Below are positions 1 to 64,000 of a stretch of DNA of 64,000 nucleotides, piece after piece. The translations under genes were made by a program, and so were the position numbers. Positions within the stretch are counted from its first letter, which is position 1, and every line of letters begins with the position of its first letter. The notes beneath the pieces were generated by a model that saw nothing but the letters and a program-made list of their open reading frames with translations, was not told the origin of the DNA and did not search any database. The stretch comes from Tomocerus qinae (taxonomy: Eukaryota; Arthropoda; Collembola; Entomobryomorpha; Tomoceridae), in contig CM034546.1 in assembly GCA_020055645.1 (NCBI GenBank), forward strand, positions 139,769,875 to 139,833,874, read 5' to 3'.

Positions 1-3000
1 CAATAGTATATATATAAAAGCATAGCAAAAAGTGGAGGTTGTGGGATATTGGCTCCAGATTCACAAAGATCTTTCGAAGTCCTTCTAGAACCATTATCAC
101 AAGAACAAACTCCTACTCTAGGGTCATTCGTTTTGAGTATTTCACGGGATAAGTTATTAACTGAATTGCGGGGTGTGCAGACAGCTCGGTAGACACACTT
201 CGACAATTTCTGCAGGTCTACAGTAATCGGAGTTTCAGTCGTCATCGTGAATGAAGAAATGCCATCGGAAGAACTTTCATTGACTGTCCCGTTCCTATTT
301 TTAATCTCGGCTGTCGTGTTCACTGACTTCTTGTCTTTTCTCACGTTATTGTAGTAGAGTGCACATGGAGCTCCTACTCGTCCGTAGCAGGCATAGACTG
401 TGCTTCGGTACAATCCACTGGTCCCCCAGTTCGGAGACGACTGCTGGGGTCCTCCGTTGTTTGAAGTGGCTTTCCCCAGTTGGTAGCCAAAGAATGCACC
501 GCCAGCCCCTGTAATTTACATTTACGTATGATTTTATTTTGCTTGTTGAAATTACATTTATTACACAAGATAATATTTCAACAGAATTTTAATAGCCATA
601 CTGGCTACTGGGGAGGTTGCTAGGGGCAAAAGTGACTATTAGTGGGCGGGTGAGTCAGGTGGCTAGTGAACAAAAGCAAACATAAGTTTTTACAACCAGC
701 ACAAAAATTTTTCAAACATAACTTACGCAGATAATTTATTGTAATTGAAAATTGTAGTACATTATATCGTAATAAGCCTATTTATTAGGTACATATAAAC
801 GAAGAGGCATTGCTGTTACATGATGTCTATATTGAGTAAAAGAACTGCGATTTAGACTTATCCCCTTTTGTCCATGTGGGTGGGCAAAATGTAAAAAGCC
901 GGCTGAAATAGAACTGTTAAAATTTTTTTGAAAAGGGGGCACAGGAGTATAGGAAAATGACTTTAAAATTTCATTGTCATGTAATAATTATAACTGCTCT
1001 TTATGGTGTTATCGTAAATAAATAGATTACAAAGATTGTTAAAAATGAAATTTTTGGTGCGGAAATATTTTATAGCCTCTAATTAATCATTTGGTTTGGT
1101 AGTGTTATGATAAAATATATAAAAATTTCCAAAAAATCTTAAAAATTTGACCAAAATCTGGAACCCATCAATCCGGTGGGGGCAGTTTCTAGACCCTCTC
1201 AACCCCTTATAAACCTGTAGAGATTTCGTGCGTGGCGGCTTTATTTTTTCCGCGCGCAAATAAATAATTTTTCATCTTTTTTCCTCTTTTTTCTTCTTCC
1301 TCTCCTTTATCCCCTTTTTCCTCTTTTTTCTTCTTCCTCTCCTTTATCCCCTTTTTCCTCTTTTTTCTTCCTTTCTCCTTTTATTTTTGGCGCCCCGAGT
1401 GTTGCGCCTACATTTCCTCGTCACGTGCGCTTATTTTACGTTACCATGCCCCCTTCGGGGCGTGGTTTACATGTAAACCCATATGCAATGTTAAAAGAGT
1501 CTACGGTAACCTGGTTATCAGGTTACCGACATTTTTGCAGCCCTTTTAGTCCTTGTTGATAACAGTGATGAAGTCAAAGGGTGATGGGTGGTATACCAGT
1601 TGGCATATAGAAACACAAAATTTAGCAGGAGTTTCAGTTTTCCCACTTACAATTTCATCAAGAAACATAAGCGAATCAAAATACGAAAATATGAAATGCC
1701 TGAAATTATCTAAAAGAACAAAGACCTCACCATCACATCTCACAGCCGAGCCTCTAGCCAGCATTTTTGTCCTCTATTGGAAATCAGTTTAATATGACAA
1801 TGACAATGAACCCGTGTAGTGCATACATGTAAACATCCCATCCTTTTTACCCAACATCCCCGTCCAATCCACCATCTTATCCGGATGTTTGGATGGGCTG
1901 GAAGGGATTGAGACAATTTCTTGGATGTTGATGATGGGCTGCTGGATGGGATGGGTACAGTAGCCTGGATGGTCGTAATGGGCTGGATGGGATAGTTTAA
2001 TTTTTTTGGTGGTGGTGATGAGCTGGATGGGATGGTTTAATATTTTTGATGTTGGTGATAGGATGGATGGGGTGGGGTCGGTTGTCACATCCTTTGGAGT
2101 GGATCGGATGTGCTTTAGGCAGACAAAATGCAACTATACTTTCCAAGAAGCTTATTTTTAGAACTAAAGGGTTCGAAATAACCGACCGCAAGAAATGGCA
2201 TGTTATTTTTCTAATTTACGTTCACACATTATGCTTGAATTAAGCAACTTCTACTAGATACTTAATACTTATTATGAAAGTGCACTTTAAGCTTCTAAGC
2301 TTTGATATCGAGTATGTTCGGTGGGCTGGATGAGAACCAATACCTTTCCCATCTACATGTTATGATGGGTCGGAAGGAATTTTTGGATGTTGGTGATGGG
2401 CGGGATGGGATGGTTTAGCTTGTTTGGATGTTGGTGATGGGCTGGATGGGATAGTTTAGCTTATTTGGATGTTGGTGATGGGCTGGATGGGATAGTTTAG
2501 CTTATTTGGATGTTGGTGATGGGCTGGATGGGATAGTTTAGCTTATTTGGATGTTGGTGATGGGCTGGATGGGGTTGTTTAGTTTATTTGGATGTTGATG
2601 ATGGGCTGGATGGGATGTTGATATTTTTTGGATGTTTGGTGATAGGATGGATGGGTTGGGGTCGGATGTCCCATCTTTTGGAGTGGATGGGATGTTTACC
2701 TACAACTTACATCTATGGTGTATTGTTTGACTATAAAGCTATTACAATTACAATTGACGTTTGTAGGGTTATAAGTCTTCTAGCGGATGGGGTACTCCCT
2801 ACAGCAATATTCCTATTATTTAGTGTCTCTGCTCTTCATAGATGCTGCACCACTGCACTCAAGCACATGTGAGTGCAGAGTCAGCCCACAGAATTGTATT
2901 ATAACTGACCAGCTAACTCTACATTCACTTGCGCTTGAGTGCAGTGGTGCAGCATCTATGAAGAGCAGAGACACTAAATAGTAGCTTGCTGTAGGGAGTA

Positions 3001-3634
3001 CCCCATCCGCTAGAAGACTTATAACCCTACAAACGTCAATTACAGCACTGAACAGACCACATTTCATATTTAGTTGTGATGAAAGCGAGAAAACAACTGC
3101 ACACAGAACGCGCGAACACTACACTATTATGAATACCTATTTAGTTACCGTGCATAATAATAATGTTCAACGTTTTATCTTATGCAAACGGGCAAGAAGC
3201 TTTTGTAATGGTAATACCGACACGATGGTACATACATACCGACATACATACCGACACACTGAATTTCGAACGAACGCGCAACTCGAACAACATGATTATA
3301 TATAGCAATGATAGTGATTAAGGTATATTTTTAAGTATGGATGGACTGAAATGGTTGACTATTAATAAAATTTACCAATAGCGACGTTTTTGCCGATCCC
3401 TCTCTTTTGTCTCTTGTATCTCTCCAGTCTGTACGTGTAGATCTGTGTAGATGCATCATCACACGCACACCTTCCATTTTGACAAGTCAAGAACTTCGAT
3501 GCATCACAAGAGTCAACTGTAAATCCTGAACCCTTCGAAATTGAACACTTTTCATCCCAACTGTTCAGTCCAAATGAACCAATTGACATCAGCACGACCA
3601 AAGGAAATACTACCAATAGCCCATTTTTTCCAAT
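1..3634 (-). CDS. Secreted cysteine-containing protein with prion-like Gly/Ala-rich hydrophobic block (partial, two exons)
   Basis: Two exons join in phase. The upstream exon is 3634..3376 (acceptor CAG at 3637-3635, donor GT at 3375-3374, phase 1). The downstream exon runs from 508 (acceptor AG at 510-509) off the left edge with no stop. The first exon encodes a hydrophobic stretch (LLVVFPLVVLMSIGSFG) that looks like a signal peptide. A Cys module follows (DEKCS, DSCDAS, LTCQNGRCACDD), then a basic segment (YKRQKRGIG). The splice joins this to KNVAIGAGGAFFGYQLGKA, then an N/Q/S/P-rich linker and more cysteines (YACYGR, APCALYY, KCVYRAVC, GVCSCDN, DLCES) with NxS/T glycosylation sites. Basic residues followed by a Gly/Ala hydrophobic block and GY-LG are reminiscent of the prion/Shadoo hydrophobic region. 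That is a resemblance only, not homology. The initiator exon upstream of 3634 was not found, and the C-terminus lies beyond the window. Function unknown. Confidence 0.72.
511..1834. other. Intron sequence of the left-edge gene, left part
   Basis: No coding sequence is visible. It holds a pyrimidine-rich tandem stretch (about 1258-1393) and a short perfect palindrome at 1504-1528 (CGGTAACCTG, 5-base spacer, CAGGTTACCG). The ORFs here are short and on both strands, as expected by chance. Confidence 0.6.
1258..1393. repeat. Pyrimidine-rich tandem repeat
   Basis: About three degenerate copies of a C/T-only unit built from CTTTTTTCC, TCTTCTTCCTC and CCTTTATCCCC. It lies inside the intron of the left-edge gene. 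Confidence 0.75.
1835..2695. repeat. GGATGTTGGTGATGGGCTGG minisatellite
   Basis: Degenerate tandem repeat of about 41 bases (GGATGTTGGTGATGGGCTGG, then ATGGGATAGTTTAGCTTATT). The copies are cleanest at about 2400-2620, with looser related copies from about 1835. It is intronic. Confidence 0.8.
2752..3041. mobile_element. Foldback (long inverted repeat) element, about 290 bp
   Basis: Left arm 2752-2864 is nearly the reverse complement of right arm 2933-3041 (both contain GACGTTTGTAGGGTTATAAG in inverted orientation). The 68-base loop is itself partly palindromic. There is no coding capacity; the ORFs across it are mirror images of the arms. A clear target duplication was not found. Confidence 0.75.
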
Positions 3635-3637
3635 CTG

Positions 3638-5521
3638 AAAAGTTAATGCATACCTGTATCAAGACTGTATTTAAGGGGGCGTAGGGGACAAATTTTGACA
3701 AATACCCCCCCTCCCGCGAAATCCAAGAAAAAAAATCTTTTTTCTAAAACCATCAAAAAATCGAGCCATTTTCAGTGGTTTTTATACTATTTTCGACAAA
3801 ATGAGCCTAAATTTTTCGCGCGAATATATGCAATATGCATAATACATATTAGAGCTTTTTGATATCTATGCCCCCTCCAAAACCGATTTTTAATACGGTA
3901 CTGGTCAGGCTAGTAGTGCAATTTGAGGGTTAGATTGGTGCATACGAGATGCACAAATACGTTTCAATTTAAAGTCCTATACTTAGAATCGGGAGAAATT
4001 AAGTTATTTTCTTAATGAAAAATATCTTTTTTCAAAACGGGTTTGGCTGTTTTGTATTTAAACAGGACTTTATTTGCTCACAAAGATTATATAAAATTGT
4101 AAAAAGGAGAAAAAATTTAATATTTTGATTTGGGCTTAGATTAAAAAACCTAAATGTTTTATTGGTTAAAATTACCTTACGTTCCATATTGAAAGTGATT
4201 TGAATTTTGATGCACTATGTCTAACGTGCTTGTAAATTCTGTGCTTCTTTTGGAAATTGTTTTGTAATAAAATCAATTTTTTGGATGTATTTTGTTACTG
4301 TTTACTGCTCCTTTTTCCATCTACCCAATTTTGGTAGCGCAAACGTTTTTAGAAGTCTATGTTATGAATATGAATAGCTTTCTCATTGTACATGTAAATT
4401 CAATGAATTCTAAGCATTAACAACTAATAATTACCAAAAAGGATGTTTTTATATGTGAACATGAAGTGTATGAGATATCTTTCAAGCTGTGCAAACGACT
4501 GAAGTAACCATGCATTGTATAAATTTTCTAAGTGGGAATTCAGAATTGCAATGCCTTAAAATCCATCGTTCAAAGCCCCCAGTCGTTTGTTCGTCATATT
4601 TCTTAGCGATATTCTACCTTCAATTTTGTGTTGCACGAACTCGAACTACTAACATTTGTTTATGCTATTGGAGACATTATATCAGAGAGCTTAGCACAGC
4701 AGTATGTTAGAAAATGTAGCAAATGTTAAATAAGCAATAAGCACGCAAATAAGCAATTGGTGTCGAGAAAAGCTTAAGGGTTGAGAAAATGGAGAAAATA
4801 TTGATATCGAAGTGAGGAAAAACAAATGCGTTCTGTACATGTTCCTTAAAAACCCAGTTATTTATAATAGCAATCCCCGTTGGATGTAATTTATTTTGAC
4901 TATCAGGGTCCCTGTTGCATACATGAATGAGAATGTTTAAGGATTTCTCGGCTAATCTAATTTGTGGGTGTTCGGGTTTTGGTAATTTTACGTTATAGTT
5001 AACGGAATTAGGATGCCTCACGAAACGAAACTCACTACTATAATAATCAAAGGTACCTACGTAATATTTAGCTAGGTGCACCACAAGATAAAGCCTAAAC
5101 TGGCATCAAATAGATACTGATCCAAGTTGTTCATTCCCTTACTGCTCAATAACGGGGATGCTCTCTTTTCAAGGGATAAGCTAAGGATTATAACAAGCAG
5201 AATTAACAACTGCGTAAATCTAAATTAAATATTATACATTTTCTTAATTTACTGTGCAGGAGCCTACAGCTTATCTGCATTCCATTCCTTATCCTAAATA
5301 TTTACATGTCGCCTCGCGACCTACCGTCCTAATACGTATCTATTTCTAATACCTATCTCTAATTAATATATACATCTTAAACTATAGCTTACCTGTGCAC
5401 TATCCTAATTCCACCCACACAAAATAAGATTGATTCCGAATCTGACCAGGAGACAAAATCCTGGTCAAATAAACATTCGCTCCTCTATTATTCTGTGCTC
5501 TTTCACTCATCTAATTGACAC
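3638..5521. other. Non-coding stretch upstream of the left-edge gene
   Basis: The missing first exon or exons of the left-edge gene should lie here or further right. No convincing ATG-containing exon with a matching donor was seen. A TTCGCGCGAA hairpin at about 3815 resembles hairpins at 23.07 kb and 33.05 kb inside MITE-like elements. One coding-looking ORF (4707-5096) is listed separately. Confidence 0.4.
4707..5096 (-). CDS. Orphan ORF, about 125 codons, unknown
   Basis: An open minus-strand frame ends with TAA near 4707. It has no ATG near its upstream end. The middle has protein-like composition (for example KLPKPEHPQIRLAEKS and HVCNRDPDSQNK), while the C-terminal part looks low in information. 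I do not recognise a family. It could be an exon, a piece of a decayed transposon ORF, or chance. Confidence 0.22.
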   Translation of the reverse strand, partial: RLYLVVHLAKYYVGTFDYYSSEFRFVRHPNSVNYNVKLPKPEHPQIRLAEKSLNILIHVCNRDPDSQNKLHPTGIAIINNWVFKEHVQNAFVFPHFDINIFSIFSTLKLFSTPIAYLRAYCLFNICYIF

Positions 5522-5529
5522 ACTCAACC

Positions 5530-6109
5530 CAGTGTACAAAATACCATTTACCACTTACCAGTGGTAAGGGGTTATAAACGTTAAATACCACTACCTAAAA
5601 AGTAGTGGTAAGTGGTATAAATGGTAAAAAATAGTCTCATTTAAATTTCGTGCTTGAATTTTGAATAAAATTCGGTGCCAAAGTATGAAATGGCTTAGCA
5701 GATGATCATTGATGTCACAAATTGATAAGTGTTTATCAACCAGAGTAGGATTCAACCAATGGGGGTGCTAACAACCCTTACCGATTTAGAAATTAATTGC
5801 AATTAAATTAGCATCAATTTTAAATGGGCGATACCAAATACAATCTTTCTTTCTTCATTTTTTTATAACTTTCGGTGTACAATCAAATAAATATAATTAA
5901 TTTAATTGATTAAGGGGCTAATTGGAAATATTTAATAGAAAATAAAGTTTTAAAACTTATATTTTAGGAATTCTAGTGTATCTGTACTCAGCTGTCTAAT
6001 CTATCGCTAAAACTTACCATTTTTACTATTAAATGCATTTTTACCATTAAGTGCATTGTTACCACTGTGATGGTAAAAAAGGCTAAAAAGTGGTAAATTT
6101 TGTACACTG
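5530..6109. mobile_element. hAT-type MITE, copy A, with 8-bp target duplication
   Basis: The element begins CAGTGTACAAAATACCATTT and ends GGTAAATTTTGTACACTG, so the termini are inverted (CAGTGTACAAAATTTACCA-like). It is flanked by the exact 8-bp direct repeat ACTCAACC at 5522-5529 and 6110-6117. It is 580 bp with no ORF. The inner ends are rich in TACCACTTACCAGTGG motifs. The 8-bp duplication and CAGTG ends are typical of the hAT superfamily. A second copy is at 37252-37859. Confidence 0.93.
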
Positions 6110-6142
6110 ACTCAACCATGCATACTTTACTGATACTAACTA

Positions 6143-6171
6143 CTAGTAATAGGCCCGTTCTCTGAACGGGA
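6143..6171 (-). mobile_element. Candidate Helitron 3' end (hairpin plus CTAG|T)
   Basis: On the minus strand a perfect 7-bp stem hairpin (CCCGTTC-AGA-GAACGGG) is followed 7-8 bases later by CTAG|T. This matches the usual Helitron 3' terminus, a hairpin shortly before CTRR with insertion before T. No 5' TC end and no Rep/Hel coding sequence was identified. A hairpin of the same style (CCCGTCC-GTA-GGACGGG) lies near 51490 but lacks CTRR. Confidence 0.3.
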
Positions 6172-6309
6172 AACAAATACAATGCTTATCGAATCAGCAT
6201 AATAATAGTGAACCAAATTCAACATCATTTAACTAAACACCGAAATTAAAGTAAATGTTGAGTTTCATTATATTATCATTAATACTATATGGGCATAATA
6301 GTTTAAATC

Positions 6310-6960
6310 GCCCCGTCATTTTACATCACCCCGCGTCGTTTTCAATTACCCCATCATTGTAAATAGACGCCATTTTAAATAACCCCGTCATTTTAAACCC
6401 CGTCATTTTAAATATACGTCATTGTGAAGAAAAGAAAGAAATTTTTGCCTTAAAACCCAAAATATTCTATTCCCTCCCCCCAAATTTTTTTCTGGCTACG
6501 GCCCTAATAAATGACACCGCCATTTTAAATAGACGTCATTGTAAATACCCCGTCATTTAAAATAGACGTCATTGTGTAAATGACCCCGTCCATTTAAATA
6601 GACGTCATTGTAAATGACCCCGTCCTTTTAAATAGACGTCATTATAAATGACCCCGTCATTTTAAATAGACATCATTTTAAATGACCCCACATTTTAAGA
6701 AGACATCATTTTAAATAACCCCGTCGTTTAGAATCACCCCGCCATTTTGAATAACCTCGTTGTTTTAAATTTATAAATGTCATTTTTAAAAATCTCGTCA
6801 TTTTAAACAACCTCGTCATTTTAACATTCCTGCCATTTTAAATAATCTCTATATTAAATATTCCCCCGTCATCTTAAATATTCAGTCATTTTCACCTCAT
6901 CATTTTAAGTAGCTCTGTTATTTTAATTAGCTACCACTATTTTAATCGTCCTCGTTATTT
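6310..6960. repeat. Degenerate ACCCCGTCATTTTAAAT minisatellite
   Basis: Repeated variants of GACCCCGTCATTTTAAATAG and ACGTCATTGTAAATG occur over about 650 bases with variable spacing. No coding sequence. Confidence 0.75.
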
Positions 6961-8235
6961 CTATCTATTTTCTTACCCCGTTGCATTAACTAACCAATTC
7001 TATGTCAAGTCAAGTCAACCTATACAATCCACAACCAAATAATACTGACTAAATAAGCCTTGCTATTAATAGTTTGACTCCGCTACGGTCGCCCCGTTCG
7101 AGGTGAAAGGGACACTAATCTCTTTACATGGAGGAGGCCTGCCTGCTTAAAGAGTAGGACTTTGTCAAATTTTTGAAATTCATTGGCAAAATATTTTCTA
7201 CTAAAAAATAAAAAACTGGAGTGGCTATCGTCTTCATTAGTAAGTCGAGTAAGTCAGGAAAAAGTTTGGTAAAGATCGGATGAAAAATGTAGGAGGAGTA
7301 TTTGAACAAAACGTGACAGATCGGAGCGTTTTCTCCCACTCCTTCAATGTTAAAATTCGAAATTCAAAAAATCGTAAAACCATTTCTATGAAAGATATCA
7401 TTTTGAAACTCGAGGTTTGGGGTTCTGACTATGATGTGCCCATCCAGTAAATATTTGAAAGTCGTAGATTGATGTTAAAGGGGAAATGAATTGCTATTAT
7501 TATATAGATACAATCATACCTATAGTTTCTTACATACAACCCGGGTATTATTCTGGCACAGGACTACTTCCTACATTCCGGGACTAGCCCACTTAACCAT
7601 GCCCGAAACCGGTAAGCATGCTGAGCTGCTTAGGCAAGTCGGTAATGGAGAGGAATCGGGACTCATTTAATTGTGTGGCTCTGGCTATTTACTTATGTAG
7701 AATGGAAATGGTGGCTGTTGTCTCCTGTGCTGGAAAAGTGTTGACAAGAGACAGGAAAGTACACAATTAGACGAAAAAAAGAAACCTGCACTGCACCTGC
7801 CTTTTTTCTATCTGGGAAGCATTTTGAGACGAGGAGATAATTCTTTCATGAAACAGGCAATGCCTTGATATACAACTTTGTCTACAATTGTCAAAATCCG
7901 CAGCAAACAACCAAGAGCCCACTGATGTCCAAAATTCAGGTTTTTGTAGTGAGAACTTGCTGCAATGTAAACGGCCTTACATAAAAACCCATCTTAAAGT
8001 GGGAGCCTACAAACAACCCATAATTTGTCATAATCTAACCTAATCTAAGGATGTTGCACTCCACCCTTTAAGTCTTGCCTAATGCATTTAAGACAAATTG
8101 GAAAGGGCAAGGAAAACATTTAACTGAGATTTATAAAAATTGAACACGTTGAGCAAAAAACACAAGCTAAATGTAGACCTCGTTGCGGGTGGTGCCTGTT
8201 CTGCCATTGTTGCCGTTACCGGTGTTGTCTGTGTT
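6961..8235. other. Intergenic stretch without recognisable gene
   Basis: Nothing above background was seen apart from short CCTAAT-type runs near 8036. The longest ORFs are short and have no recognisable motif. Confidence 0.4.
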
Positions 8236-8237
8236 TA

Positions 8238-8366
8238 TAGTCACTATTTTTGCCTCTTTTCTGACCTAACCTAATTAAAAATAGTTCATTTAGGTTTGGT
8301 CAGAGAAGAAGCATAAATTGTGATTTTTAATACGTTAAGTCAGAAAAGAGGCATAAATAGTGACCG
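8238..8366. repeat. Small foldback with CCTAACCTAAT in the loop
   Basis: TCACTATTTTTGCCTCTTTT at 8241 is mirrored by AAAAGAGGCATAAATAGTGA ending near 8363, with a second partial copy of the arm at about 8300-8332. Just outside, a CAACAAGGTACCGCTGCCTA-type stretch (about 8370-8400) recurs at about 59931-59961 in a foldback/minisatellite block, so the two loci share a repeat family. Confidence 0.55.
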
Positions 8367-8470
8367 GCAACAAGGTACCGCTGCCTAAATTCAGCCGAAA
8401 GAGACCCAAGAAGATGAAACTGAAAAAAGACGCCACTAAGCAAAAAGTAAATATTATGACATCCGCATAC

Positions 8471-8889
8471 TGTAGTAGTTGTAGAGACTCTATTGTAGAG
8501 AGTCGTAGAGTAAGTATGCTATAGCGGGTTAATGGGATATTTGAATGTTGGTCAGCCAATCCGCGAGAGTAGAAGGAACGCACATTCTCTGGGAGAATGG
8601 GTAGACTGGAGAACAGAGCGGAAAACGAGGCATTGTGTTTTTGGGCTTGAGTCGTGCGTGTTGGCTGATGGGCTTAATAAAGTGGGATTGGATCTGGACT
8701 TCGGATTGGTTTCCTTTGTGGCATCCAGCATACGGGCATTCAAGCATACGGACATTCAAGCATACGGACATTCAAGCATACGGGCATTCAGGACGGGAAA
8801 TTCAGGACAAATCGGGTATCCCTGGTTCGGTCGACTCTGACAACGTGCAGGCTTACCGTCTGAGGCGCATCCACCGGAACCATAGCACA
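8471..8889. repeat. 5' LTR (419 bp) of the non-autonomous element
   Basis: It carries four tandem copies of a 16-base CATACGGRCATTCAAG unit near its middle (about 8728-8790), one more than the 3' LTR. Begins TG and ends CA. Confidence 0.9.
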
Positions 8890-10392
8890 GAAGATGCGGG
8901 GTAAAATCTCGTCAGAGGAAGGACAGAACACCGGGATATTTTTGGGGAAGAAGGACAACTGTTGGAGCGTAAGTCATTTGTAACATTTATATAAAATGGG
9001 GCAAATTTTTTTGGGGCATACCGTATGTGGGATGTTGGGAAATTGTTGAAATTTTTTGGGGGCGTGATCAGTAGTCAGTCATTACTATTGTAAAGTTTTG
9101 GGTTGAAATTTAGATTGCAAATTATAATGTGGAATTAGTTTGTTTCATTAACATAAATTTTGGGCTTCCTAAATATATTTAAATCGTAAATTTTGATGGG
9201 GATTTAAGTACATAAAATTTGTGTAAAAGGGAAAGTGATGACTGAGTTTTGATTTTTTTGGGAATTGTGTAGTGACACAAGGTCGCAATAATTTTATTGG
9301 AGCAAGGCAGTAATTGGGGAATGACTTAAAAATGCTGTCATAATTTTTTGGGGTATGAATAAGGAAGAAAAAGGTATTTTTTATGAGTCGCCATTGAGTA
9401 GGTACTGTTCGGAGGACATTTTGGGGGCGTTAGGGAATTATTTCGACAAAATACCTTTACATTTCTTATTTGTAATACTATTTCTAAATTACTGGGCATG
9501 AAAAATTCAGGTTTAAATTGATTTTTTCAAAATTTTGGTATTCTTGGGTACGTATACAGTTCCAGGGTTTCCTGGGCTGACATTTTTTTGATGGGTCGGA
9601 TTATTGGGGTGAAATTCAATTAATAAATAGAGAAAAATTATTTTAGGCCAGGATTTCATGGGAATGTCTATTACAAAAAATCTACAATTAAAATTAAGGG
9701 AACTTAGTTGAAAATTTTGAAAAATTATATTTTATTAAGTAGAGGGACTGTATTGTTCCAACGAGTGAACCTTGGTACATGTCTCCAAATGTATAAAAGT
9801 GTGTAGTAATGTTTCTTATTGGGGTGGTAGCTGCGGAGCGATGCTAAAATCTCTCATGGCTAAGCGATAATTCTAGTAATTTATGTTGATTTGTGGCGAC
9901 AGTCTAGCACGTCCAACTCCTACTTTATCTTTCGTTTGACCTAGTTGAAAGTCAGATAAAATAGGAGGATGAATGCTTAATTAGCTAAAAGGACGCTCAT
10001 GACTACATAATTGAGGTTAACGTCTGGCCACATGTTAATTATGTAATTTCTTTATCTGGTAAAAAGTTGAATGTGTAATTGTTTGTGTGCAATCTAGGCA
10101 TAACTAGTGGAGAATATATAGTTTATTTTAATTTTAAGGGGAGTATTCTAGAAGTTAAGCAAATTCAAGTCTGTGTGAAATTAATTCAATTTTCTTTCTT
10201 TGAGATAATCTTTGTTCTGAGACTATGATTGGCGACGAGAAAAATGTGAATGCTAATTATTCGGGCGACGACAGTCTGAAGGCCAATTGGACATTGTCCT
10301 CCAGCCACTAAACACGGGAGGATTCCATGATCAGACACTGACCGAGACAGACGTAGAGAGTTGAGCTGCGGTGACAAACAACGAAGTCCACC

Positions 10393-10473
10393 ATGGAGAG
10401 TGACGATGAAGAAGATTCGTATTCGAGCAGCCTTAGTCTTGGTTTATGGGTTCTTGGTTTCAATTTTATTTGA
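10393..10473 (+). CDS. 26-codon acidic ORF, possible relic of a gag start
   Basis: ATG in a good eukaryotic context (CCACCATGG) opens MESDDEEDSYSSSLSLG and then stops. It sits about 1.5 kb inside the LTR element, just downstream of an ATTGGCGACGAG motif. It may be a decayed gag start or a short leader ORF. Chance is possible. Confidence 0.3.
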   Translation: MESDDEEDSYSSSLSLGLWVLGFNFI

Positions 10474-12115
10474 AAATTTATTTAATTATTAGTGAATTTA
10501 TTTGGTATTATGAAGGTATGGGCATTAGAATAATTTGGCATTTAGTAGAAAATTTGAAAATTAATTTATCGTTTTGGGAAATTTTTGGATTTGAACTTTG
10601 ATTATTTTTGATTTCTTGGAATTTTGATTCGAATTTAATTCTTTTTGTTGTAACATTTGAAATGATTTCTTTTTGGATTTTGAACTGGTTTTGGTGAATT
10701 TGATTTGTATATAAAAGGTGTGATGTGTGTTGAGTGAGAGTAGTATAGTACACATACAAGTACAATCATGAGTATCCGATTATTATGTTTGAGTTTGATT
10801 TCATTTTGAGTAAAATTAGGAAGGTTTGGAATACTACTGTTTCTGAAATATGGGTACAATACTTTAAGAATGTTTAAATGAGATATAATATTATTTTTGT
10901 TTGAAAAAGTAAGTGAGCTATAAGATTTTTTGATTTTCAGTTTAAAAAATAGTTAAGAATAATTGGACAATTTTGGTAAAAATTATAGAAAAGGAAACTT
11001 AAGGCTGATTGGGTTATATTATTTAGTGCAGTAAGGTTTGAATTCTTCGATTTTCTATAGTAGCCATAAATGGAGGAATATTGTCGAAGTTCTAATTGAA
11101 TTCGTTTTCTTGGCATGGTGAAACAGGAATCTTAAGAAAGAAAAAATAAACTTTTGCGACTAATAAATCCTTTTGGTCATTTCGTATTGTTTCAGTTTCC
11201 TTTAAAATTCCTAGCGGTGCAGAAAGAAAGAACATTTAAATTTTAATGGCATTATTTTTGTTTGAAAATTATGAGTATTTTAAAAATACGTTCGTAAAAG
11301 AAAAGTATTGGGAGAATGGTAAAGTCAATTTAATTGGGGAAATTGTTTTTGAATTTGTTGTTTTTGAAAAAAGGTGTGAATTGTTGTAAAGAGTTAATGA
11401 AGTTGCGTATTTTATAATTCATTGACTGATTATTACCTAACTACCTAAAGAAAAAAGCTTGTTAAATCTAGTACCAGCAGAGATAGAGGACCCTGGGGTA
11501 AAATTAGGTGTTGATTCGCCACACCCTTCGGTTTCTTTGTGCATAGTTGCTTGAAGGAATTCTAGGAGCAAAGCACGTACTAGTTAGCTAAAGGTCAGAA
11601 CACAGTTGGGTATTAGCTTACCATGTTCCCGTGGCCATATTAACATTCTTAATTCTTCAACTTGTACTAACATTACAGTCGCGAATTAAAAATAGTTGTC
11701 TACTGATATTTAATGAAGAAGTACAATAATTCTACCTATCTAAGTTCTTTGATAAAATTTTGATTTGAAATGGGGAGTATATTTGATAAATCGTATGTTG
11801 GATATTGACTTTATTACTATTGGGTTTCATAAAGTTTTAAGTTTATTTGGGGAAATGTGAGAATGCCACTGAAATATTATGTTGTATGGAGTAAGTATTT
11901 GCTATTGGAATTTAATTCTAATCCTACTTTGCTGACGAGTAAAAAAGGATTTATTATATGTTTATTGTTGAGAAGTGCATATAGTTTGTAAGAGAAATTT
12001 CTGTCTGTCAATTCCGAAAAGAGCCTTAGGAATTCTTCACGTTCTGTGAATCATTCAAGCTGAAAGGAAATGAGAGGGGGGAATTATATAATTTAGAGTT
12101 AGTGTGAGTAGAAAT

Positions 12116-12300
12116 CCTGAGACCTACGGGGGGTAAATCCTGAGACCGACGGGCGGTGAATCCTGAGTCCTACGGGGGGAATAAAATACCGGTCGAAGGA
12201 AGGCCGACGGGAAAATACCGGTCGAAGGAAGGCCGACGGGAAAATACCGGTCGAAGGAAGGCCGAAGGGAAAATACCGGTCGAAGGAAGACCGAGGAAAA
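12116..12300. repeat. Minisatellite inside the LTR element
   Basis: About three copies of a GAATCCTGAGACCTACGGGG-like unit are followed by four copies of a unit of about 29 bases, AAAATACCGGTCGAAGGAAG plus GCCGACGGG. Confidence 0.8.
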
Positions 12301-13582
12301 GAGTTTAGGATAAGGGCAAAGGTGCCAAACGACCTCTGAGCCAGATAGGACAAGTCGAAGTTAGTTAGTAAAAGCCTGAAGAGTATACCAGGGTAGGAAT
12401 GAGGTCTGAAAGTTTAAGTAATTCTGAGAACAACAAAGAGGATTACCACAAAGTGTCATACGTAAGGATTATTTGAAGCAAGGGATTACCCGGAATTTCA
12501 TTGGTCATTGTTTTTGTGGTTTTTGGAAATATTTTTATTTACGTGCCAATAGAACCTATAGTTAATAATAGGAATAGTTATAATAATATGAAATGTGTTT
12601 GTTTGATGTGAAGAAATGCATTATTAAAGGTGGAGAGTAAATGAAAAGTTATTTTGAGTAATGTTTGAATTTTGATAAATGAAGTTTTGAATTAATATTT
12701 TTGAATAGTAAAATGATGTAATTTTGAATTTTGTTGAAATGAAGAGTACTCCAAGAAGTAAGAAACAGTAGGTATTGAGTAAATGGTATTGTGATAAATA
12801 GAGTTTAAAGTTTTAAAACGTTTATGATTTAAAAAAGGTTTATAAAATGTGTTGTTGATGTACTAATTGGAATTTATGCTGAATTTTAGTTTGGGCGGAG
12901 TAATGATGTGTTTTACTGTCTTTTTGCTGAATGTGTCCTGTAACAATAATAGCAAGCGAAATAATGAGATTCGGTGAGATCGAGGTCTAATGACGAAAGC
13001 CGATAGCCGAGGTGGCTCCCGGGATCTATATTAAGGTCCGAGTCGAAGACACAAGCGAATTGTAAATCGACATGGAAAAGAACGAACGAGAATTTCAGCG
13101 AGTGCATTAAATTATTCTTGGAATTGATTGATATTGTATGGATTGAAATTATTTTGTTTTGTAATTATTTGGTACGAAGTAATTATAATATTGGCTGTGT
13201 TTTGGAAATTAAGGATTACGATTATGAAATATTTTGTATTGTGAATTGTAAGAAATATAGTGTCAAATGAATGGTATGTGAGTTTCATAGTGTAATTGTC
13301 TAGAGGTATTATATTATTATTTGATTTGTATTTTAAATTTTTGGTCATTTTGATTATTTAATTTGTTAAATTCACTATTATTTTAGATTATTAGAATAGT
13401 ACGAGTAATTCTGAATATTATAGAGTTAGCTAATATTATATAATGTACTGTTTAGACTGTAATTGTAACTTAAGCTTATTCAGGAATTTTTATTTGATTG
13501 TTTTGGGGTCTTTCTATCCTACCTTCTTTTTCCTGGTAGGGGGGAAAAGCTGAGGACAGCTTTAAAATAAAAATGGGGCATA

Positions 13583-13985
13583 TGTAGTAGTTGTAGAGAC
13601 TCTATTGTAGAGAGTCATAGAGTAAGTATGCTATAGCGGGTTAATGGGATATTTGAATGTTGGTCAGCCAATCCGCGAGAGTAGAAGGAACGCACATTCT
13701 CTGGGAGAATGGGTAGACTGGAGAACAGAGCGGAAAACGAGGCATTGTGTTTTTGGGCTTGAGTCGTGCGTGTTGGCTGATGGGCTTAATAAAGTGGGAT
13801 TGGATCTGGACTTCGGATTGGTTTCCTTTGTGGCATCCAGCATACGGGCATTCAAGCATACGGACATTCAAGCATACGGGCATTCAGGACGGGAAATTCA
13901 GGACAAATCGGGTATCCCTGGTTCGGTCGACTCTGACAACGTGCAGGCTTACCGTCTGAGGCGCATCCACCGGAACCATAGCACA
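13583..13985. repeat. 3' LTR (403 bp) of the non-autonomous element
   Basis: Direct repeat of 8471-8889 lacking one 16-base tandem unit. It is followed by the ATAC target duplication. Confidence 0.9.
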
Positions 13986-13989
13986 ATAC

Positions 13990-16727
13990 CTATACCTAAG
14001 CGTTTCTAAATAATTGTGTGTAAATGTAACTCCATGATTTTAAATACTTGGAATTGGAACTCCAGTAATATTTTATCGCCTACATTACATAGACAAAATG
14101 TATGAAAAAAATCCATATAAGATGTACAGAACAAAGTAATAAATTTTTTGCCCCGTATCTGTTTTGATTGGCTTCCGCACTGCCCGGTATCACCTGTCAT
14201 TGGATGAAGGGAGGAGCTTAAGGCCTTCACCGCATGTTTACGAAACCACAACCCACTGGAGCCCTTTTAGTATATAGTTTCTGTATATTTTAAGTAAGAA
14301 AAAATGTTTTTTCTTGCTTGCGAGAGTTTACACACTATAAAACAAAGGTGCCAATTAACAACTAATGTGAAATAGCAATTAACAACTAATGTGAAATAGC
14401 AATTAACAATAACTGAAATAACAAATTTATTTATTGTTTTCGACTTCTTTGTACCTGCGAATTAAAAACATGTATTTATATTACACATTACAGACCAATT
14501 AAATAAATCCATATAATTATATAATTAAGATACCAGTGCCAGCCGGGAATGGAGAAATTGAACAATATGTGAGCTTTAATAAAAACAAGACTGGAGTGTC
14601 ATGGTTGTAGTTAGGTATTCAGTATTGAGCAGGGAATATAAGTCTGGTGTCGATGACAAAGTCTGTTGGGTTTATTGATTACTAGTGGCCCCCAGTACTG
14701 TTAGACCCCCAGTATTGCTATTGGATTTTATACAAAAATTGAATCGCACAAAGAAATCTAGCGGTCAATAACAATTTATGTTAGTATAGTAGCTCCCAGC
14801 ATATATGAATCGATTTCGAAAGGTATTATAATATAGTAATAATTAATAATGCCTCCTTGGATCAAGGGAACTGACAACGCGCTAAAATTTAAATTTATCC
14901 TACCAGACATATATAGGTGGGTAAATTTTTCTCAGTCTACGATTATAGAATGGAATTCCTACGGCAGCCAAGCCCGGGGGAGTTTTTGCCAGCTTTCGAA
15001 TAAGGTGTTCCGCGAATCTGTGTGCGGGCGCAGGGAAATATCCTCCCTCAAAACACATTATAGAGCCTACCTATCTATATGTTATAAAAAGTGGGAAGGT
15101 CCCCTAGCCCCTAAGTCCCCTTAAGACAAACACCTTTTGGAATCACGCTCAGAGCATATAGTACAGATTTCAACACAGAATTACAAATTGGTGTTGCATT
15201 TGCATGTTGAATTGAATGTGAATATTTTGTATTGTATCCACACAGGCCCATTTTAACAAAAAACTTGAATATCTATGGTAGCCATTAGATCTATCTACTG
15301 GCGCCCCCGCCATGCTCTTCCATAATATAGAGAATGGTAGTAGTTGAAATGCTCATTGTAGGGGTTTTTTGCATGTTGAAATGTTAGGAGCTGGAATTAA
15401 AATTCTGTATTTCATTCGCGGTTGCGCATTGCTACAAAATGGCAACATCCATGGCATAGTACATACATAGATAGATAGTTAGATACATACAACATAGGTA
15501 CAATCATCATTATTTATATGATTATGACTCAAAATCTGCATTCCCGTAACCTCTATGTCCGATGTCGGCTACCTTTCAGCTTGGAATTCGGCTATTTTGT
15601 ACTTCGAAATTTTATATTTCTGTTAGCAACGAAAATAAAATTGGGGCTTCTCCCACTCACTTAATTGCATGAAATCTAAACCTGAAGTCTCAGTACAGAT
15701 GACATTGTACATAATAAAACTAATTAGTGAGTGATTTAGTTGAGGAGTGAGTGAAAAGTGGAAGAGTGAGTGAGGTTTAAGAGAATACTCCATTTTTACC
15801 CCCACCTCTCTCCTCTCCCTCCTCCACTTGATTCCTTTCCCTTTACCTGCAGATTCTAGGTCAATTTGGCAAAACAGTTTTATGTTCTTTGGGGATAATT
15901 TTGGAAAAGGGCTGTGGATATAGTTTGGCAAAACATGTTAATAATGAGAAAAATTGTTGCTATGAGGGATGTGATATGACTTGCATATACCTTTTCAGCC
16001 ATTACAACCACAGGAATATACTTCACCACTTTCAATTAAAGATACTGTGCATAAATCTCGTTGTGTGCAATACTACAAGTACTATTGTTCCTAGTACTTA
16101 TCTTCTTTTTCCTAGCACGTCTTACTCTAAACGAGTATCCGATATGTTAACTTATGTTATTTTATTAAATGTTTGGGAAACGTATTTTAATGTGTAATCA
16201 GCCATTCCTACGAAGAAACTGTCAGCTCAACTCAAAAAATTGTAACTCAAAAAATCCCTTGTCCCTTATGGCATAGTTACTGTACATACTATAATAAAAT
16301 ATAGTTATAGTTTTTGCCAGATTGTGAGTTTGGACAATTTGCCAAACTCTCCGACCTGTTCAAAAGCGGTCTTGCTAAGTTATCCCGAGGGGTAAAATTT
16401 GTGGCAAAAACTCTTGCCAAATTAACCTACGACCCCACCTGCATCTCTGCAACCACTGTCTTACTTTAATCTTACAGATTTTATCCCAGCATCATACCTT
16501 AATGACCTTACCCATCCCGTGTAGATGAATTGGTAAATTTCTAAAATCCACAAAATCGCTAAAAAATCGTACCTATTATATCTCGCCCTTGTTAATTATT
16601 AATTATGCCAAGGGTCGAGGATTAGAAACCACATTGGATATTTTTGAAATGTACCCGAAAGTGGAAAGTTGCAAATAGCTTTTGTGTATGTTTGTGTAAT
16701 AGACGATGGAAATTATTTTTCCGTTAA
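13990..16727. other. Intergenic stretch downstream of the kinase gene
   Basis: No gene recognised. It contains a short dispersed repeat at 14904-14955. CCAAT motifs occur at about 14164-14212 on the minus strand, with no gene attached. The 91- and 102-codon ORFs here (14849-15124, 15623-15931, 15889-16197) show no recognisable motif. Confidence 0.4.
14904..14955 (+). repeat. Dispersed repeat fragment (copy 1)
   Basis: TACCAGACATATATAGGTGG and GTAAATTTTTCTCAGTCT recur in reverse orientation at 27785-27846. Element type unknown. Confidence 0.65.
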
Positions 16728-16733
16728 TTTATT
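16728..16733 (-). promoter_or_regulatory. Putative polyadenylation signal of the adenylate kinase-like gene
   Basis: AATAAA on the minus strand about 140 bases after the TAA stop (16877-16875). Confidence 0.55.
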
Positions 16734-16874
16734 AATATGTGGATGCTGTTCAAAGTAATATGCTATAGGAAAATTGGACATAACAAATTATGAACAAACG
16801 GTCTAATTGAGTTGTAGGCAAAAGACAACAGAGTTATTAATCTCCATCCCCGGACCCTGGCTTAAGATTAAATA

Positions 16875-19800
16875 TTACAATTCGGCTATTGTGTCGGTGC
16901 TGGGCTTCCGATCATCTGCTCCGTTCACAGACAAATTCAGGTTAACAATGGAGCGGATGGTGGAGTTAAACTCCCGTTGCACTTCGATCCTCTCCTGGTC
17001 CCCATCCACCTACCCAAATTACAACCCAAGTCAAGCGCACTACAGAGTATCACCATAGGCATCAAAAAAATTTTGAAAACCAGGTTGCTCTGGGAATTGG
17101 ACATTGCATTGTCCATCTAACGCTCCACTCCAGCGCAGCCATTAGAGGTCTTATCCAAAGAAGGGGGCGTGGTTGGGCGGAGCTAAAACTGGTAATTGGG
17201 AAGTGGGCGGAGCTTGTTGGTCTGTAAAGTTTTTTGATGCCTGGTATAGCAAAGAGAATCTAGTAATAGAAAATGTATTCAATAGACTGACAATGAAGAG
17301 TCGTTTCCAGTCGTCAATGACTTTGAGGATAGGCAAAGTAATCGTTCGGTAAATCTCTAGTCTCCGCTTCACTGCATGAGGACTAACGTCATCCGCTCGT
17401 CTCTGCCAAAAAAACAACAAGCCCAACATTCCCAACCCAATTAGGGAATACAAATACTATTATCAAAAGTATAAAATAAAGACATGCCTCCTTAAGTCTG
17501 GACCCAAGGGAACGACCCAGTTCCACTTCTGAACAGTCAAGGAGAACACACACAGGACGTACCTGCAATAATTTATGGATTAGATTAATTTAGGTGTCAT
17601 ACATCAACATAACGAGTATACTAGACACATTTCAGGGATGAGTCATTTTGCAGTGGCATACAAGTAAGATCATGATTAGGATCCGATGGGAATAGGCAAT
17701 AAGGCAATGCTTCACTTATTTTTATTTGGCTATCCACCCGGATCATTGGAATGGGAGGATAGATAACTACTAGGTATAAATGGGTAGCAAATAACCAATC
17801 ATTATTAACTGTCGGCGATAATTTATGGGATTGGCTAATAATTATGACTGACTATCGTGTCCGTCCGTCTCTACCTACTCCCAATGTGGACATGCCGTAA
17901 CAGACTTACGACCCATTCGGCGTGTCCGGCGAAGTGGCCCCATGGGAACTGCCCCCCCCGGACACCTGGCCCCATGGCAAGTGGCCCTATGGATAGCTGG
18001 CACCAAGTGGGAGGAGCTTCCGTGTATAGTCCGAGCTTATCGATGAGCTCAACCTCTTAGCATGGGACTTAGCATGGGGATTTAACATGGGACTTTGCAT
18101 GGGGACTTAGCATGGGAGTGAAAATATAAGAGATCACGCAAGCTGGGAACCGATTGTAACAGACGAAGTTGACATTTTCAGCATCTACTCTACTTTACAA
18201 TATTAGAAAACTAATTTCTCGAATTTTTTTTAAAATCCACAGTTTTTGAGTTATGGCGGTTTTTACCCAAAACCTTTACGTGGGAGTAATTTCGAAACTA
18301 CTGGACCGATTTTGACGAAACCAGTGCCAAAATGATCGCATGGTTGTTCTCTACATGGGGTAATCAACACATTTTTCAAAAATCCAAAATTTTGAAAAAT
18401 TTCGAAAAAACTTCGAAAAATGATTTTGATTTGAATTTTATTCTGCATTGAGTTTATGAAGACTTGTAATGCAGTTACAAATGTTTCTAAGTCGTCTTCA
18501 ACTCATTTAAACATTTTTCGAAGTTTTTTCGAAATTTTTCAAAATGTTGGATTTTTGAAAAATGTTTTGATTACCCCATGTAGAGAACAGCCATGCGATC
18601 ATTTTAGCACTGGTTTCGTCAAAATCGGTTCAGTAGTTTCGAAATTACTCCCACGTAAAGGTTTTGGGAAAAAACCGCCATAACTCAAAAACTGCGGATT
18701 TTAAAAAAAATTCGAGAAATTCGTTTTCTAATATTGTAAAGTAGAGTAGATGCTGAAATTGTCAACTTCGTCTGTTACAATCGGTTCCCAGCCTGCGTGA
18801 TCTCTTATATTTTCACTCATGGGGATTTAGCATGGGACTTAGCATGGGGATTTAACATGGGACTTAGCATGGGGATTTAGCATGGGACTTAGCATGGGGA
18901 TTTAACATGGGACTTAGCATGGGACTTAGCATGGGGATTTAACATGGGACTTAGCATGGGGATTTAGCATGGGACTGAGCATGGGGATTTAACATGGGAC
19001 TTAGCATGGGGATTTAACATAGGACTGATCATGGGGATTTAACATGGGACTTAGCATGGGGATTTAGCATGGGACTTAGCATGGGGATGTTACATGGGAC
19101 TTAGCATGGGACTTAGCATGGGGATTTAACATGGGACTTAGCATGGGGATTTAACATGGGAGACGGTCGTAGTATGAATGCGATTCATATTCATATTCAT
19201 ATTCATATTCGTATTTATTTGAGTGCCAGAAAGTTCAAATCTTACAAGAAGAAATGTTTTAACAACAGTCAGCACTGAAGGCAAGCCAGTATCGTCACCT
19301 TACTCCCACAATCAAAGCCGATTCGTACCCAGATAAAGTTCGATAGTCAATTTATACAGACAAACATAAGTTTAATGTGTTGGAACACATAAATATTCTA
19401 AAAATTAAAGTTAATAACAACTAGTAGATAGAAGCGTACTTAAAATTATATTACGATGGCCCTTCTGAGGGCCAGTACATTGATTGGGAAAGGGATTGAT
19501 GGAAGTTAACGAGCTCATCGATAAGCTCGGACTATACACGGAAGCTCCTCCCACTTGGTGCCAGCTATCCTTAGGGCCACTTGCCATGGGGCCAGTTTCC
19601 ATGGGGCCACCTCGCCTAACACCCCCATTCGGCATTTTCTCATTCTGTCTCTCAGTAAATTAAGGACGAGGGGTAATCTGCCGCAATCCCTTAACCACTA
19701 ACGTAGATATGCCACCTAACCTAATAAAAACTAAACCAAAATAAACCTAGCTATGTAAATGTACACTCCCAGTGCCAAATCCAGCCAGTCTCAAAGAGAA

Positions 19801-22800
19801 ACATAAATTTTAATCAGAATGAAGGCAAACCTCGACTTCTTCCCTCTGCTGGGGAAGCCCTACCATGTCGATACTTAATAAATTATTGAATGCTTACTTG
19901 GAATCTCGTTTCAAAAGTGTGGATTTGTTCTTGTGTTCTTGGAAATCCGTCCACAATGACGTCTCCTTGCAGATGATTTGCAAGTACTTTGAATATCAAC
20001 TCATTGGGTACCAATTCTCCGTTGAAGATGCATTTCCTTATCGAGGCAACTTCCTCCCCACTGAAATAGTCACGACGACCCTCCACCGCCTTACGTAATT
20101 CGTTCCCTTTAAAATAATTCCAAGTTTAGATGCATTCAGTCTTATTCCACTAAATAAAATTGGCACTGCGTCAGGCATTTCTAGATTTCGGCAATTCGGC
20201 GACCAGGTCGCCCAGGAACTCTGACCTAGGACCTAGATCCACCTACTTTCTACAACTCCTTACCTTGGATCTCGAAATCTGAGGGAAAAGTTGCAAATAA
20301 TATTTCGACATCTATAATATAGTCAAGAGAAAAGGTTTTAGGTTTCGGATAACAATCTTTACGTAAACAGTCTGAGTAAAGGTATTCTCATCTTTGTGGT
20401 AAAGTTGCTATATCGCGAGAGTTGCTATGGTCTAATTGCGGTTTCAAAATAAATCCATATTTGCATGTCAGTTATCGGCGTCCTAGCAAGTTTGCGACGT
20501 TGTAACAGTTTTTGATAAGTTACCCAAGGTTACGAAGATACTTATCGGTATGAATGTTCGGTTGTTCAAACTCCAAGGTATGGATTAGTGTGGAAAGGGT
20601 GTTCGGCAATGTTTGAGTTTTACCAGTGACTGTTGTCATGGAAATTACAGTTGCCTATTATCTTGACAATTGTCTCCATTCTCCAAGTGCCTTAAGCAAT
20701 GGGATCGCCAAGTTGCGGTAGCTCTCAGTTTGCGCTAACTTTGTGACAGATTTCTGCCATGTTGTAGCAAAATCAGGGAATAAGAATCGTATTTTGTAGC
20801 AGCGCTATGGAAATTCCCTATTCCTTAAACAACGATAGCAAAGTTAAATATACCCTACGACAATGATGAGAATATCGACAATAGTAACTCCTGTGGTAAC
20901 TCAATATTTGCTTGCGATTTCCTCAATTGTTAAAGGAATAAGAATATCGGCCCAGGATATTTGGGTCATTAATCTCGAAATTTCCGACAAAAAGTTAAAA
21001 GTTTCCGAAAAATGTTTTGACAGTTCGAAATTCTGCATGGTCTAAACTTAAAAATATTTTGTAGTAGACGGATTCTAATTTTGTAGGACCTGTCACCTTG
21101 GAAAAATTCGGGAAGTCTTACCAATACTAATTTGCCGAAAAGTTCGTATTCCTGCGTTTTCAATTAGTTTCTGTTTATTAGACCCAGGACCACCTGAAAT
21201 GCACAAACTTGATTACAATCTACACATTTACTACTTATTTATAATGAGTAGTTTAACATACCGATGACCCAGATGACTCTGTTAACATCATTGTACATAC
21301 TGTTGGATAAAGGGTGGGGTTGAATCGACGGTGGTGGGGCCAACACCATGGACATTGGCACCACTGGTTCCGTCTTCGATGCTCCTTTGTTCGCTGTTTT
21401 CGTCTCCGACACAATCGTGTCTACTGTTTTAATAAAGTCCGCTACCACAGGAAATCATTCATAAAGATTAGCATGTCAAAGCTGGTGCAACTGATTCAAT
21501 AATATAATTAAGTTGGTACAACACAAATATTTATATTTTCAAAATGTTATAAAGTTATAACAGATCTACAAATTGAAAGGGAGACTCAGTCTTCTTTCAC
21601 AATCGCTGAAATGCAGACTCGCAGTATTTGTATTTCCAAAAATAAGCATATTATTTTTTGTTTGACTATTCTAAAATCTGATCGCAGATGGCTCAACAAA
21701 TTAAAATCAGCTAGTGCTGTCGCATGGAGGTCGAAAATTTTCCCAGCTTCTGACGGAAAACTGCAATGGATGAGTTGGCTATTCACGCTGCGCCCGTTAC
21801 TGTGATCACCAAATAACTTTGGACAATAAGATTAAAGAATAATAAAAGCGATAAGAAAATATAATAGGCGAGTTCGCGCTTCAGTGAGCACGAACAAAGG
21901 TGCTCAGTGCTCACTGAAGCACGAACTCCTGTATTGTTCGTGCTCACTGATGTGCGAACCCGCATATTATATTTTCTTATTGGTTTTATTATTCTTCAAT
22001 CTTATTGTCCAAGGTTATTTGGCGATCATAATAAACGAGAAACTGCGACAATTGACACAGCAGCCGACCGCGACTTTCGTTCAACCGCCTTGTGGTTTAC
22101 GCACACTGCACACGGTGGCATACGAAAGTCGGCTGCTGTGTCTATTTTTTTTATCTTCGAAGTGTTTCGTTTAACGGGCGCAGCGTGAACAACCAATTCA
22201 TCCATTGCATAAAAATTGCTTGGACTGCGCAGCGAGTCTGCTAGAGTCATAAATACGAGTTCCCCCTATTGAACACATGTAAATGTGTCAACATTCTACA
22301 ACCTCACTCAAAAGTGACAAAATATTTAAGAATAGTACCGTATACATCAGTTGGCTGCCTCTCGCCGTCCACCTAATCAAAGTCAAAACTTTGTCAATCT
22401 GTTCATGCAATAATTGGGAAACTATTCTGTTCTACAATTATCCTTTACCATAATCTATGCAATATTAAAAATCTATATGAATGTACAAAATGACAAAAAG
22501 GAAATAATTGCGGAATATTTTTTCGAAGATTAATATTATCCATATTTCCTTTCCCCTACGATTGCTACATTAAACGTTTTTACATTTTGGATTCAAATTT
22601 CAACCGATTCATTCATTAAAAATTTTCCATTGTTTTTTTTAATCATAAAAGGAAGCAGAAATGTTTTGAACGCAGTTAAATATAAATAGACATCAAATGG
22701 AATTTTTTCAATGAATTTGACGCAATCAGTGGAGTACGTATATATTACCAAAACCAAAAACCAAACTACTACTAACCAAAAATTGACTACTAATATTGGT

Positions 22801-25800
22801 CGTTTTCTTGTATTCGTAATTTTTTAGCCTTTGTTTTGTACGTCATTTAAATGAAAACTGTGTCTCTTGGGACTCCCAATCAAAATACCAATCTATATTT
22901 CTCTGGCAACATTAAAAAGCCCCGCAGACAGAAAAGAATTTTTAGGCAGGGGCACCGAGTTACAAGCACGTATCCAGAGAGGGGGCCGGGGGCCCCGCCC
23001 CCCAAAAGAATTTTCAGAAAACTACGATTTTTTTGACAAAAAAAGTCAAAAATCCAAAACATTTTGGCGCTTCGCGCAAATATATCTTTATTTTACCAAT
23101 ATATTTTGGTAGGCCCCCCTAGGTCAAATTCCTGGATACGTGCTTGCCGAGTTAGACATGCGAAACTTAGTGCGTTTTTGGACAAAAATCTATAAAAAAT
23201 GTCTTGGTTTTGGAGGGGTATCCTTAGATTAGGTTAGATTATGATAAATTAAATTAGGTTTGTAGGATGGGGCTAGTCTGACCGATATTTCTCTCTATCC
23301 ATAGTAAAAACTATTACTACATTACTATGAGAAGTTGTGACAATAAGATTGGAGAATACTAAAAACAGAAAAGAAAACATAATAGACAAAGGTGACTTCA
23401 AGGTTGAATCAGCAGCTCACGCAAGAGCGAATTCGTCCTACGTCTTATCGATGATGATTTCGATGTTTTCTTCTCCAATCTTATTTTCACAACTTCCGTG
23501 AATATAGTAATACAATTGGGTATAGACGAGAGTATATAAGCTGGTAACATGGAAGGCTTTAACAAATATTAATGCAGTAAATGTAAGATAAATCAGGCTT
23601 GAAGTGTGAAATGTTAAATGGCTTACGACAACAAGTTTCTTGAGCTGGTCGAAATATCTGCAATTTAAAACAAACTTTTAAGTAGTTTGAATAGATTGAA
23701 TTAATAATTTTGGGTTTGTTAGGAGTTAGGAATCTTACTCGGCTACAGCAAGGACATTTTTGGCATAGTTTTTCAGCTCCATTCTGGCCAATTGTAAGAC
23801 GGTGTCTCCCAACTGTGACCCGAATTCAATCTGCTTCTCAAGAATCTTGACGTGCCAATTTAGTAGAATTACTCGATCCACTCTGTGCAACTAAATCAGA
23901 TTCTATAGTAATTAAAAGTCTACCAGAAAGAGAAAGAAATACTTTAGGGAGATAATTAATTCAACCTTCTTTCCGTATTCCACGACATCCCGCATGCTGC
24001 GTGGGTAGCCCGAGATCAAATAGCAAGAGGCAGTCACTGCCATTTTCATCTCCATCATCAACACCTCCACCAGATTCTTGGCCGGCATAGAGTTAAAATC
24101 CTGCAGTCCTGCATCCACATTATTACAAATGTCAAGCCTTACGCAGCCCCTTAAGGCTTTTCTACGCATGCACTTGTTGACTACTTATCCAGGTGTCGCA
24201 TTTAAAAATCAAAAGTGCCGATGGAGAGATTGAGCTTCCTCAAGAAGTTCGTTTATTTCTCACATAGGCGCATGGGGTCAAATGAGTTTGGAGTCTTTCC
24301 AAACCTTTCCAACTGCTCCGGAGCTGTTGGAGCTGTTGGAGCTCCGGAGCTGTTGGGAGTTCAGGCGTCGTCACCCCTCCACCGCCACTTCACCTCTTAG
24401 TATATGTTACCTTTACCAGACCACTACAACGCATTAGTTGTTATATGTTGATTGTTGATAATAATTATATTTCACCTTTTGGCGGGCCGTTCTCGACGCT
24501 CTAACCTCGCAAGCGGCCGTGCGTGGAAAAGGCTCACATAATTGCAATTTTGTGGCATTTTACCTGAGCGCGGGATGGCAGGCTAAAGCCTGCCAGCAAA
24601 TCCGCGCACAGATAGCATGCCACAAAATTATTCAATTATTGATATTGATACAAGGCTCCCTCCTCCACTCCATCGTCTTGTTACACATTACACGCATTTT
24701 GTTGATGTTGTTACTCTTCATGTAATATTATTATACTAGTTTTCGTTTTCGGTGACCAGCCGAAAAATGGCTGGCTAAAATGGCCGGTCGGTTGAAATTC
24801 TTTGTTAACCAGTGGCTAAATTGTCTTAAATGGCTGGCTTAAGTGGCCCGCCGGTTGAAATTGAGAAAATCATACTTTACTAGAAGAAATTTACAAAACC
24901 ATGATATTTGGCCATTGTGGCAACTAGCCATTTTAGCCGGCTGGCTAGTCAAAATCACTTTTAGCCGGCTAAAATGGAACACTGGTACACCCACATAAAT
25001 ATATATACAGATAAATGTATTGCTTTATCAAGTCAACGATTATAATATGGAGATTCATGGGCCAAATCTGAGCTGAATGTATATTTTATAAAACTGATCC
25101 GGTTTACTGTACAGTGGTTATAGATTCTGTCCGAAAGTTTACTTTTATTCGAAAACTAACAAAATTTGAATGAATCTAAAATTTTTCATAAAGAATTTCA
25201 ACCAACCGGCTAGCCAATTTAGCCAGCCAATTTATCCGATCAGCCGGCTAGTCACTGAGCACTGGGTGGCGAACCCATGAACAGTGTTCCATTTTAGCCT
25301 GCTAAAAATGATTTTGACCAGCCAGCCGGCTAAAGTGACTGAAATGGCTAGTGGCCAAAATGGCCAAAAATCATGGATTTTTAAATTTCCCGCCAAATCA
25401 AGGATGATTTTCTCAGTTCACATAGCCCTATTTGACTGTTTTTGGTCATTTCAGCCATTTCGACCATTTTAGCCTCTGCCTAACCAAGAATTTCAACAAG
25501 CCGGCTGGCCATTTTAGCCAGCCATTTTAACCAACCAGACGGCTGGTCATCAAACACTGCCTAGGAATACCAAGAATGCAAAATGCAGCAAGCAAAGGTA
25601 TTATTAGCTGTTGTTGTTGATATGCAATGCATATCAGAAGTTCAGATAAGAGTTAAGATTTTGCACCATTGGTTAGACCCGCTCAATCACCATAAAAACC
25701 GTGAATGTAGCAAGTAGCAATGTAGCTCTAGCTGGTGATGTAGAGGTGCAATGCAATGTACATGGAAGTGCCTAGCTTAGGTAGCCTACCACCTACACAC

Positions 25801-28800
25801 CAACGCTCGCACTTCTAGGGCCATCTCATTTCATAACATTCATGATTTTTATTTAGTCTAGTTATGGGGTCATCATTTGACCTTTTGTGACTGTCCACAG
25901 GCTGAACTACAACAGCTGCAAAGTCAAATAAGAGCTCGTTGGAAATGTCGGATGATAACTTGGTTCGTGAAGTTACGTTATTCTTTATATCTGTACCCTG
26001 ATTCCCCATAAGAGGGGATATGTGGTTAATGCAATTAAAATTGCGACCTTACGGACCTTTACGAACCAAGTTATTTCTTTAGCTTTTCAACGAGGTATTT
26101 TTCGACTCTGTAGCTGTTGTAGAACGACCGGATCTTGGAATCTAAGTTGACAAGTTTTCCATGCAAGCTAAAAGATGCACCTTAACCCAAAATCCTTTAT
26201 CTTGTCAATTAACGCAAATCTGTGCACCTCTCATAATTTGGAACATTGCCAACAACTTATTAAACCGACACCGACATTAAAAATTCTGAGGGATGACACG
26301 GATTTCCGTGAATTGACAAAACATAAATTCATTAGTCACGCAACTCTCAGAATTTTCAACATAGCTGATATGTGATGTAATATGGTATTGGGAGTAGCAA
26401 AACTTCTGAAAAGGACACTTGAATTTATAGTCACAGTCACAGTAGCAAATGTCCAAAGCGTTCCACTGGAAACTGAGGTTTTAGCTATACGTTGCCTGCT
26501 GAGCAATGTTTTTGGATGGGTGTCTAGTATGCGAGTTGTAGCTATAGCTTTTATACCAATGAGCTTGATTACGCAGACTAAAGCCCATACTCCCAACTCT
26601 GACTTCAGACCACTCCAAAACTTATGAGTGACTTAAGACCACCTTTCCTCAAAATCGGTACCACGATATCCTCATCTCAAGGCAATCTTATAACAATATC
26701 TTTTGTCCATCTTATCGGTACCATGATCATCATCTTATGGTTTTTCGGATGGGAATGCGGCAGGAGGGAGTGTCAATAGGAGGGTAATTGGATTTTTGAT
26801 GAAAATTCAAGTATCTGTAGTAACCCCACCGATTTTGTCTAAAATTTTGCTTTGACGAGATCGTAAGATGAACTTGAGATGAACTTTCCTTGATTTTATG
26901 AAAGACGGGACTCAAGACAGTCTTAAGTATAAGACGATCTTGTCACAGTAATCGTGGTACCGATTTTCAATAAGATCTCAACTGGTTTAAGATGATCTTA
27001 CGTAAGATTATCTTAAGATGGTTTAGACTGTTTAAGTCTAGCATCTAAACAACTCAGTTCCTCGCCTAAATCCTATAGCGCTGCAATAACATTACACATT
27101 TATGGGGAAAACTCTAGCACCCTATTCGGGTCGGTAATTCGTTAAATTACTCGGGACTCTGTGTTGGGAAACCAGTTATAGGTAACACTATATCTGAAAC
27201 ACTTATCTTTATAGCTTATCATTATGGATTGTTGAAAATTGGAAGAGATTACACAAATTTAAATATATGGAGATAATGAGGAGTTGTGAATTTAATTGAG
27301 TGCAAGGTGTCGATATCTCTTTGTACATGCAACGAATATATTTGTATTTGTTTAATTACCGTTTCCCACGACATGCTGTTGAATCAAATCGGCTGAAACA
27401 AGGAATAAGTTATAATAATCGGCCATCTTTGCAAATCATAAATCTTTGTAGACAATTAAAATGAAACTAACTCATGTTGACGTGTGCTAGGCCCGGCCTC
27501 TCCTGCACTGCTCGGTCACCTAAAACAAAATGACTTGGTTATTATCGGAAAACTTTTGCTTATAACACCTATATTAGTTGGCACTAATCTTTAAATCACT
27601 TACAATGTGTTATTTTCCCAGATCCTGTATTTGCGAAAGACATTAAGATAAATAAAAGTCATTAACCGCCAAGGCATTAAAAAACAAAAGGTGCCTTTCT
27701 GGGAGTCTTTTTGCCCAGCAAATTAGCAACAGGTAATTTGGTTATTTTAAATAAAATAAATTGCAATATGTATGTCATTGTCATTCTATTATATAATCGC
27801 AGACTGAGAAAAATTTACCCACCTATATATATATGTCTGGTAGGGTAAAGGAGGATATGCAATAAAAAACTGGAGTAGAGGTCTTGTAGCCCTTAAAATT
27901 TCACCCAGACAACATGTATATGTTCCTATACCTAAAATGAGACCCTGAGGCTGTAGGATTTTTAAAGAAAATATAATAGTATATGGCCGGAGTAGGGAAA
28001 ATTTTTTTTTCAAAAATCGATTTGGAGGGGTTGGCCGGGGTTTTTAACACTTTTAAGCTTATCCCCAGGTAGAGGGAAAGTTCCAGCAACTTTTATGGAA
28101 AAATTGGTACCATAAGGTACCGTAAGGTTCTAGTGGTACCGTAAGGAAAGGTGTTGGAAAGACGCAAAACATTGACACACCCAATTTGGGGCAACCGATT
28201 TCAAAATGTAACACCTCAAAAAATAGGATACAAAATTCTGCACTGGGCATTGTCTCCTGATTTTTTTTATCTTTTCATAGAACAGAGAACGAGACGAGTT
28301 TGTCAAACTCCGATGTATTTCTCCCACTCCAAAAACTAGTAAATTTTGAAAAATTTTTATTCCCTACGGGCGGTGTGTTATCAAAGTTTTGCGTATCGTC
28401 GAGTCAGCCTTAAGAATTTATAATTTTGTATCCACGATTCTCTACTGTTCTTAGAATAACTAATCTTAAATCCCAGCTTAAATGTAACGCTCAGTTAAGG
28501 TATCTGTAAACTTGCTAATGTCAACTATATTTTTTTAAACCCTCAATTTGTTTTTAATATAACGTTCCTAGCAGCAACCACTAGTGGATCTAAATTGTTC
28601 AATTCAGATCCATGATGAAAACCAGTGAAATTCCATTTTCAATATGCCCGTAATAGCCAAATTCACATTCTCTCACCATACCATAACTACACCAGCTTTG
28701 CCGTGGAACAGGTGGGATTTATTAGGTCACGAATCTAATTGGGTTCAGCGAAAGCCATGTATCTTTAAAGCATAATTATTTTTAAATTAACTTAAAGTAG

Positions 28801-29195
28801 AATTTTGTCTTATTTTTATTTTCAGTATTATGACATGATGAAAATGTTTTCAGCAATTGCCAAATTGTCATGATGTTATTTGTTGTTTGTGTGTAAAATT
28901 ATTTAATAAAAATTATTTTTATAAAAATTGGTAAGACTTAAAAAAGAAGCTAGGATTGGTACATTAAGACTTAACATTGTTAGCCTAATTAATACATTTT
29001 TATTATTGATAGACGTACCGGGTCCTCCGAGTATGAAAATGACTGGTACTCTGGGTTCGCTGAATCGTACAGCGGAAGAAGACGAGGAGAGTTTCTGGGC
29101 GGCGGTTGCCAGTCGGTTGGGCATGTCACTCCAGTCACTCGTCTCTGTAGATGTAAAGCGACCATCGGATTCCAGTTCACTCATCAGCTGCGTCT
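16875..29195 (-). CDS. Two-domain adenylate kinase (AK5-like), 14 exons, N-terminus missing
   Basis: Exons: 29195-29019, 27624-27604, 27519-27472, 27392-27360, 24108-23966, 23890-23739, 23657-23627, 22372-22339, 21441-21262, 21193-21122, 20106-19898, 17562-17488, 17402-17292, 17009-16875. All junction phases agree, giving 472 codons plus TAA. Adenylate kinases interconvert ATP+AMP and 2 ADP. Domain 1 has PVIFILGGPG plus microexon SGKITH plus CDRAVQ (Walker A intact), HVNMTDLIQQ (the usual DLLR Arg is Gln), LISGYPRS, then RVDRVILLNW and LARMELKNY; its LID lacks the usual Gly-Arg-x-Asp-Asp. VDGERQPTDVYADF closes it and leads into a linker. Domain 2 has VIWVIGGPGSNKQKL (degraded Walker A), ISIGNELRKAV, VIVDGFPRTQEQ, VCVLLDCSE, RRADD, KRRLEIY, and ends VDGDQERIEVQREF. 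One or more 5' exons (DPY30-like in vertebrate AK5) were not found. The 17562-17488 exon appears to use a GC donor. The adenylate kinase family is secure; the AK5 assignment is inferred from the tandem layout. Confidence 0.9.
18116..18818. mobile_element. Nested 0.7-kb foldback element
   Basis: Arms of about 320 bp start GAGTGAAAATATAAGAGATC and end GATCTCTTATATTTTCACTC. The arms contain TGGACCGATTTTGACGAAAC-type sequence and differ by scattered substitutions. It is inserted in CATGGGACTTAGCATGGGG repeats that continue on both sides. Confidence 0.85.
18823..19172. repeat. CATGGGACTTAGCATGGGGATTTAA minisatellite
   Basis: About 25-base units with internal half-unit variation. The same units occur left of the nested foldback at 18058-18115, so the foldback was inserted into this array. 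Confidence 0.9.
19175..19455 (-). mobile_element. 3' end of a LINE, same family as 62521-62800
   Basis: The reverse complement matches 62521-62800 nearly base for base over about 180 bases, from ACACATTAAACTTATGTTTG to GGCACTCAAATAAATACGAA. It ends in a tandem GAATAT/AATACG tail, the usual microsatellite-like LINE 3' terminus. It is 5' truncated. Confidence 0.85.
21762..22210. mobile_element. Nested foldbacks in an adenylate kinase-like gene intron
   Basis: Three inverted pairs: the outer pair TTCACGCTGCGCCCGTTA (about 21783) with its mirror (about 22177); a middle pair around CAATAAGATTAAAGAATAAT (21826) mirrored near 22008; and TGACACAGCAGCCGAC (about 22055) mirrored at about 22125-22142. 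The AAACGAACTCGTGCTCACTG-like spacer is itself palindromic. The family motif CAATAAGATTGGAGAA also occurs at 23341. Confidence 0.7.
22963..23146. mobile_element. 184-bp MITE with 8-bp target duplication (CCGAGTTA)
   Basis: Termini CAAGCACGTATCCAG and CTGGATACGTGCTTG are inverted. CCGAGTTA flanks both ends (22955-22962 and 23147-23154). The middle has GGGGGCC runs and a GCGCTTCGCGC hairpin. It lies in the intron between adenylate kinase-like exons 22372 and 23627. Confidence 0.88.
23331..23496. repeat. Small foldback, GAAGTTGTGACAATAAGATT family
   Basis: GAAGTTGTGACAATAAGATT at 23331 is mirrored by AATCTTATTTTCACAACTTC ending at 23496. It shares the CAATAAGATTGGAGAA motif with the foldback at 21.8-22.0 kb. 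Confidence 0.7.
24744..25559. mobile_element. Cluster of decayed AGCCGGCTA-rich MITEs, hAT-like
   Basis: The clearest copy is 25282-25559, starting CAGTGTTCCATTTTAGCC and ending GGTCATCAAACACTG, with an imperfect 8-bp duplication (CCCATGAA against CCTAGGAA). A reverse copy ends AAAATGGAACACTG at 24984, and a third end (GTCACTGAGCACTG) is at about 25265. All carry repeated AGCCGGCTA and GGCTGGC motifs. Another fragment is near 32820. It is intronic in the adenylate kinase-like gene. Confidence 0.65.
26625..26985. repeat. Decayed inverted repeat
   Basis: TCAAAATCGGTACCACGAT near 26650 is mirrored by ATCGTGGTACCGATTTTCA near 26951. AAGATGATCTTACGTAAGAT palindromes follow at about 26979. Intronic. 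Confidence 0.5.
27604..27624 (-). other. 21-base microexon of the adenylate kinase-like gene
   Basis: It is flanked by an AAATACAG acceptor and a GTAAGTG donor, phase 1 at both ends. It encodes S-G-K-I-T-H plus split Gly and Cys codons, restoring GGPGSGKIT. Without it the Walker A lysine of domain 1 would be absent. Confidence 0.88.
27785..27846 (-). repeat. Dispersed repeat fragment (copy 2)
   Basis: Reverse-orientation copy of 14904-14955 (CAGACTGAGAAAAATTTACC, then CCACCTATATATATATGTCT). Confidence 0.65.
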
Positions 29196-29226
29196 CTGCA
29201 ACCCGAAAAACTCTTTTAACTCCCAA

Positions 29227-29636
29227 TTCCTTTAAATTTCTGGTAATTAGAAAGAATTGTAAAATGTGCAGCTAAAATGGGAGACCTTTTCCTAGGCAAA
29301 TGCCCATTCTGTAGTGAACTGGTTTTGTTGTTCGGTGTCCGCTGGGTTGCCATAGCACGCGACAAATTGACGGCTTTATTTATTCAACTGTCTTGTCATG
29401 CATGTATCATCCCATTTACTTTTCTTTTCTGCCCGAACCTACAAACAGAACCCAGAGGCGTATACATCAAATATCCTATCTCTCTCTCCGTCCACCTTTA
29501 TTTAATTTACTAAAAAATAGCAAAAAAGACTTAAAATTTTACTATAAAATACACATATAATGCTAACAAGCAATGAAAAGAACTGCAAGAAACTGCCAAA
29601 ACAATAAGCTAATGAAAATAGGCTGCGAACTAACGT
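29227..29636. other. Upstream of the first adenylate kinase-like exon found
   Basis: The N-terminal exon or exons should lie upstream of 29195. No exon with an ATG and matching donor phase was recognised here or further upstream with confidence. Confidence 0.4.
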
Positions 29637-29935
29637 GTATGGCACACAGGAATTTTTGTATGGCAAGAAATTTCATCGAAAAGTCGCGTACATTTGTATG
29701 GTATATCATGGAAAACCGTGTGGTATTGTACGGAAATTTAAGGAACAATGTGTGGTACTAAGAAAAATTGTGGCCTTAATAACAGTTGGCAATACTAGAA
29801 GTAATAATATTTTATAAGTATACCTTATCATATTAGTAATAACAATACTATAGGAATTAGATGGCAGTTTAAACAAAAATTTAGGTACTGATGATGATAT
29901 CTCTTGCCATACAAAAATTCCTGTGTGTGCCATAC
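29637..29935. mobile_element. Foldback with GTATGGCACACA ends
   Basis: GTATGGCACACAGGAATTTT at 29637 is mirrored by AAAATTCCTGTGTGTGCCATAC ending at 29935. TGTATGG is repeated internally. The same terminal motif flanks the element at 52177-52765. Confidence 0.7.
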
Positions 29936-30229
29936 AAATTCCTATTTTCCCATGAAAATATATACCAGTACCAAAAATCCGTCCCCGAAATGTCAGTATA
30001 AAATTGTAACAGAACGGTATTTAGAAATCCGTTCCGGGGGGAGTAAGACGTCTTATAGGCAAATCTAAAAAGTTTGGCTTTATTTTGTGAGAATGAGTCA
30101 AAAATTTCCTTGAAATAAAATATAATCGTGCACAGCGCGAAAAATTTACCGAAATTTTGATTGTTAATTTTTTATTCTGAAATATTATTCTGAAGTTTTT
30201 ATAGCCCAAAAATTTAAAAACGTTTACTA

Positions 30230-31213
30230 AAGACAGAAATTATTTTTTATAGGAAAATGAAAAAAATGGATCTTCACTTGACATTTTTAGTTACATTTAT
30301 TTCTGTACTTTAGTGTTGTGAACTAGCATCTTTGGTCAAAAAATTCATCTTTCAGTACTTCAAGGCCTGCCTATGTGAAATATTACCAAAATATCGGAAT
30401 ATGAAATAACTTCGAAATTATCGTCCCGATTTGAATGAAACTTGGAACAGAAGGCAACAATCGCAGTATCTCGAGGTATTTTTTGAATTTGTAAAAAATT
30501 CGAATTTCTTCACTTTCAAAAGTACGAAATAAATTTTGAAATATGCAGTTTTTCATATAAGTAATTGTTTAATCAAAATACTACCCGATTAAAAATAAAG
30601 CCCTTGTAAAGTTATGGTTATTAGGGGGAAATAATATTTCAAAATTGTTGACCTCTACGAGATGTTAGAAAATTTCATTTTTCGTCGAAAAATGTCGATG
30701 TGAGGTGTCGTTCAGAAGCTAAAGATGGGATAAAAGCCGAATATGTAGCTATTTTTGCAACAGAAGACCTCATAAAGAGGTCAAAGGTCATGTTTGTGAA
30801 AATTGGAATGTCTGAAAGCCCTTTTATAACATTGTAACTTAGGATTGTGCGTTGTGCCTGTTCCAGTGCCTACCTAACATGGCAAAATGTATTCATCTTT
30901 CCTGCCAATTAAAACACTTTTCAATATCTGTTTGTTTACTAGCAATCTAATGCAATCAATCAATAGCATCGTAATGATACGTGTACTGTATGATGGACAA
31001 GAGTTCAAAATTTGAATTTTTGACAATTTCAAAAAACATCCCGAGATACTTGTTGACTTCTATTCCAAGTTTCATCGAAATCGGGCCCTGGAAAATTGAA
31101 AAATGAATTTTTTTGACCAAAGATGTTAGTCAAGTGCACAGATAAAAGTAACTAAAAATGTCCACTGAAGATCCATTTTTTTCATTTTCCTATATTAAAT
31201 AATTTCTGTCTAA
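30230..31213. mobile_element. 1-kb foldback element
   Basis: Left arm about 30230-30540 is mirrored by right arm about 30995-31213. Both contain GGAAAATGAAAAAAATGGAT and a CCCGATTT(G/C)(A/G)ATGAAACTTGG motif in inverted orientation. The arms carry scattered differences. No coding capacity. Confidence 0.8.
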
Positions 31214-32400
31214 ATCATTTACATTTTTGAAATCCTTGAAGCATGAATCGCCTAGATGGATACAAAATATTTCCACCCTCAGATTATGCTTTAAAAAATT
31301 TATTTAAATAAAATTCCAGCGAAGAGCATGTATGATATTAATCGACGGCTAAGCTGTACCGGGCTCCGATATCACCATGTACGATTTTTGAGTTGGGCTG
31401 ATTGAGAGGAATCATTTTTTTAAAACCAATAAATCTTTTTTTGGGATTTATTTATTTTTAAAGGAAATTACTGGCTTCGCAAATGTTATTTCTTAAGTTT
31501 TTCATTCGCCAGGCCTTAAATACATTTTAAACATTAGATATTAGGAGGCAGAGGTTTATTAGCGTTGGCAGAGAAGGTTGAAGTTACCAATCTCCCACTT
31601 AATAGCTACGGCCCTTTGGATGTGTTTAGTATAAACGGATGAGAAATAGATTGGCTGTCATTTAACTAGAACATCTTTTTCATATTGCCCCAGCTCGGCC
31701 AGGATCTTATTGTTCCGTCGCGTCCACGTCCATCCATACGATGTAATGCTCTCTTATTACAGGTACCACAATATCACTGGAATAAACTTATCACAGTCAG
31801 TATATAGTAGCCAAGCCCCACAGCCACAGCTGCCTGCTACCGCCGCCGAAAATAATTTTTAATGTTTTCCAATTCGTGTTCATTTTTCCTTTGATTATAT
31901 TTCTACTGCTATGGCTATGAGTAAAGTTAGGATTTTTAATTGGAATGTAAACCAGGTTTTGGTCATCATTTTGAGTGGAAAATTCTCGAAGTGGGAATGT
32001 TCCCATTTTCCAAGGGAGAAAAATGGAAAAAATGGTATTTAAAGTGTGTGGAAAATTGGAAATAGATATATCAACTGAAAAAACAGACTCCTACACCTTA
32101 AGATGGTGACACCTTTTCCTCACTTTCTCCCCAAATAACTGGCGTATTGAAGGGGAGACTCAAAGCATATGCTTTCAGCTTCAGACTTTGTTCAACACGC
32201 ATACAGTTTAGCGGTGGCCGACGCTGACGACCTTTGGGTACAGCGGCAGTCCTGCAAATAATTCTGCATTTGCGCCACAGAAAATACAACCAAAAGCAAC
32301 GTGAGAGTGAGCTGAGTGCTAGTAGTAGTAAACGACTGTAATGGATAGCCACCTTTTACAACTGGTGTGAGTTATTAATTAGTTTGTATTTTCAACGTAC
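31214..32400. other. Non-coding stretch
   Basis: No gene recognised. An ORF at 32098-32352 (minus) follows a TTATTTGCAG acceptor-like site inside it, but its peptide shows no recognisable motif. Confidence 0.35.
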
Positions 32401-32406
32401 CCAAAC

Positions 32407-32570
32407 CAGGGTTGCGTTTTGTCCGGATGAAATTGGTTTTGTCCACTGGACAAAACCATTTCGTCCACTAGACATAACCATTTTGTCCGGATAAAATTAA
32501 TTTTATCCAGTGGATAAAAACCATTTTATCCAATTCGTCCACACCTCTCTATCCGGATACCGCAACCCTG
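32407..32570. mobile_element. 164-bp hAT-type MITE with 8-bp target duplication (ACCCAAAC)
   Basis: Starts CAGGGTTGCGTTTTGTCCGG and ends CCGGATACCGCAACCCTG. It is flanked by ACCCAAAC at 32399-32406 and 32571-32578. The interior repeats TTTTGTCC/TTTTATCC and GGACAAAA blocks, making it almost wholly self-complementary. Confidence 0.92.
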
Positions 32571-32931
32571 ACCCAAACGTCTCTGATAGCAATAGAAGTT
32601 TCCCAAAATTAATTGGTGGCCGGTCACCAAATTAACACGAATAGGTATTGAAATGACTCCAATACCTGTCTGTGTAATCCTTGAATTTTGGAAAAAGTCT
32701 AATATATAACCGCCTGGCTCGCTTGTTACTTCATAATACTCATCTAATTTTGTGGTGAACCTACAGGGAATTCCAATCCCATACCCAAAATGATAATTTT
32801 AAAATATGCCTTGTATGCAGTGTTTTATTTTAGCCGGTTTTTTACATTTTAGTCAGTCACCTGGATAAAATGGTCATAATGGAAAAAAACACAAAGAATA
32901 CATAAAACATCGTTCCTTTTGAACGTCATGA

Positions 32932-33541
32932 CCAAGGGCGTATCTTAGAAATTGGACCTAGGGGGTGCTAATTTATAGAAATGGGTACTATATATAAATG
33001 AAACAAATGAGAACGCAACAGTAAATTGGTAAAAAGAAGAAATTTTCGCGCGAAGCGCGAAAAAATTTGCGATTTTTATTCTTCCTTTTCAAAAAATCCC
33101 CTTTATATCGACATTTAGTGGGGTTGGGGTTCAGTAGGATTTAGCACCCCTTCTAAATACGTAATTTATCTGCCTTCACCCACTTAATAGTATGGTGGAT
33201 TAAATTTTAGGTGCTTTAAAAAAACCCATTTCAAAAGTGACCCATTGCTATGGACATTTCCATTTTGTAACCATATGTAAGATAATACTATATGAGGTTC
33301 AATGTAGGAAAAAAAAGGATTCGAAATGCTCAAACTGATTACAGATTAAAAATGCTCAAACAAATTCGAAAATGCTCAAAAATAAGATACGTACATGCAA
33401 TTGTGTCTTATGCAAAAAATGTTTCTTCCAATTTGGAATTAAATAATTAAATATTAAATAAATGGCCAAAACACGATAATATCCAGTGTAATTTCAAAAT
33501 ATTTAGGGGGTGCTTAAGCACCCCCCTAAATACGTCCTTGG
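32932..33541. mobile_element. 610-bp terminal-inverted-repeat element, CCAAGGRCGTAT ends
   Basis: Starts CCAAGGGCGTATCTTAGAAA and ends CCCCCCTAAATACGTCCTTGG. It is flanked on both sides by TCATGA (32926-32931 and 33542-33547). TCATGA is its own reverse complement, so it could be a 6-bp target duplication or an extension of the inverted repeat. It contains a TTCGCGCGAAGCGCGAA hairpin at about 33046. No ORF. Confidence 0.8.
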
Positions 33542-33773
33542 TCATGACTAGTTAAATATACAAAATAAAATAAGACTTGAATCCAATTTTTAATATTACA
33601 TTGCATCTAGACCTCCAATATGGGTCTAGATTGTACAGTTTGAGGTTTTATCAGCAGATTGTTGGTACTTGCTTCTTTAGATGTACTTCTAATTACCGTC
33701 TTTCCATATTACCGCATTCTAACGCAACGGCACTGTACTTGATGAATATTTAAATTTATTTTGGTGGGAACAG

Positions 33774-33926
33774 TGTCTCGGATGTAGTTCATCCGAGACG
33801 GTAGTAGAAGGGTACAAGTTGTTCCCCACCAAAGATGTAGTTCAAACTAGCCTACACTACCTTTCTTACTAGTACAGTCAATCAGGCTCTAGCTGGGTTA
33901 GTTTGAACTACATCTTTGGTGGGAAT
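33774..33926. repeat. Two adjacent inverted repeats
   Basis: GTCTCGGATGTAGTTCATCCGAGAC is one hairpin. TTCCCCACCAAAGATGTAGT (about 33820) is mirrored by ACTACATCTTTGGTGGGAA (about 33908-33926). Both stems share ATGTAGTT. Confidence 0.7.
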
Positions 33927-34022
33927 TTTGCAAATGTAATATTAAAAGGCACGCTCAGACTTTGGTCGTTTTGTTTTTGATAGCATAATGCATGTAATTG
34001 CATTTATTTTATTGTTTAAATC

Positions 34023-34541
34023 AATAAAAATTTTGTAATTGACAAAAAATTGCTCAAAAATTTTGTAATTGACAAAAAATTGCTCAAAAATTTTGTAATT
34101 GACAAAAAATTGCTCAAAAATTTTGTAATTGACAAAAAATTGCTCAAAAATTTTGTATTGACAAAAAATTGCTCAAAAATTTTGTAATTGACAAAAAATT
34201 GCTCAAAAATTTTGTAATTGACAAAAAATTGCTCAAAAATTTTGTAATTGACAAAAAATTGCTCAAAAATTTTGTAATTGACAAAAAATTGCTCAAAAAT
34301 TTTGTAATTGACAAAAAATTGCTCAAAAATTTTGTAATTGACAAAAAATTGCTCAAAAATTTTGTAATTGACAAAAAATTGCTCAAAAATTTTGTAATTG
34401 ACAAAAAATTGCTCAAAAATTTTGTAATTGACAAAAAATTGCTCAAAAATTTTTTAATTGACAAAAAATTGCTCAAAAATTTTTTAATTGACAAAAAATT
34501 GCTCAAAAATTTTGTAATTGACAAAAAATTGCTCAAAAATT
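34023..34541. repeat. 30-bp tandem repeat, about 17 copies
   Basis: Unit AAAAATTTTGTAATTGACAA plus AAAATTGCTC, nearly perfect. One unit is 1 base short (about 34155) and two have TTTTTTAATTG. The period is divisible by three, so both strands show apparent 125-130 codon ORFs (repeating LLKNFVIDKK and FLSNFLSITK). These are not taken as genes. Confidence 0.97.
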
Positions 34542-34549
34542 TTTAAAAC

Positions 34550-37243
34550 CAAAAAAAGTTAACTTAAAAGTTAAGTTCCTTTATAGCTAATTTAAATTTC
34601 AAAAAAGTTTACGAGTTTATACTTTTGAAATCTTTGAAGCATGAATCGTCGAAATACAAAATCTCCACACTCCATTTTACATTTTTGAGGTTTTTAGTAC
34701 ATTTTCAACATATTTTACCATGGCGTAAACGTTTAAATACATATTTCCGGAAAATATAAGTATAAATGTACATATTGCGGCTCTGCTAATTAGTTAGTAA
34801 AAGTTTTAACAAAGTTTTAAACTTAGCTATACCGTGTGGGGAAGGAGGGGTTGAGTATAGCGGCTGCCACGGCTGGGGACTCGACTCTGGTCAGTAGCTG
34901 TATAATATAGCTTTTGGTTTCAGTCCACGCATAACTGTAAATGTAGATGTATCAATAGTTGGCCATTGGTATGTATACCCTATACACTATACAGGCAGTC
35001 GATGTGGGTGTAGGAGAACAGGATAAATGGATCAATACAAGAAATAATAGAACGTTGCCGGCGAATGCTCCGAGGGTGGACTGACCCCAAAAGCACATTG
35101 ATTTTCCTACTCCTCCACTCTTAATCCTTCCGGAATTGTTATTTAATAATCCTCTATCATATGGCTAACAATATTTGCTAATGAGGTAGGTGTCATACAT
35201 AATACACATTACATTATGAAATTGCTGTTATTGCAGTAGAGCAGCGGCAGTCACATAATACATTTAGATTGATATTATGATATTTTTCATTCCGCAACTA
35301 TTGGTTTAATTGAAGAAATAAAGAGATAAAAATATGTTCTACTGTTGGGTTTTTTTAAACGATAATGATAACCTCTTGTAACCTCGAGTTACTCCTTTCA
35401 TAGCAAATATCTTCTCATGAGTATGTAACAAACAATTGTAAAAAAACACATGTGCCGCCAAAAATAAGAACTTACCTGAAGAATAATTGTAATTATAAGA
35501 CCTTATTTGGAATCTGAAGGTATCACATGATGATTCACTTGTAGTAAGTTGAAGCAAAAGACTGCAGTCTGTTGCGGTCATACATGGGTTTGGATACCGT
35601 ACACTTAAGAAGAGTTTTGGGTTTGGAACGGATCACGCCATTTTTATCAGTAGAGGGGTAGTGTAGGTGTCCACCATACAAAATAGTTTTGCAGGGCATT
35701 TTATTTTAATTTCACTTAATTTAATTTTTTTCTCCATTGCCAACTCCTGTACACCTTACAAATGTTTTTGCAATGTAATTAGATTGCTATCATAATTTAA
35801 TATTGGGGTAGAAAGTCAGGGTAGTTGTTGATTACGGCACCCAAACCCATGCAGTGTCCACTTTCATAATCAGTTTGCGACAAAAGGGTAATGTGAGACT
35901 GAATGAAGTTTTACGCTAAAAAAATTCATTTAATTTTTAAACATGGTTCCCTGATGCCGACAGATGCAATGTTCCAATGACTTACGGCATTTAGCCTTAA
36001 GAATTTTTTCAAAAAATAAAATGTTGATTAAAGTGTCCCACCGCTGAGTTTGACGAGCTCAAAATTCGGAGAAAACCACTTTTAAGGTCACGAATCTCAG
36101 CCACCGATAAATTTCGGTCAAAATTGTTTTCAGCGAAAGAATCTTAAGGTTCCCATGTACTTGGGAAATAAAAATCAGTCTCCCGAACGTTGGAGAACAA
36201 AGATAACAAGTTCTTTTTAATGCCTTATGGAAAATCCCATATTAATTATTTTTTAAGGCTACATTCACTGGTAGTTTTATGCAACTTGCGGTATCTGAAA
36301 TCGCATACCACTTAAAAACCCGGGGTTTCAGACATTTCTTTGTCTTTTAAAAAGAAAACAACTCATCTAATCACAGAACCACTTCTGGGACTTTTGTCAC
36401 AATTTGAACAAAGGAAGTGTACACTGTGCCATGTATGGTTGGGGTTAGTCTTTCCCCGGTCGACTGGGAGAGATTATATTTTTAAAGCTAAAAATAAACA
36501 GCCAATCAGAGTCCTTTCTCTAACAATGCAAGCCCATACTCACGTATAATACCCACGTCCTAGTTTAGTTTTTATGTAAAAATGTTGTTATCCGAACCCG
36601 GAGTAAAGCCAAAGTATGCGATGTATGTAATTTGTTGTCAATATCTAAAATATACTTGAGACAGTAACCGTGGCAGGTTAGATTAGATTTAGGTTAAGTT
36701 AGGTTAGGTTAGAACAGGCTATCAGAGGTCATCATTATCATTAAAAAACTCAACAATAGATATTTGTTGGAAACTGCAAAATTAGAACTAATTGGAATAT
36801 TGACTGAAAGTCATTAAATTTTTACATTACATTGTAAAACATTATTTGTCTCTTATTTTTAAAATAAGGACGCTCATCACGGTAACGAAATAAAACAATT
36901 TCTAAAATTTATCCCCGAAAATTACCTTAATTGTTGCTCTAGCCGAACCTTGCGAGGCTATTTCACTACCTCAGTCTATTCTATGTTATAGATTCCCCAG
37001 ATGGGACGATTTTTGAAAAATTTTGCAATACAATACATGAATATTATGCACACAAAACAATACACACAAATATTAAAACTTACGCAACTTGCGAACAACA
37101 AAGGAGTCTCATCATTATGATTCATTTGCCCATATTAGTAATATGGGTAAATTTGTTTTGCAATGCATCAGTAAAGACTGAAGCATAAATTAATTTGTAA
37201 CCTTTTGAATCGGAGACAGTTTATTTTTTAGTAGATAGTTCAC
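34550..37243. other. Non-coding stretch
   Basis: No gene recognised. A minus-strand ORF at 35581-35480 runs from an ATG to a GTAAGT donor and could be a 5' exon, but nothing links it to a gene. A TTAGG-like run (AGGTTAAGTTAGGTTAGGTT) lies at about 36689-36711. Confidence 0.35.
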
Positions 37244-37251
37244 ATTTCAGC

Positions 37252-37859
37252 CAGTGTACAAAATACCATTTACCACTTACCAGTGGTAAGTGGTTTTTAA
37301 TGGTATTTAACTTTAAATACCACTTCCTAAAAAGTAGTGGCAAGTGGTATAAATGGTAAAAATGGTAAAAACTAGTTTCATTTAAATTTCGTGTTTAAAT
37401 TTTGAATAAAATCCGGAGCCAAAGTATGAAATAGCTTAGCAGATGATCATGGTTGTCACAAATTGATAAGTGTTCATCAATCAGTGTTGGATTCAATCAA
37501 TGGTGGCACTAACAACTAACAACCCTTGCCGATCGGGAAATTAATTGCAATTAAATTGGCACATTCATTAAATGAGCGATACCAAATACAATCTTGGTTT
37601 TAGTTACCTTTTTTATAACTTTCGGTGTACAATCAAATGAATAGGATTAATTTGATTAATTAAGGAGTTAATTGGAAATATTTCATAGAAAATAAAGTTT
37701 TAAAACTTATATTTTAGTAAATCTAGTGTATCTGTACTCAGCTGTCTAATCAATTGCAAAAATTTACCATTTTTATCATTAAATGCATTTTTACCATTAA
37801 GTGCATTTTTACCACTGTGATGGTAAAAAAGCCTAAAAAGTGGTAAATTTTGTACACTG
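37252..37859. mobile_element. hAT-type MITE, copy B, with 8-bp target duplication
   Basis: Same ends as 5530-6109 (CAGTGTACAAAATACCATTT to TTTTGTACACTG). It is flanked by ATTTCAGC at 37244-37251 and 37860-37867. 608 bp, aligned to copy A along its whole length with scattered indels and substitutions. Confidence 0.93.
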
Positions 37860-38334
37860 ATTTCAGCATCGTATGTATGTATGTTATATGGGGTGTACTG
37901 CCTCACTACAAAGTGATAGTACTGGGTGCAGGCCTCATTACGGGTCTATTGCCAACCAAGCTGCAAAAGTCATGGGGCCAATGGAGGGCCGTATAGCGTT
38001 GCACAGGGACTGTAGTGGCAAACATCAGGGGAAACGTCCATCACAAATGCAGTGCCCTCCCACTTAAGGGCCAATATAATTTTTCTGTCATCGGGCCCTT
38101 ACAACTGGGCCTTCACTGGCACACTGCTTTACGACTGCCAGCGACTATTTCCCATTATTGGGCCGAAATCCGCCGCATAGCATTGGGCCATTACTGTTGG
38201 CTCTGTACAGGCCCAGGGATGGGGAGCAAAGCGCAAGCGCTGCTGTTCTTGCTTGCATAAAGACGATGCAAAAGATATTTTAAACTGCCATTCTCCATCG
38301 AAGGACAACAAGCGTAACGACTATTTTATTCAAA

Positions 38335-40151
38335 ATGGAGCTAAGAGGAAGCAAATCAGGGCGATTTGCAGTTGTTAAGTTTTTAAACGACAAAACATTT
38401 GAAGCAGTTCCTCAATGTTGGTTATCGAATAAAAATAATATTGTGCCATGTGCGTGGCCAGTTGGTGAAAATCCCAGACATTTGGCAAGAAACGAAGAAC
38501 ACCCACGACCATTTTGGAAACGTTACCCATGTGAGGTGCGGAAGATAAAAGGTAAAAGCACTCTAAACTTCTCCAAAAATAATATTAGTAATTGTGTTTC
38601 ATTCTGCATTTTGAGTAGTAAATAGGAAAACTACCTTCTATATATGATGATGACAGATGATATTTAAAATACTTTGAATTGTTGTAGATTCATATGAAAA
38701 GGCGGACAAAAGCGCGGAGAAAATTACTCAAGCTGAAAACTCGGACATCGATACTTCTGAATCGGAACAAGCAAGTCAAGTTCGACAGAGAGTATCAAAA
38801 TCAAGAAATCAGTCAACAATAAGGGGAAGCGGACAAACTTATAATCAAACATTCACTTTTGACATTGGTCCGAACTCAGGCAATAACGAATACTTTAATT
38901 TTGACATCCCGACAGGTAAATATATTTAAATCTTACTATAAATGTTTATTATGATGTGAAATTAATTATAAATTGTAGTCAGTAAGTAGGCTGTGAATAA
39001 TTGTGAAATCCTCATTGAATATATCAGGCCCTCTCAGTACCGTCGTACCGGACGCCGCGGACTCTTCTAATTATGTCCTCTATTCTTTTGAAGACAATAA
39101 TCCCATCCTGGATTCACAAATTCTGAATTTACCTCCGCCACAGGAAAATATACCAGTGATAACAACGGTGAGTAATCCAACAACAAAGGAACCTTCGCCA
39201 ACCGAACCCATTCAGGGAAATAATGTCACTCCAAGCTCTGCACCTAAATGTAAGTCTTAATATATATGTATGTGAACTAAAGGAGTAAAATGCAACTTTA
39301 AGTATTTGGCAAACCACTGGCTTTTAAAAGGCTTAATTCAATAGCTTCATTTTAAAAATTATATTATCAAGTTTAGCAATAGCGTTTTAATTTTGAGTTA
39401 GTAACATTTCTGATTCCAATTAAATATAAAATTAATTCCCTGCTTTAATAAATGTTGCATCTGCTAACTATTTTTTTAGCTTTTGAAGAGGCCGTATTAT
39501 TCCATCTGAATGCCATAAGACTTAATATAACGGCACTAGAGAAAAAGATAGACTCATTGGTTATTCAAAATTTGGCAACTATTGATGATGCTTCCAACAC
39601 TCCTACACTCCCTTGCGAAACAGAAGACGATTTAAAAGGTTTAAACCTGTGGTTAAAATCGCAAGCTAACGAAACGATTTTGGTAACTTTTCGTTTTTCT
39701 GTTTTTTAACTTGATCAATAAAATGTTTTGTAAGTCTGTTTTTTCTTCATTAGATAAATAAATTTCGAGCCGTTGGAGGAGACAATTGGAAAGAACTCGC
39801 TAGAAGAATTTTATCAAAATCAGTAACAGGTGTCCTGGAATCTTCCCTTTCGTTATCAGGAAAAAATGGAAAAATTTCTTTCAGCAAACAACCCGTTTAC
39901 AAATGCGTCATTCGTAAGATTTTGAATAAAGTTATAACTTAATACACTGTTTTATACAAAGAATTTAAAAGCTATCCACAATTTTGTTGCTATTTTTAGG
40001 CTCGATAAGGCAAGTTTATAATCAAGTTACCGAAAAGGAAATTGAAGATTACATTGGTGCTTGGTTGAGAGGATCGGGTGATCGAAACGGAGGAAGAGAA
40101 AGAAGACGAAAAAATGTCGTCCAAGCGATCCAAACAGAGGAAAATACATAA
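38335..40151 (+). CDS. Transposon ORF1: DUF4806-type protein, six exons, 393 aa
   Basis: Exons 38335-38551, 38688-38915, 39028-39249, 39480-39682, 39754-39913, 40000-40151. All junctions are GT-AG with matching phases, 394 codons including TAA. The N-terminus (GRFAVVKFLNDKTFEAVPQC, NNIVPCAWP, RPFWKRYPCEVRKIK) resembles the N-terminal module of arthropod DUF4806 proteins. The middle is acidic and Ser/Thr/Pro-rich. A short coiled-coil-like segment (NAIRLNITALEKKIDSLV) precedes the C-terminal domain (LNLWLKSQ, FRAVGGDNWKELARRILSKS, GKISFSKQPVY, EKEIEDYIGAWLRGSGDRN), which matches what I know of DUF4806, a domain often found in transposon-associated proteins. Its role is unknown, presumably DNA or transposase binding. 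Family call from memory of the motif pattern. Confidence 0.8.
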
Positions 40152-42051
40152 TATGGTTACCTTCCAATTAAATTACTTTAAAAATAAACCAAATTCTGCT
40201 ACTGGTCAGACCGAACAAACACTATCTAATATTCCAAATATATATTTAGCTGAAACTAATGCTCAATTAAATGCTATAGGTACATATTCAAATTCTGATC
40301 TTGTGTGTTTAAACAGTCATTCTTCTGAATCAGAGACAGAAGAAGAAATTTTCAGGATAGATAGTAATTTAAATGCCCAGTTGAAATCTTGGGCAATTAC
40401 TCACAACATTACGTACACTGCTATTAATGAATTAATTAAAGTAATTAATCCCCATATACAACAAAAACTAAAAGCTGATGCTCGAACCCTTTTAAAACCT
40501 CCAAAAAATATTCTTATAGAAAAAATGGGGAATGGCAGTTTTTATTATTTTGGACTGGAGACATATTTAAAAAATAGAATGAATTTGAACAGCTACAATA
40601 TTGTAAATACCATAACTATTGGAATAGATGGTCTCCCAATATCAAAAAGTTCCAAATCACAGTTTTGGCCAATTATTGGCATTTTAGATAATTGTAAATT
40701 AAAATCACCATTTTTAATTGCCTTATATTTTGGATCATCGAAACCTCCTTTAAATGGATTTTTAGAAAAATTCGTAATAGAGATTTTGCAATTGGAACAA
40801 CAAGGGATGGTAATAGAAGATAGTCGTATATCATTAAAAATAAGGTGCATTGTTGCCGACGCTCCAGCAAGGAGCTATTTAAAAGCATGTAAAAGCCACA
40901 ATGCTTACCATGGTTGTGAAAAATGTGAAATAGAAGATTATTTTGAAAATCGGGTAGTATTTGATGAACTTAATTGTCGACTACGAACCGACGAGGCATT
41001 TGGTGATCAAAGAGATGAAGATCATCATGTAGGCGTAAGTCCCTTGACAAAGCTTAAATTAGGTTTAGTTTCGCAAATTCCGGTAGAATACATGCATTTG
41101 GTATGCCTAGGCGTAATGCGAAAATTAATTAAAGCTTGGCTTAAGGGCCCATTAGCATGTAGACTAAGAGCGTCTACTTTGACAACTATAAATAAAAAAT
41201 TAACTGATTTAAAACAGTTTATTCCTGCTGAGTTTGCGCGAAAAACACGCTCACTGGAGGAAGTAGACCATTTTAAAGCTACAGAATTTAGATTATTTTT
41301 AATCTATATCGGCCCTTTAATATTAAAAAATGCACTACCACAAAAATATTATGCCCATTTTCTTCTACTTAACTGTGCAATTTACATACTGTCGTCAAAT
41401 AGAGCCAGCAACAAAGAATGGAACGATATTGCTACTAAATTATTGAGGACATTTGTTGAGAATGCAATTACTCTTTATGGTAAAACATTCATAATATATA
41501 ATGTCCATAACTTAATCCATTTACCTAATGATTGTATGACTCTAGGAAATCTTGACAATTTTAGTGCTTTCCCCTTTGAAAATTACATGCAATTGTTAAA
41601 GAGATATCTCCGTTCTAAAAACTGTCCTCTAGAGCAGGTTGTTAATAGAGTTTATGAAAACGAGTCCATAATTTCATTCGAAAACATGCAGACAGAAAAT
41701 AGAATTGAAATTCATAGCCATAAGCAAAGCAAATCTATTATTTACAAAAATATTTTTGTTTCAGACCATGCTCCTAATAATTGCTTTTTATTATATAATA
41801 ATGATATAATATCAGTTGTGGATATTTCATCATTAAATAATAATTTTTATATACTGTACAAAAAATTCACTTGTGTTGAAAGTCTTCAATATTACCCTTG
41901 TAATAGTATCCATTTGTCCATTTGTAACGTATCGCGATTGTCAATGGAAATATTTAAAACTAATCTAAATAGTTTAAAAAATAAGTGTATGTTGTTACCT
42001 GATAATGAAGAAACATATTTATGTATTCCGCACTGTACTGAAATTGAATAG
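40114..42051 (+). CDS. Transposon ORF2: D/D/E transposase with CxxC zinc motif, 645 aa
   Basis: A single intact exon. The ATG at 40114 (MSSKRSKQRKIHN) lies 38 bases before the ORF1 stop in another frame. Motifs: GIDGLPISKSSKSQFWPIIG (D about 172), VADAPARSYLKACKSH (D about 249), HGCEKCEIEDYF (CxxC 268/271), SQIPVEYMHLVCLGVMRKLI, YNVHNLIHLPNDC, SAFPFENYMQLLKRY (E about 489). This is the pattern of a tnp2-related transposase family seen in cnidarians and arthropods. It should cut and rejoin the transposon ends in the nucleus. Bases are strongly A/T-biased, like the surroundings. How ORF2 is translated after ORF1 is unclear: a separate promoter, alternative splicing of the last ORF1 exon, or reinitiation. 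Confidence 0.88.
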   Translation: MSSKRSKQRKIHNMVTFQLNYFKNKPNSATGQTEQTLSNIPNIYLAETNAQLNAIGTYSNSDLVCLNSHSSESETEEEIFRIDSNLNAQLKSWAITHNITYTAINELIKVINPHIQQKLKADARTLLKPPKNILIEKMGNGSFYYFGLETYLKNRMNLNSYNIVNTITIGIDGLPISKSSKSQFWPIIGILDNCKLKSPFLIALYFGSSKPPLNGFLEKFVIEILQLEQQGMVIEDSRISLKIRCIVADAPARSYLKACKSHNAYHGCEKCEIEDYFENRVVFDELNCRLRTDEAFGDQRDEDHHVGVSPLTKLKLGLVSQIPVEYMHLVCLGVMRKLIKAWLKGPLACRLRASTLTTINKKLTDLKQFIPAEFARKTRSLEEVDHFKATEFRLFLIYIGPLILKNALPQKYYAHFLLLNCAIYILSSNRASNKEWNDIATKLLRTFVENAITLYGKTFIIYNVHNLIHLPNDCMTLGNLDNFSAFPFENYMQLLKRYLRSKNCPLEQVVNRVYENESIISFENMQTENRIEIHSHKQSKSIIYKNIFVSDHAPNNCFLLYNNDIISVVDISSLNNNFYILYKKFTCVESLQYYPCNSIHLSICNVSRLSMEIFKTNLNSLKNKCMLLPDNEETYLCIPHCTEIE

Positions 42052-42220
42052 TTATTGTTTCTATATGCACACCAATCTATGAGTTACTATGTTTTCGGCA
42101 AAAAATTACAGTGCCAATTTCGGAAATATTTACAGGTTAATTCATTTAGGGCCTTTAATAGTTAATTTTAATTCATAATTTCATTGTATTTAAAATTAAA
42201 TGTAATTGTAAGAGATGTGT

Positions 42221-42226
42221 AATAAA
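42221..42226 (+). promoter_or_regulatory. Putative polyadenylation signal of the transposon genes
   Basis: AATAAA 170 bases after the ORF2 stop, in A/T-rich sequence. Confidence 0.55.
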
Positions 42227-42331
42227 ATTGTATAGTTTATAGTAAAATGTGTCTGTTAATAGTTTTTAGCTTTATGTGTACCTATAAAATAATATTTTTA
42301 TCATTTCCTACCTAACGGACTATATTCGCAT

Positions 42332-42472
42332 CATGGGAAATAGGTGGTTCAGCATTGGGATAAAGCAGGCATTCCATCGATGTGCCAACGGCTATAGCAT
42401 GGGAAATAGATGGTCCAGCATTGGGATAAAGCAGGCATTCCATCGATGTGCAATCGGCAATAGCATGGGAAA
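42332..42472. repeat. Two-copy subterminal tandem repeat of the transposon
   Basis: CATGGGAAATAGRTGGTYCA, GCATTGGGATAAAGCAGGCA and TTCCATCGATGTGC occur twice in tandem (about 65-base period), with a third partial GCATGGGAAATAG. Confidence 0.85.
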
Positions 42473-42689
42473 TAGTCGGCAAGTAGTTGGTATCATATTG
42501 GCATTGCATTAGGGATGCAATGGAACTACATTGGCCTACACTCGGCCCTGCTTTACTGGGCCGATATAACCCCGGGCGACAAAAACGGCTTTGGCCCAAT
42601 GCGTTTGCCGGCCTTTGGCCCATTCCTTTCCCATCACGTTTTTGCAGCTTTCCCTCAACACTGGCATTGTTGTGAATTAATGCCCAAGA

Positions 42690-45258
42690 AGCCTAAGGCT
42701 GCCATTTACGAGTCACTGTTGTGGGACTGTTATCTACGAGCCCAACAACGTCAGGTTATCCAAGCTACTCTCGTGGTCACTCATACGAGGTATCCATGTG
42801 ATGACCCTTGCAGTTAAGGGTTTCGTGCTTTACCTTTGTAATTCCACATTTAAAACTCACATACTCGCCTTAAACAGCCCTCGGCCATTTCACCCAGCCA
42901 AAGACTCGAATTGGCAATGCGTGGATGCACACATTGAACATTGAATAGTCAGAAGTCAGAAGACTGTGCGCCACCAAGTCAATGTGGCTGGGTTTTCAAC
43001 ATCGTGGTTTTAAATTACTACGCGGGGGTAAATGATTCATAATATTTGCAGGCACGTATCACGAGGGTGGTAGTAGTATCTAGTATGAGTACGATTCTGT
43101 TGGAGGCACCTTGTTGCAAAGTTTTAATCTTTGTGTGCATTCTGTGTATAATATTCAATTCATGTAATTGTGTTGTTTTGCAGTAATTGCAAAATTTTTC
43201 TAAAATCCACTCATCTGGAAAATCTGTAAAAATCCGTTATAGCTACCTTGTGGAATGTCAACTCCCCATAGAAAATCTCAAAAAGTAATAAATATTTTTG
43301 AAACGGCATCTGCAGTACATTTTAAATAAGAAATTCTTATTTCGAAAAATTGAGTGCCAATAACTCCCATTTAAAACGTACTGAAAGGTACATTTTCCAC
43401 TACTACAAAAAAAGATATTTGCCTCTCTTATGGGACCTCACTCCGTTGACGGTGATTAATTTGCCATCATCCCCTAACTTGCCTTAGCCTAACCTAACCT
43501 AATAAAGCCTAACTTAAGCTTAAATTTAATAATTCTACCAAGCATTTAATCCACCCAGTCTTATTCTGAATGGCTATATGCTTTGGTGGATAAAGTGTGA
43601 TTAGCATGATTTTATTACTGTTTCAATGACTATTAATGAATTAATTATATTATCAAAATAAACTTTTACACATTACATTCGCAAACTATTTATAGCCGGT
43701 AATATACTAACCGGCTATTCTCAGTGTTTTGGGCTGTAACAAGGAATTGGAAAGAGATCAGTAATCTAATTATTCTTTTCTAATGTAAATGCTGATGTTG
43801 TGTGAAAGCTAAGTCTTATGTCTTTGGCGAGCTTAGAATTAATTGAAATAAATTGATGACTTCTAATTACTGAATACTGAATAGAATGATGACTTTTAGC
43901 AATTCAAATAAAAAGACTCAAAAAGAAACAATACAAAATTTCTTGTCAGGTTCTCCGTTTATTTGCTGTAAAATCAGAGCGTATTTTCCTGACTGACTTG
44001 TTCAATAGAATGCTTATCTAAGACTCACTACTAATACATTGGTCGGAGGTTGCATGACATGACAAAGATACAAGAACTACAAAGGAATTCAGACGAACAT
44101 GAATGCGTAATGAGGTTTCTTGGCGTCAGTCGAAAGTTCAACGTGCACAAATCGAATTGGTTTCATATAACAACTTATAACATAAAGGTTAAATCTATAT
44201 AAGAAATACATACAATAAAAGCGTACAACTTTTGACATTGGAGATTAAGATTAAAATAATTTTCTTACATTAATTAACATAATGTCTTGACACGAAAGTA
44301 CAAGAATATGAAACACATCATAAAATACATTACATTACATGGATAAAGTTCATTGTATCGAACCTTGAAAAGAACGAAGTTTCCTGCATACACAATTAGA
44401 GTCAACTGAATATTAACTTATGAATATATTAGAACACAAATATTACAAGTCACAAACCGCCTACAGAAATACAATGCTAAAGTTGGACATGACCACTGCG
44501 GGTTTCGTCATCTTCTTGTCCTTAAATACTCGTAACATATGATACATTGAAAAGGTGGCCTCTTACAGTAAGATATGTCCGACCAAAAGGTGGCCTCCTA
44601 TAGGTAAGACAGGAAGTGGCCATCTGCAGTAAAGTCAAAATGTGGGCACTTGCTGTAAATACATACACTTGTATGATTAGCAACCTTACAAATACATATT
44701 ACACTAAAACTTGTAGAATAAATACTGAAGTCATATAAAATTAATAAATAAGATTCATGGAAAATTAACATATGACGGCCCTAGCACTCAGATTATATAC
44801 CGGAGGAGGCAGACATGACTGCGTCTTGGTCTGCGTATTTTTAAAATTTGAAAATTGATTTTGGAGCTTTTAAGGCCCGAAAAGTAGTACTGTGTTCGAG
44901 GTGTAAGGTTATTGCTAAAGTGTGCATATTGCCAATAGAATAGTTATGATATTTTGAATATGTATTACATTTAGCTATTTATCCTTGGCATGTATTATGT
45001 ATGTATGTATGATAGTTTAGAATGTTGAAATAGTGTATTTCAAGGCGGGGAAAATGGAGAAACCTCGTTAGCGTATTTTGGTATCTACATGAGGAGACAA
45101 GAAGTGTAAGTTTGAAACAGTCTCGTCTTGCCCCTTATCTGAGTTGGGATCTCTACAGGGAGACAAGACGTGTAAGTTCGAAATAGTCTGGTCTTTTTCT
45201 TTTGCTTGAGCTTCTCACTCGTCCCTACACTTTTACATGTAGTAGATAGGGACAGTGA

Positions 45259-45315
<57 letters not shown>

Positions 45316-46930
45316 TTTAAGAGAGTCATAGTTACTCCCGAAGGAGGAAAGCCTACTCTCTTTCCCACAGCCAGCCTCCTATACCTTTCTTAATAAACGG
45401 GAAAGTTCTAGTTAGTACGTATGTAAGCAGAATAGCTCTAGCTTAGCATAGTATGTAATGTAGCATAGCATGTAAGCCTAGTACCTACCTATCTATTAGT
45501 GTGTAGCCCTATCTACCTTCCTATTAGATGTAGTACATAAAGTAAGATTTTAGCGTAGCATTATTCAGTAGCACGAGGAGCCCCATTGATGAAGCACATT
45601 CGTTTGTGTCAGTTTTAATTAATTTGCCTAATTAATTATTTTAAGTGCTACCCTTAATTACCTACCTGTAATTAACCATTAATTGATTCTTGTGCGTTTG
45701 TTGTGCATGTGTGCCTATTATTTTAACAAATAAAATCGTGTTTTTACACAAAAATAAGTTCGCGAAGAAGCACACACTGCATTAAGCATCCTGGTTCAGG
45801 CATCTTTGGTTTTGGACTCTACCTGCAAGCGATATCGAAGTGCTTCCAGCCGATAACAAGCAGTGTCTATCTAATGCACAACACAACATCTACGTGAGTC
45901 GCAGACCAGACCACTCGAACACAGTATATCAACAATTTAATTGGATATTTAACATTCTGCTTTTTCGTAAAGCTAACTCTGAGTATCCGCTTATACTCGA
46001 GTATAGGCGTAATTACTATACAGGTTTCAATACAACTATCTATAATTATTATACTTGTTAAATTGGATCTAAATATACTATTTTACATAATTTACAAATG
46101 TTTGATGTACTTGTAGGCTATTTGTGCGGAGTGTAATTTCTTATTCAGGCTATTGGATAAGTCATGATAGGACATGTAGCCGTTTTGGTTATTTGGCTAG
46201 TAGGGGGATAGGAGTATGACTACACTTAAAGACTAGATGGTTGGACGGTAGCCTGGGTCGTAGAGCTCGGGTTGTGAACCCACGTGAACTCACGTAAAAC
46301 GGTAACCACTTCCAACGAAATTTTTGTGTAGATGTACAAATGTTATGCGTGAAATTGTATGTATATTGCCATATTCTATGGGCTCATTGCCCGAAAGGAA
46401 TATCTAATAAAACTATATACCAATACCAATATACTAATACTAACCGGCTAATATATAATAATAATAGTTTTATTTCGACGATATGACCATTATATCTATT
46501 TAGAGTTATTTATTGTTAATAGACATCGCAGATAGATTAAGTTGAAGTTTTTTCTGTTATATTATAGAGCTTATATAATACAATCTTTTGCTACTTAGTA
46601 TTTAGTGTTATTAACAGAGCCGTAATATGTATTTATTTATATTCCGAAAATAAGTAGGGTAAAATATAAGTTTAACTGGCAAAAAAGGTCAAAATATAAA
46701 CAAAAATGTTTAAATTTAAAAATATTTTTTAGGTTTCAACACCTAATACAAGGACAGGCAGTATCAATGTATAAGGAAAATTCCACCTCCGCCAATTGAA
46801 ACTGCATGTTGGACCCGATCGCCGTAAGACTATTAACTGTTGACATATAGTCAGCGCACATTATGGTATCGTCTTTCGACCGGGGCCCAAATTATGAAAA
46901 TGGTCTAAACCATTAATAAATGTGGAAGGG
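42690..46930. other. Intergenic stretch without recognisable gene
   Basis: No coding sequence supported. A CCTAACCTAACCTAAT run is at about 43489. At 45080-45250 there are three loose copies of a GACAAGACGTGTAAGTTCGA block followed by Thr/Ser-coding noise. An AATAAAATCGTGTTTTTACAC stretch at about 45728 could belong to a solo LTR, but no second copy is present. At about 46405-46440 AATAAAACTATATACCAATA and tandem ACCAATA resemble a LINE 3' tail. Confidence 0.35.
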
Positions 46931-46999
46931 GATTTAAAAATGTGTTAGCAAACGATTTTGAGCCATTACAAAAATGTTGGAGACCCCAGAGAAACCTTT

Positions 47000-48815
47000 C
47001 TAAGGATAAATTTTTATGGGGCTTTCAAAGTAATTCTTTAGGCAGTAAAAATAATTATTTTCGGCAGTTTTATATCGGCACTTTTCTATCGGCAGTTTTC
47101 TTTCGGCAGTTTTTTAATTTTTTGGGGCAGTAAGAAACAAATACGATAGGTAGTAAAACCATTTTTATTGGCACTAACACAAACATTTTATTTATTTCTA
47201 ATACTCAGTCAAAAATAAATTCAAAAAGAAAATCAAGCATGATTATTTGTCAGTATTAGTAATGATTATAGATGGTAAATAATGGAATATATCATATCAG
47301 TCAAAATTATAAGATTAGTAAATACCGGGAAGTCTGTTAGTTTTATGCCCCGAAATATTATATGCCCCAAGTAGATGCACCTGAGTCTTCCTATTCTCCA
47401 ATAAAGATGACAGGATGCTCTACTATTACGCAAGTAAATGTCAATTAGTTAGGTTCAATAAGTATGTTTAATTAGGCCCATAGATCAATAATAACTACAT
47501 AATAGGCACATCATAACCAATCAATAAATATGGCTTAGGCCCCCTAAATCATAGAATAATAATAATGAACAATAATTAGCAACATAATCAGAATGGTAAA
47601 TTAAGGGACACGGTTTACTTACGCTACCAAATACCATAGGATCAAAGATTAGGTCAACAAGAAGATGAGGGTCAGCGTCGTCATGTCGTCGTCAGTTCTA
47701 GGTTCTAGGCGGCATGGCAGGGACAGAAGTGAAGAGACTGGAGGATGAGTTGTGAGGTACACAAACTCTCCAGGTCTAATGGCGACAAGACTGCAGATCT
47801 TGTCGTTTTAAGACAACTCACAATGAGGAAGGAAGGGAGGGATCTCTGACCGTACGAACTGGCGTGCGCATGACTCTCTCTCTATACAACTACGAGACTA
47901 ACTATAATATACAACAGTTTACAACTACAAATACCCCATACTCTCTTACAAAATACATGGTTTCACAAGAGCTTTAGTAACACCTGCAGGTCGTCCTCGT
48001 TTTCGTTTCACTGCAATGGGTACTTTCTTAGCACATGGAGGAACAGAGAGCTCCTTACGCATGTTGGCAATGCCAATAATGCGCTTACATATATAATTCT
48101 TCTGGAATATGGAATATTTTATAATTGTTGGGTGAGAACATAATACAACGTAACATTCTTCTTCATTTTCTGATAGTAAGAAAATATAGTATATAGTAAG
48201 AAAAAAATAATTTGCACTCTTGGTTAATATTTTTATAAAGAATTGACCAATCACTTTCAAATTCGGACAACGCGTCTTCTTCTGTATTATACGTTTTTAA
48301 AAGATTCCAGTCATTGTTTTCATTTAAGTTGGTATTTTCACGTTCTGAATCAGTGTCGGAATCACTAGAATAATATGTAAGTTGGGAAACCATTATCTGA
48401 GTTTTTAGTCAGTCTTTATAGTTCAATATTGCTTTCAAACTGAGGTGGAAGTATAAAACAGCAGCATTCAGCTAACTCAAACAAAATAAGATACACATGA
48501 TAAGACAATCTTATGTAAAGCATGTAAAGCAAGTTCGTTACCTTTAACTAAATTCATTATCGGAATACCCACCAACAATATTCTTAAGCTTCCAAGCTGT
48601 AAGATTTATGTAGACAAGTAAATCTATTCTACAAAAATACTATGTAAAATACAGTTTTGTATTACTGCCATTTGCATTGGTTCTACTGCCTAATGCATTT
48701 GTTTTACAACCCTAAAACAATAACGGTTACTGCCAATTAAAAAACTGCCCCAAAACATATATTTACTGCCCAAAGAATTACTTTAAAGGCCCATAAAAAT
48801 GTATCCCCTTCCCTG
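47000..48815. mobile_element. Mutator-like (MULE) deletion derivative with long inverted ends
   Basis: Left end (about 47004-47180: AAGGATAAATTTTTATGGGG, AAAGTAATTCTTTAGGCAGT, repeated CGGCAGTTTT) is mirrored at the right (about 48650-48815: ACTGCCCAAAGAATTACTTT, CCCATAAAAATGTATCC, AAAACTGCCCC). Long inverted ends around a fragment of a transposase-like ORF fit a non-autonomous MULE. The class is inferred; a 9-bp duplication was not found. Confidence 0.55.
47946..48393 (-). pseudogene. Remnant MULE-type transposase: N- and C-terminal pieces in two frames
   Basis: ATG at 48393 opens MVSQLTYYSSDSDTDSEREN and runs to WSILYKNINQE (frame ends near 48163). An overlapping frame continues ENEEECYVVLCSHPTIIKYS, then CKRIIGIANMRKELSVPP and KRKRGRPAGVTKALVKPCIL, stopping at about 47946. 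The phases do not allow a simple GT-AG intron between the pieces (a GAGTGCAA donor and ATCAG acceptor give mismatched phases), so a frameshift around 48170-48260 is likelier. A FLYWCH/WRKY-like start and a KRGRP-x5-KAL tail are typical of MULE transposases; the catalytic core is gone. The call rests on short motifs. Confidence 0.45.
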
Positions 48816-49389
48816 TTTGTTGAAACTCATCAAGTTTCATCAAAATTTTCTCTCTACTTTCTAAAATATTTAACTTCAAAGCCAATTTTTTGTCTCAAAA
48901 TCATGCTTTTGCGTTAATATCACGACTCTGCTTATTGTATACCGAAATGTCTGATTACCGCAACTTCTGATATATTACATACCTAATCGTCTGATTACTG
49001 GAACGTCTGATATTATATAATGTACAGCAATGTGTGATATATTATTATTATGTATTTATTTATTTATTAAGCACAAACATCACCATCCACAAAGGTCATT
49101 AAAATATTAGAGTTATACACAATCAGTAAATAATAGTATAGTAGTCCATAATTAATCTGAGCATACAGCTCCACTGGCTACATCCTCAATACAAGAAGAA
49201 TAATTGTGTATATCATTGATATGCGTGCTATCTTCAACCTGTTTATCCAATAAATATTTCTTGACATTAAACTTAAAATGTCAATTTTACAGGATTCTCT
49301 TACATTTAGTGGGATACTGTACCATAATTTAAGCCCCGTATCACTTACCGTTGTTTGTATATTTCCGTTTTTCCTTGTGTACAAAAATG

Positions 49390-50575
49390 TCAGATATGTT
49401 ATGTACCAAAAGGTCTAATATATTATACACCGAAGTCAGATATATTAACCGAGATGTCAGATATGTTATATACTGTAAAGTCTGATATATTATGTACCAT
49501 AAAGTCTGATATATCATGTACCATAAAGTCTGATATATGATGTACCATAAAGTCTGATATATCATGTACCATAAAGTTTGATATATCATGTACCATAAAA
49601 TCTGATATATCATGTACCATAAAGTCTGATATATCATGTGCCATAAAGTCTGATATATCATGTGCCATAAAGTCTGATATATCATGTGCCATAAAGTCTG
49701 ATATATCATGTACCATAAAGTCTGATATATCATGTACCATAAAGTCTGATATATCATGTGTCATAAAATCTGATATATGATATACCATAAAGTCTGTACA
49801 TTATGTACCATATCACTGATATATGATATACCATAAAGTCTGTATATTATGTACCATATCACTGATATATGATATACTATAAAGTCTGTATATTATGTAC
49901 CATAAAGTCTAATATATGATATACCATAAAGTCTGATATATCATGTACCATAAAATCTGATATATGATATACCATAAAGACTGATATATTATGTACCATA
50001 TCACTGATATATTATGTACCATATCACTGATATATTATGTACCATATCACTGATAGTATTATGTACCATATCACTGATATATTATGTACCATATCACTGA
50101 TATGTGATATACCATAAAGTCTGATATATTATGTATCATAAAGTCTGATATATTATGTACCATAAAGTCTGATATATTATGTACCATAAAGTCTGATATA
50201 TTATGTACCATAAAGTCTGATATATTATGTACCATAAAGTCTGATATATTATGTACCATAAAGTCTGATATATTATGTACCATAAAGTCTGATATATTAT
50301 GTACCATAAAGTCTGATATATTATGTACCATAAAGTCTGATATATTATGTACCATAAAGTCTGATATATTATGTACCATAAAGTCTGATATATTATGTAC
50401 CGAAATACCAGATATAGTATGGACCAAAAAGTCAGATATATTATGTACCAAAATGTCAGATATATGTACTATGTACCGAAATGTCAGATATATGTACTAC
50501 GTACCGAAATGTCAGATATATTGTGGACCAAAATGTCAGATATATGATGGACCAAAATTTCAGATATATAACGTA
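49390..50575. repeat. 24-bp tandem repeat, about 45-50 units
   Basis: Unit GTACCATAAAGTCTGATATA plus TTAT, with blocks of variants: ATATCATGTACC (49500-49760), ATATCACTGATATATTATG (49800-50110), and an almost perfect array (50120-50400). The period divides by three, giving mirror ORFs (repeating DISDFMVH and MIYQTLWY). No gene inferred. Confidence 0.97.
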
Positions 50576-50769
50576 TTATGTATACCAAAAAGAGTTTCAA
50601 AAAGTTATTCCCTTTCCCACCCTGCTTTGGTCGACATTCGGAATATTCAGAATTCTTATAAATAAGCTTATTGCATAGTGTGTGTATGTGTGTGTTGTGT
50701 TTCCGTTCCGCTCTCAACACACAAACGAAAATAAATAATATTATATTCTCGGCTTGACTCTTGACCAAC

Positions 50770-51300
50770 TTATTCCTAAAAGGTGTAGCATGAGTGGGAG
50801 ACTTCCAAATCATATTCTTAAAAGGTGTAGCATAAGTGGGAGACTTCCAACTCATATTCCTAAATTGTGTAGCATGGGTGGGAGACTTCCAACTCATATT
50901 CCTAAATTGTGTAGCATGGGTGGGAGACTTCCAACTCATCTTCCTAAAAGGTGTAGCATAAGTGGGAGACTTCCAAATCATATTCCTAAATTGTGTAGCA
51001 TTGGTGGGAGACTTCCAACTCACATTCCTAAAAGTTGTAGCATAAGTGGGAGACTTCCAACTCATATTTCTAAATTGTGTAGCATAAGTGGGAAACTTCC
51101 AACTAATATTCCTAAAAGGTGTAGCATAAGTGGGAGATTTCCCGCTCATATTCCTAAAAGGTGTAGCATAAGTGGGAGACTTCCAACTCATATTCCTAAA
51201 AGGTGTAGCATAATTGGGAGATATATTACTTATACTTATATACTTATACTTATACTTATATTCTTAAATTGTGTAGCATGGGTGGGGGATTTCAATCCAA
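50770..51300. repeat. 42-bp tandem repeat, about 12 units
   Basis: Unit CCTAAAAGGTGTAGCATAAG, TGGGAGACTTCCAACTCATA, TT. The first half varies (CCTAAATTGTGTAGCATGGG). It decays at the right into TACTTATACTTATA. The period divides by three, giving long ORFs on both strands (14-residue repeats) that are not taken as genes. Confidence 0.97.
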
Positions 51301-51309
51301 ATTTCTAAA

Positions 51310-52170
51310 CTTAGTAAACGCATGGGTATGGAGTTAAATTCCTAATTTTAAGGGTTTGTTATTTAAAAATTAAAAGAAAAAACATTATGTAAATAATAAA
51401 TTTTTGAAGTTTGTTTTAAATAAGCTTTCAAATTAAAAAAAAATTTCATTTTTTTGAAATTTCAAGCACCCTGTTATTAACCCCGCCCCGTCCGTAGGAC
51501 GGGTAACCTTACTCGTTTAACTTATATAATGAAAAGAAGTGAGAAATAGTGAGACATTTGCGACAATTTTCACACATTCAGTGTATTTTAGCCCCATTTT
51601 GACTTTTGTTCACTAGCCACTTCTCAATTTACTCAGATAATGTTCATTTTTATAGTCAATAACGTTATACTTTTAATTTCTGTTCACTTTGACATTCAAA
51701 ATTAATTTACTTTATTTTTTGTTCATTATGATGATGTGTTGAGAATTGTATTTGCGGAATACGAGTTATGTTTTATGTTGTGAATGTCATAGATTTAGTG
51801 GCTCTATGTATGATGCTAAAATATTATTTTTCTATGCTTCAGCACCATGCAAGTATCAATTGATTATTTAGTATGTTTGATGTTGTATTTTGTATGATTA
51901 GATCCACAAGAAGATTAAAAGACTCAATTAGAGTATTGTCCACATTTTTTGTGCTCACATTTGTATATTTTATCTTAGTTAGGAAATAAATAGTTTAGCT
52001 AAAAATATACTAATTATTTTTTACAGTGCATTTATTTAAGTGTCTCAAAATAGAAAATACCATAAAAACACTGACAACATTAAATAACACACAATCTATC
52101 TACCCGCGGTATGATGTTTGATGTTAATTAATTAATTTGTTTATTTATTTATTGTACAAATACCACCCTC
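51310..52170. other. Non-coding A/T-rich stretch
   Basis: No gene recognised. A CCCGTCC-GTA-GGACGGG hairpin lies at about 51488-51505. Confidence 0.4.
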
Positions 52171-52176
52171 ATCAGA

Positions 52177-52765
52177 GTATGGCACACACATGACTTTTGT
52201 ATGGGAGAGCTAAAAATAGATAGTGTGACTTTGTATGGCGGTTTTTGAGTTTGTATGGCAAATTATGACGTTGTATGGCAATATTAAGTTAATTTAACAT
52301 ATTATTAAATTTTCCCGGTCATGGTTGTTGTGTTCACTCACAAGCAATTATTAACTAAATAAAGCAAACACATTTGCAGAGGAGAAGAAATGTAGATTGG
52401 AAAAATGATGGTAACATGCTAATTATGAGATAACTTATTGTGATAATTGTCGGAGTTCTGAGCATTGACTTCACTTTACACAAATAACTAACTATCCCGT
52501 GGTTTCTGCATGGCCGTTCAGTTCCTACTTCAGTTCCTACCTAACCTAACCTAACCTAACCTAACCTAACCTAACCTAACCTAACCTAACCTAAATTTAC
52601 AAACCTATGGTGATATATATTAATGTACTATGCATGCTTATAAAAAACTGTCACCATACGTATTCATTTTTTCCATACAAATTCATTAGGTAAGTCGTAA
52701 CATACCATACAAAGTCACACTAAATGTCAAAAATCCCCCATACAAAAGTCATGTGTGAGCCATAC
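52177..52765. mobile_element. Foldback with GTATGGCACACA ends enclosing telomere-like repeats
   Basis: GTATGGCACACACATGACTT at 52177 is mirrored by AAGTCATGTGTGAGCCATAC ending at 52765. A second inner pair, GTGTGACTTTGTATGG (52219), is mirrored near 52700-52718. The terminal motif is that of 29637-29935. Eleven CCTAA units lie in the loop. Confidence 0.7.
52540..52594. repeat. Interstitial telomere-like array, (CCTAA)11
   Basis: Eleven perfect CCTAA (TTAGG) units, the arthropod telomere repeat, inside a foldback element. Shorter TTAGG-like runs occur near 8036, 8268, 36690 and 43490. Confidence 0.95.
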
Positions 52766-52769
52766 ATAT

Positions 52770-54095
52770 TAATTGGCAACCATTTATTTTCAATTTCAAA
52801 GTCAATATTAACCTACTTTTAAATTATGGTACTCAATATGCAGCCACTTTGGGTGATTGTAATTTATTCTATTCTCCTTCCAAACATTTCTACATAGTTG
52901 CATTTAATCTGGCGAGCTTTCTGTTACGGCTTACGTGGTATTTAAAACAAATAAATACAAATAACTGTTGTGATGATTCTGACATTTAATCCCAATAATT
53001 TAAAAAACCCCTAGAAGTAATGTAATGGGTCAATTTTTATGATGTTTTAGGGTAATTTAAATTTATTAAAGTTACTAAATTGTTAAATGCCCTCACGATT
53101 GTTGATTTCGTACATGTACAGTTGTTTATTTATGTATATTAGTAATGAGAGCGTCAATTATAAAAATGTGGTTAATGTTATCATAATTTAGACGATCATG
53201 ACGATCAATAGCATTTTATTATCTGTAACTCTTTCTAGTACTGTCAAAAAGTATTCAAGAGCGCGTTAAATCTTGTCTGCTGAATTACTGTCGTATGAGA
53301 GCTTTATTAATTGTAGCTTTCTTTGGTCGCCCTCGCTTTCATCTTAGAATTAAGTGGTATGCTTTTGAATTTTGACGGCTGCAAAAAAACGAAATTTGCG
53401 TATGGAAAGAATGGAAACAATTGCAACTATTATGCTATGACGTAAAATGCATTAGGAATTAAGGAAAAATGGGAAGTCTTGCTACTTAACATTGATGAGG
53501 TTGATATGGCAAGACTATGAAATGATACTTATATGTAAATGATAATTTTTTAGCCCCTAATAGTAACTTTAAAATCCCAATTCCGCAATTTAAGAAAGTT
53601 TTAGAGCAGCTCATCTCAACATTAATTCTATTAGAAACAAGTTTTTTGTTGTCGAGCTGTTTTTGTATGAGCATAAGATTGAATTTTTTGCAATAACTGA
53701 GTCCAAGTTAAGTAATCTTGACCTTGATAAAACGTATACTATTCAAAATTATAATATGATACGAATTGATAGACAACACAATGATGGGGGAAGTACATAG
53801 TTTCGTATATTCCCATTTCCCACCCATTTTTATTGGATACCTGGCAAATTGGAAAAAGTGGGAAAAAGGGAAATTTCTGGGAATTGAAAAAGCTAGGGGG
53901 GAATTGATAATGATTGGATGACGAACTCTGCGCGGCATTCACATTTCAACACAAATTTCACCTTAGGCACTCAGACCTCATCACACGATGCTACACTGAC
54001 CTTGACACTGACTAATATGCTATTGTGTGTTCTGTCCTTTGAGTAATATATTTATCGTTGTCTAACAAATCAAGAACGTGATTTTAGTTCAAAGG
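52770..54095. other. Intergenic stretch without recognisable gene
   Basis: No coding motif. A CCCATTTCCCACCC / GGGAAAAAGGGAAATTTC patch at about 53810-53880 is similar to 57429-57528, suggesting a shared dispersed repeat. Confidence 0.4.
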
Positions 54096-54107
54096 TAAAC
54101 AGTAAAT

Positions 54108-54469
54108 CATGGTTGGCATTTATTTCACATTTCAATGACTTTATCTTGAAAAGTGAAATAAATGAAATTAATTGAAATTAATTGAAATAAAGAAATAAAT
54201 TGAAATTAATGAAATAAATAGGGATACATGGCATTTATTTCACTTTTCAAGTGAAATAAATGACTTCATTTCACCATGGGCAGGTGAAATAAATGACTTT
54301 ATTTCACCTCAGACAGGTGAAATAAATGACTTTATTTCACTTTGTTGTATTTATTTCATTCATTTCATTAATTTCACTTTTCAACAAAAGCTGAAGTGAA
54401 ATATTTCGCGAAATAAAGTCATTTATTTCTCTATTTATTTCAAGCGAAATATTTCACTTGCCAACCCTG
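54108..54469. mobile_element. 362-bp hAT-type MITE with 8-bp target duplication (CAGTAAAT)
   Basis: Starts CATGGTTGGCATTTATTTCA and ends ATTTCACTTGCCAACCCTG (inverted CAGGGTTGGC, one mismatch). It is flanked by CAGTAAAT at 54100-54107 and 54470-54477. The interior consists of repeated GTGAAATAAATGACTTTATT palindromic units. Confidence 0.9.
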
Positions 54470-55029
54470 CAGTAAATATTTTCATAATGCTATTTCCATT
54501 AAGAAAAAAACTATAATTTGATGGAGCCCCAAAAGATTTTAATTTGTATTTACCAAAACTAACTTGTGTAAAGTTTAATTGAGCGAATGCAAAAATTGTG
54601 CATGTTGTTTGTGGAAAATGGATAGCCTCAAAAGAACACAATTACTAAATCGGGACGAGCTTCAATTTTTTTTGGATAATACAATAAGTAAGCAAATGAA
54701 AGGCAGTATTATTCGTTTGCCTACTTAACTAAGTAACTAAAGTAATGGTAATGCAAACTTTTGACATTAGTTTCCTTAAATACTATTAAGTGGGTGCAAT
54801 ACCATAATTCGAATTAAAACCTTATTGTATTGTGTAGAACCTTTACCATTTAAAGTACTTCCATTACAAGCACTTGATGTTCTTGTAATGGTGCAGGAAA
54901 ATCGGTGACCTGAACCAAAGTTTGCATGCTACAAGTCTTAAATATAAAGTTTATTTATTTTGAAAATAATTAGGCCTAGAACTGCTGTCTGAGGATTCTG
55001 TGAGTATTATAGTGGAAGAATCAGAATTC

Positions 55030-57134
55030 AGAACTAGAAGGATATGAAGCCATTGAAATCGAGCAATCGTCACCAACTTTGCCAACTTCCGATTTGATTG
55101 ATGCCTCGGATTACAATGATGCAGCTTCCAGTGAATCTCCAGAAAATGGATCTCCAGAAAGTGAATCTCCAGAAAGTGAATCTCCAGAAAATGAAGAAGA
55201 TAGAGTAGAATATATCACCAGAAAGAGAAAGCAGAGAAAACAGGCACCAAAAGTTGGCAAAGCCAAAACGGATATTTGGAATTTTTTTGAAGTTAATGAA
55301 GTAAACAATAAGAAGAACTCCACTTGTTTGGTGCGTAATAAAAGAAGGTAATCAGTTCAAAGGCAGATCGTTTGCGTCTACATAAGTCAAAATGTGACGA
55401 ACAAGAAACATACAAAAGATTAAGAGGTGAGCGAAGACGATCTTTGCAAGATGTGTCTGTAGAAGAGAACAATTCGAAATCGGAAACATTATTTAATGGT
55501 CCTCCACCGAAAATTCCAAAATTAAGACAACAAAAGGTGGAGGCTTCCTTTGGTACTTTCTTATCACCGAAAGTAAAAGAAGACATGGATAACGCCCTTG
55601 CCCGATTTTTTTTCCTGTAACATGCCATTTAACATAGTCGAAAACAATGAATTTAAACTCTTTGCAAGTAAGCTGAAGCCTGGATATGAACCCCCCTCAC
55701 ACGAAGTTATTGGCAACAAGTTGCTAAAATCGATTTACAATGAGACGCTAACGACACTCAAAAAGGAGTTAGCCGGAAAAGAAGTAACTATTGATCAGGA
55801 CGGCTGGACTGCATTTCACAATGATCAACTAATTGTCCACACCATTCACACAGAAGAAAATACATACTTTTACGACGCAATGAGTTCAGATACAAACAAA
55901 AAAACGGCTGAATTCTGCCTTGGACTGCTAGAAACCGTTATTAAAAACGTAGAAGAAGAGGTTGGTGCAATTGTTATTGGTTAGGTAACTGACAACTGCT
56001 CCACAATGAGATTAATGCAACGAAAATTAAAAGAAAACGACCGGATTTATATGTATATGGATGCAACGCCCATCTTATGAATCTGGTTGGAAAAGGATTG
56101 ACTCCAGAAATATTAAAAAATGAAGTAGTTAGAGTGCAAAACTACTTTTGCAATAATGACTTCCCTTCTGCCGCCATAAAAAGATTAAAGGATTACGGCC
56201 AATTATCCCGGGGGATACACGATGGAATAGTCAAATTGACACATTCGAATCTTTCTTGGCAAATCAGCCTAAGTATTTACAAATAAGTCGAATGGAAGAA
56301 TGTCAAATGACCTCAGAAATATTAACCATCATAAAAAGCAACCAACTTTATGATGAACTTCTATCGGTTACCCAACAACTTACTCCAATAGCTGAGAAAC
56401 TGGATTCGGTAATCTAAAATAATGTCTTGTCTTTCATGTTTTATCTAAATTTAATGGCTTTCAAAACATAACGTTGTAAATTAATACGTTTTTGAATTAA
56501 TAAATCTCGTTTTCCTAAACTAGGTGCAACACGAAAGATCTACTTTAGCAGATGCTGTAGACTGCTGGCTGAAATTCAAAACCTCTTTAGGAGCAAAATC
56601 TGAATCAGAAGTTTTTAAGAAGAATATAGGACTTGGAATAACGGATTTTGCTATTGTTGCATGTGTTTCATCCTAAGTATAAGGGTAAGAATTAAATAAT
56701 TGTGGATGTCCGTTACGATATTAAGTTAAAGTTAATCCATACGTTTTAAAGGTAAAAAGTTGACAAAGAAAATGTTAGAGCGTGGACGAAGATGGCTTTT
56801 CAATAAACAAGATTATTTTGTTGTGGTAGCCTCTGGATTAAGTTTGAAAGATGCAGAAATGTTTTCGGAGTCTTTTCTTATTAAAGATGAAATTTGCAAT
56901 TTAATGCCCCCTTTAAAATGGTGTCTTGCTGTGTCTAAAGGAAATGCAAGTATTCCGAAAGAGCTCTTGGATATTTTGGATAGTTTGTTTCGACTTCCTT
57001 CAAGTTCTGCTGGACTAGAAAGGAAACTACTGAGCAAGATTTTATCTAAGACCCGTAACAGACTTGGTATTGATAAGGCAAAAATGCTGTGTACTATTTA
57101 CCTCAATTTAAACAACAGAAATGCAAAACAATAA
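55030..57134 (+). pseudogene. hAT transposase pseudogene (BED finger, DUF659, hAT dimerisation domain)
   Basis: The collinear pieces in three frames are: an acidic N-terminus with SPENGSPESESPESESPEN; a BED-like finger broken by a frameshift at about 55348 (KNSTCLVRNK then LRLHKSKCDEQ, first CxxC pair spoiled); a basic linker; LARFFF then a frameshift in a T-run at about 55605 to FFSCNMPFNIVENNEFKLF; a DUF659-like core (TIDQDGWTAFHNDQLIVHTI, KKTAEFCLGLLETVI, GAIVIG then a TAG, then VTDNCSTMRLMQRKL); a frameshift at about 56060 to GCNAHLMNLVGKG; and from 56760 MLERGRRWLFNKQDY to the dimerisation motif LFRLPSSSAGLERKLLSK. The D of VTDN and the Cys-His of GCNAH fit hAT. At least three frameshifts and a stop make it inactive. 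ZBED-like host genes share this layout, but the damage argues for a dead transposon. Confidence 0.85.
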
Positions 57135-57428
57135 TCTTGTCAACTGTAACAAACCAAATTAACACAAACGTATTAATTCAGTAGTAATATTACAATCTTT
57201 GTACTATTAAAATTATAAATATTGCATGAATCCCAAAGAATTGATTTTCAAATAGTTATTAATATAATAATTGCTTAGGTATATATATTACTTTTATATT
57301 CATCCGTGCACACCCATGCAAATAATCATCTAATGATTACATGAAATGAGGATAAAATATGCTCTTCTTTCCTTAAACGCACAGATTTAATGCTCTCTGT
57401 GTGTTAAAGTTTCATTTCACTTAATTTT

Positions 57429-57528
57429 TATATTTCCCATTTTCCCACCCACTAGGCCTTTTTGTTTCCCACTTTTCCGACTGGGAAATGGGAAATGTCC
57501 GACTTCTTTCATTTCCCACTCGAAATGG
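57429..57528. repeat. Dispersed TTTCCCATTTTCCCACCCA repeat fragment
   Basis: About 100 bases rich in TTCCCATTT/GGGAAATGGGAAATG, similar to about 53810-53885. It abuts the 5' truncated LINE. Confidence 0.5.
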
Positions 57529-58553
57529 GGAGGTACTATAATTTATGCTAAAAGCAATATTACATGAAAACAGATAGAATATGATGTTAATTCACATATT
57601 GATTTGGAAATTCGCATATTGCAAGTTAAGTCTAAGAAACCGCTCCATATTGTGGTTGTTTATAATCCACCTCATATTCCTGGTAATGTCTTTATTGACA
57701 CTTTAGAAAAACTATCAGATCAGGCATTCCAAAGCAATGTTATATTTCTTGGTGATCTTAACATTAATCTTCTGAATGATGATTTTCAAACGCGTAATTT
57801 AATTAACACAACGAAATCCTTTAACTTTACCCAATTGGTCAATCAACCAACTAGAGAAACTTATCAGACTAGTACTTTGATCATGTTTGTACAAATATTG
57901 ATGTAACTAAAACAAATCTTGATGTATTTTCATTGACAAATTCAGATCATAAGTGCGTTATGGTTACTCTACACAAATCTGATGTTAAATTCAACTCAGA
58001 AAAAATGCAGTATCGCCATTATAATAAGGTTAACTGGAATGACTTAAATCTTGAAGTTAGTAAGCTGAATTGGAGCACGCTATCAGACTTAGAAGTAAAC
58101 GAGCAATTAGATTTTTTTACAAAGGAAATTCAAAAGCTGGTAAGCCAATACGAGTAGGTTTAAGAGACATGATTTATGAGAAACAAAAGGTAAAAAACAA
58201 ACTTACATAACCCTTTAGTCCAGAATTACAAATTAAGTTCAAAAAATTGAAATATCGTGTTTCTAAAGAATTAGCACAATCAAAGAAAGATTATTTTATA
58301 AGAAGAGTTGACTGATAACAAAGATTCATGTAGTATATGGTATAAATTGAATCTACTTTTTTGTAATAATCGTAAACAAACAAATTGTATTGAATCTCTC
58401 AATAGTAATGATGGTGTTATTGAGAGCAACGCTTCTACATGTGAAAGTCTAGCTGATACTTTCATGGTAAACAGTAAAAGTGATTCTCAGGTAGATGAAT
58501 TTTATAAAATTGTAAAGTCCAACCATGAGGTTAAACCTCACAACTCGTTTTGA
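57529..58553 (+). pseudogene. LINE endonuclease region, broken
   Basis: Opens GGTIIYAKSNIT then TGA, then HIVVVYNPPHIPGN, NVIFLGDLNINLLNDD (apurinic-like endonuclease GDLN), TQLVNQPTRETYQTSTLI, frameshift, LTNSDHKCVMVTL (SDHK active-site motif), NWNDLNLEVSKLNW, then SKKDYF and a segment to VKPHNSF. Typical of CR1/jockey-group LINE ORF2. Several stops and frameshifts; 5' truncated. Confidence 0.85.
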
Positions 58554-58555
58554 GT

Positions 58556-61555
58556 ATCACGGACAGCTGTGAATAAGCAAATCCGTGAAAGTCAGTCTTC
58601 TCCCCACTCCTAGCACCTTAATATACTGTCGTAACCTATATTATATACTATATTTGCTACACTAGCTTATTTACATATATTATTACTTAATGCTAATTGT
58701 TTGGAGCTTATTGATTTCCAGTAGCTATAGATTTACTTAACTAATGCTTATCTCTAGTATTTAAACTAAGTTCTAGAACTAGTTCTAAGTTCTAACCAGT
58801 ATGATTTGTCGTAAGACTAATGTTTTGAGTTAAAGAGTTTTGTTATCTGTAGATGAAAATTAAATATTAATTAGCTGTTAACTTAACTTAGATTTTGTGA
58901 AAGACAAAGGAAATCGCTCGCGTATAAATACCACCCGATTTCCTTGGTCTTGGATCAGTTGCTCCTTGTTTATGCTCGGACACTGTTCTCCACTGTGCAG
59001 TTGCTCCTGTCAACTTGTGTGGTTACTCCGGACTTCTTTCAGTTGCTCTGTCAACTAGACTCTTATTACGTGTGCGGTTGCTATTGTCAATCTGTGGTAA
59101 TCCATCTTAGTAATTAAGATAGTTAGTAATTTAGCGTTAAGTTAATTGAGGATCTGTGTACAAAAAGAATATATCTCGTCGACACTTTTTCAGTAAATAA
59201 AAATTCCCATAATTTAATCAAAATAAACAAACTCCAAATGTTCAGGGTGGTGAAAATTAGGTTTCAAAGTCAAATTTAGGATAAGGGGATAGTTCGATCG
59301 GACATTAGCTGATATCTTTATCGCCAATGGAGATGTGACTTCCTTCACCCGATGTTGGGCCTGCAATTTCTTCGCGGAGGTCCTCCGTATTGGGAACCTT
59401 GGGCGCCGAAAAAAAGAAATTCCAGGCCCGCCTGATGTCATCACCAAGGAGAGCAGTACGTAAATACGTTATAACCACTAGCGGCAACATCGGTGATACG
59501 CTACAACCACTAGCGGTAACATCGGCGATACGCTACAACCACTAGTGGTAACATCGGCGATACGCTACAACCACTAGCGGTAACATCGGCGATACGCTAA
59601 AACCACTAGCGGCAACATCGGCGATACGCTAAAACCACTAGCGGCAACATCGGCGATACGCTACAACCACTAGCGGCAACATCGGCGATACGCTACAACC
59701 ACTAGCGGCAACATCGGCGATACGCTAAACCACTAGCGGCAACATCGGCTACACGCTACAACCACTAGCGGCAACATCGGCTACACGCTACAACCACTAG
59801 CTGCAATAGAGGAAACAGAACAACAGATTAATGTGTCTCTGTTGCCGCTAGTGGTTCTAGCGTGTTGCCACTGTCTCCGCTGTTATGCTGTTGCCGCTAA
59901 TCCCCCAATACTTCCCAGCGGAGACAGTGGCAACAAAGTACCGCTGTCTAAATTCAGCCGTTATGCAATTCAATTTACACTGACAGCAGACCGAGTTCAG
60001 AAATAAGTGTGGAGGAAGTGGGTCGTCGATGAGACATTTTTTGGAGGCCACACGTTTTCAGACTTAGAAAAAGGAGGCGACACCTTTTAGAATTCAGAAA
60101 ATATTAGGAAAAGTCTGGTAAAGTGTCGCTACAGGTAAAGGTTTGCAAAGTGCGAAAGGGTCTCAAAAATAGGTTTTAAAGTTAGTTTTGTGTCTCTTAC
60201 ACACCTCGGTTCCTCTGACTCGACCAAGAAAAAATATTGTAGACTACTTCTGACCAAACCAACGTCATTCCCAACCATGGCCGCAGCCAGAAAAATATAT
60301 CGGAGGGGCACCGAAAAATATGCCAAGAAAATTTTACCTTTGCGATTTTAGACAAAAATTTCTTTTTTTTTCGATTTCGGGCTCCCTCGCTGCGGTCTTG
60401 TCTCCCACGACATTCATGCTGCATTCCTTTACCCGAAATCTAAAAACCGCATTGAACTTTTTAGTGCGTCACAATTAATTCGATTTAAAACATTAGCCTG
60501 GATTAAGCAGCGGGATATTGTTACCTCCAAGATGCCTCGAATTTATCACTCTATAGTAACGCATTTGTTTAATATCAACTCATTTCCATCTTAGTTGCCT
60601 CCATTGCCCCCTATCCCGTTGCCCCAAGTTTGGTCATTTACTATTCGTACGTTCACTTACTTACTACGTATTCGTTTAGTTCTTCCACCAGGGGAACTAT
60701 TGCGAAATGGGGAACTGAATCGATTAATACGGTAACCTATTACCTTAAAAGTTTTCCCCGTTGCCCAAGTGTTTCTAAGGTATCTATCTATTCTATTGAA
60801 TTGTTGGAGCCCCCTTTGCCCTAATACACAATATTTGGCACGTATACTGCTTTTTTAACGCCTCCCTCCGCCCTCGAAAACTTGACCTGCCATTGACACT
60901 ACTAAACTACTATTTGTCAAAGAAGATTAAATTTCTTTGACTGACAAAAATCAGTTTTTTATTTTGCGCATAGCGTAATGAGCATTAAATACGTTTTAAA
61001 AACACTTTTGTTACAATTTTCCCAAAAACATGCCCTTTTCTGAATATTCGTAGGGCTACATATTTACAAACTTAGTCAGTCTCATTTTGTTTTCAAGGAA
61101 ATTAAAGACTGTGCTAATATTTATTTTTACCACCCTGGATCATTTTTGTTATTAAAAACGACAAATAATTCTCTGTTACTCTTTTTGGTTTCCAAAGTTT
61201 CCAACTTGAAAAATTATGTCGGCGAGATATATTCTTTTTGTACACAGATCCTCAATTATAGTTAAGTTAGTTAAGTGCAGTTGAGAATTAGGAATATGTT
61301 ATGTAGTGGTATTTATCCTATGTAATAAATCCTATATAGACTCACCTGCCTACCTTGTGTATATTAGTACCTTGCTTACTTTGATACGTTGCATTACTGT
61401 TAGTCTTTATAGTGTTAGTTCCATAACGCCACCATTGGTACCGAAGTATCCGGCCATCCATAACACCACCGTACTTACTTAACACCACCATAACACCACC
61501 GTCCTATTTCCTGTATCTTACCTATAGCACACTATTCATACCACCTCACATCTAA
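58556..61555. mobile_element. 3-kb insertion splitting the LINE; foldback and minisatellite DNA
   Basis: The LINE frame stops at about 58553 and resumes at about 61556. Inside, GAGGATCTGTGTACAAAAAG (about 59147) is mirrored by CTTTTTGTACACAGATCCTC (about 61236), suggesting a foldback. A TATAAATA box and tandem GTTGCTCCTGTCAACTTG-like copies lie at 58923-59090. No protein-coding sequence was recognised in 59840-61200. Edges are approximate. Confidence 0.5.
59466..59805. repeat. 32-bp minisatellite, about 10 copies
   Basis: Unit AACCACTAGCGGCAACATCG plus GCGATACGCTAC. The same GTTGCCGCTAGTGGTT motif appears inverted at about 59837-59857, and a related stretch is at about 8170-8400. Confidence 0.95.
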
Positions 61556-61908
61556 TTCATTTATCCTATTTATCCATATCAGTTTACCTTATAAAATACT
61601 AGGCGATATTTCTAATTATACTTTAATCAATACGGACAATCTGTCAACTAAGTCACCCTTAACTATTACAAAGGAGGATTTAGTCCGGGTTGCAAATAAA
61701 GTTAATTTTAAAGTAGCTGATAAGAATATAGAGATACCTGCTCAAGTTATCAAGGGTTGTATGACATCCCTCATTGACAATTTAACAATCATATTTAATA
61801 ATGTTCTAAATGCTGGAACTTTGCATAATTTATGGAAGCAAAGCAAAATTGTACCATTATACAAAAATAAAGGTAGCAAATCAGACCCCTCATCAACCCA
61901 TGGCTAAA
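61556..61908 (+). pseudogene. LINE segment between endonuclease and reverse transcriptase
   Basis: Open frame LPYKILGDISNYTLIN, SPLTITKEDLVRVANKVN, IPAQVIKGCMTSLIDNLTII, LHNLWKQSKIVPLYKNKG, ending KSDPSSTHG-stop. The IPAQVIK...LP-NKG-D-SSYRP layout is what precedes the fingers of LINE reverse transcriptases. The catalytic core (FADD-type) is deleted after this point. Confidence 0.82.
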
Positions 61909-62223
61909 CCATCTAATATCTAGGGTCATAGTAGGAGAGTTTTTGGTCCAACAATCTGTGCGGGAGTTAATGGTATTGGTAACGTGATTCAATGAGACAT
62001 ATATTATGTAGTAGGAGGCGCCAATTAATTCCCCTCTCAACGGTAGGTTTTAATTGTATTTGGAAATGTCGCTGCTGCAGCTCCACTACTGTCCTCGTCC
62101 CATCCACACTATTATTCTTCCAGGTTAACCTTTTACCTATATCTATCTTCCTTGCCCCTCATCCTATCGTCCTATTAGCAACTTGCTACTGCTAAGTAAA
62201 TGGTTTGAGGTGATATTGTTGAG
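61909..62223. other. Junk between two LINE pieces
   Basis: It replaces about 1.2 kb expected for the reverse transcriptase core. No motif seen; possibly another insertion or deletion scar. Confidence 0.4.
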
Positions 62224-62800
62224 GTGTTACTATATGTTACAATGATAAGTTTGCATAAGATATTAATATTTGGTACCAAAATTATTTCAATTAAAAACTA
62301 TTATTGTAATGATAAGGATTGTGTATCAACAAGACGCACAAGGCAATCAAATGATCTACCAGTTATTTATCATCATACAGCTACCTTTGCAAAAATTTCC
62401 TGTATGTTATGCCAGTAATTCTTGGAACTCCCTTAGTCATGTGCTGAAAGCTAAAAATTTGTGTCTGCAATTTTGGAATGCTGTTAAACCAATATATACT
62501 TCTATTACGTGAGGATGACCATGTATACTAGCACTAATATAATTTTAAGTACGCTTATTTACTAGATGTTATTAACTTTAATTTATAGAATAATTCTGTG
62601 TTTCAACACATTAAACTTATGTTTGTCTGTATAAAGTGACTATCGAACTTTATCTGGGTACGAATCGGCTTTGATTGTGGGAGTAAGGTAACGATACTGG
62701 CTTGCCTTCAGTGCTGACTGTTGTTAAAACATTTCTTCTTGTAAGACTTGAACTTTCTGGCACTCAAATAAATACGAATACAAATACGAATACGTTTTTC
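62224..62800 (+). pseudogene. LINE ORF2 C-terminus and 3' UTR
   Basis: Frame one gives STRRTRQSNDLPVIYHHTAT then FAK; frame two continues FPVCYASNSWNSLSHVLKAK to YTSIT-stop at about 62512, so there is one frameshift at about 62395. This is the usual C-terminal RTR...L-P-HRT...F--A---WNSLP pattern. The 3' UTR (62521-62800) matches 19175-19455 in reverse and ends in AATACGAATACAAATACGAA. Confidence 0.85.
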
Positions 62801-63454
62801 ATTTTTTTGGCGGGATAGGTTTATAATTTTTTTTAAAAAACTAAAATACTTTTTGAACAAAACGAAAACTTGTGACGAATTTTAGGTAAAAAAATCAAGA
62901 TTGAAAACCAAAGCTGTTTTGAGTTTTCCTTGATTTCCTAAAAAAGTAAGATTTGAATGTTTTTGTACTCAACTCAATGCCAAATTCCGCTAGATATCTC
63001 GACGGAGGGGTGCGCTTCTTAATTCCTGGTCTTATTGACTGATTTGGATGGAAATGAAAGTAAACAGCAAAAACTTAAGTCTAATATACACAGTCGTTGT
63101 GTATTCATGTAAAATATAAATGTATAACATGTTAATCTTGGTAGATAATATTAATGTACACATGTAGAAAATGAAAATGATTTGAAAAGATGAAGATAGT
63201 GCTGCACGTGAACAAACATTAGCGACTATTTCAAATCGTCATCAAAGAAATTCAGCTCACTTATTTTTATTTCTGAAATAGTCAGTCAGTCTTATAGTCA
63301 GAACAGTCAGAAGGATATTGGGAAAATATAAAAGTTTTTACTGAGATCGGGTATAAACTGTGAACAATGTCAACTAAAGAAAACAAGAGTTTTCAAATCT
63401 GTGTTTTATGCACTGCCTGATCGCAATGAAAAAATGCAATTTTTTCTTACATAC
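62801..63454. other. Non-coding stretch
   Basis: No gene recognised. On the plus strand NCEQCQLKKTRVF (about 63359-63400) carries a CxxC like that of H2C2 integrase fingers, but it lies opposite to the fragment at 63455-63655. Confidence 0.35.
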
Positions 63455-63655
63455 CTTCCACCGTGACCGCTACAAGTGTGTGCGCATTATAATGTCATAT
63501 AAATCTTCCGTAGCAGAAACGACTGTATTGTCCATGCTATTATGTAACAAAGAAGTCACTTCACCAGTAACATGATCTTTAAACTCAACAACTTTAAAAT
63601 TCTTGAGATTGAAATCGGTCGGATCTTTCTTTCCTGTACCCGGTCTCAATAAAAA
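63455..63655 (-). pseudogene. Ginger/KRBA2-like integrase zinc-finger fragment
   Basis: Minus-strand frame GTGKKDPTDFNLKNFKVVEF, KDHVTGEVTSLLHNS, SATEDLYDIIMRTHL then TAG. Shifting one base gives SGHGGR directly before a GTATGT donor. EELFDILHETHL-x-GHGGR is the H2 half of the H2C2 finger in KRBA2/Ginger-type integrases. It is a broken or mis-assembled exon. The upstream ORF at 63702-63977 may or may not belong to it. Confidence 0.5.
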
Positions 63656-63737
63656 AATTTATTTCCTCAACATTCGTCTGACTAAAAGATTACATGTTAC
63701 ACTATATCTCAAAGTTATTTGACTGTTTCCAGGGCTC

Positions 63738-63887
63738 CGCCCTCAGGGACAAAGTGACGGCATGCTGCAGAAAGCTGGTTTCCCCCAACCAGTTCTCCGA
63801 ATCGAAATCAGGGGAAATGTGGTTGGAAAGAACTGGTTGGGGGAAACCAGTTTTCTGAAGGATGTCGTCACTTTGTCCCTGAGGGCG
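63738..63887. repeat. Long palindrome, 59-base arms
   Basis: CGCCCTCAGGGACAAAGTGA ... GGTTTCCCCCAACCAGTTCT (63738-63796) is mirrored by AGAACTGGTTGGGGGAAACC ... TCACTTTGTCCCTGAGGGCG (63829-63887), with a 32-base spacer and a few mismatches. It lies in an open minus-strand frame. Confidence 0.85.
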
Positions 63888-64000
63888 CACAAAGAAGAGC
63901 TTACATATGTTGCCGCGGACAAGTATCAGTCCAGTACTTTTCCACTCCTTCTCAAGCTTAACAATGTAATCTCCCATTTACATTTTTCAAATTCATTTTT

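What the first reader, a model, noticed from the sequence alone, without database searches (positions are those of the whole stretch)
27604..27624. 21-base microexon encodes the Walker A lysine of an adenylate kinase
Joining the flanking exons directly gives GGPG-DRAVQ with no P-loop. A 21-base segment with perfect AG acceptor and GTAAGTG donor, phase 1 on both sides, inserts S-G-K-I-T-H and completes GGPGSGKITHCDRAVQ. Skipping it would stay in frame and remove the nucleotide-binding lysine, so alternative inclusion could switch the domain on or off.
Basis: partly seen in the sequence, partly recalled or inferred. Interest (0 to 1): 0.75.

Follow-up and report, generated by a model that had tools for sequence, protein, structure and literature searches.

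The report
Tiny exon carrying ATP-binding lysine
In an insect-like adenylate kinase gene, seven residues that include the ATP-gripping lysine sit on a real-looking 21-base exon; it is most likely always included, so it looks like an unusual way of splitting a gene rather than an on/off switch.

Summary
On the minus strand, 27624-27604 is a 21-nt segment with an AG acceptor and a GTAAGTGA donor, phase 1 on both sides, completing GGPG-SGKITHC-DRAVQ. None of 5000 dinucleotide shuffles of the stretch contained such a P-loop-completing exon with a GTRAGT donor. My 14-exon model (29184-16875) is open for 463 residues: two adenylate-kinase domains, of the insect AK5-like type (name recalled). With the microexon, domain 1 passes Pfam ADK (36.7 bits, cut-off 26.8); without it, it fails (20.8). 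An inverted copy about 440 kb away keeps the microexon and its splice dinucleotides unchanged. The skip is in frame and removes seven residues, not six. The proposed switch is unsupported: no transcripts are held, the splice signals are not weak for this gene, and about 81% of human micro-exons up to 51 nt are constitutive, though fewer of the smallest (PMC4317164). Domain 1 also lacks several catalytic positions, while domain 2 keeps those but has GSNK in its P-loop. Best reading: a constitutive microexon made by two phase-1 introns in one P-loop.

The parts
29019..29184 (-). Exon 1 from the first in-frame ATG taken as start; ends phase 1 at ...VIFILGGP-G. Upstream exons not excluded.
   Evidence: donor GTACGT
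27604..27624 (-). Exon 2, the 21-nt microexon: completes G, then SGKITH and the first base of the Cys codon; Walker A lysine
   Evidence: acceptor ATACAG, donor GTAAGTGA; identical in the second genomic copy
27472..27519 (-). Exon 3 (48 nt): CDRAVQERPGLAHVNM
27360..27392 (-). Exon 4 (33 nt): TDLIQQHVVGN
23966..24108 (-). Exon 5 (143 nt): GLQDF...SGYPRSMRDVVEYGKK
23739..23890 (-). Exon 6 (152 nt): most of the rest of domain 1 (degenerate LID)
23627..23657 (-). Exon 7 (31 nt): YFDQLKKLVV
22339..22372 (-). Exon 8 (34 nt): VDGERQPTDVY
21262..21441 (-). Exon 9 (180 nt): end of domain 1, linker and start of domain 2 (NRVIWVI)
21122..21193 (-). Exon 10 (72 nt): domain 2 P-loop GGPGSNK, not a microexon
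19898..20106 (-). Exon 11 (209 nt): NELRKAV...VDGFPRT of domain 2
17504..17562 (-). Exon 12 (59 nt): VRPVCVLLDCSEVELGR...; its 3' junction is uncertain (weak donor GTCCAG, 3 of 9)
17292..17400 (-). Exon 13 (109 nt): RADDVSPHAVKRRLE... LID of domain 2; its 5' junction is uncertain
16875..17009 (-). Exon 14 (135 nt): C-terminus and stop codon
27520..27603 (-). 84-nt intron after the microexon; if retained, an in-frame TGA follows at once
   Evidence: length; stop read directly from the sequence
27625..29018 (-). 1394-nt intron before the microexon; 27844-28000 is a dispersed repeat

Best explanation
This is a constitutive, in-frame 21-nt microexon of a two-domain adenylate kinase gene. Two phase-1 introns fall inside codons of one P-loop region (GGP[G|]SGKITH[|C]) and leave a seven-codon exon. 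The spliceosome most likely recognises it in nearly every transcript, helped by an ordinary acceptor, a full GTAAGT donor and a very short downstream intron. It supplies the phosphate-binding lysine of domain 1. Shown: the sequence, phases, open 14-exon frame, homology gain on inclusion, and an unchanged microexon in a second copy. Inferred: that it is transcribed, that it is always included, and that it arose by intron insertion.
For: The only P-loop-completing segment among 55 open candidates; 0 of 5000 shuffles with a GTRAGT donor. Inclusion raises Pfam ADK from 20.8 to 36.7 bits, across the 26.8 cut-off, and the match to solved AK5 (2bwj) from 34.0 to 54.3 bits. The 14-exon frame is open to a stop. 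In the second copy the 21 bases and the AG/GT are unchanged, and exons 1-11 are open with 9 substitutions, of which 3 change residues, all in the linker. The donor scores 7 of 9, tied best (4 of 13 donors); the pyrimidine fraction of the acceptor (0.60) is within the gene's range of 0.45-0.75. Five of the 14 exons in the model (2, 3, 4, 7, 8) are 48 nt or shorter. Base rate: about 81% of micro-exons (up to 51 nt) constitutive in human data; constitutive ones have stronger splice sites and shorter flanking introns (PMC4317164, passages seen).
Against: No transcript was available, so inclusion is not shown, and no other species' gene could be compared. The acceptor has the longest AG-free zone of the gene's 13 (68 nt, next 56), a feature reported for regulated fly microexons (PMC8797185, passages). 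The upstream intron is long (1394 nt). In human data the number of constitutive micro-exons falls sharply as size falls (PMC4317164), so the 81% is too high for 21 nt. Exon 1 to exon 3 stays in frame, so the frame would tolerate skipping. The unchanged microexon in the second copy is expected at about 1.5% divergence even without selection.
Confidence: 0.8

Rival explanations
1. Regulated cassette microexon: a splicing factor includes or skips it by tissue, making one isoform with and one without the domain 1 P-loop.
For: Symmetric phase, in-frame skip, small size, 68-nt AG-free zone. Regulated fly microexons are short (median 31 nt) with long AG exclusion zones (PMC8797185, passages).
Against: Fly regulated microexons have weak 3' and 5' splice sites, short surrounding introns and UGC near the 3' site; here the donor is tied best in the gene, the pyrimidine fraction is average, the upstream intron is 1394 nt, and the nearest UGC is about 50 nt upstream, with at least one UGC in the last 50 nt at 10 of 13 acceptors of the gene. 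Alternative micro-exons tend to lie in disordered regions (PMC4317164), not in a P-loop. Neither 'adenylate kinase' nor 'CG9541' occurs in the main text of PMC8797185 (supplements not looked at).
Confidence: 0.13
2. The gene or this copy is not functional, or the segment is never spliced in.
For: Domain 1 lacks several adenylate-kinase residues; a near-identical inverted copy lies about 440 kb away, which could be a redundant copy or an assembly duplicate.
Against: 463-residue open frame over 14 exons. Substitution between copies is 12 of 1392 exon bases against 109 of 7438 aligned non-exon bases in the gene (not tested for significance). All splice AG/GT of exons 1-11 are kept in both copies (exons 12-14 not checked for this).
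Confidence: 0.05
3. A different P-loop exon is used (mutually exclusive exons), and this one is minor.
For: None found.
Against: No other open phase-1 segment of 6-150 nt in 29018-27520 completes a P-loop with any GT donor.
Confidence: 0.02

Closest known systems
Constitutively spliced micro-exons (human set, PMC4317164)
   Same: Short, donor not weak, short downstream intron
   Different: Vertebrate data; upstream intron here is 1394 nt; inclusion not measured here
Conserved plant microexons inside protein domains (PMC8831610)
   Same: Tiny exon encodes an essential motif of a domain, e.g. the 9-nt exon in the AP2 domain; often missed in annotation
   Different: Plants, other domains; the term P-loop does not occur in its main text; adenylate kinase was not searched for there
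eMIC-regulated neuronal microexons of flies (PMC8797185)
   Same: Size class, long AG-free zone, short downstream intron
   Different: No weak splice sites and no close UGC here; long upstream intron; gene not named in the main text
Animal adenylate kinase 5 / adenylate kinase 1
   Same: Domain 1 aligns over its whole length to AK5 (2bwj, 1.6e-13) and to AK1 structures
   Different: Domain 1 lacks several catalytic positions; domain 2 has GSNK; an AK1-like gene of the same genome is split at another place, GSGK[G|]TQC

Membership tests
Microexon | Internal exon of about 30 nt or less with both splice sites | tested here: met
   21 nt, AG and GTAAGT
Microexon | Seen spliced in RNA | not testable with these tools
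   No RNA data held
Adenylate kinase (PF00406) | Domain 1 scores above the curated cut-off | tested here: met
   36.7 vs 26.8 bits with the microexon; 20.8 without
Adenylate kinase (PF00406) | Domain 2 scores above the cut-off | tested here: met
   38.1 bits for the 102 residues given, up to the end of exon 11
Active adenylate kinase, domain 1 | AMP-site and LID arginines and DG[YF]PR kept (roles recalled) | tested here: not met
   Alignment: LLR becomes LIQ, DGYPR becomes SGYPR (its R kept), GRSDD becomes QLGDT (also seen against AK5 and AK1)
Active adenylate kinase, domain 2 | Canonical P-loop GxPGxGK | tested here: not met
   GGPGSNK in both copies
Animal AK5 ortholog | Two AK domains, best solved relative AK5 | tested here: inconclusive
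   Two domains; domain 1 best hit 2bwj AK5, domain 2 best hit uridylate kinase 1uky. No insect proteins were searchable; CG9541 orthology is recalled
NCBIfam TIGR01360 (adenylate kinase, aden_kin_iso1) | Score above curated cut-off | tested here: not met
   116.7 vs 284.1 bits; none of the 21 NCBIfam models listed reached its cut-off
eMIC-regulated microexon | Weak 3' and 5' splice sites | tested here: not met
   Donor 7 of 9, tied best (4 of 13); pyrimidine fraction 0.60, gene range 0.45-0.75; crude scores, not MaxEnt
eMIC-regulated microexon | Long AG exclusion zone | tested here: met
   68 nt, longest of 13 acceptors
eMIC-regulated microexon | UGC close to the 3' splice site | tested here: not met
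   Nearest about 50 nt upstream
eMIC-regulated microexon | Short introns on both sides | tested here: not met
   84 nt downstream but 1394 nt upstream
eMIC-regulated microexon | Inclusion depends on the eMIC domain in neurons | not testable with these tools
   No RNA data

The most novel reading that the evidence does not exclude
The protein holds two complementary half-degenerate kinase domains: domain 1 has the only canonical P-loop but a degraded AMP/LID side, domain 2 has the reverse. Regulated skipping of the 21-nt exon would then remove the protein's sole canonical ATP-binding loop and turn it from an ATP-responsive into an ATP-blind adaptor, without changing the frame.
Probability: 0.07. 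Interest if true: 0.6.

Novelty: new member of a known kind. Interest (0 to 1): 0.3.

Why it matters
A gene finder or aligner that misses the 21-nt exon would report a P-loop-less, apparently dead kinase domain; missed tiny exons are a documented problem in plants (PMC8831610, abstract and passages). It also offers a clean natural test of whether microexons that hold a catalytic core are always constitutive, and draws attention to a two-domain adenylate kinase whose domains seem to have lost complementary parts.

Tried and rejected
Relatives by sequence: genome contigs and viral-contig scans with the exon 5 peptide gave no relative (94 and 15 pattern matches, none confirmed), as expected for an animal gene. 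So conservation in other arthropods could not be tested.

Retrocopies: a spliced 276-nt query found 10 matches, each a single exon of one of the two genic copies, so no processed copy that would record a spliced form was seen (only the best candidates are scored there, so diverged copies could be missed).

Mutually exclusive P-loop exon: none of 6-150 nt in 29018-27520.

Shared intron position with paralogs: not found. An AK1-like gene of this genome is split at GSGK[G|]TQC and domain 2 of this gene at VI[G|]GPGSNK. Five further P-loops seen (UMP-CMP-kinase-like L001 and L008, two AK1-like in L023, one AK3-like in L022/L007; names by resemblance) are not split inside the P-loop. The P-loop belonging to the weak hit at C1:98113000 (L021) was not located.

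Literature: 'microexon + adenylate kinase + P-loop' gave 0 papers. 'microexon + Walker A' gave 15; the 10 listed looked irrelevant from the listing only. A looser search gave 1,853 papers with 2 of 4 terms, and none of the 10 listed holds 'micro-exon'. 'CG9541 + adenylate kinase' gave one paper, listing only. Searches gave nothing on this question in their listings. led to the three papers of which I read passages.

Early slip: the peptide used had a wrong exon 3-4-5 join (NMSAD..., GNDF...); corrected and not relied on for scores.

Full report
Observation. The minus strand from exon 1 (ending 29019) to exon 3 (starting 27519) holds a 21-nt segment at 27624-27604 with AG before and GTAAGTGA after, phase 1 on both sides. 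Spliced in, the frame reads VIFILGGPGSGKITHCDRAVQERPG; skipped, VIFILGGPGDRAVQERPG. Seven residues (SGKITHC) are at stake. In 5000 dinucleotide-preserving shuffles of the whole 1499-nt stretch between exons 1 and 3, none had a segment of 6-150 nt that did the same with a GTRAGT donor, and 1 of 1000 did with any GT. The real stretch has 55 open phase-1 candidates with any GT, and only this one completes a P-loop.

Gene. I extended the model to 14 exons, 29184 to 16875, with an open frame of 463 residues ending in a stop. The join of exons 12 and 13 uses a weak donor and is uncertain; upstream exons are not excluded. Exon lengths are 166, 21, 48, 33, 143, 152, 31, 34, 180, 72, 209, 59, 109 and 135 nt, so short exons are a habit of this gene. 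The protein has two adenylate-kinase domains. Domain 1 matches solved AK5 (2bwj) at 1.6e-13 with the microexon and 2.8e-7 without. Pfam ADK falls from 36.7 to 20.8 bits, across the 26.8 cut-off. From recall, not from a call, this resembles the insect AK5-like gene called CG9541 in Drosophila. The genome has one match to the insect odorant-receptor family 7tm_6 (31.7 bits, cut-off 25.8, one stop inside), which fits an insect but is weak evidence.

Second copy. The genome has an inverted, near-identical copy at C1:139.32-139.38 Mb. Its microexon is identical, as are all splice AG and GT of exons 1-11. Exons 1-11 differ by 9 bases; 3 residues differ, all in the linker. Over the gene, 12 of 1392 exon bases and 109 of 7438 aligned non-exon bases differ. 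With 21 bases and about 1.5% divergence, an unchanged microexon is expected even without selection, so this is weak support.

Intron positions. In this genome four phase-1 positions split adenylate-kinase P-loop regions: the first G of domain 2 (VI[G|]GPGSNK), the fourth G of domain 1 (GGP[G|]SGK), the G after K in an AK1-like gene (GSGK[G|]TQC), and the C of domain 1 (TH[|C]). None is shared among the P-loops I looked at; five others are unsplit there. Independent intron insertion, leaving a microexon where two fall 21 nt apart, is my inference.

Mechanism. Constitutive or regulated? No RNA is held. The donor scores 7 of 9, tied best (4 of 13); the pyrimidine fraction is 0.60 within a gene range of 0.45-0.75; the downstream intron is 84 nt. 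These fit constitutive micro-exons (PMC4317164, passages read: about 81% of micro-exons up to 51 nt constitutive, with stronger sites and shorter introns; but constitutive ones become fewer as size falls). Against this, the AG-free zone of 68 nt is the longest of 13 and the upstream intron is 1394 nt. Regulated fly microexons have weak sites, short introns on both sides and close UGC (PMC8797185, passages read), which are not met here. The scores are simple consensus counts. I put constitutive use at 0.8.

Would skipping switch catalysis? Domain 1 has the canonical P-loop, but the alignment shows LLR to LIQ, DGYPR to SGYPR and GRSDD to QLGDT. Domain 2 keeps the R of LLR (as ELR), DGFPR, RADD and KRRLE but reads GSNK in the P-loop; the residue before RADD depends on the uncertain exon 12-13 join. 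The roles of these residues are recalled. So domain 1 is probably not an ordinary adenylate kinase whether or not the microexon is present; the two domains look complementary in what they have lost. That is the most interesting side of the locus and is untested.

Verdict. A real, well-supported microexon in a functional-looking gene, of a known kind, with an unusual but not unprecedented placement in a domain core (plant microexons encode domain cores, PMC8831610, passages read). The switch idea remains a hypothesis. My literature searches, seen as listings, showed no report of this case in the held open-access library.

Noticed in passing
window 1-45968 and 56000-58000 (the rest not checked), against G000:C1:139320907-139382418: Many blocks of this stretch have a 94-99% identical inverted copy about 440 kb away on the same contig (C1, 140 Mb), within about 1.2 Mb of its end, with insertions and gaps between blocks; either a true inverted duplication or two haplotypes placed on one scaffold.
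   Followed up: partly
16875-29184: The two kinase domains of the gene have complementary losses: domain 1 intact P-loop with degraded AMP/LID residues; domain 2 GSNK P-loop with those residues kept.
   Followed up: partly
27844-28000: A dispersed repeat in the intron before the microexon: 38 of the 40 matches scored (of 309 first-look candidates) lie elsewhere, several as inverted pairs about 0.5-4 kb apart, like terminal repeats of a DNA transposon.
   Followed up: partly
33942-34546: A tandem repeat that is open in several frames (KIFEQFFVNY units), seen in the ORF list; probably not a gene.
   Followed up: no
L001 (G000:C4:31873469-31873939): An UMP-CMP-kinase-like gene matched in one open frame over nearly the whole Pfam domain (1-148 of 151, no stop), while a similar gene (L005/L008) is split by introns; possibly an intact retrocopy.
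   Followed up: no
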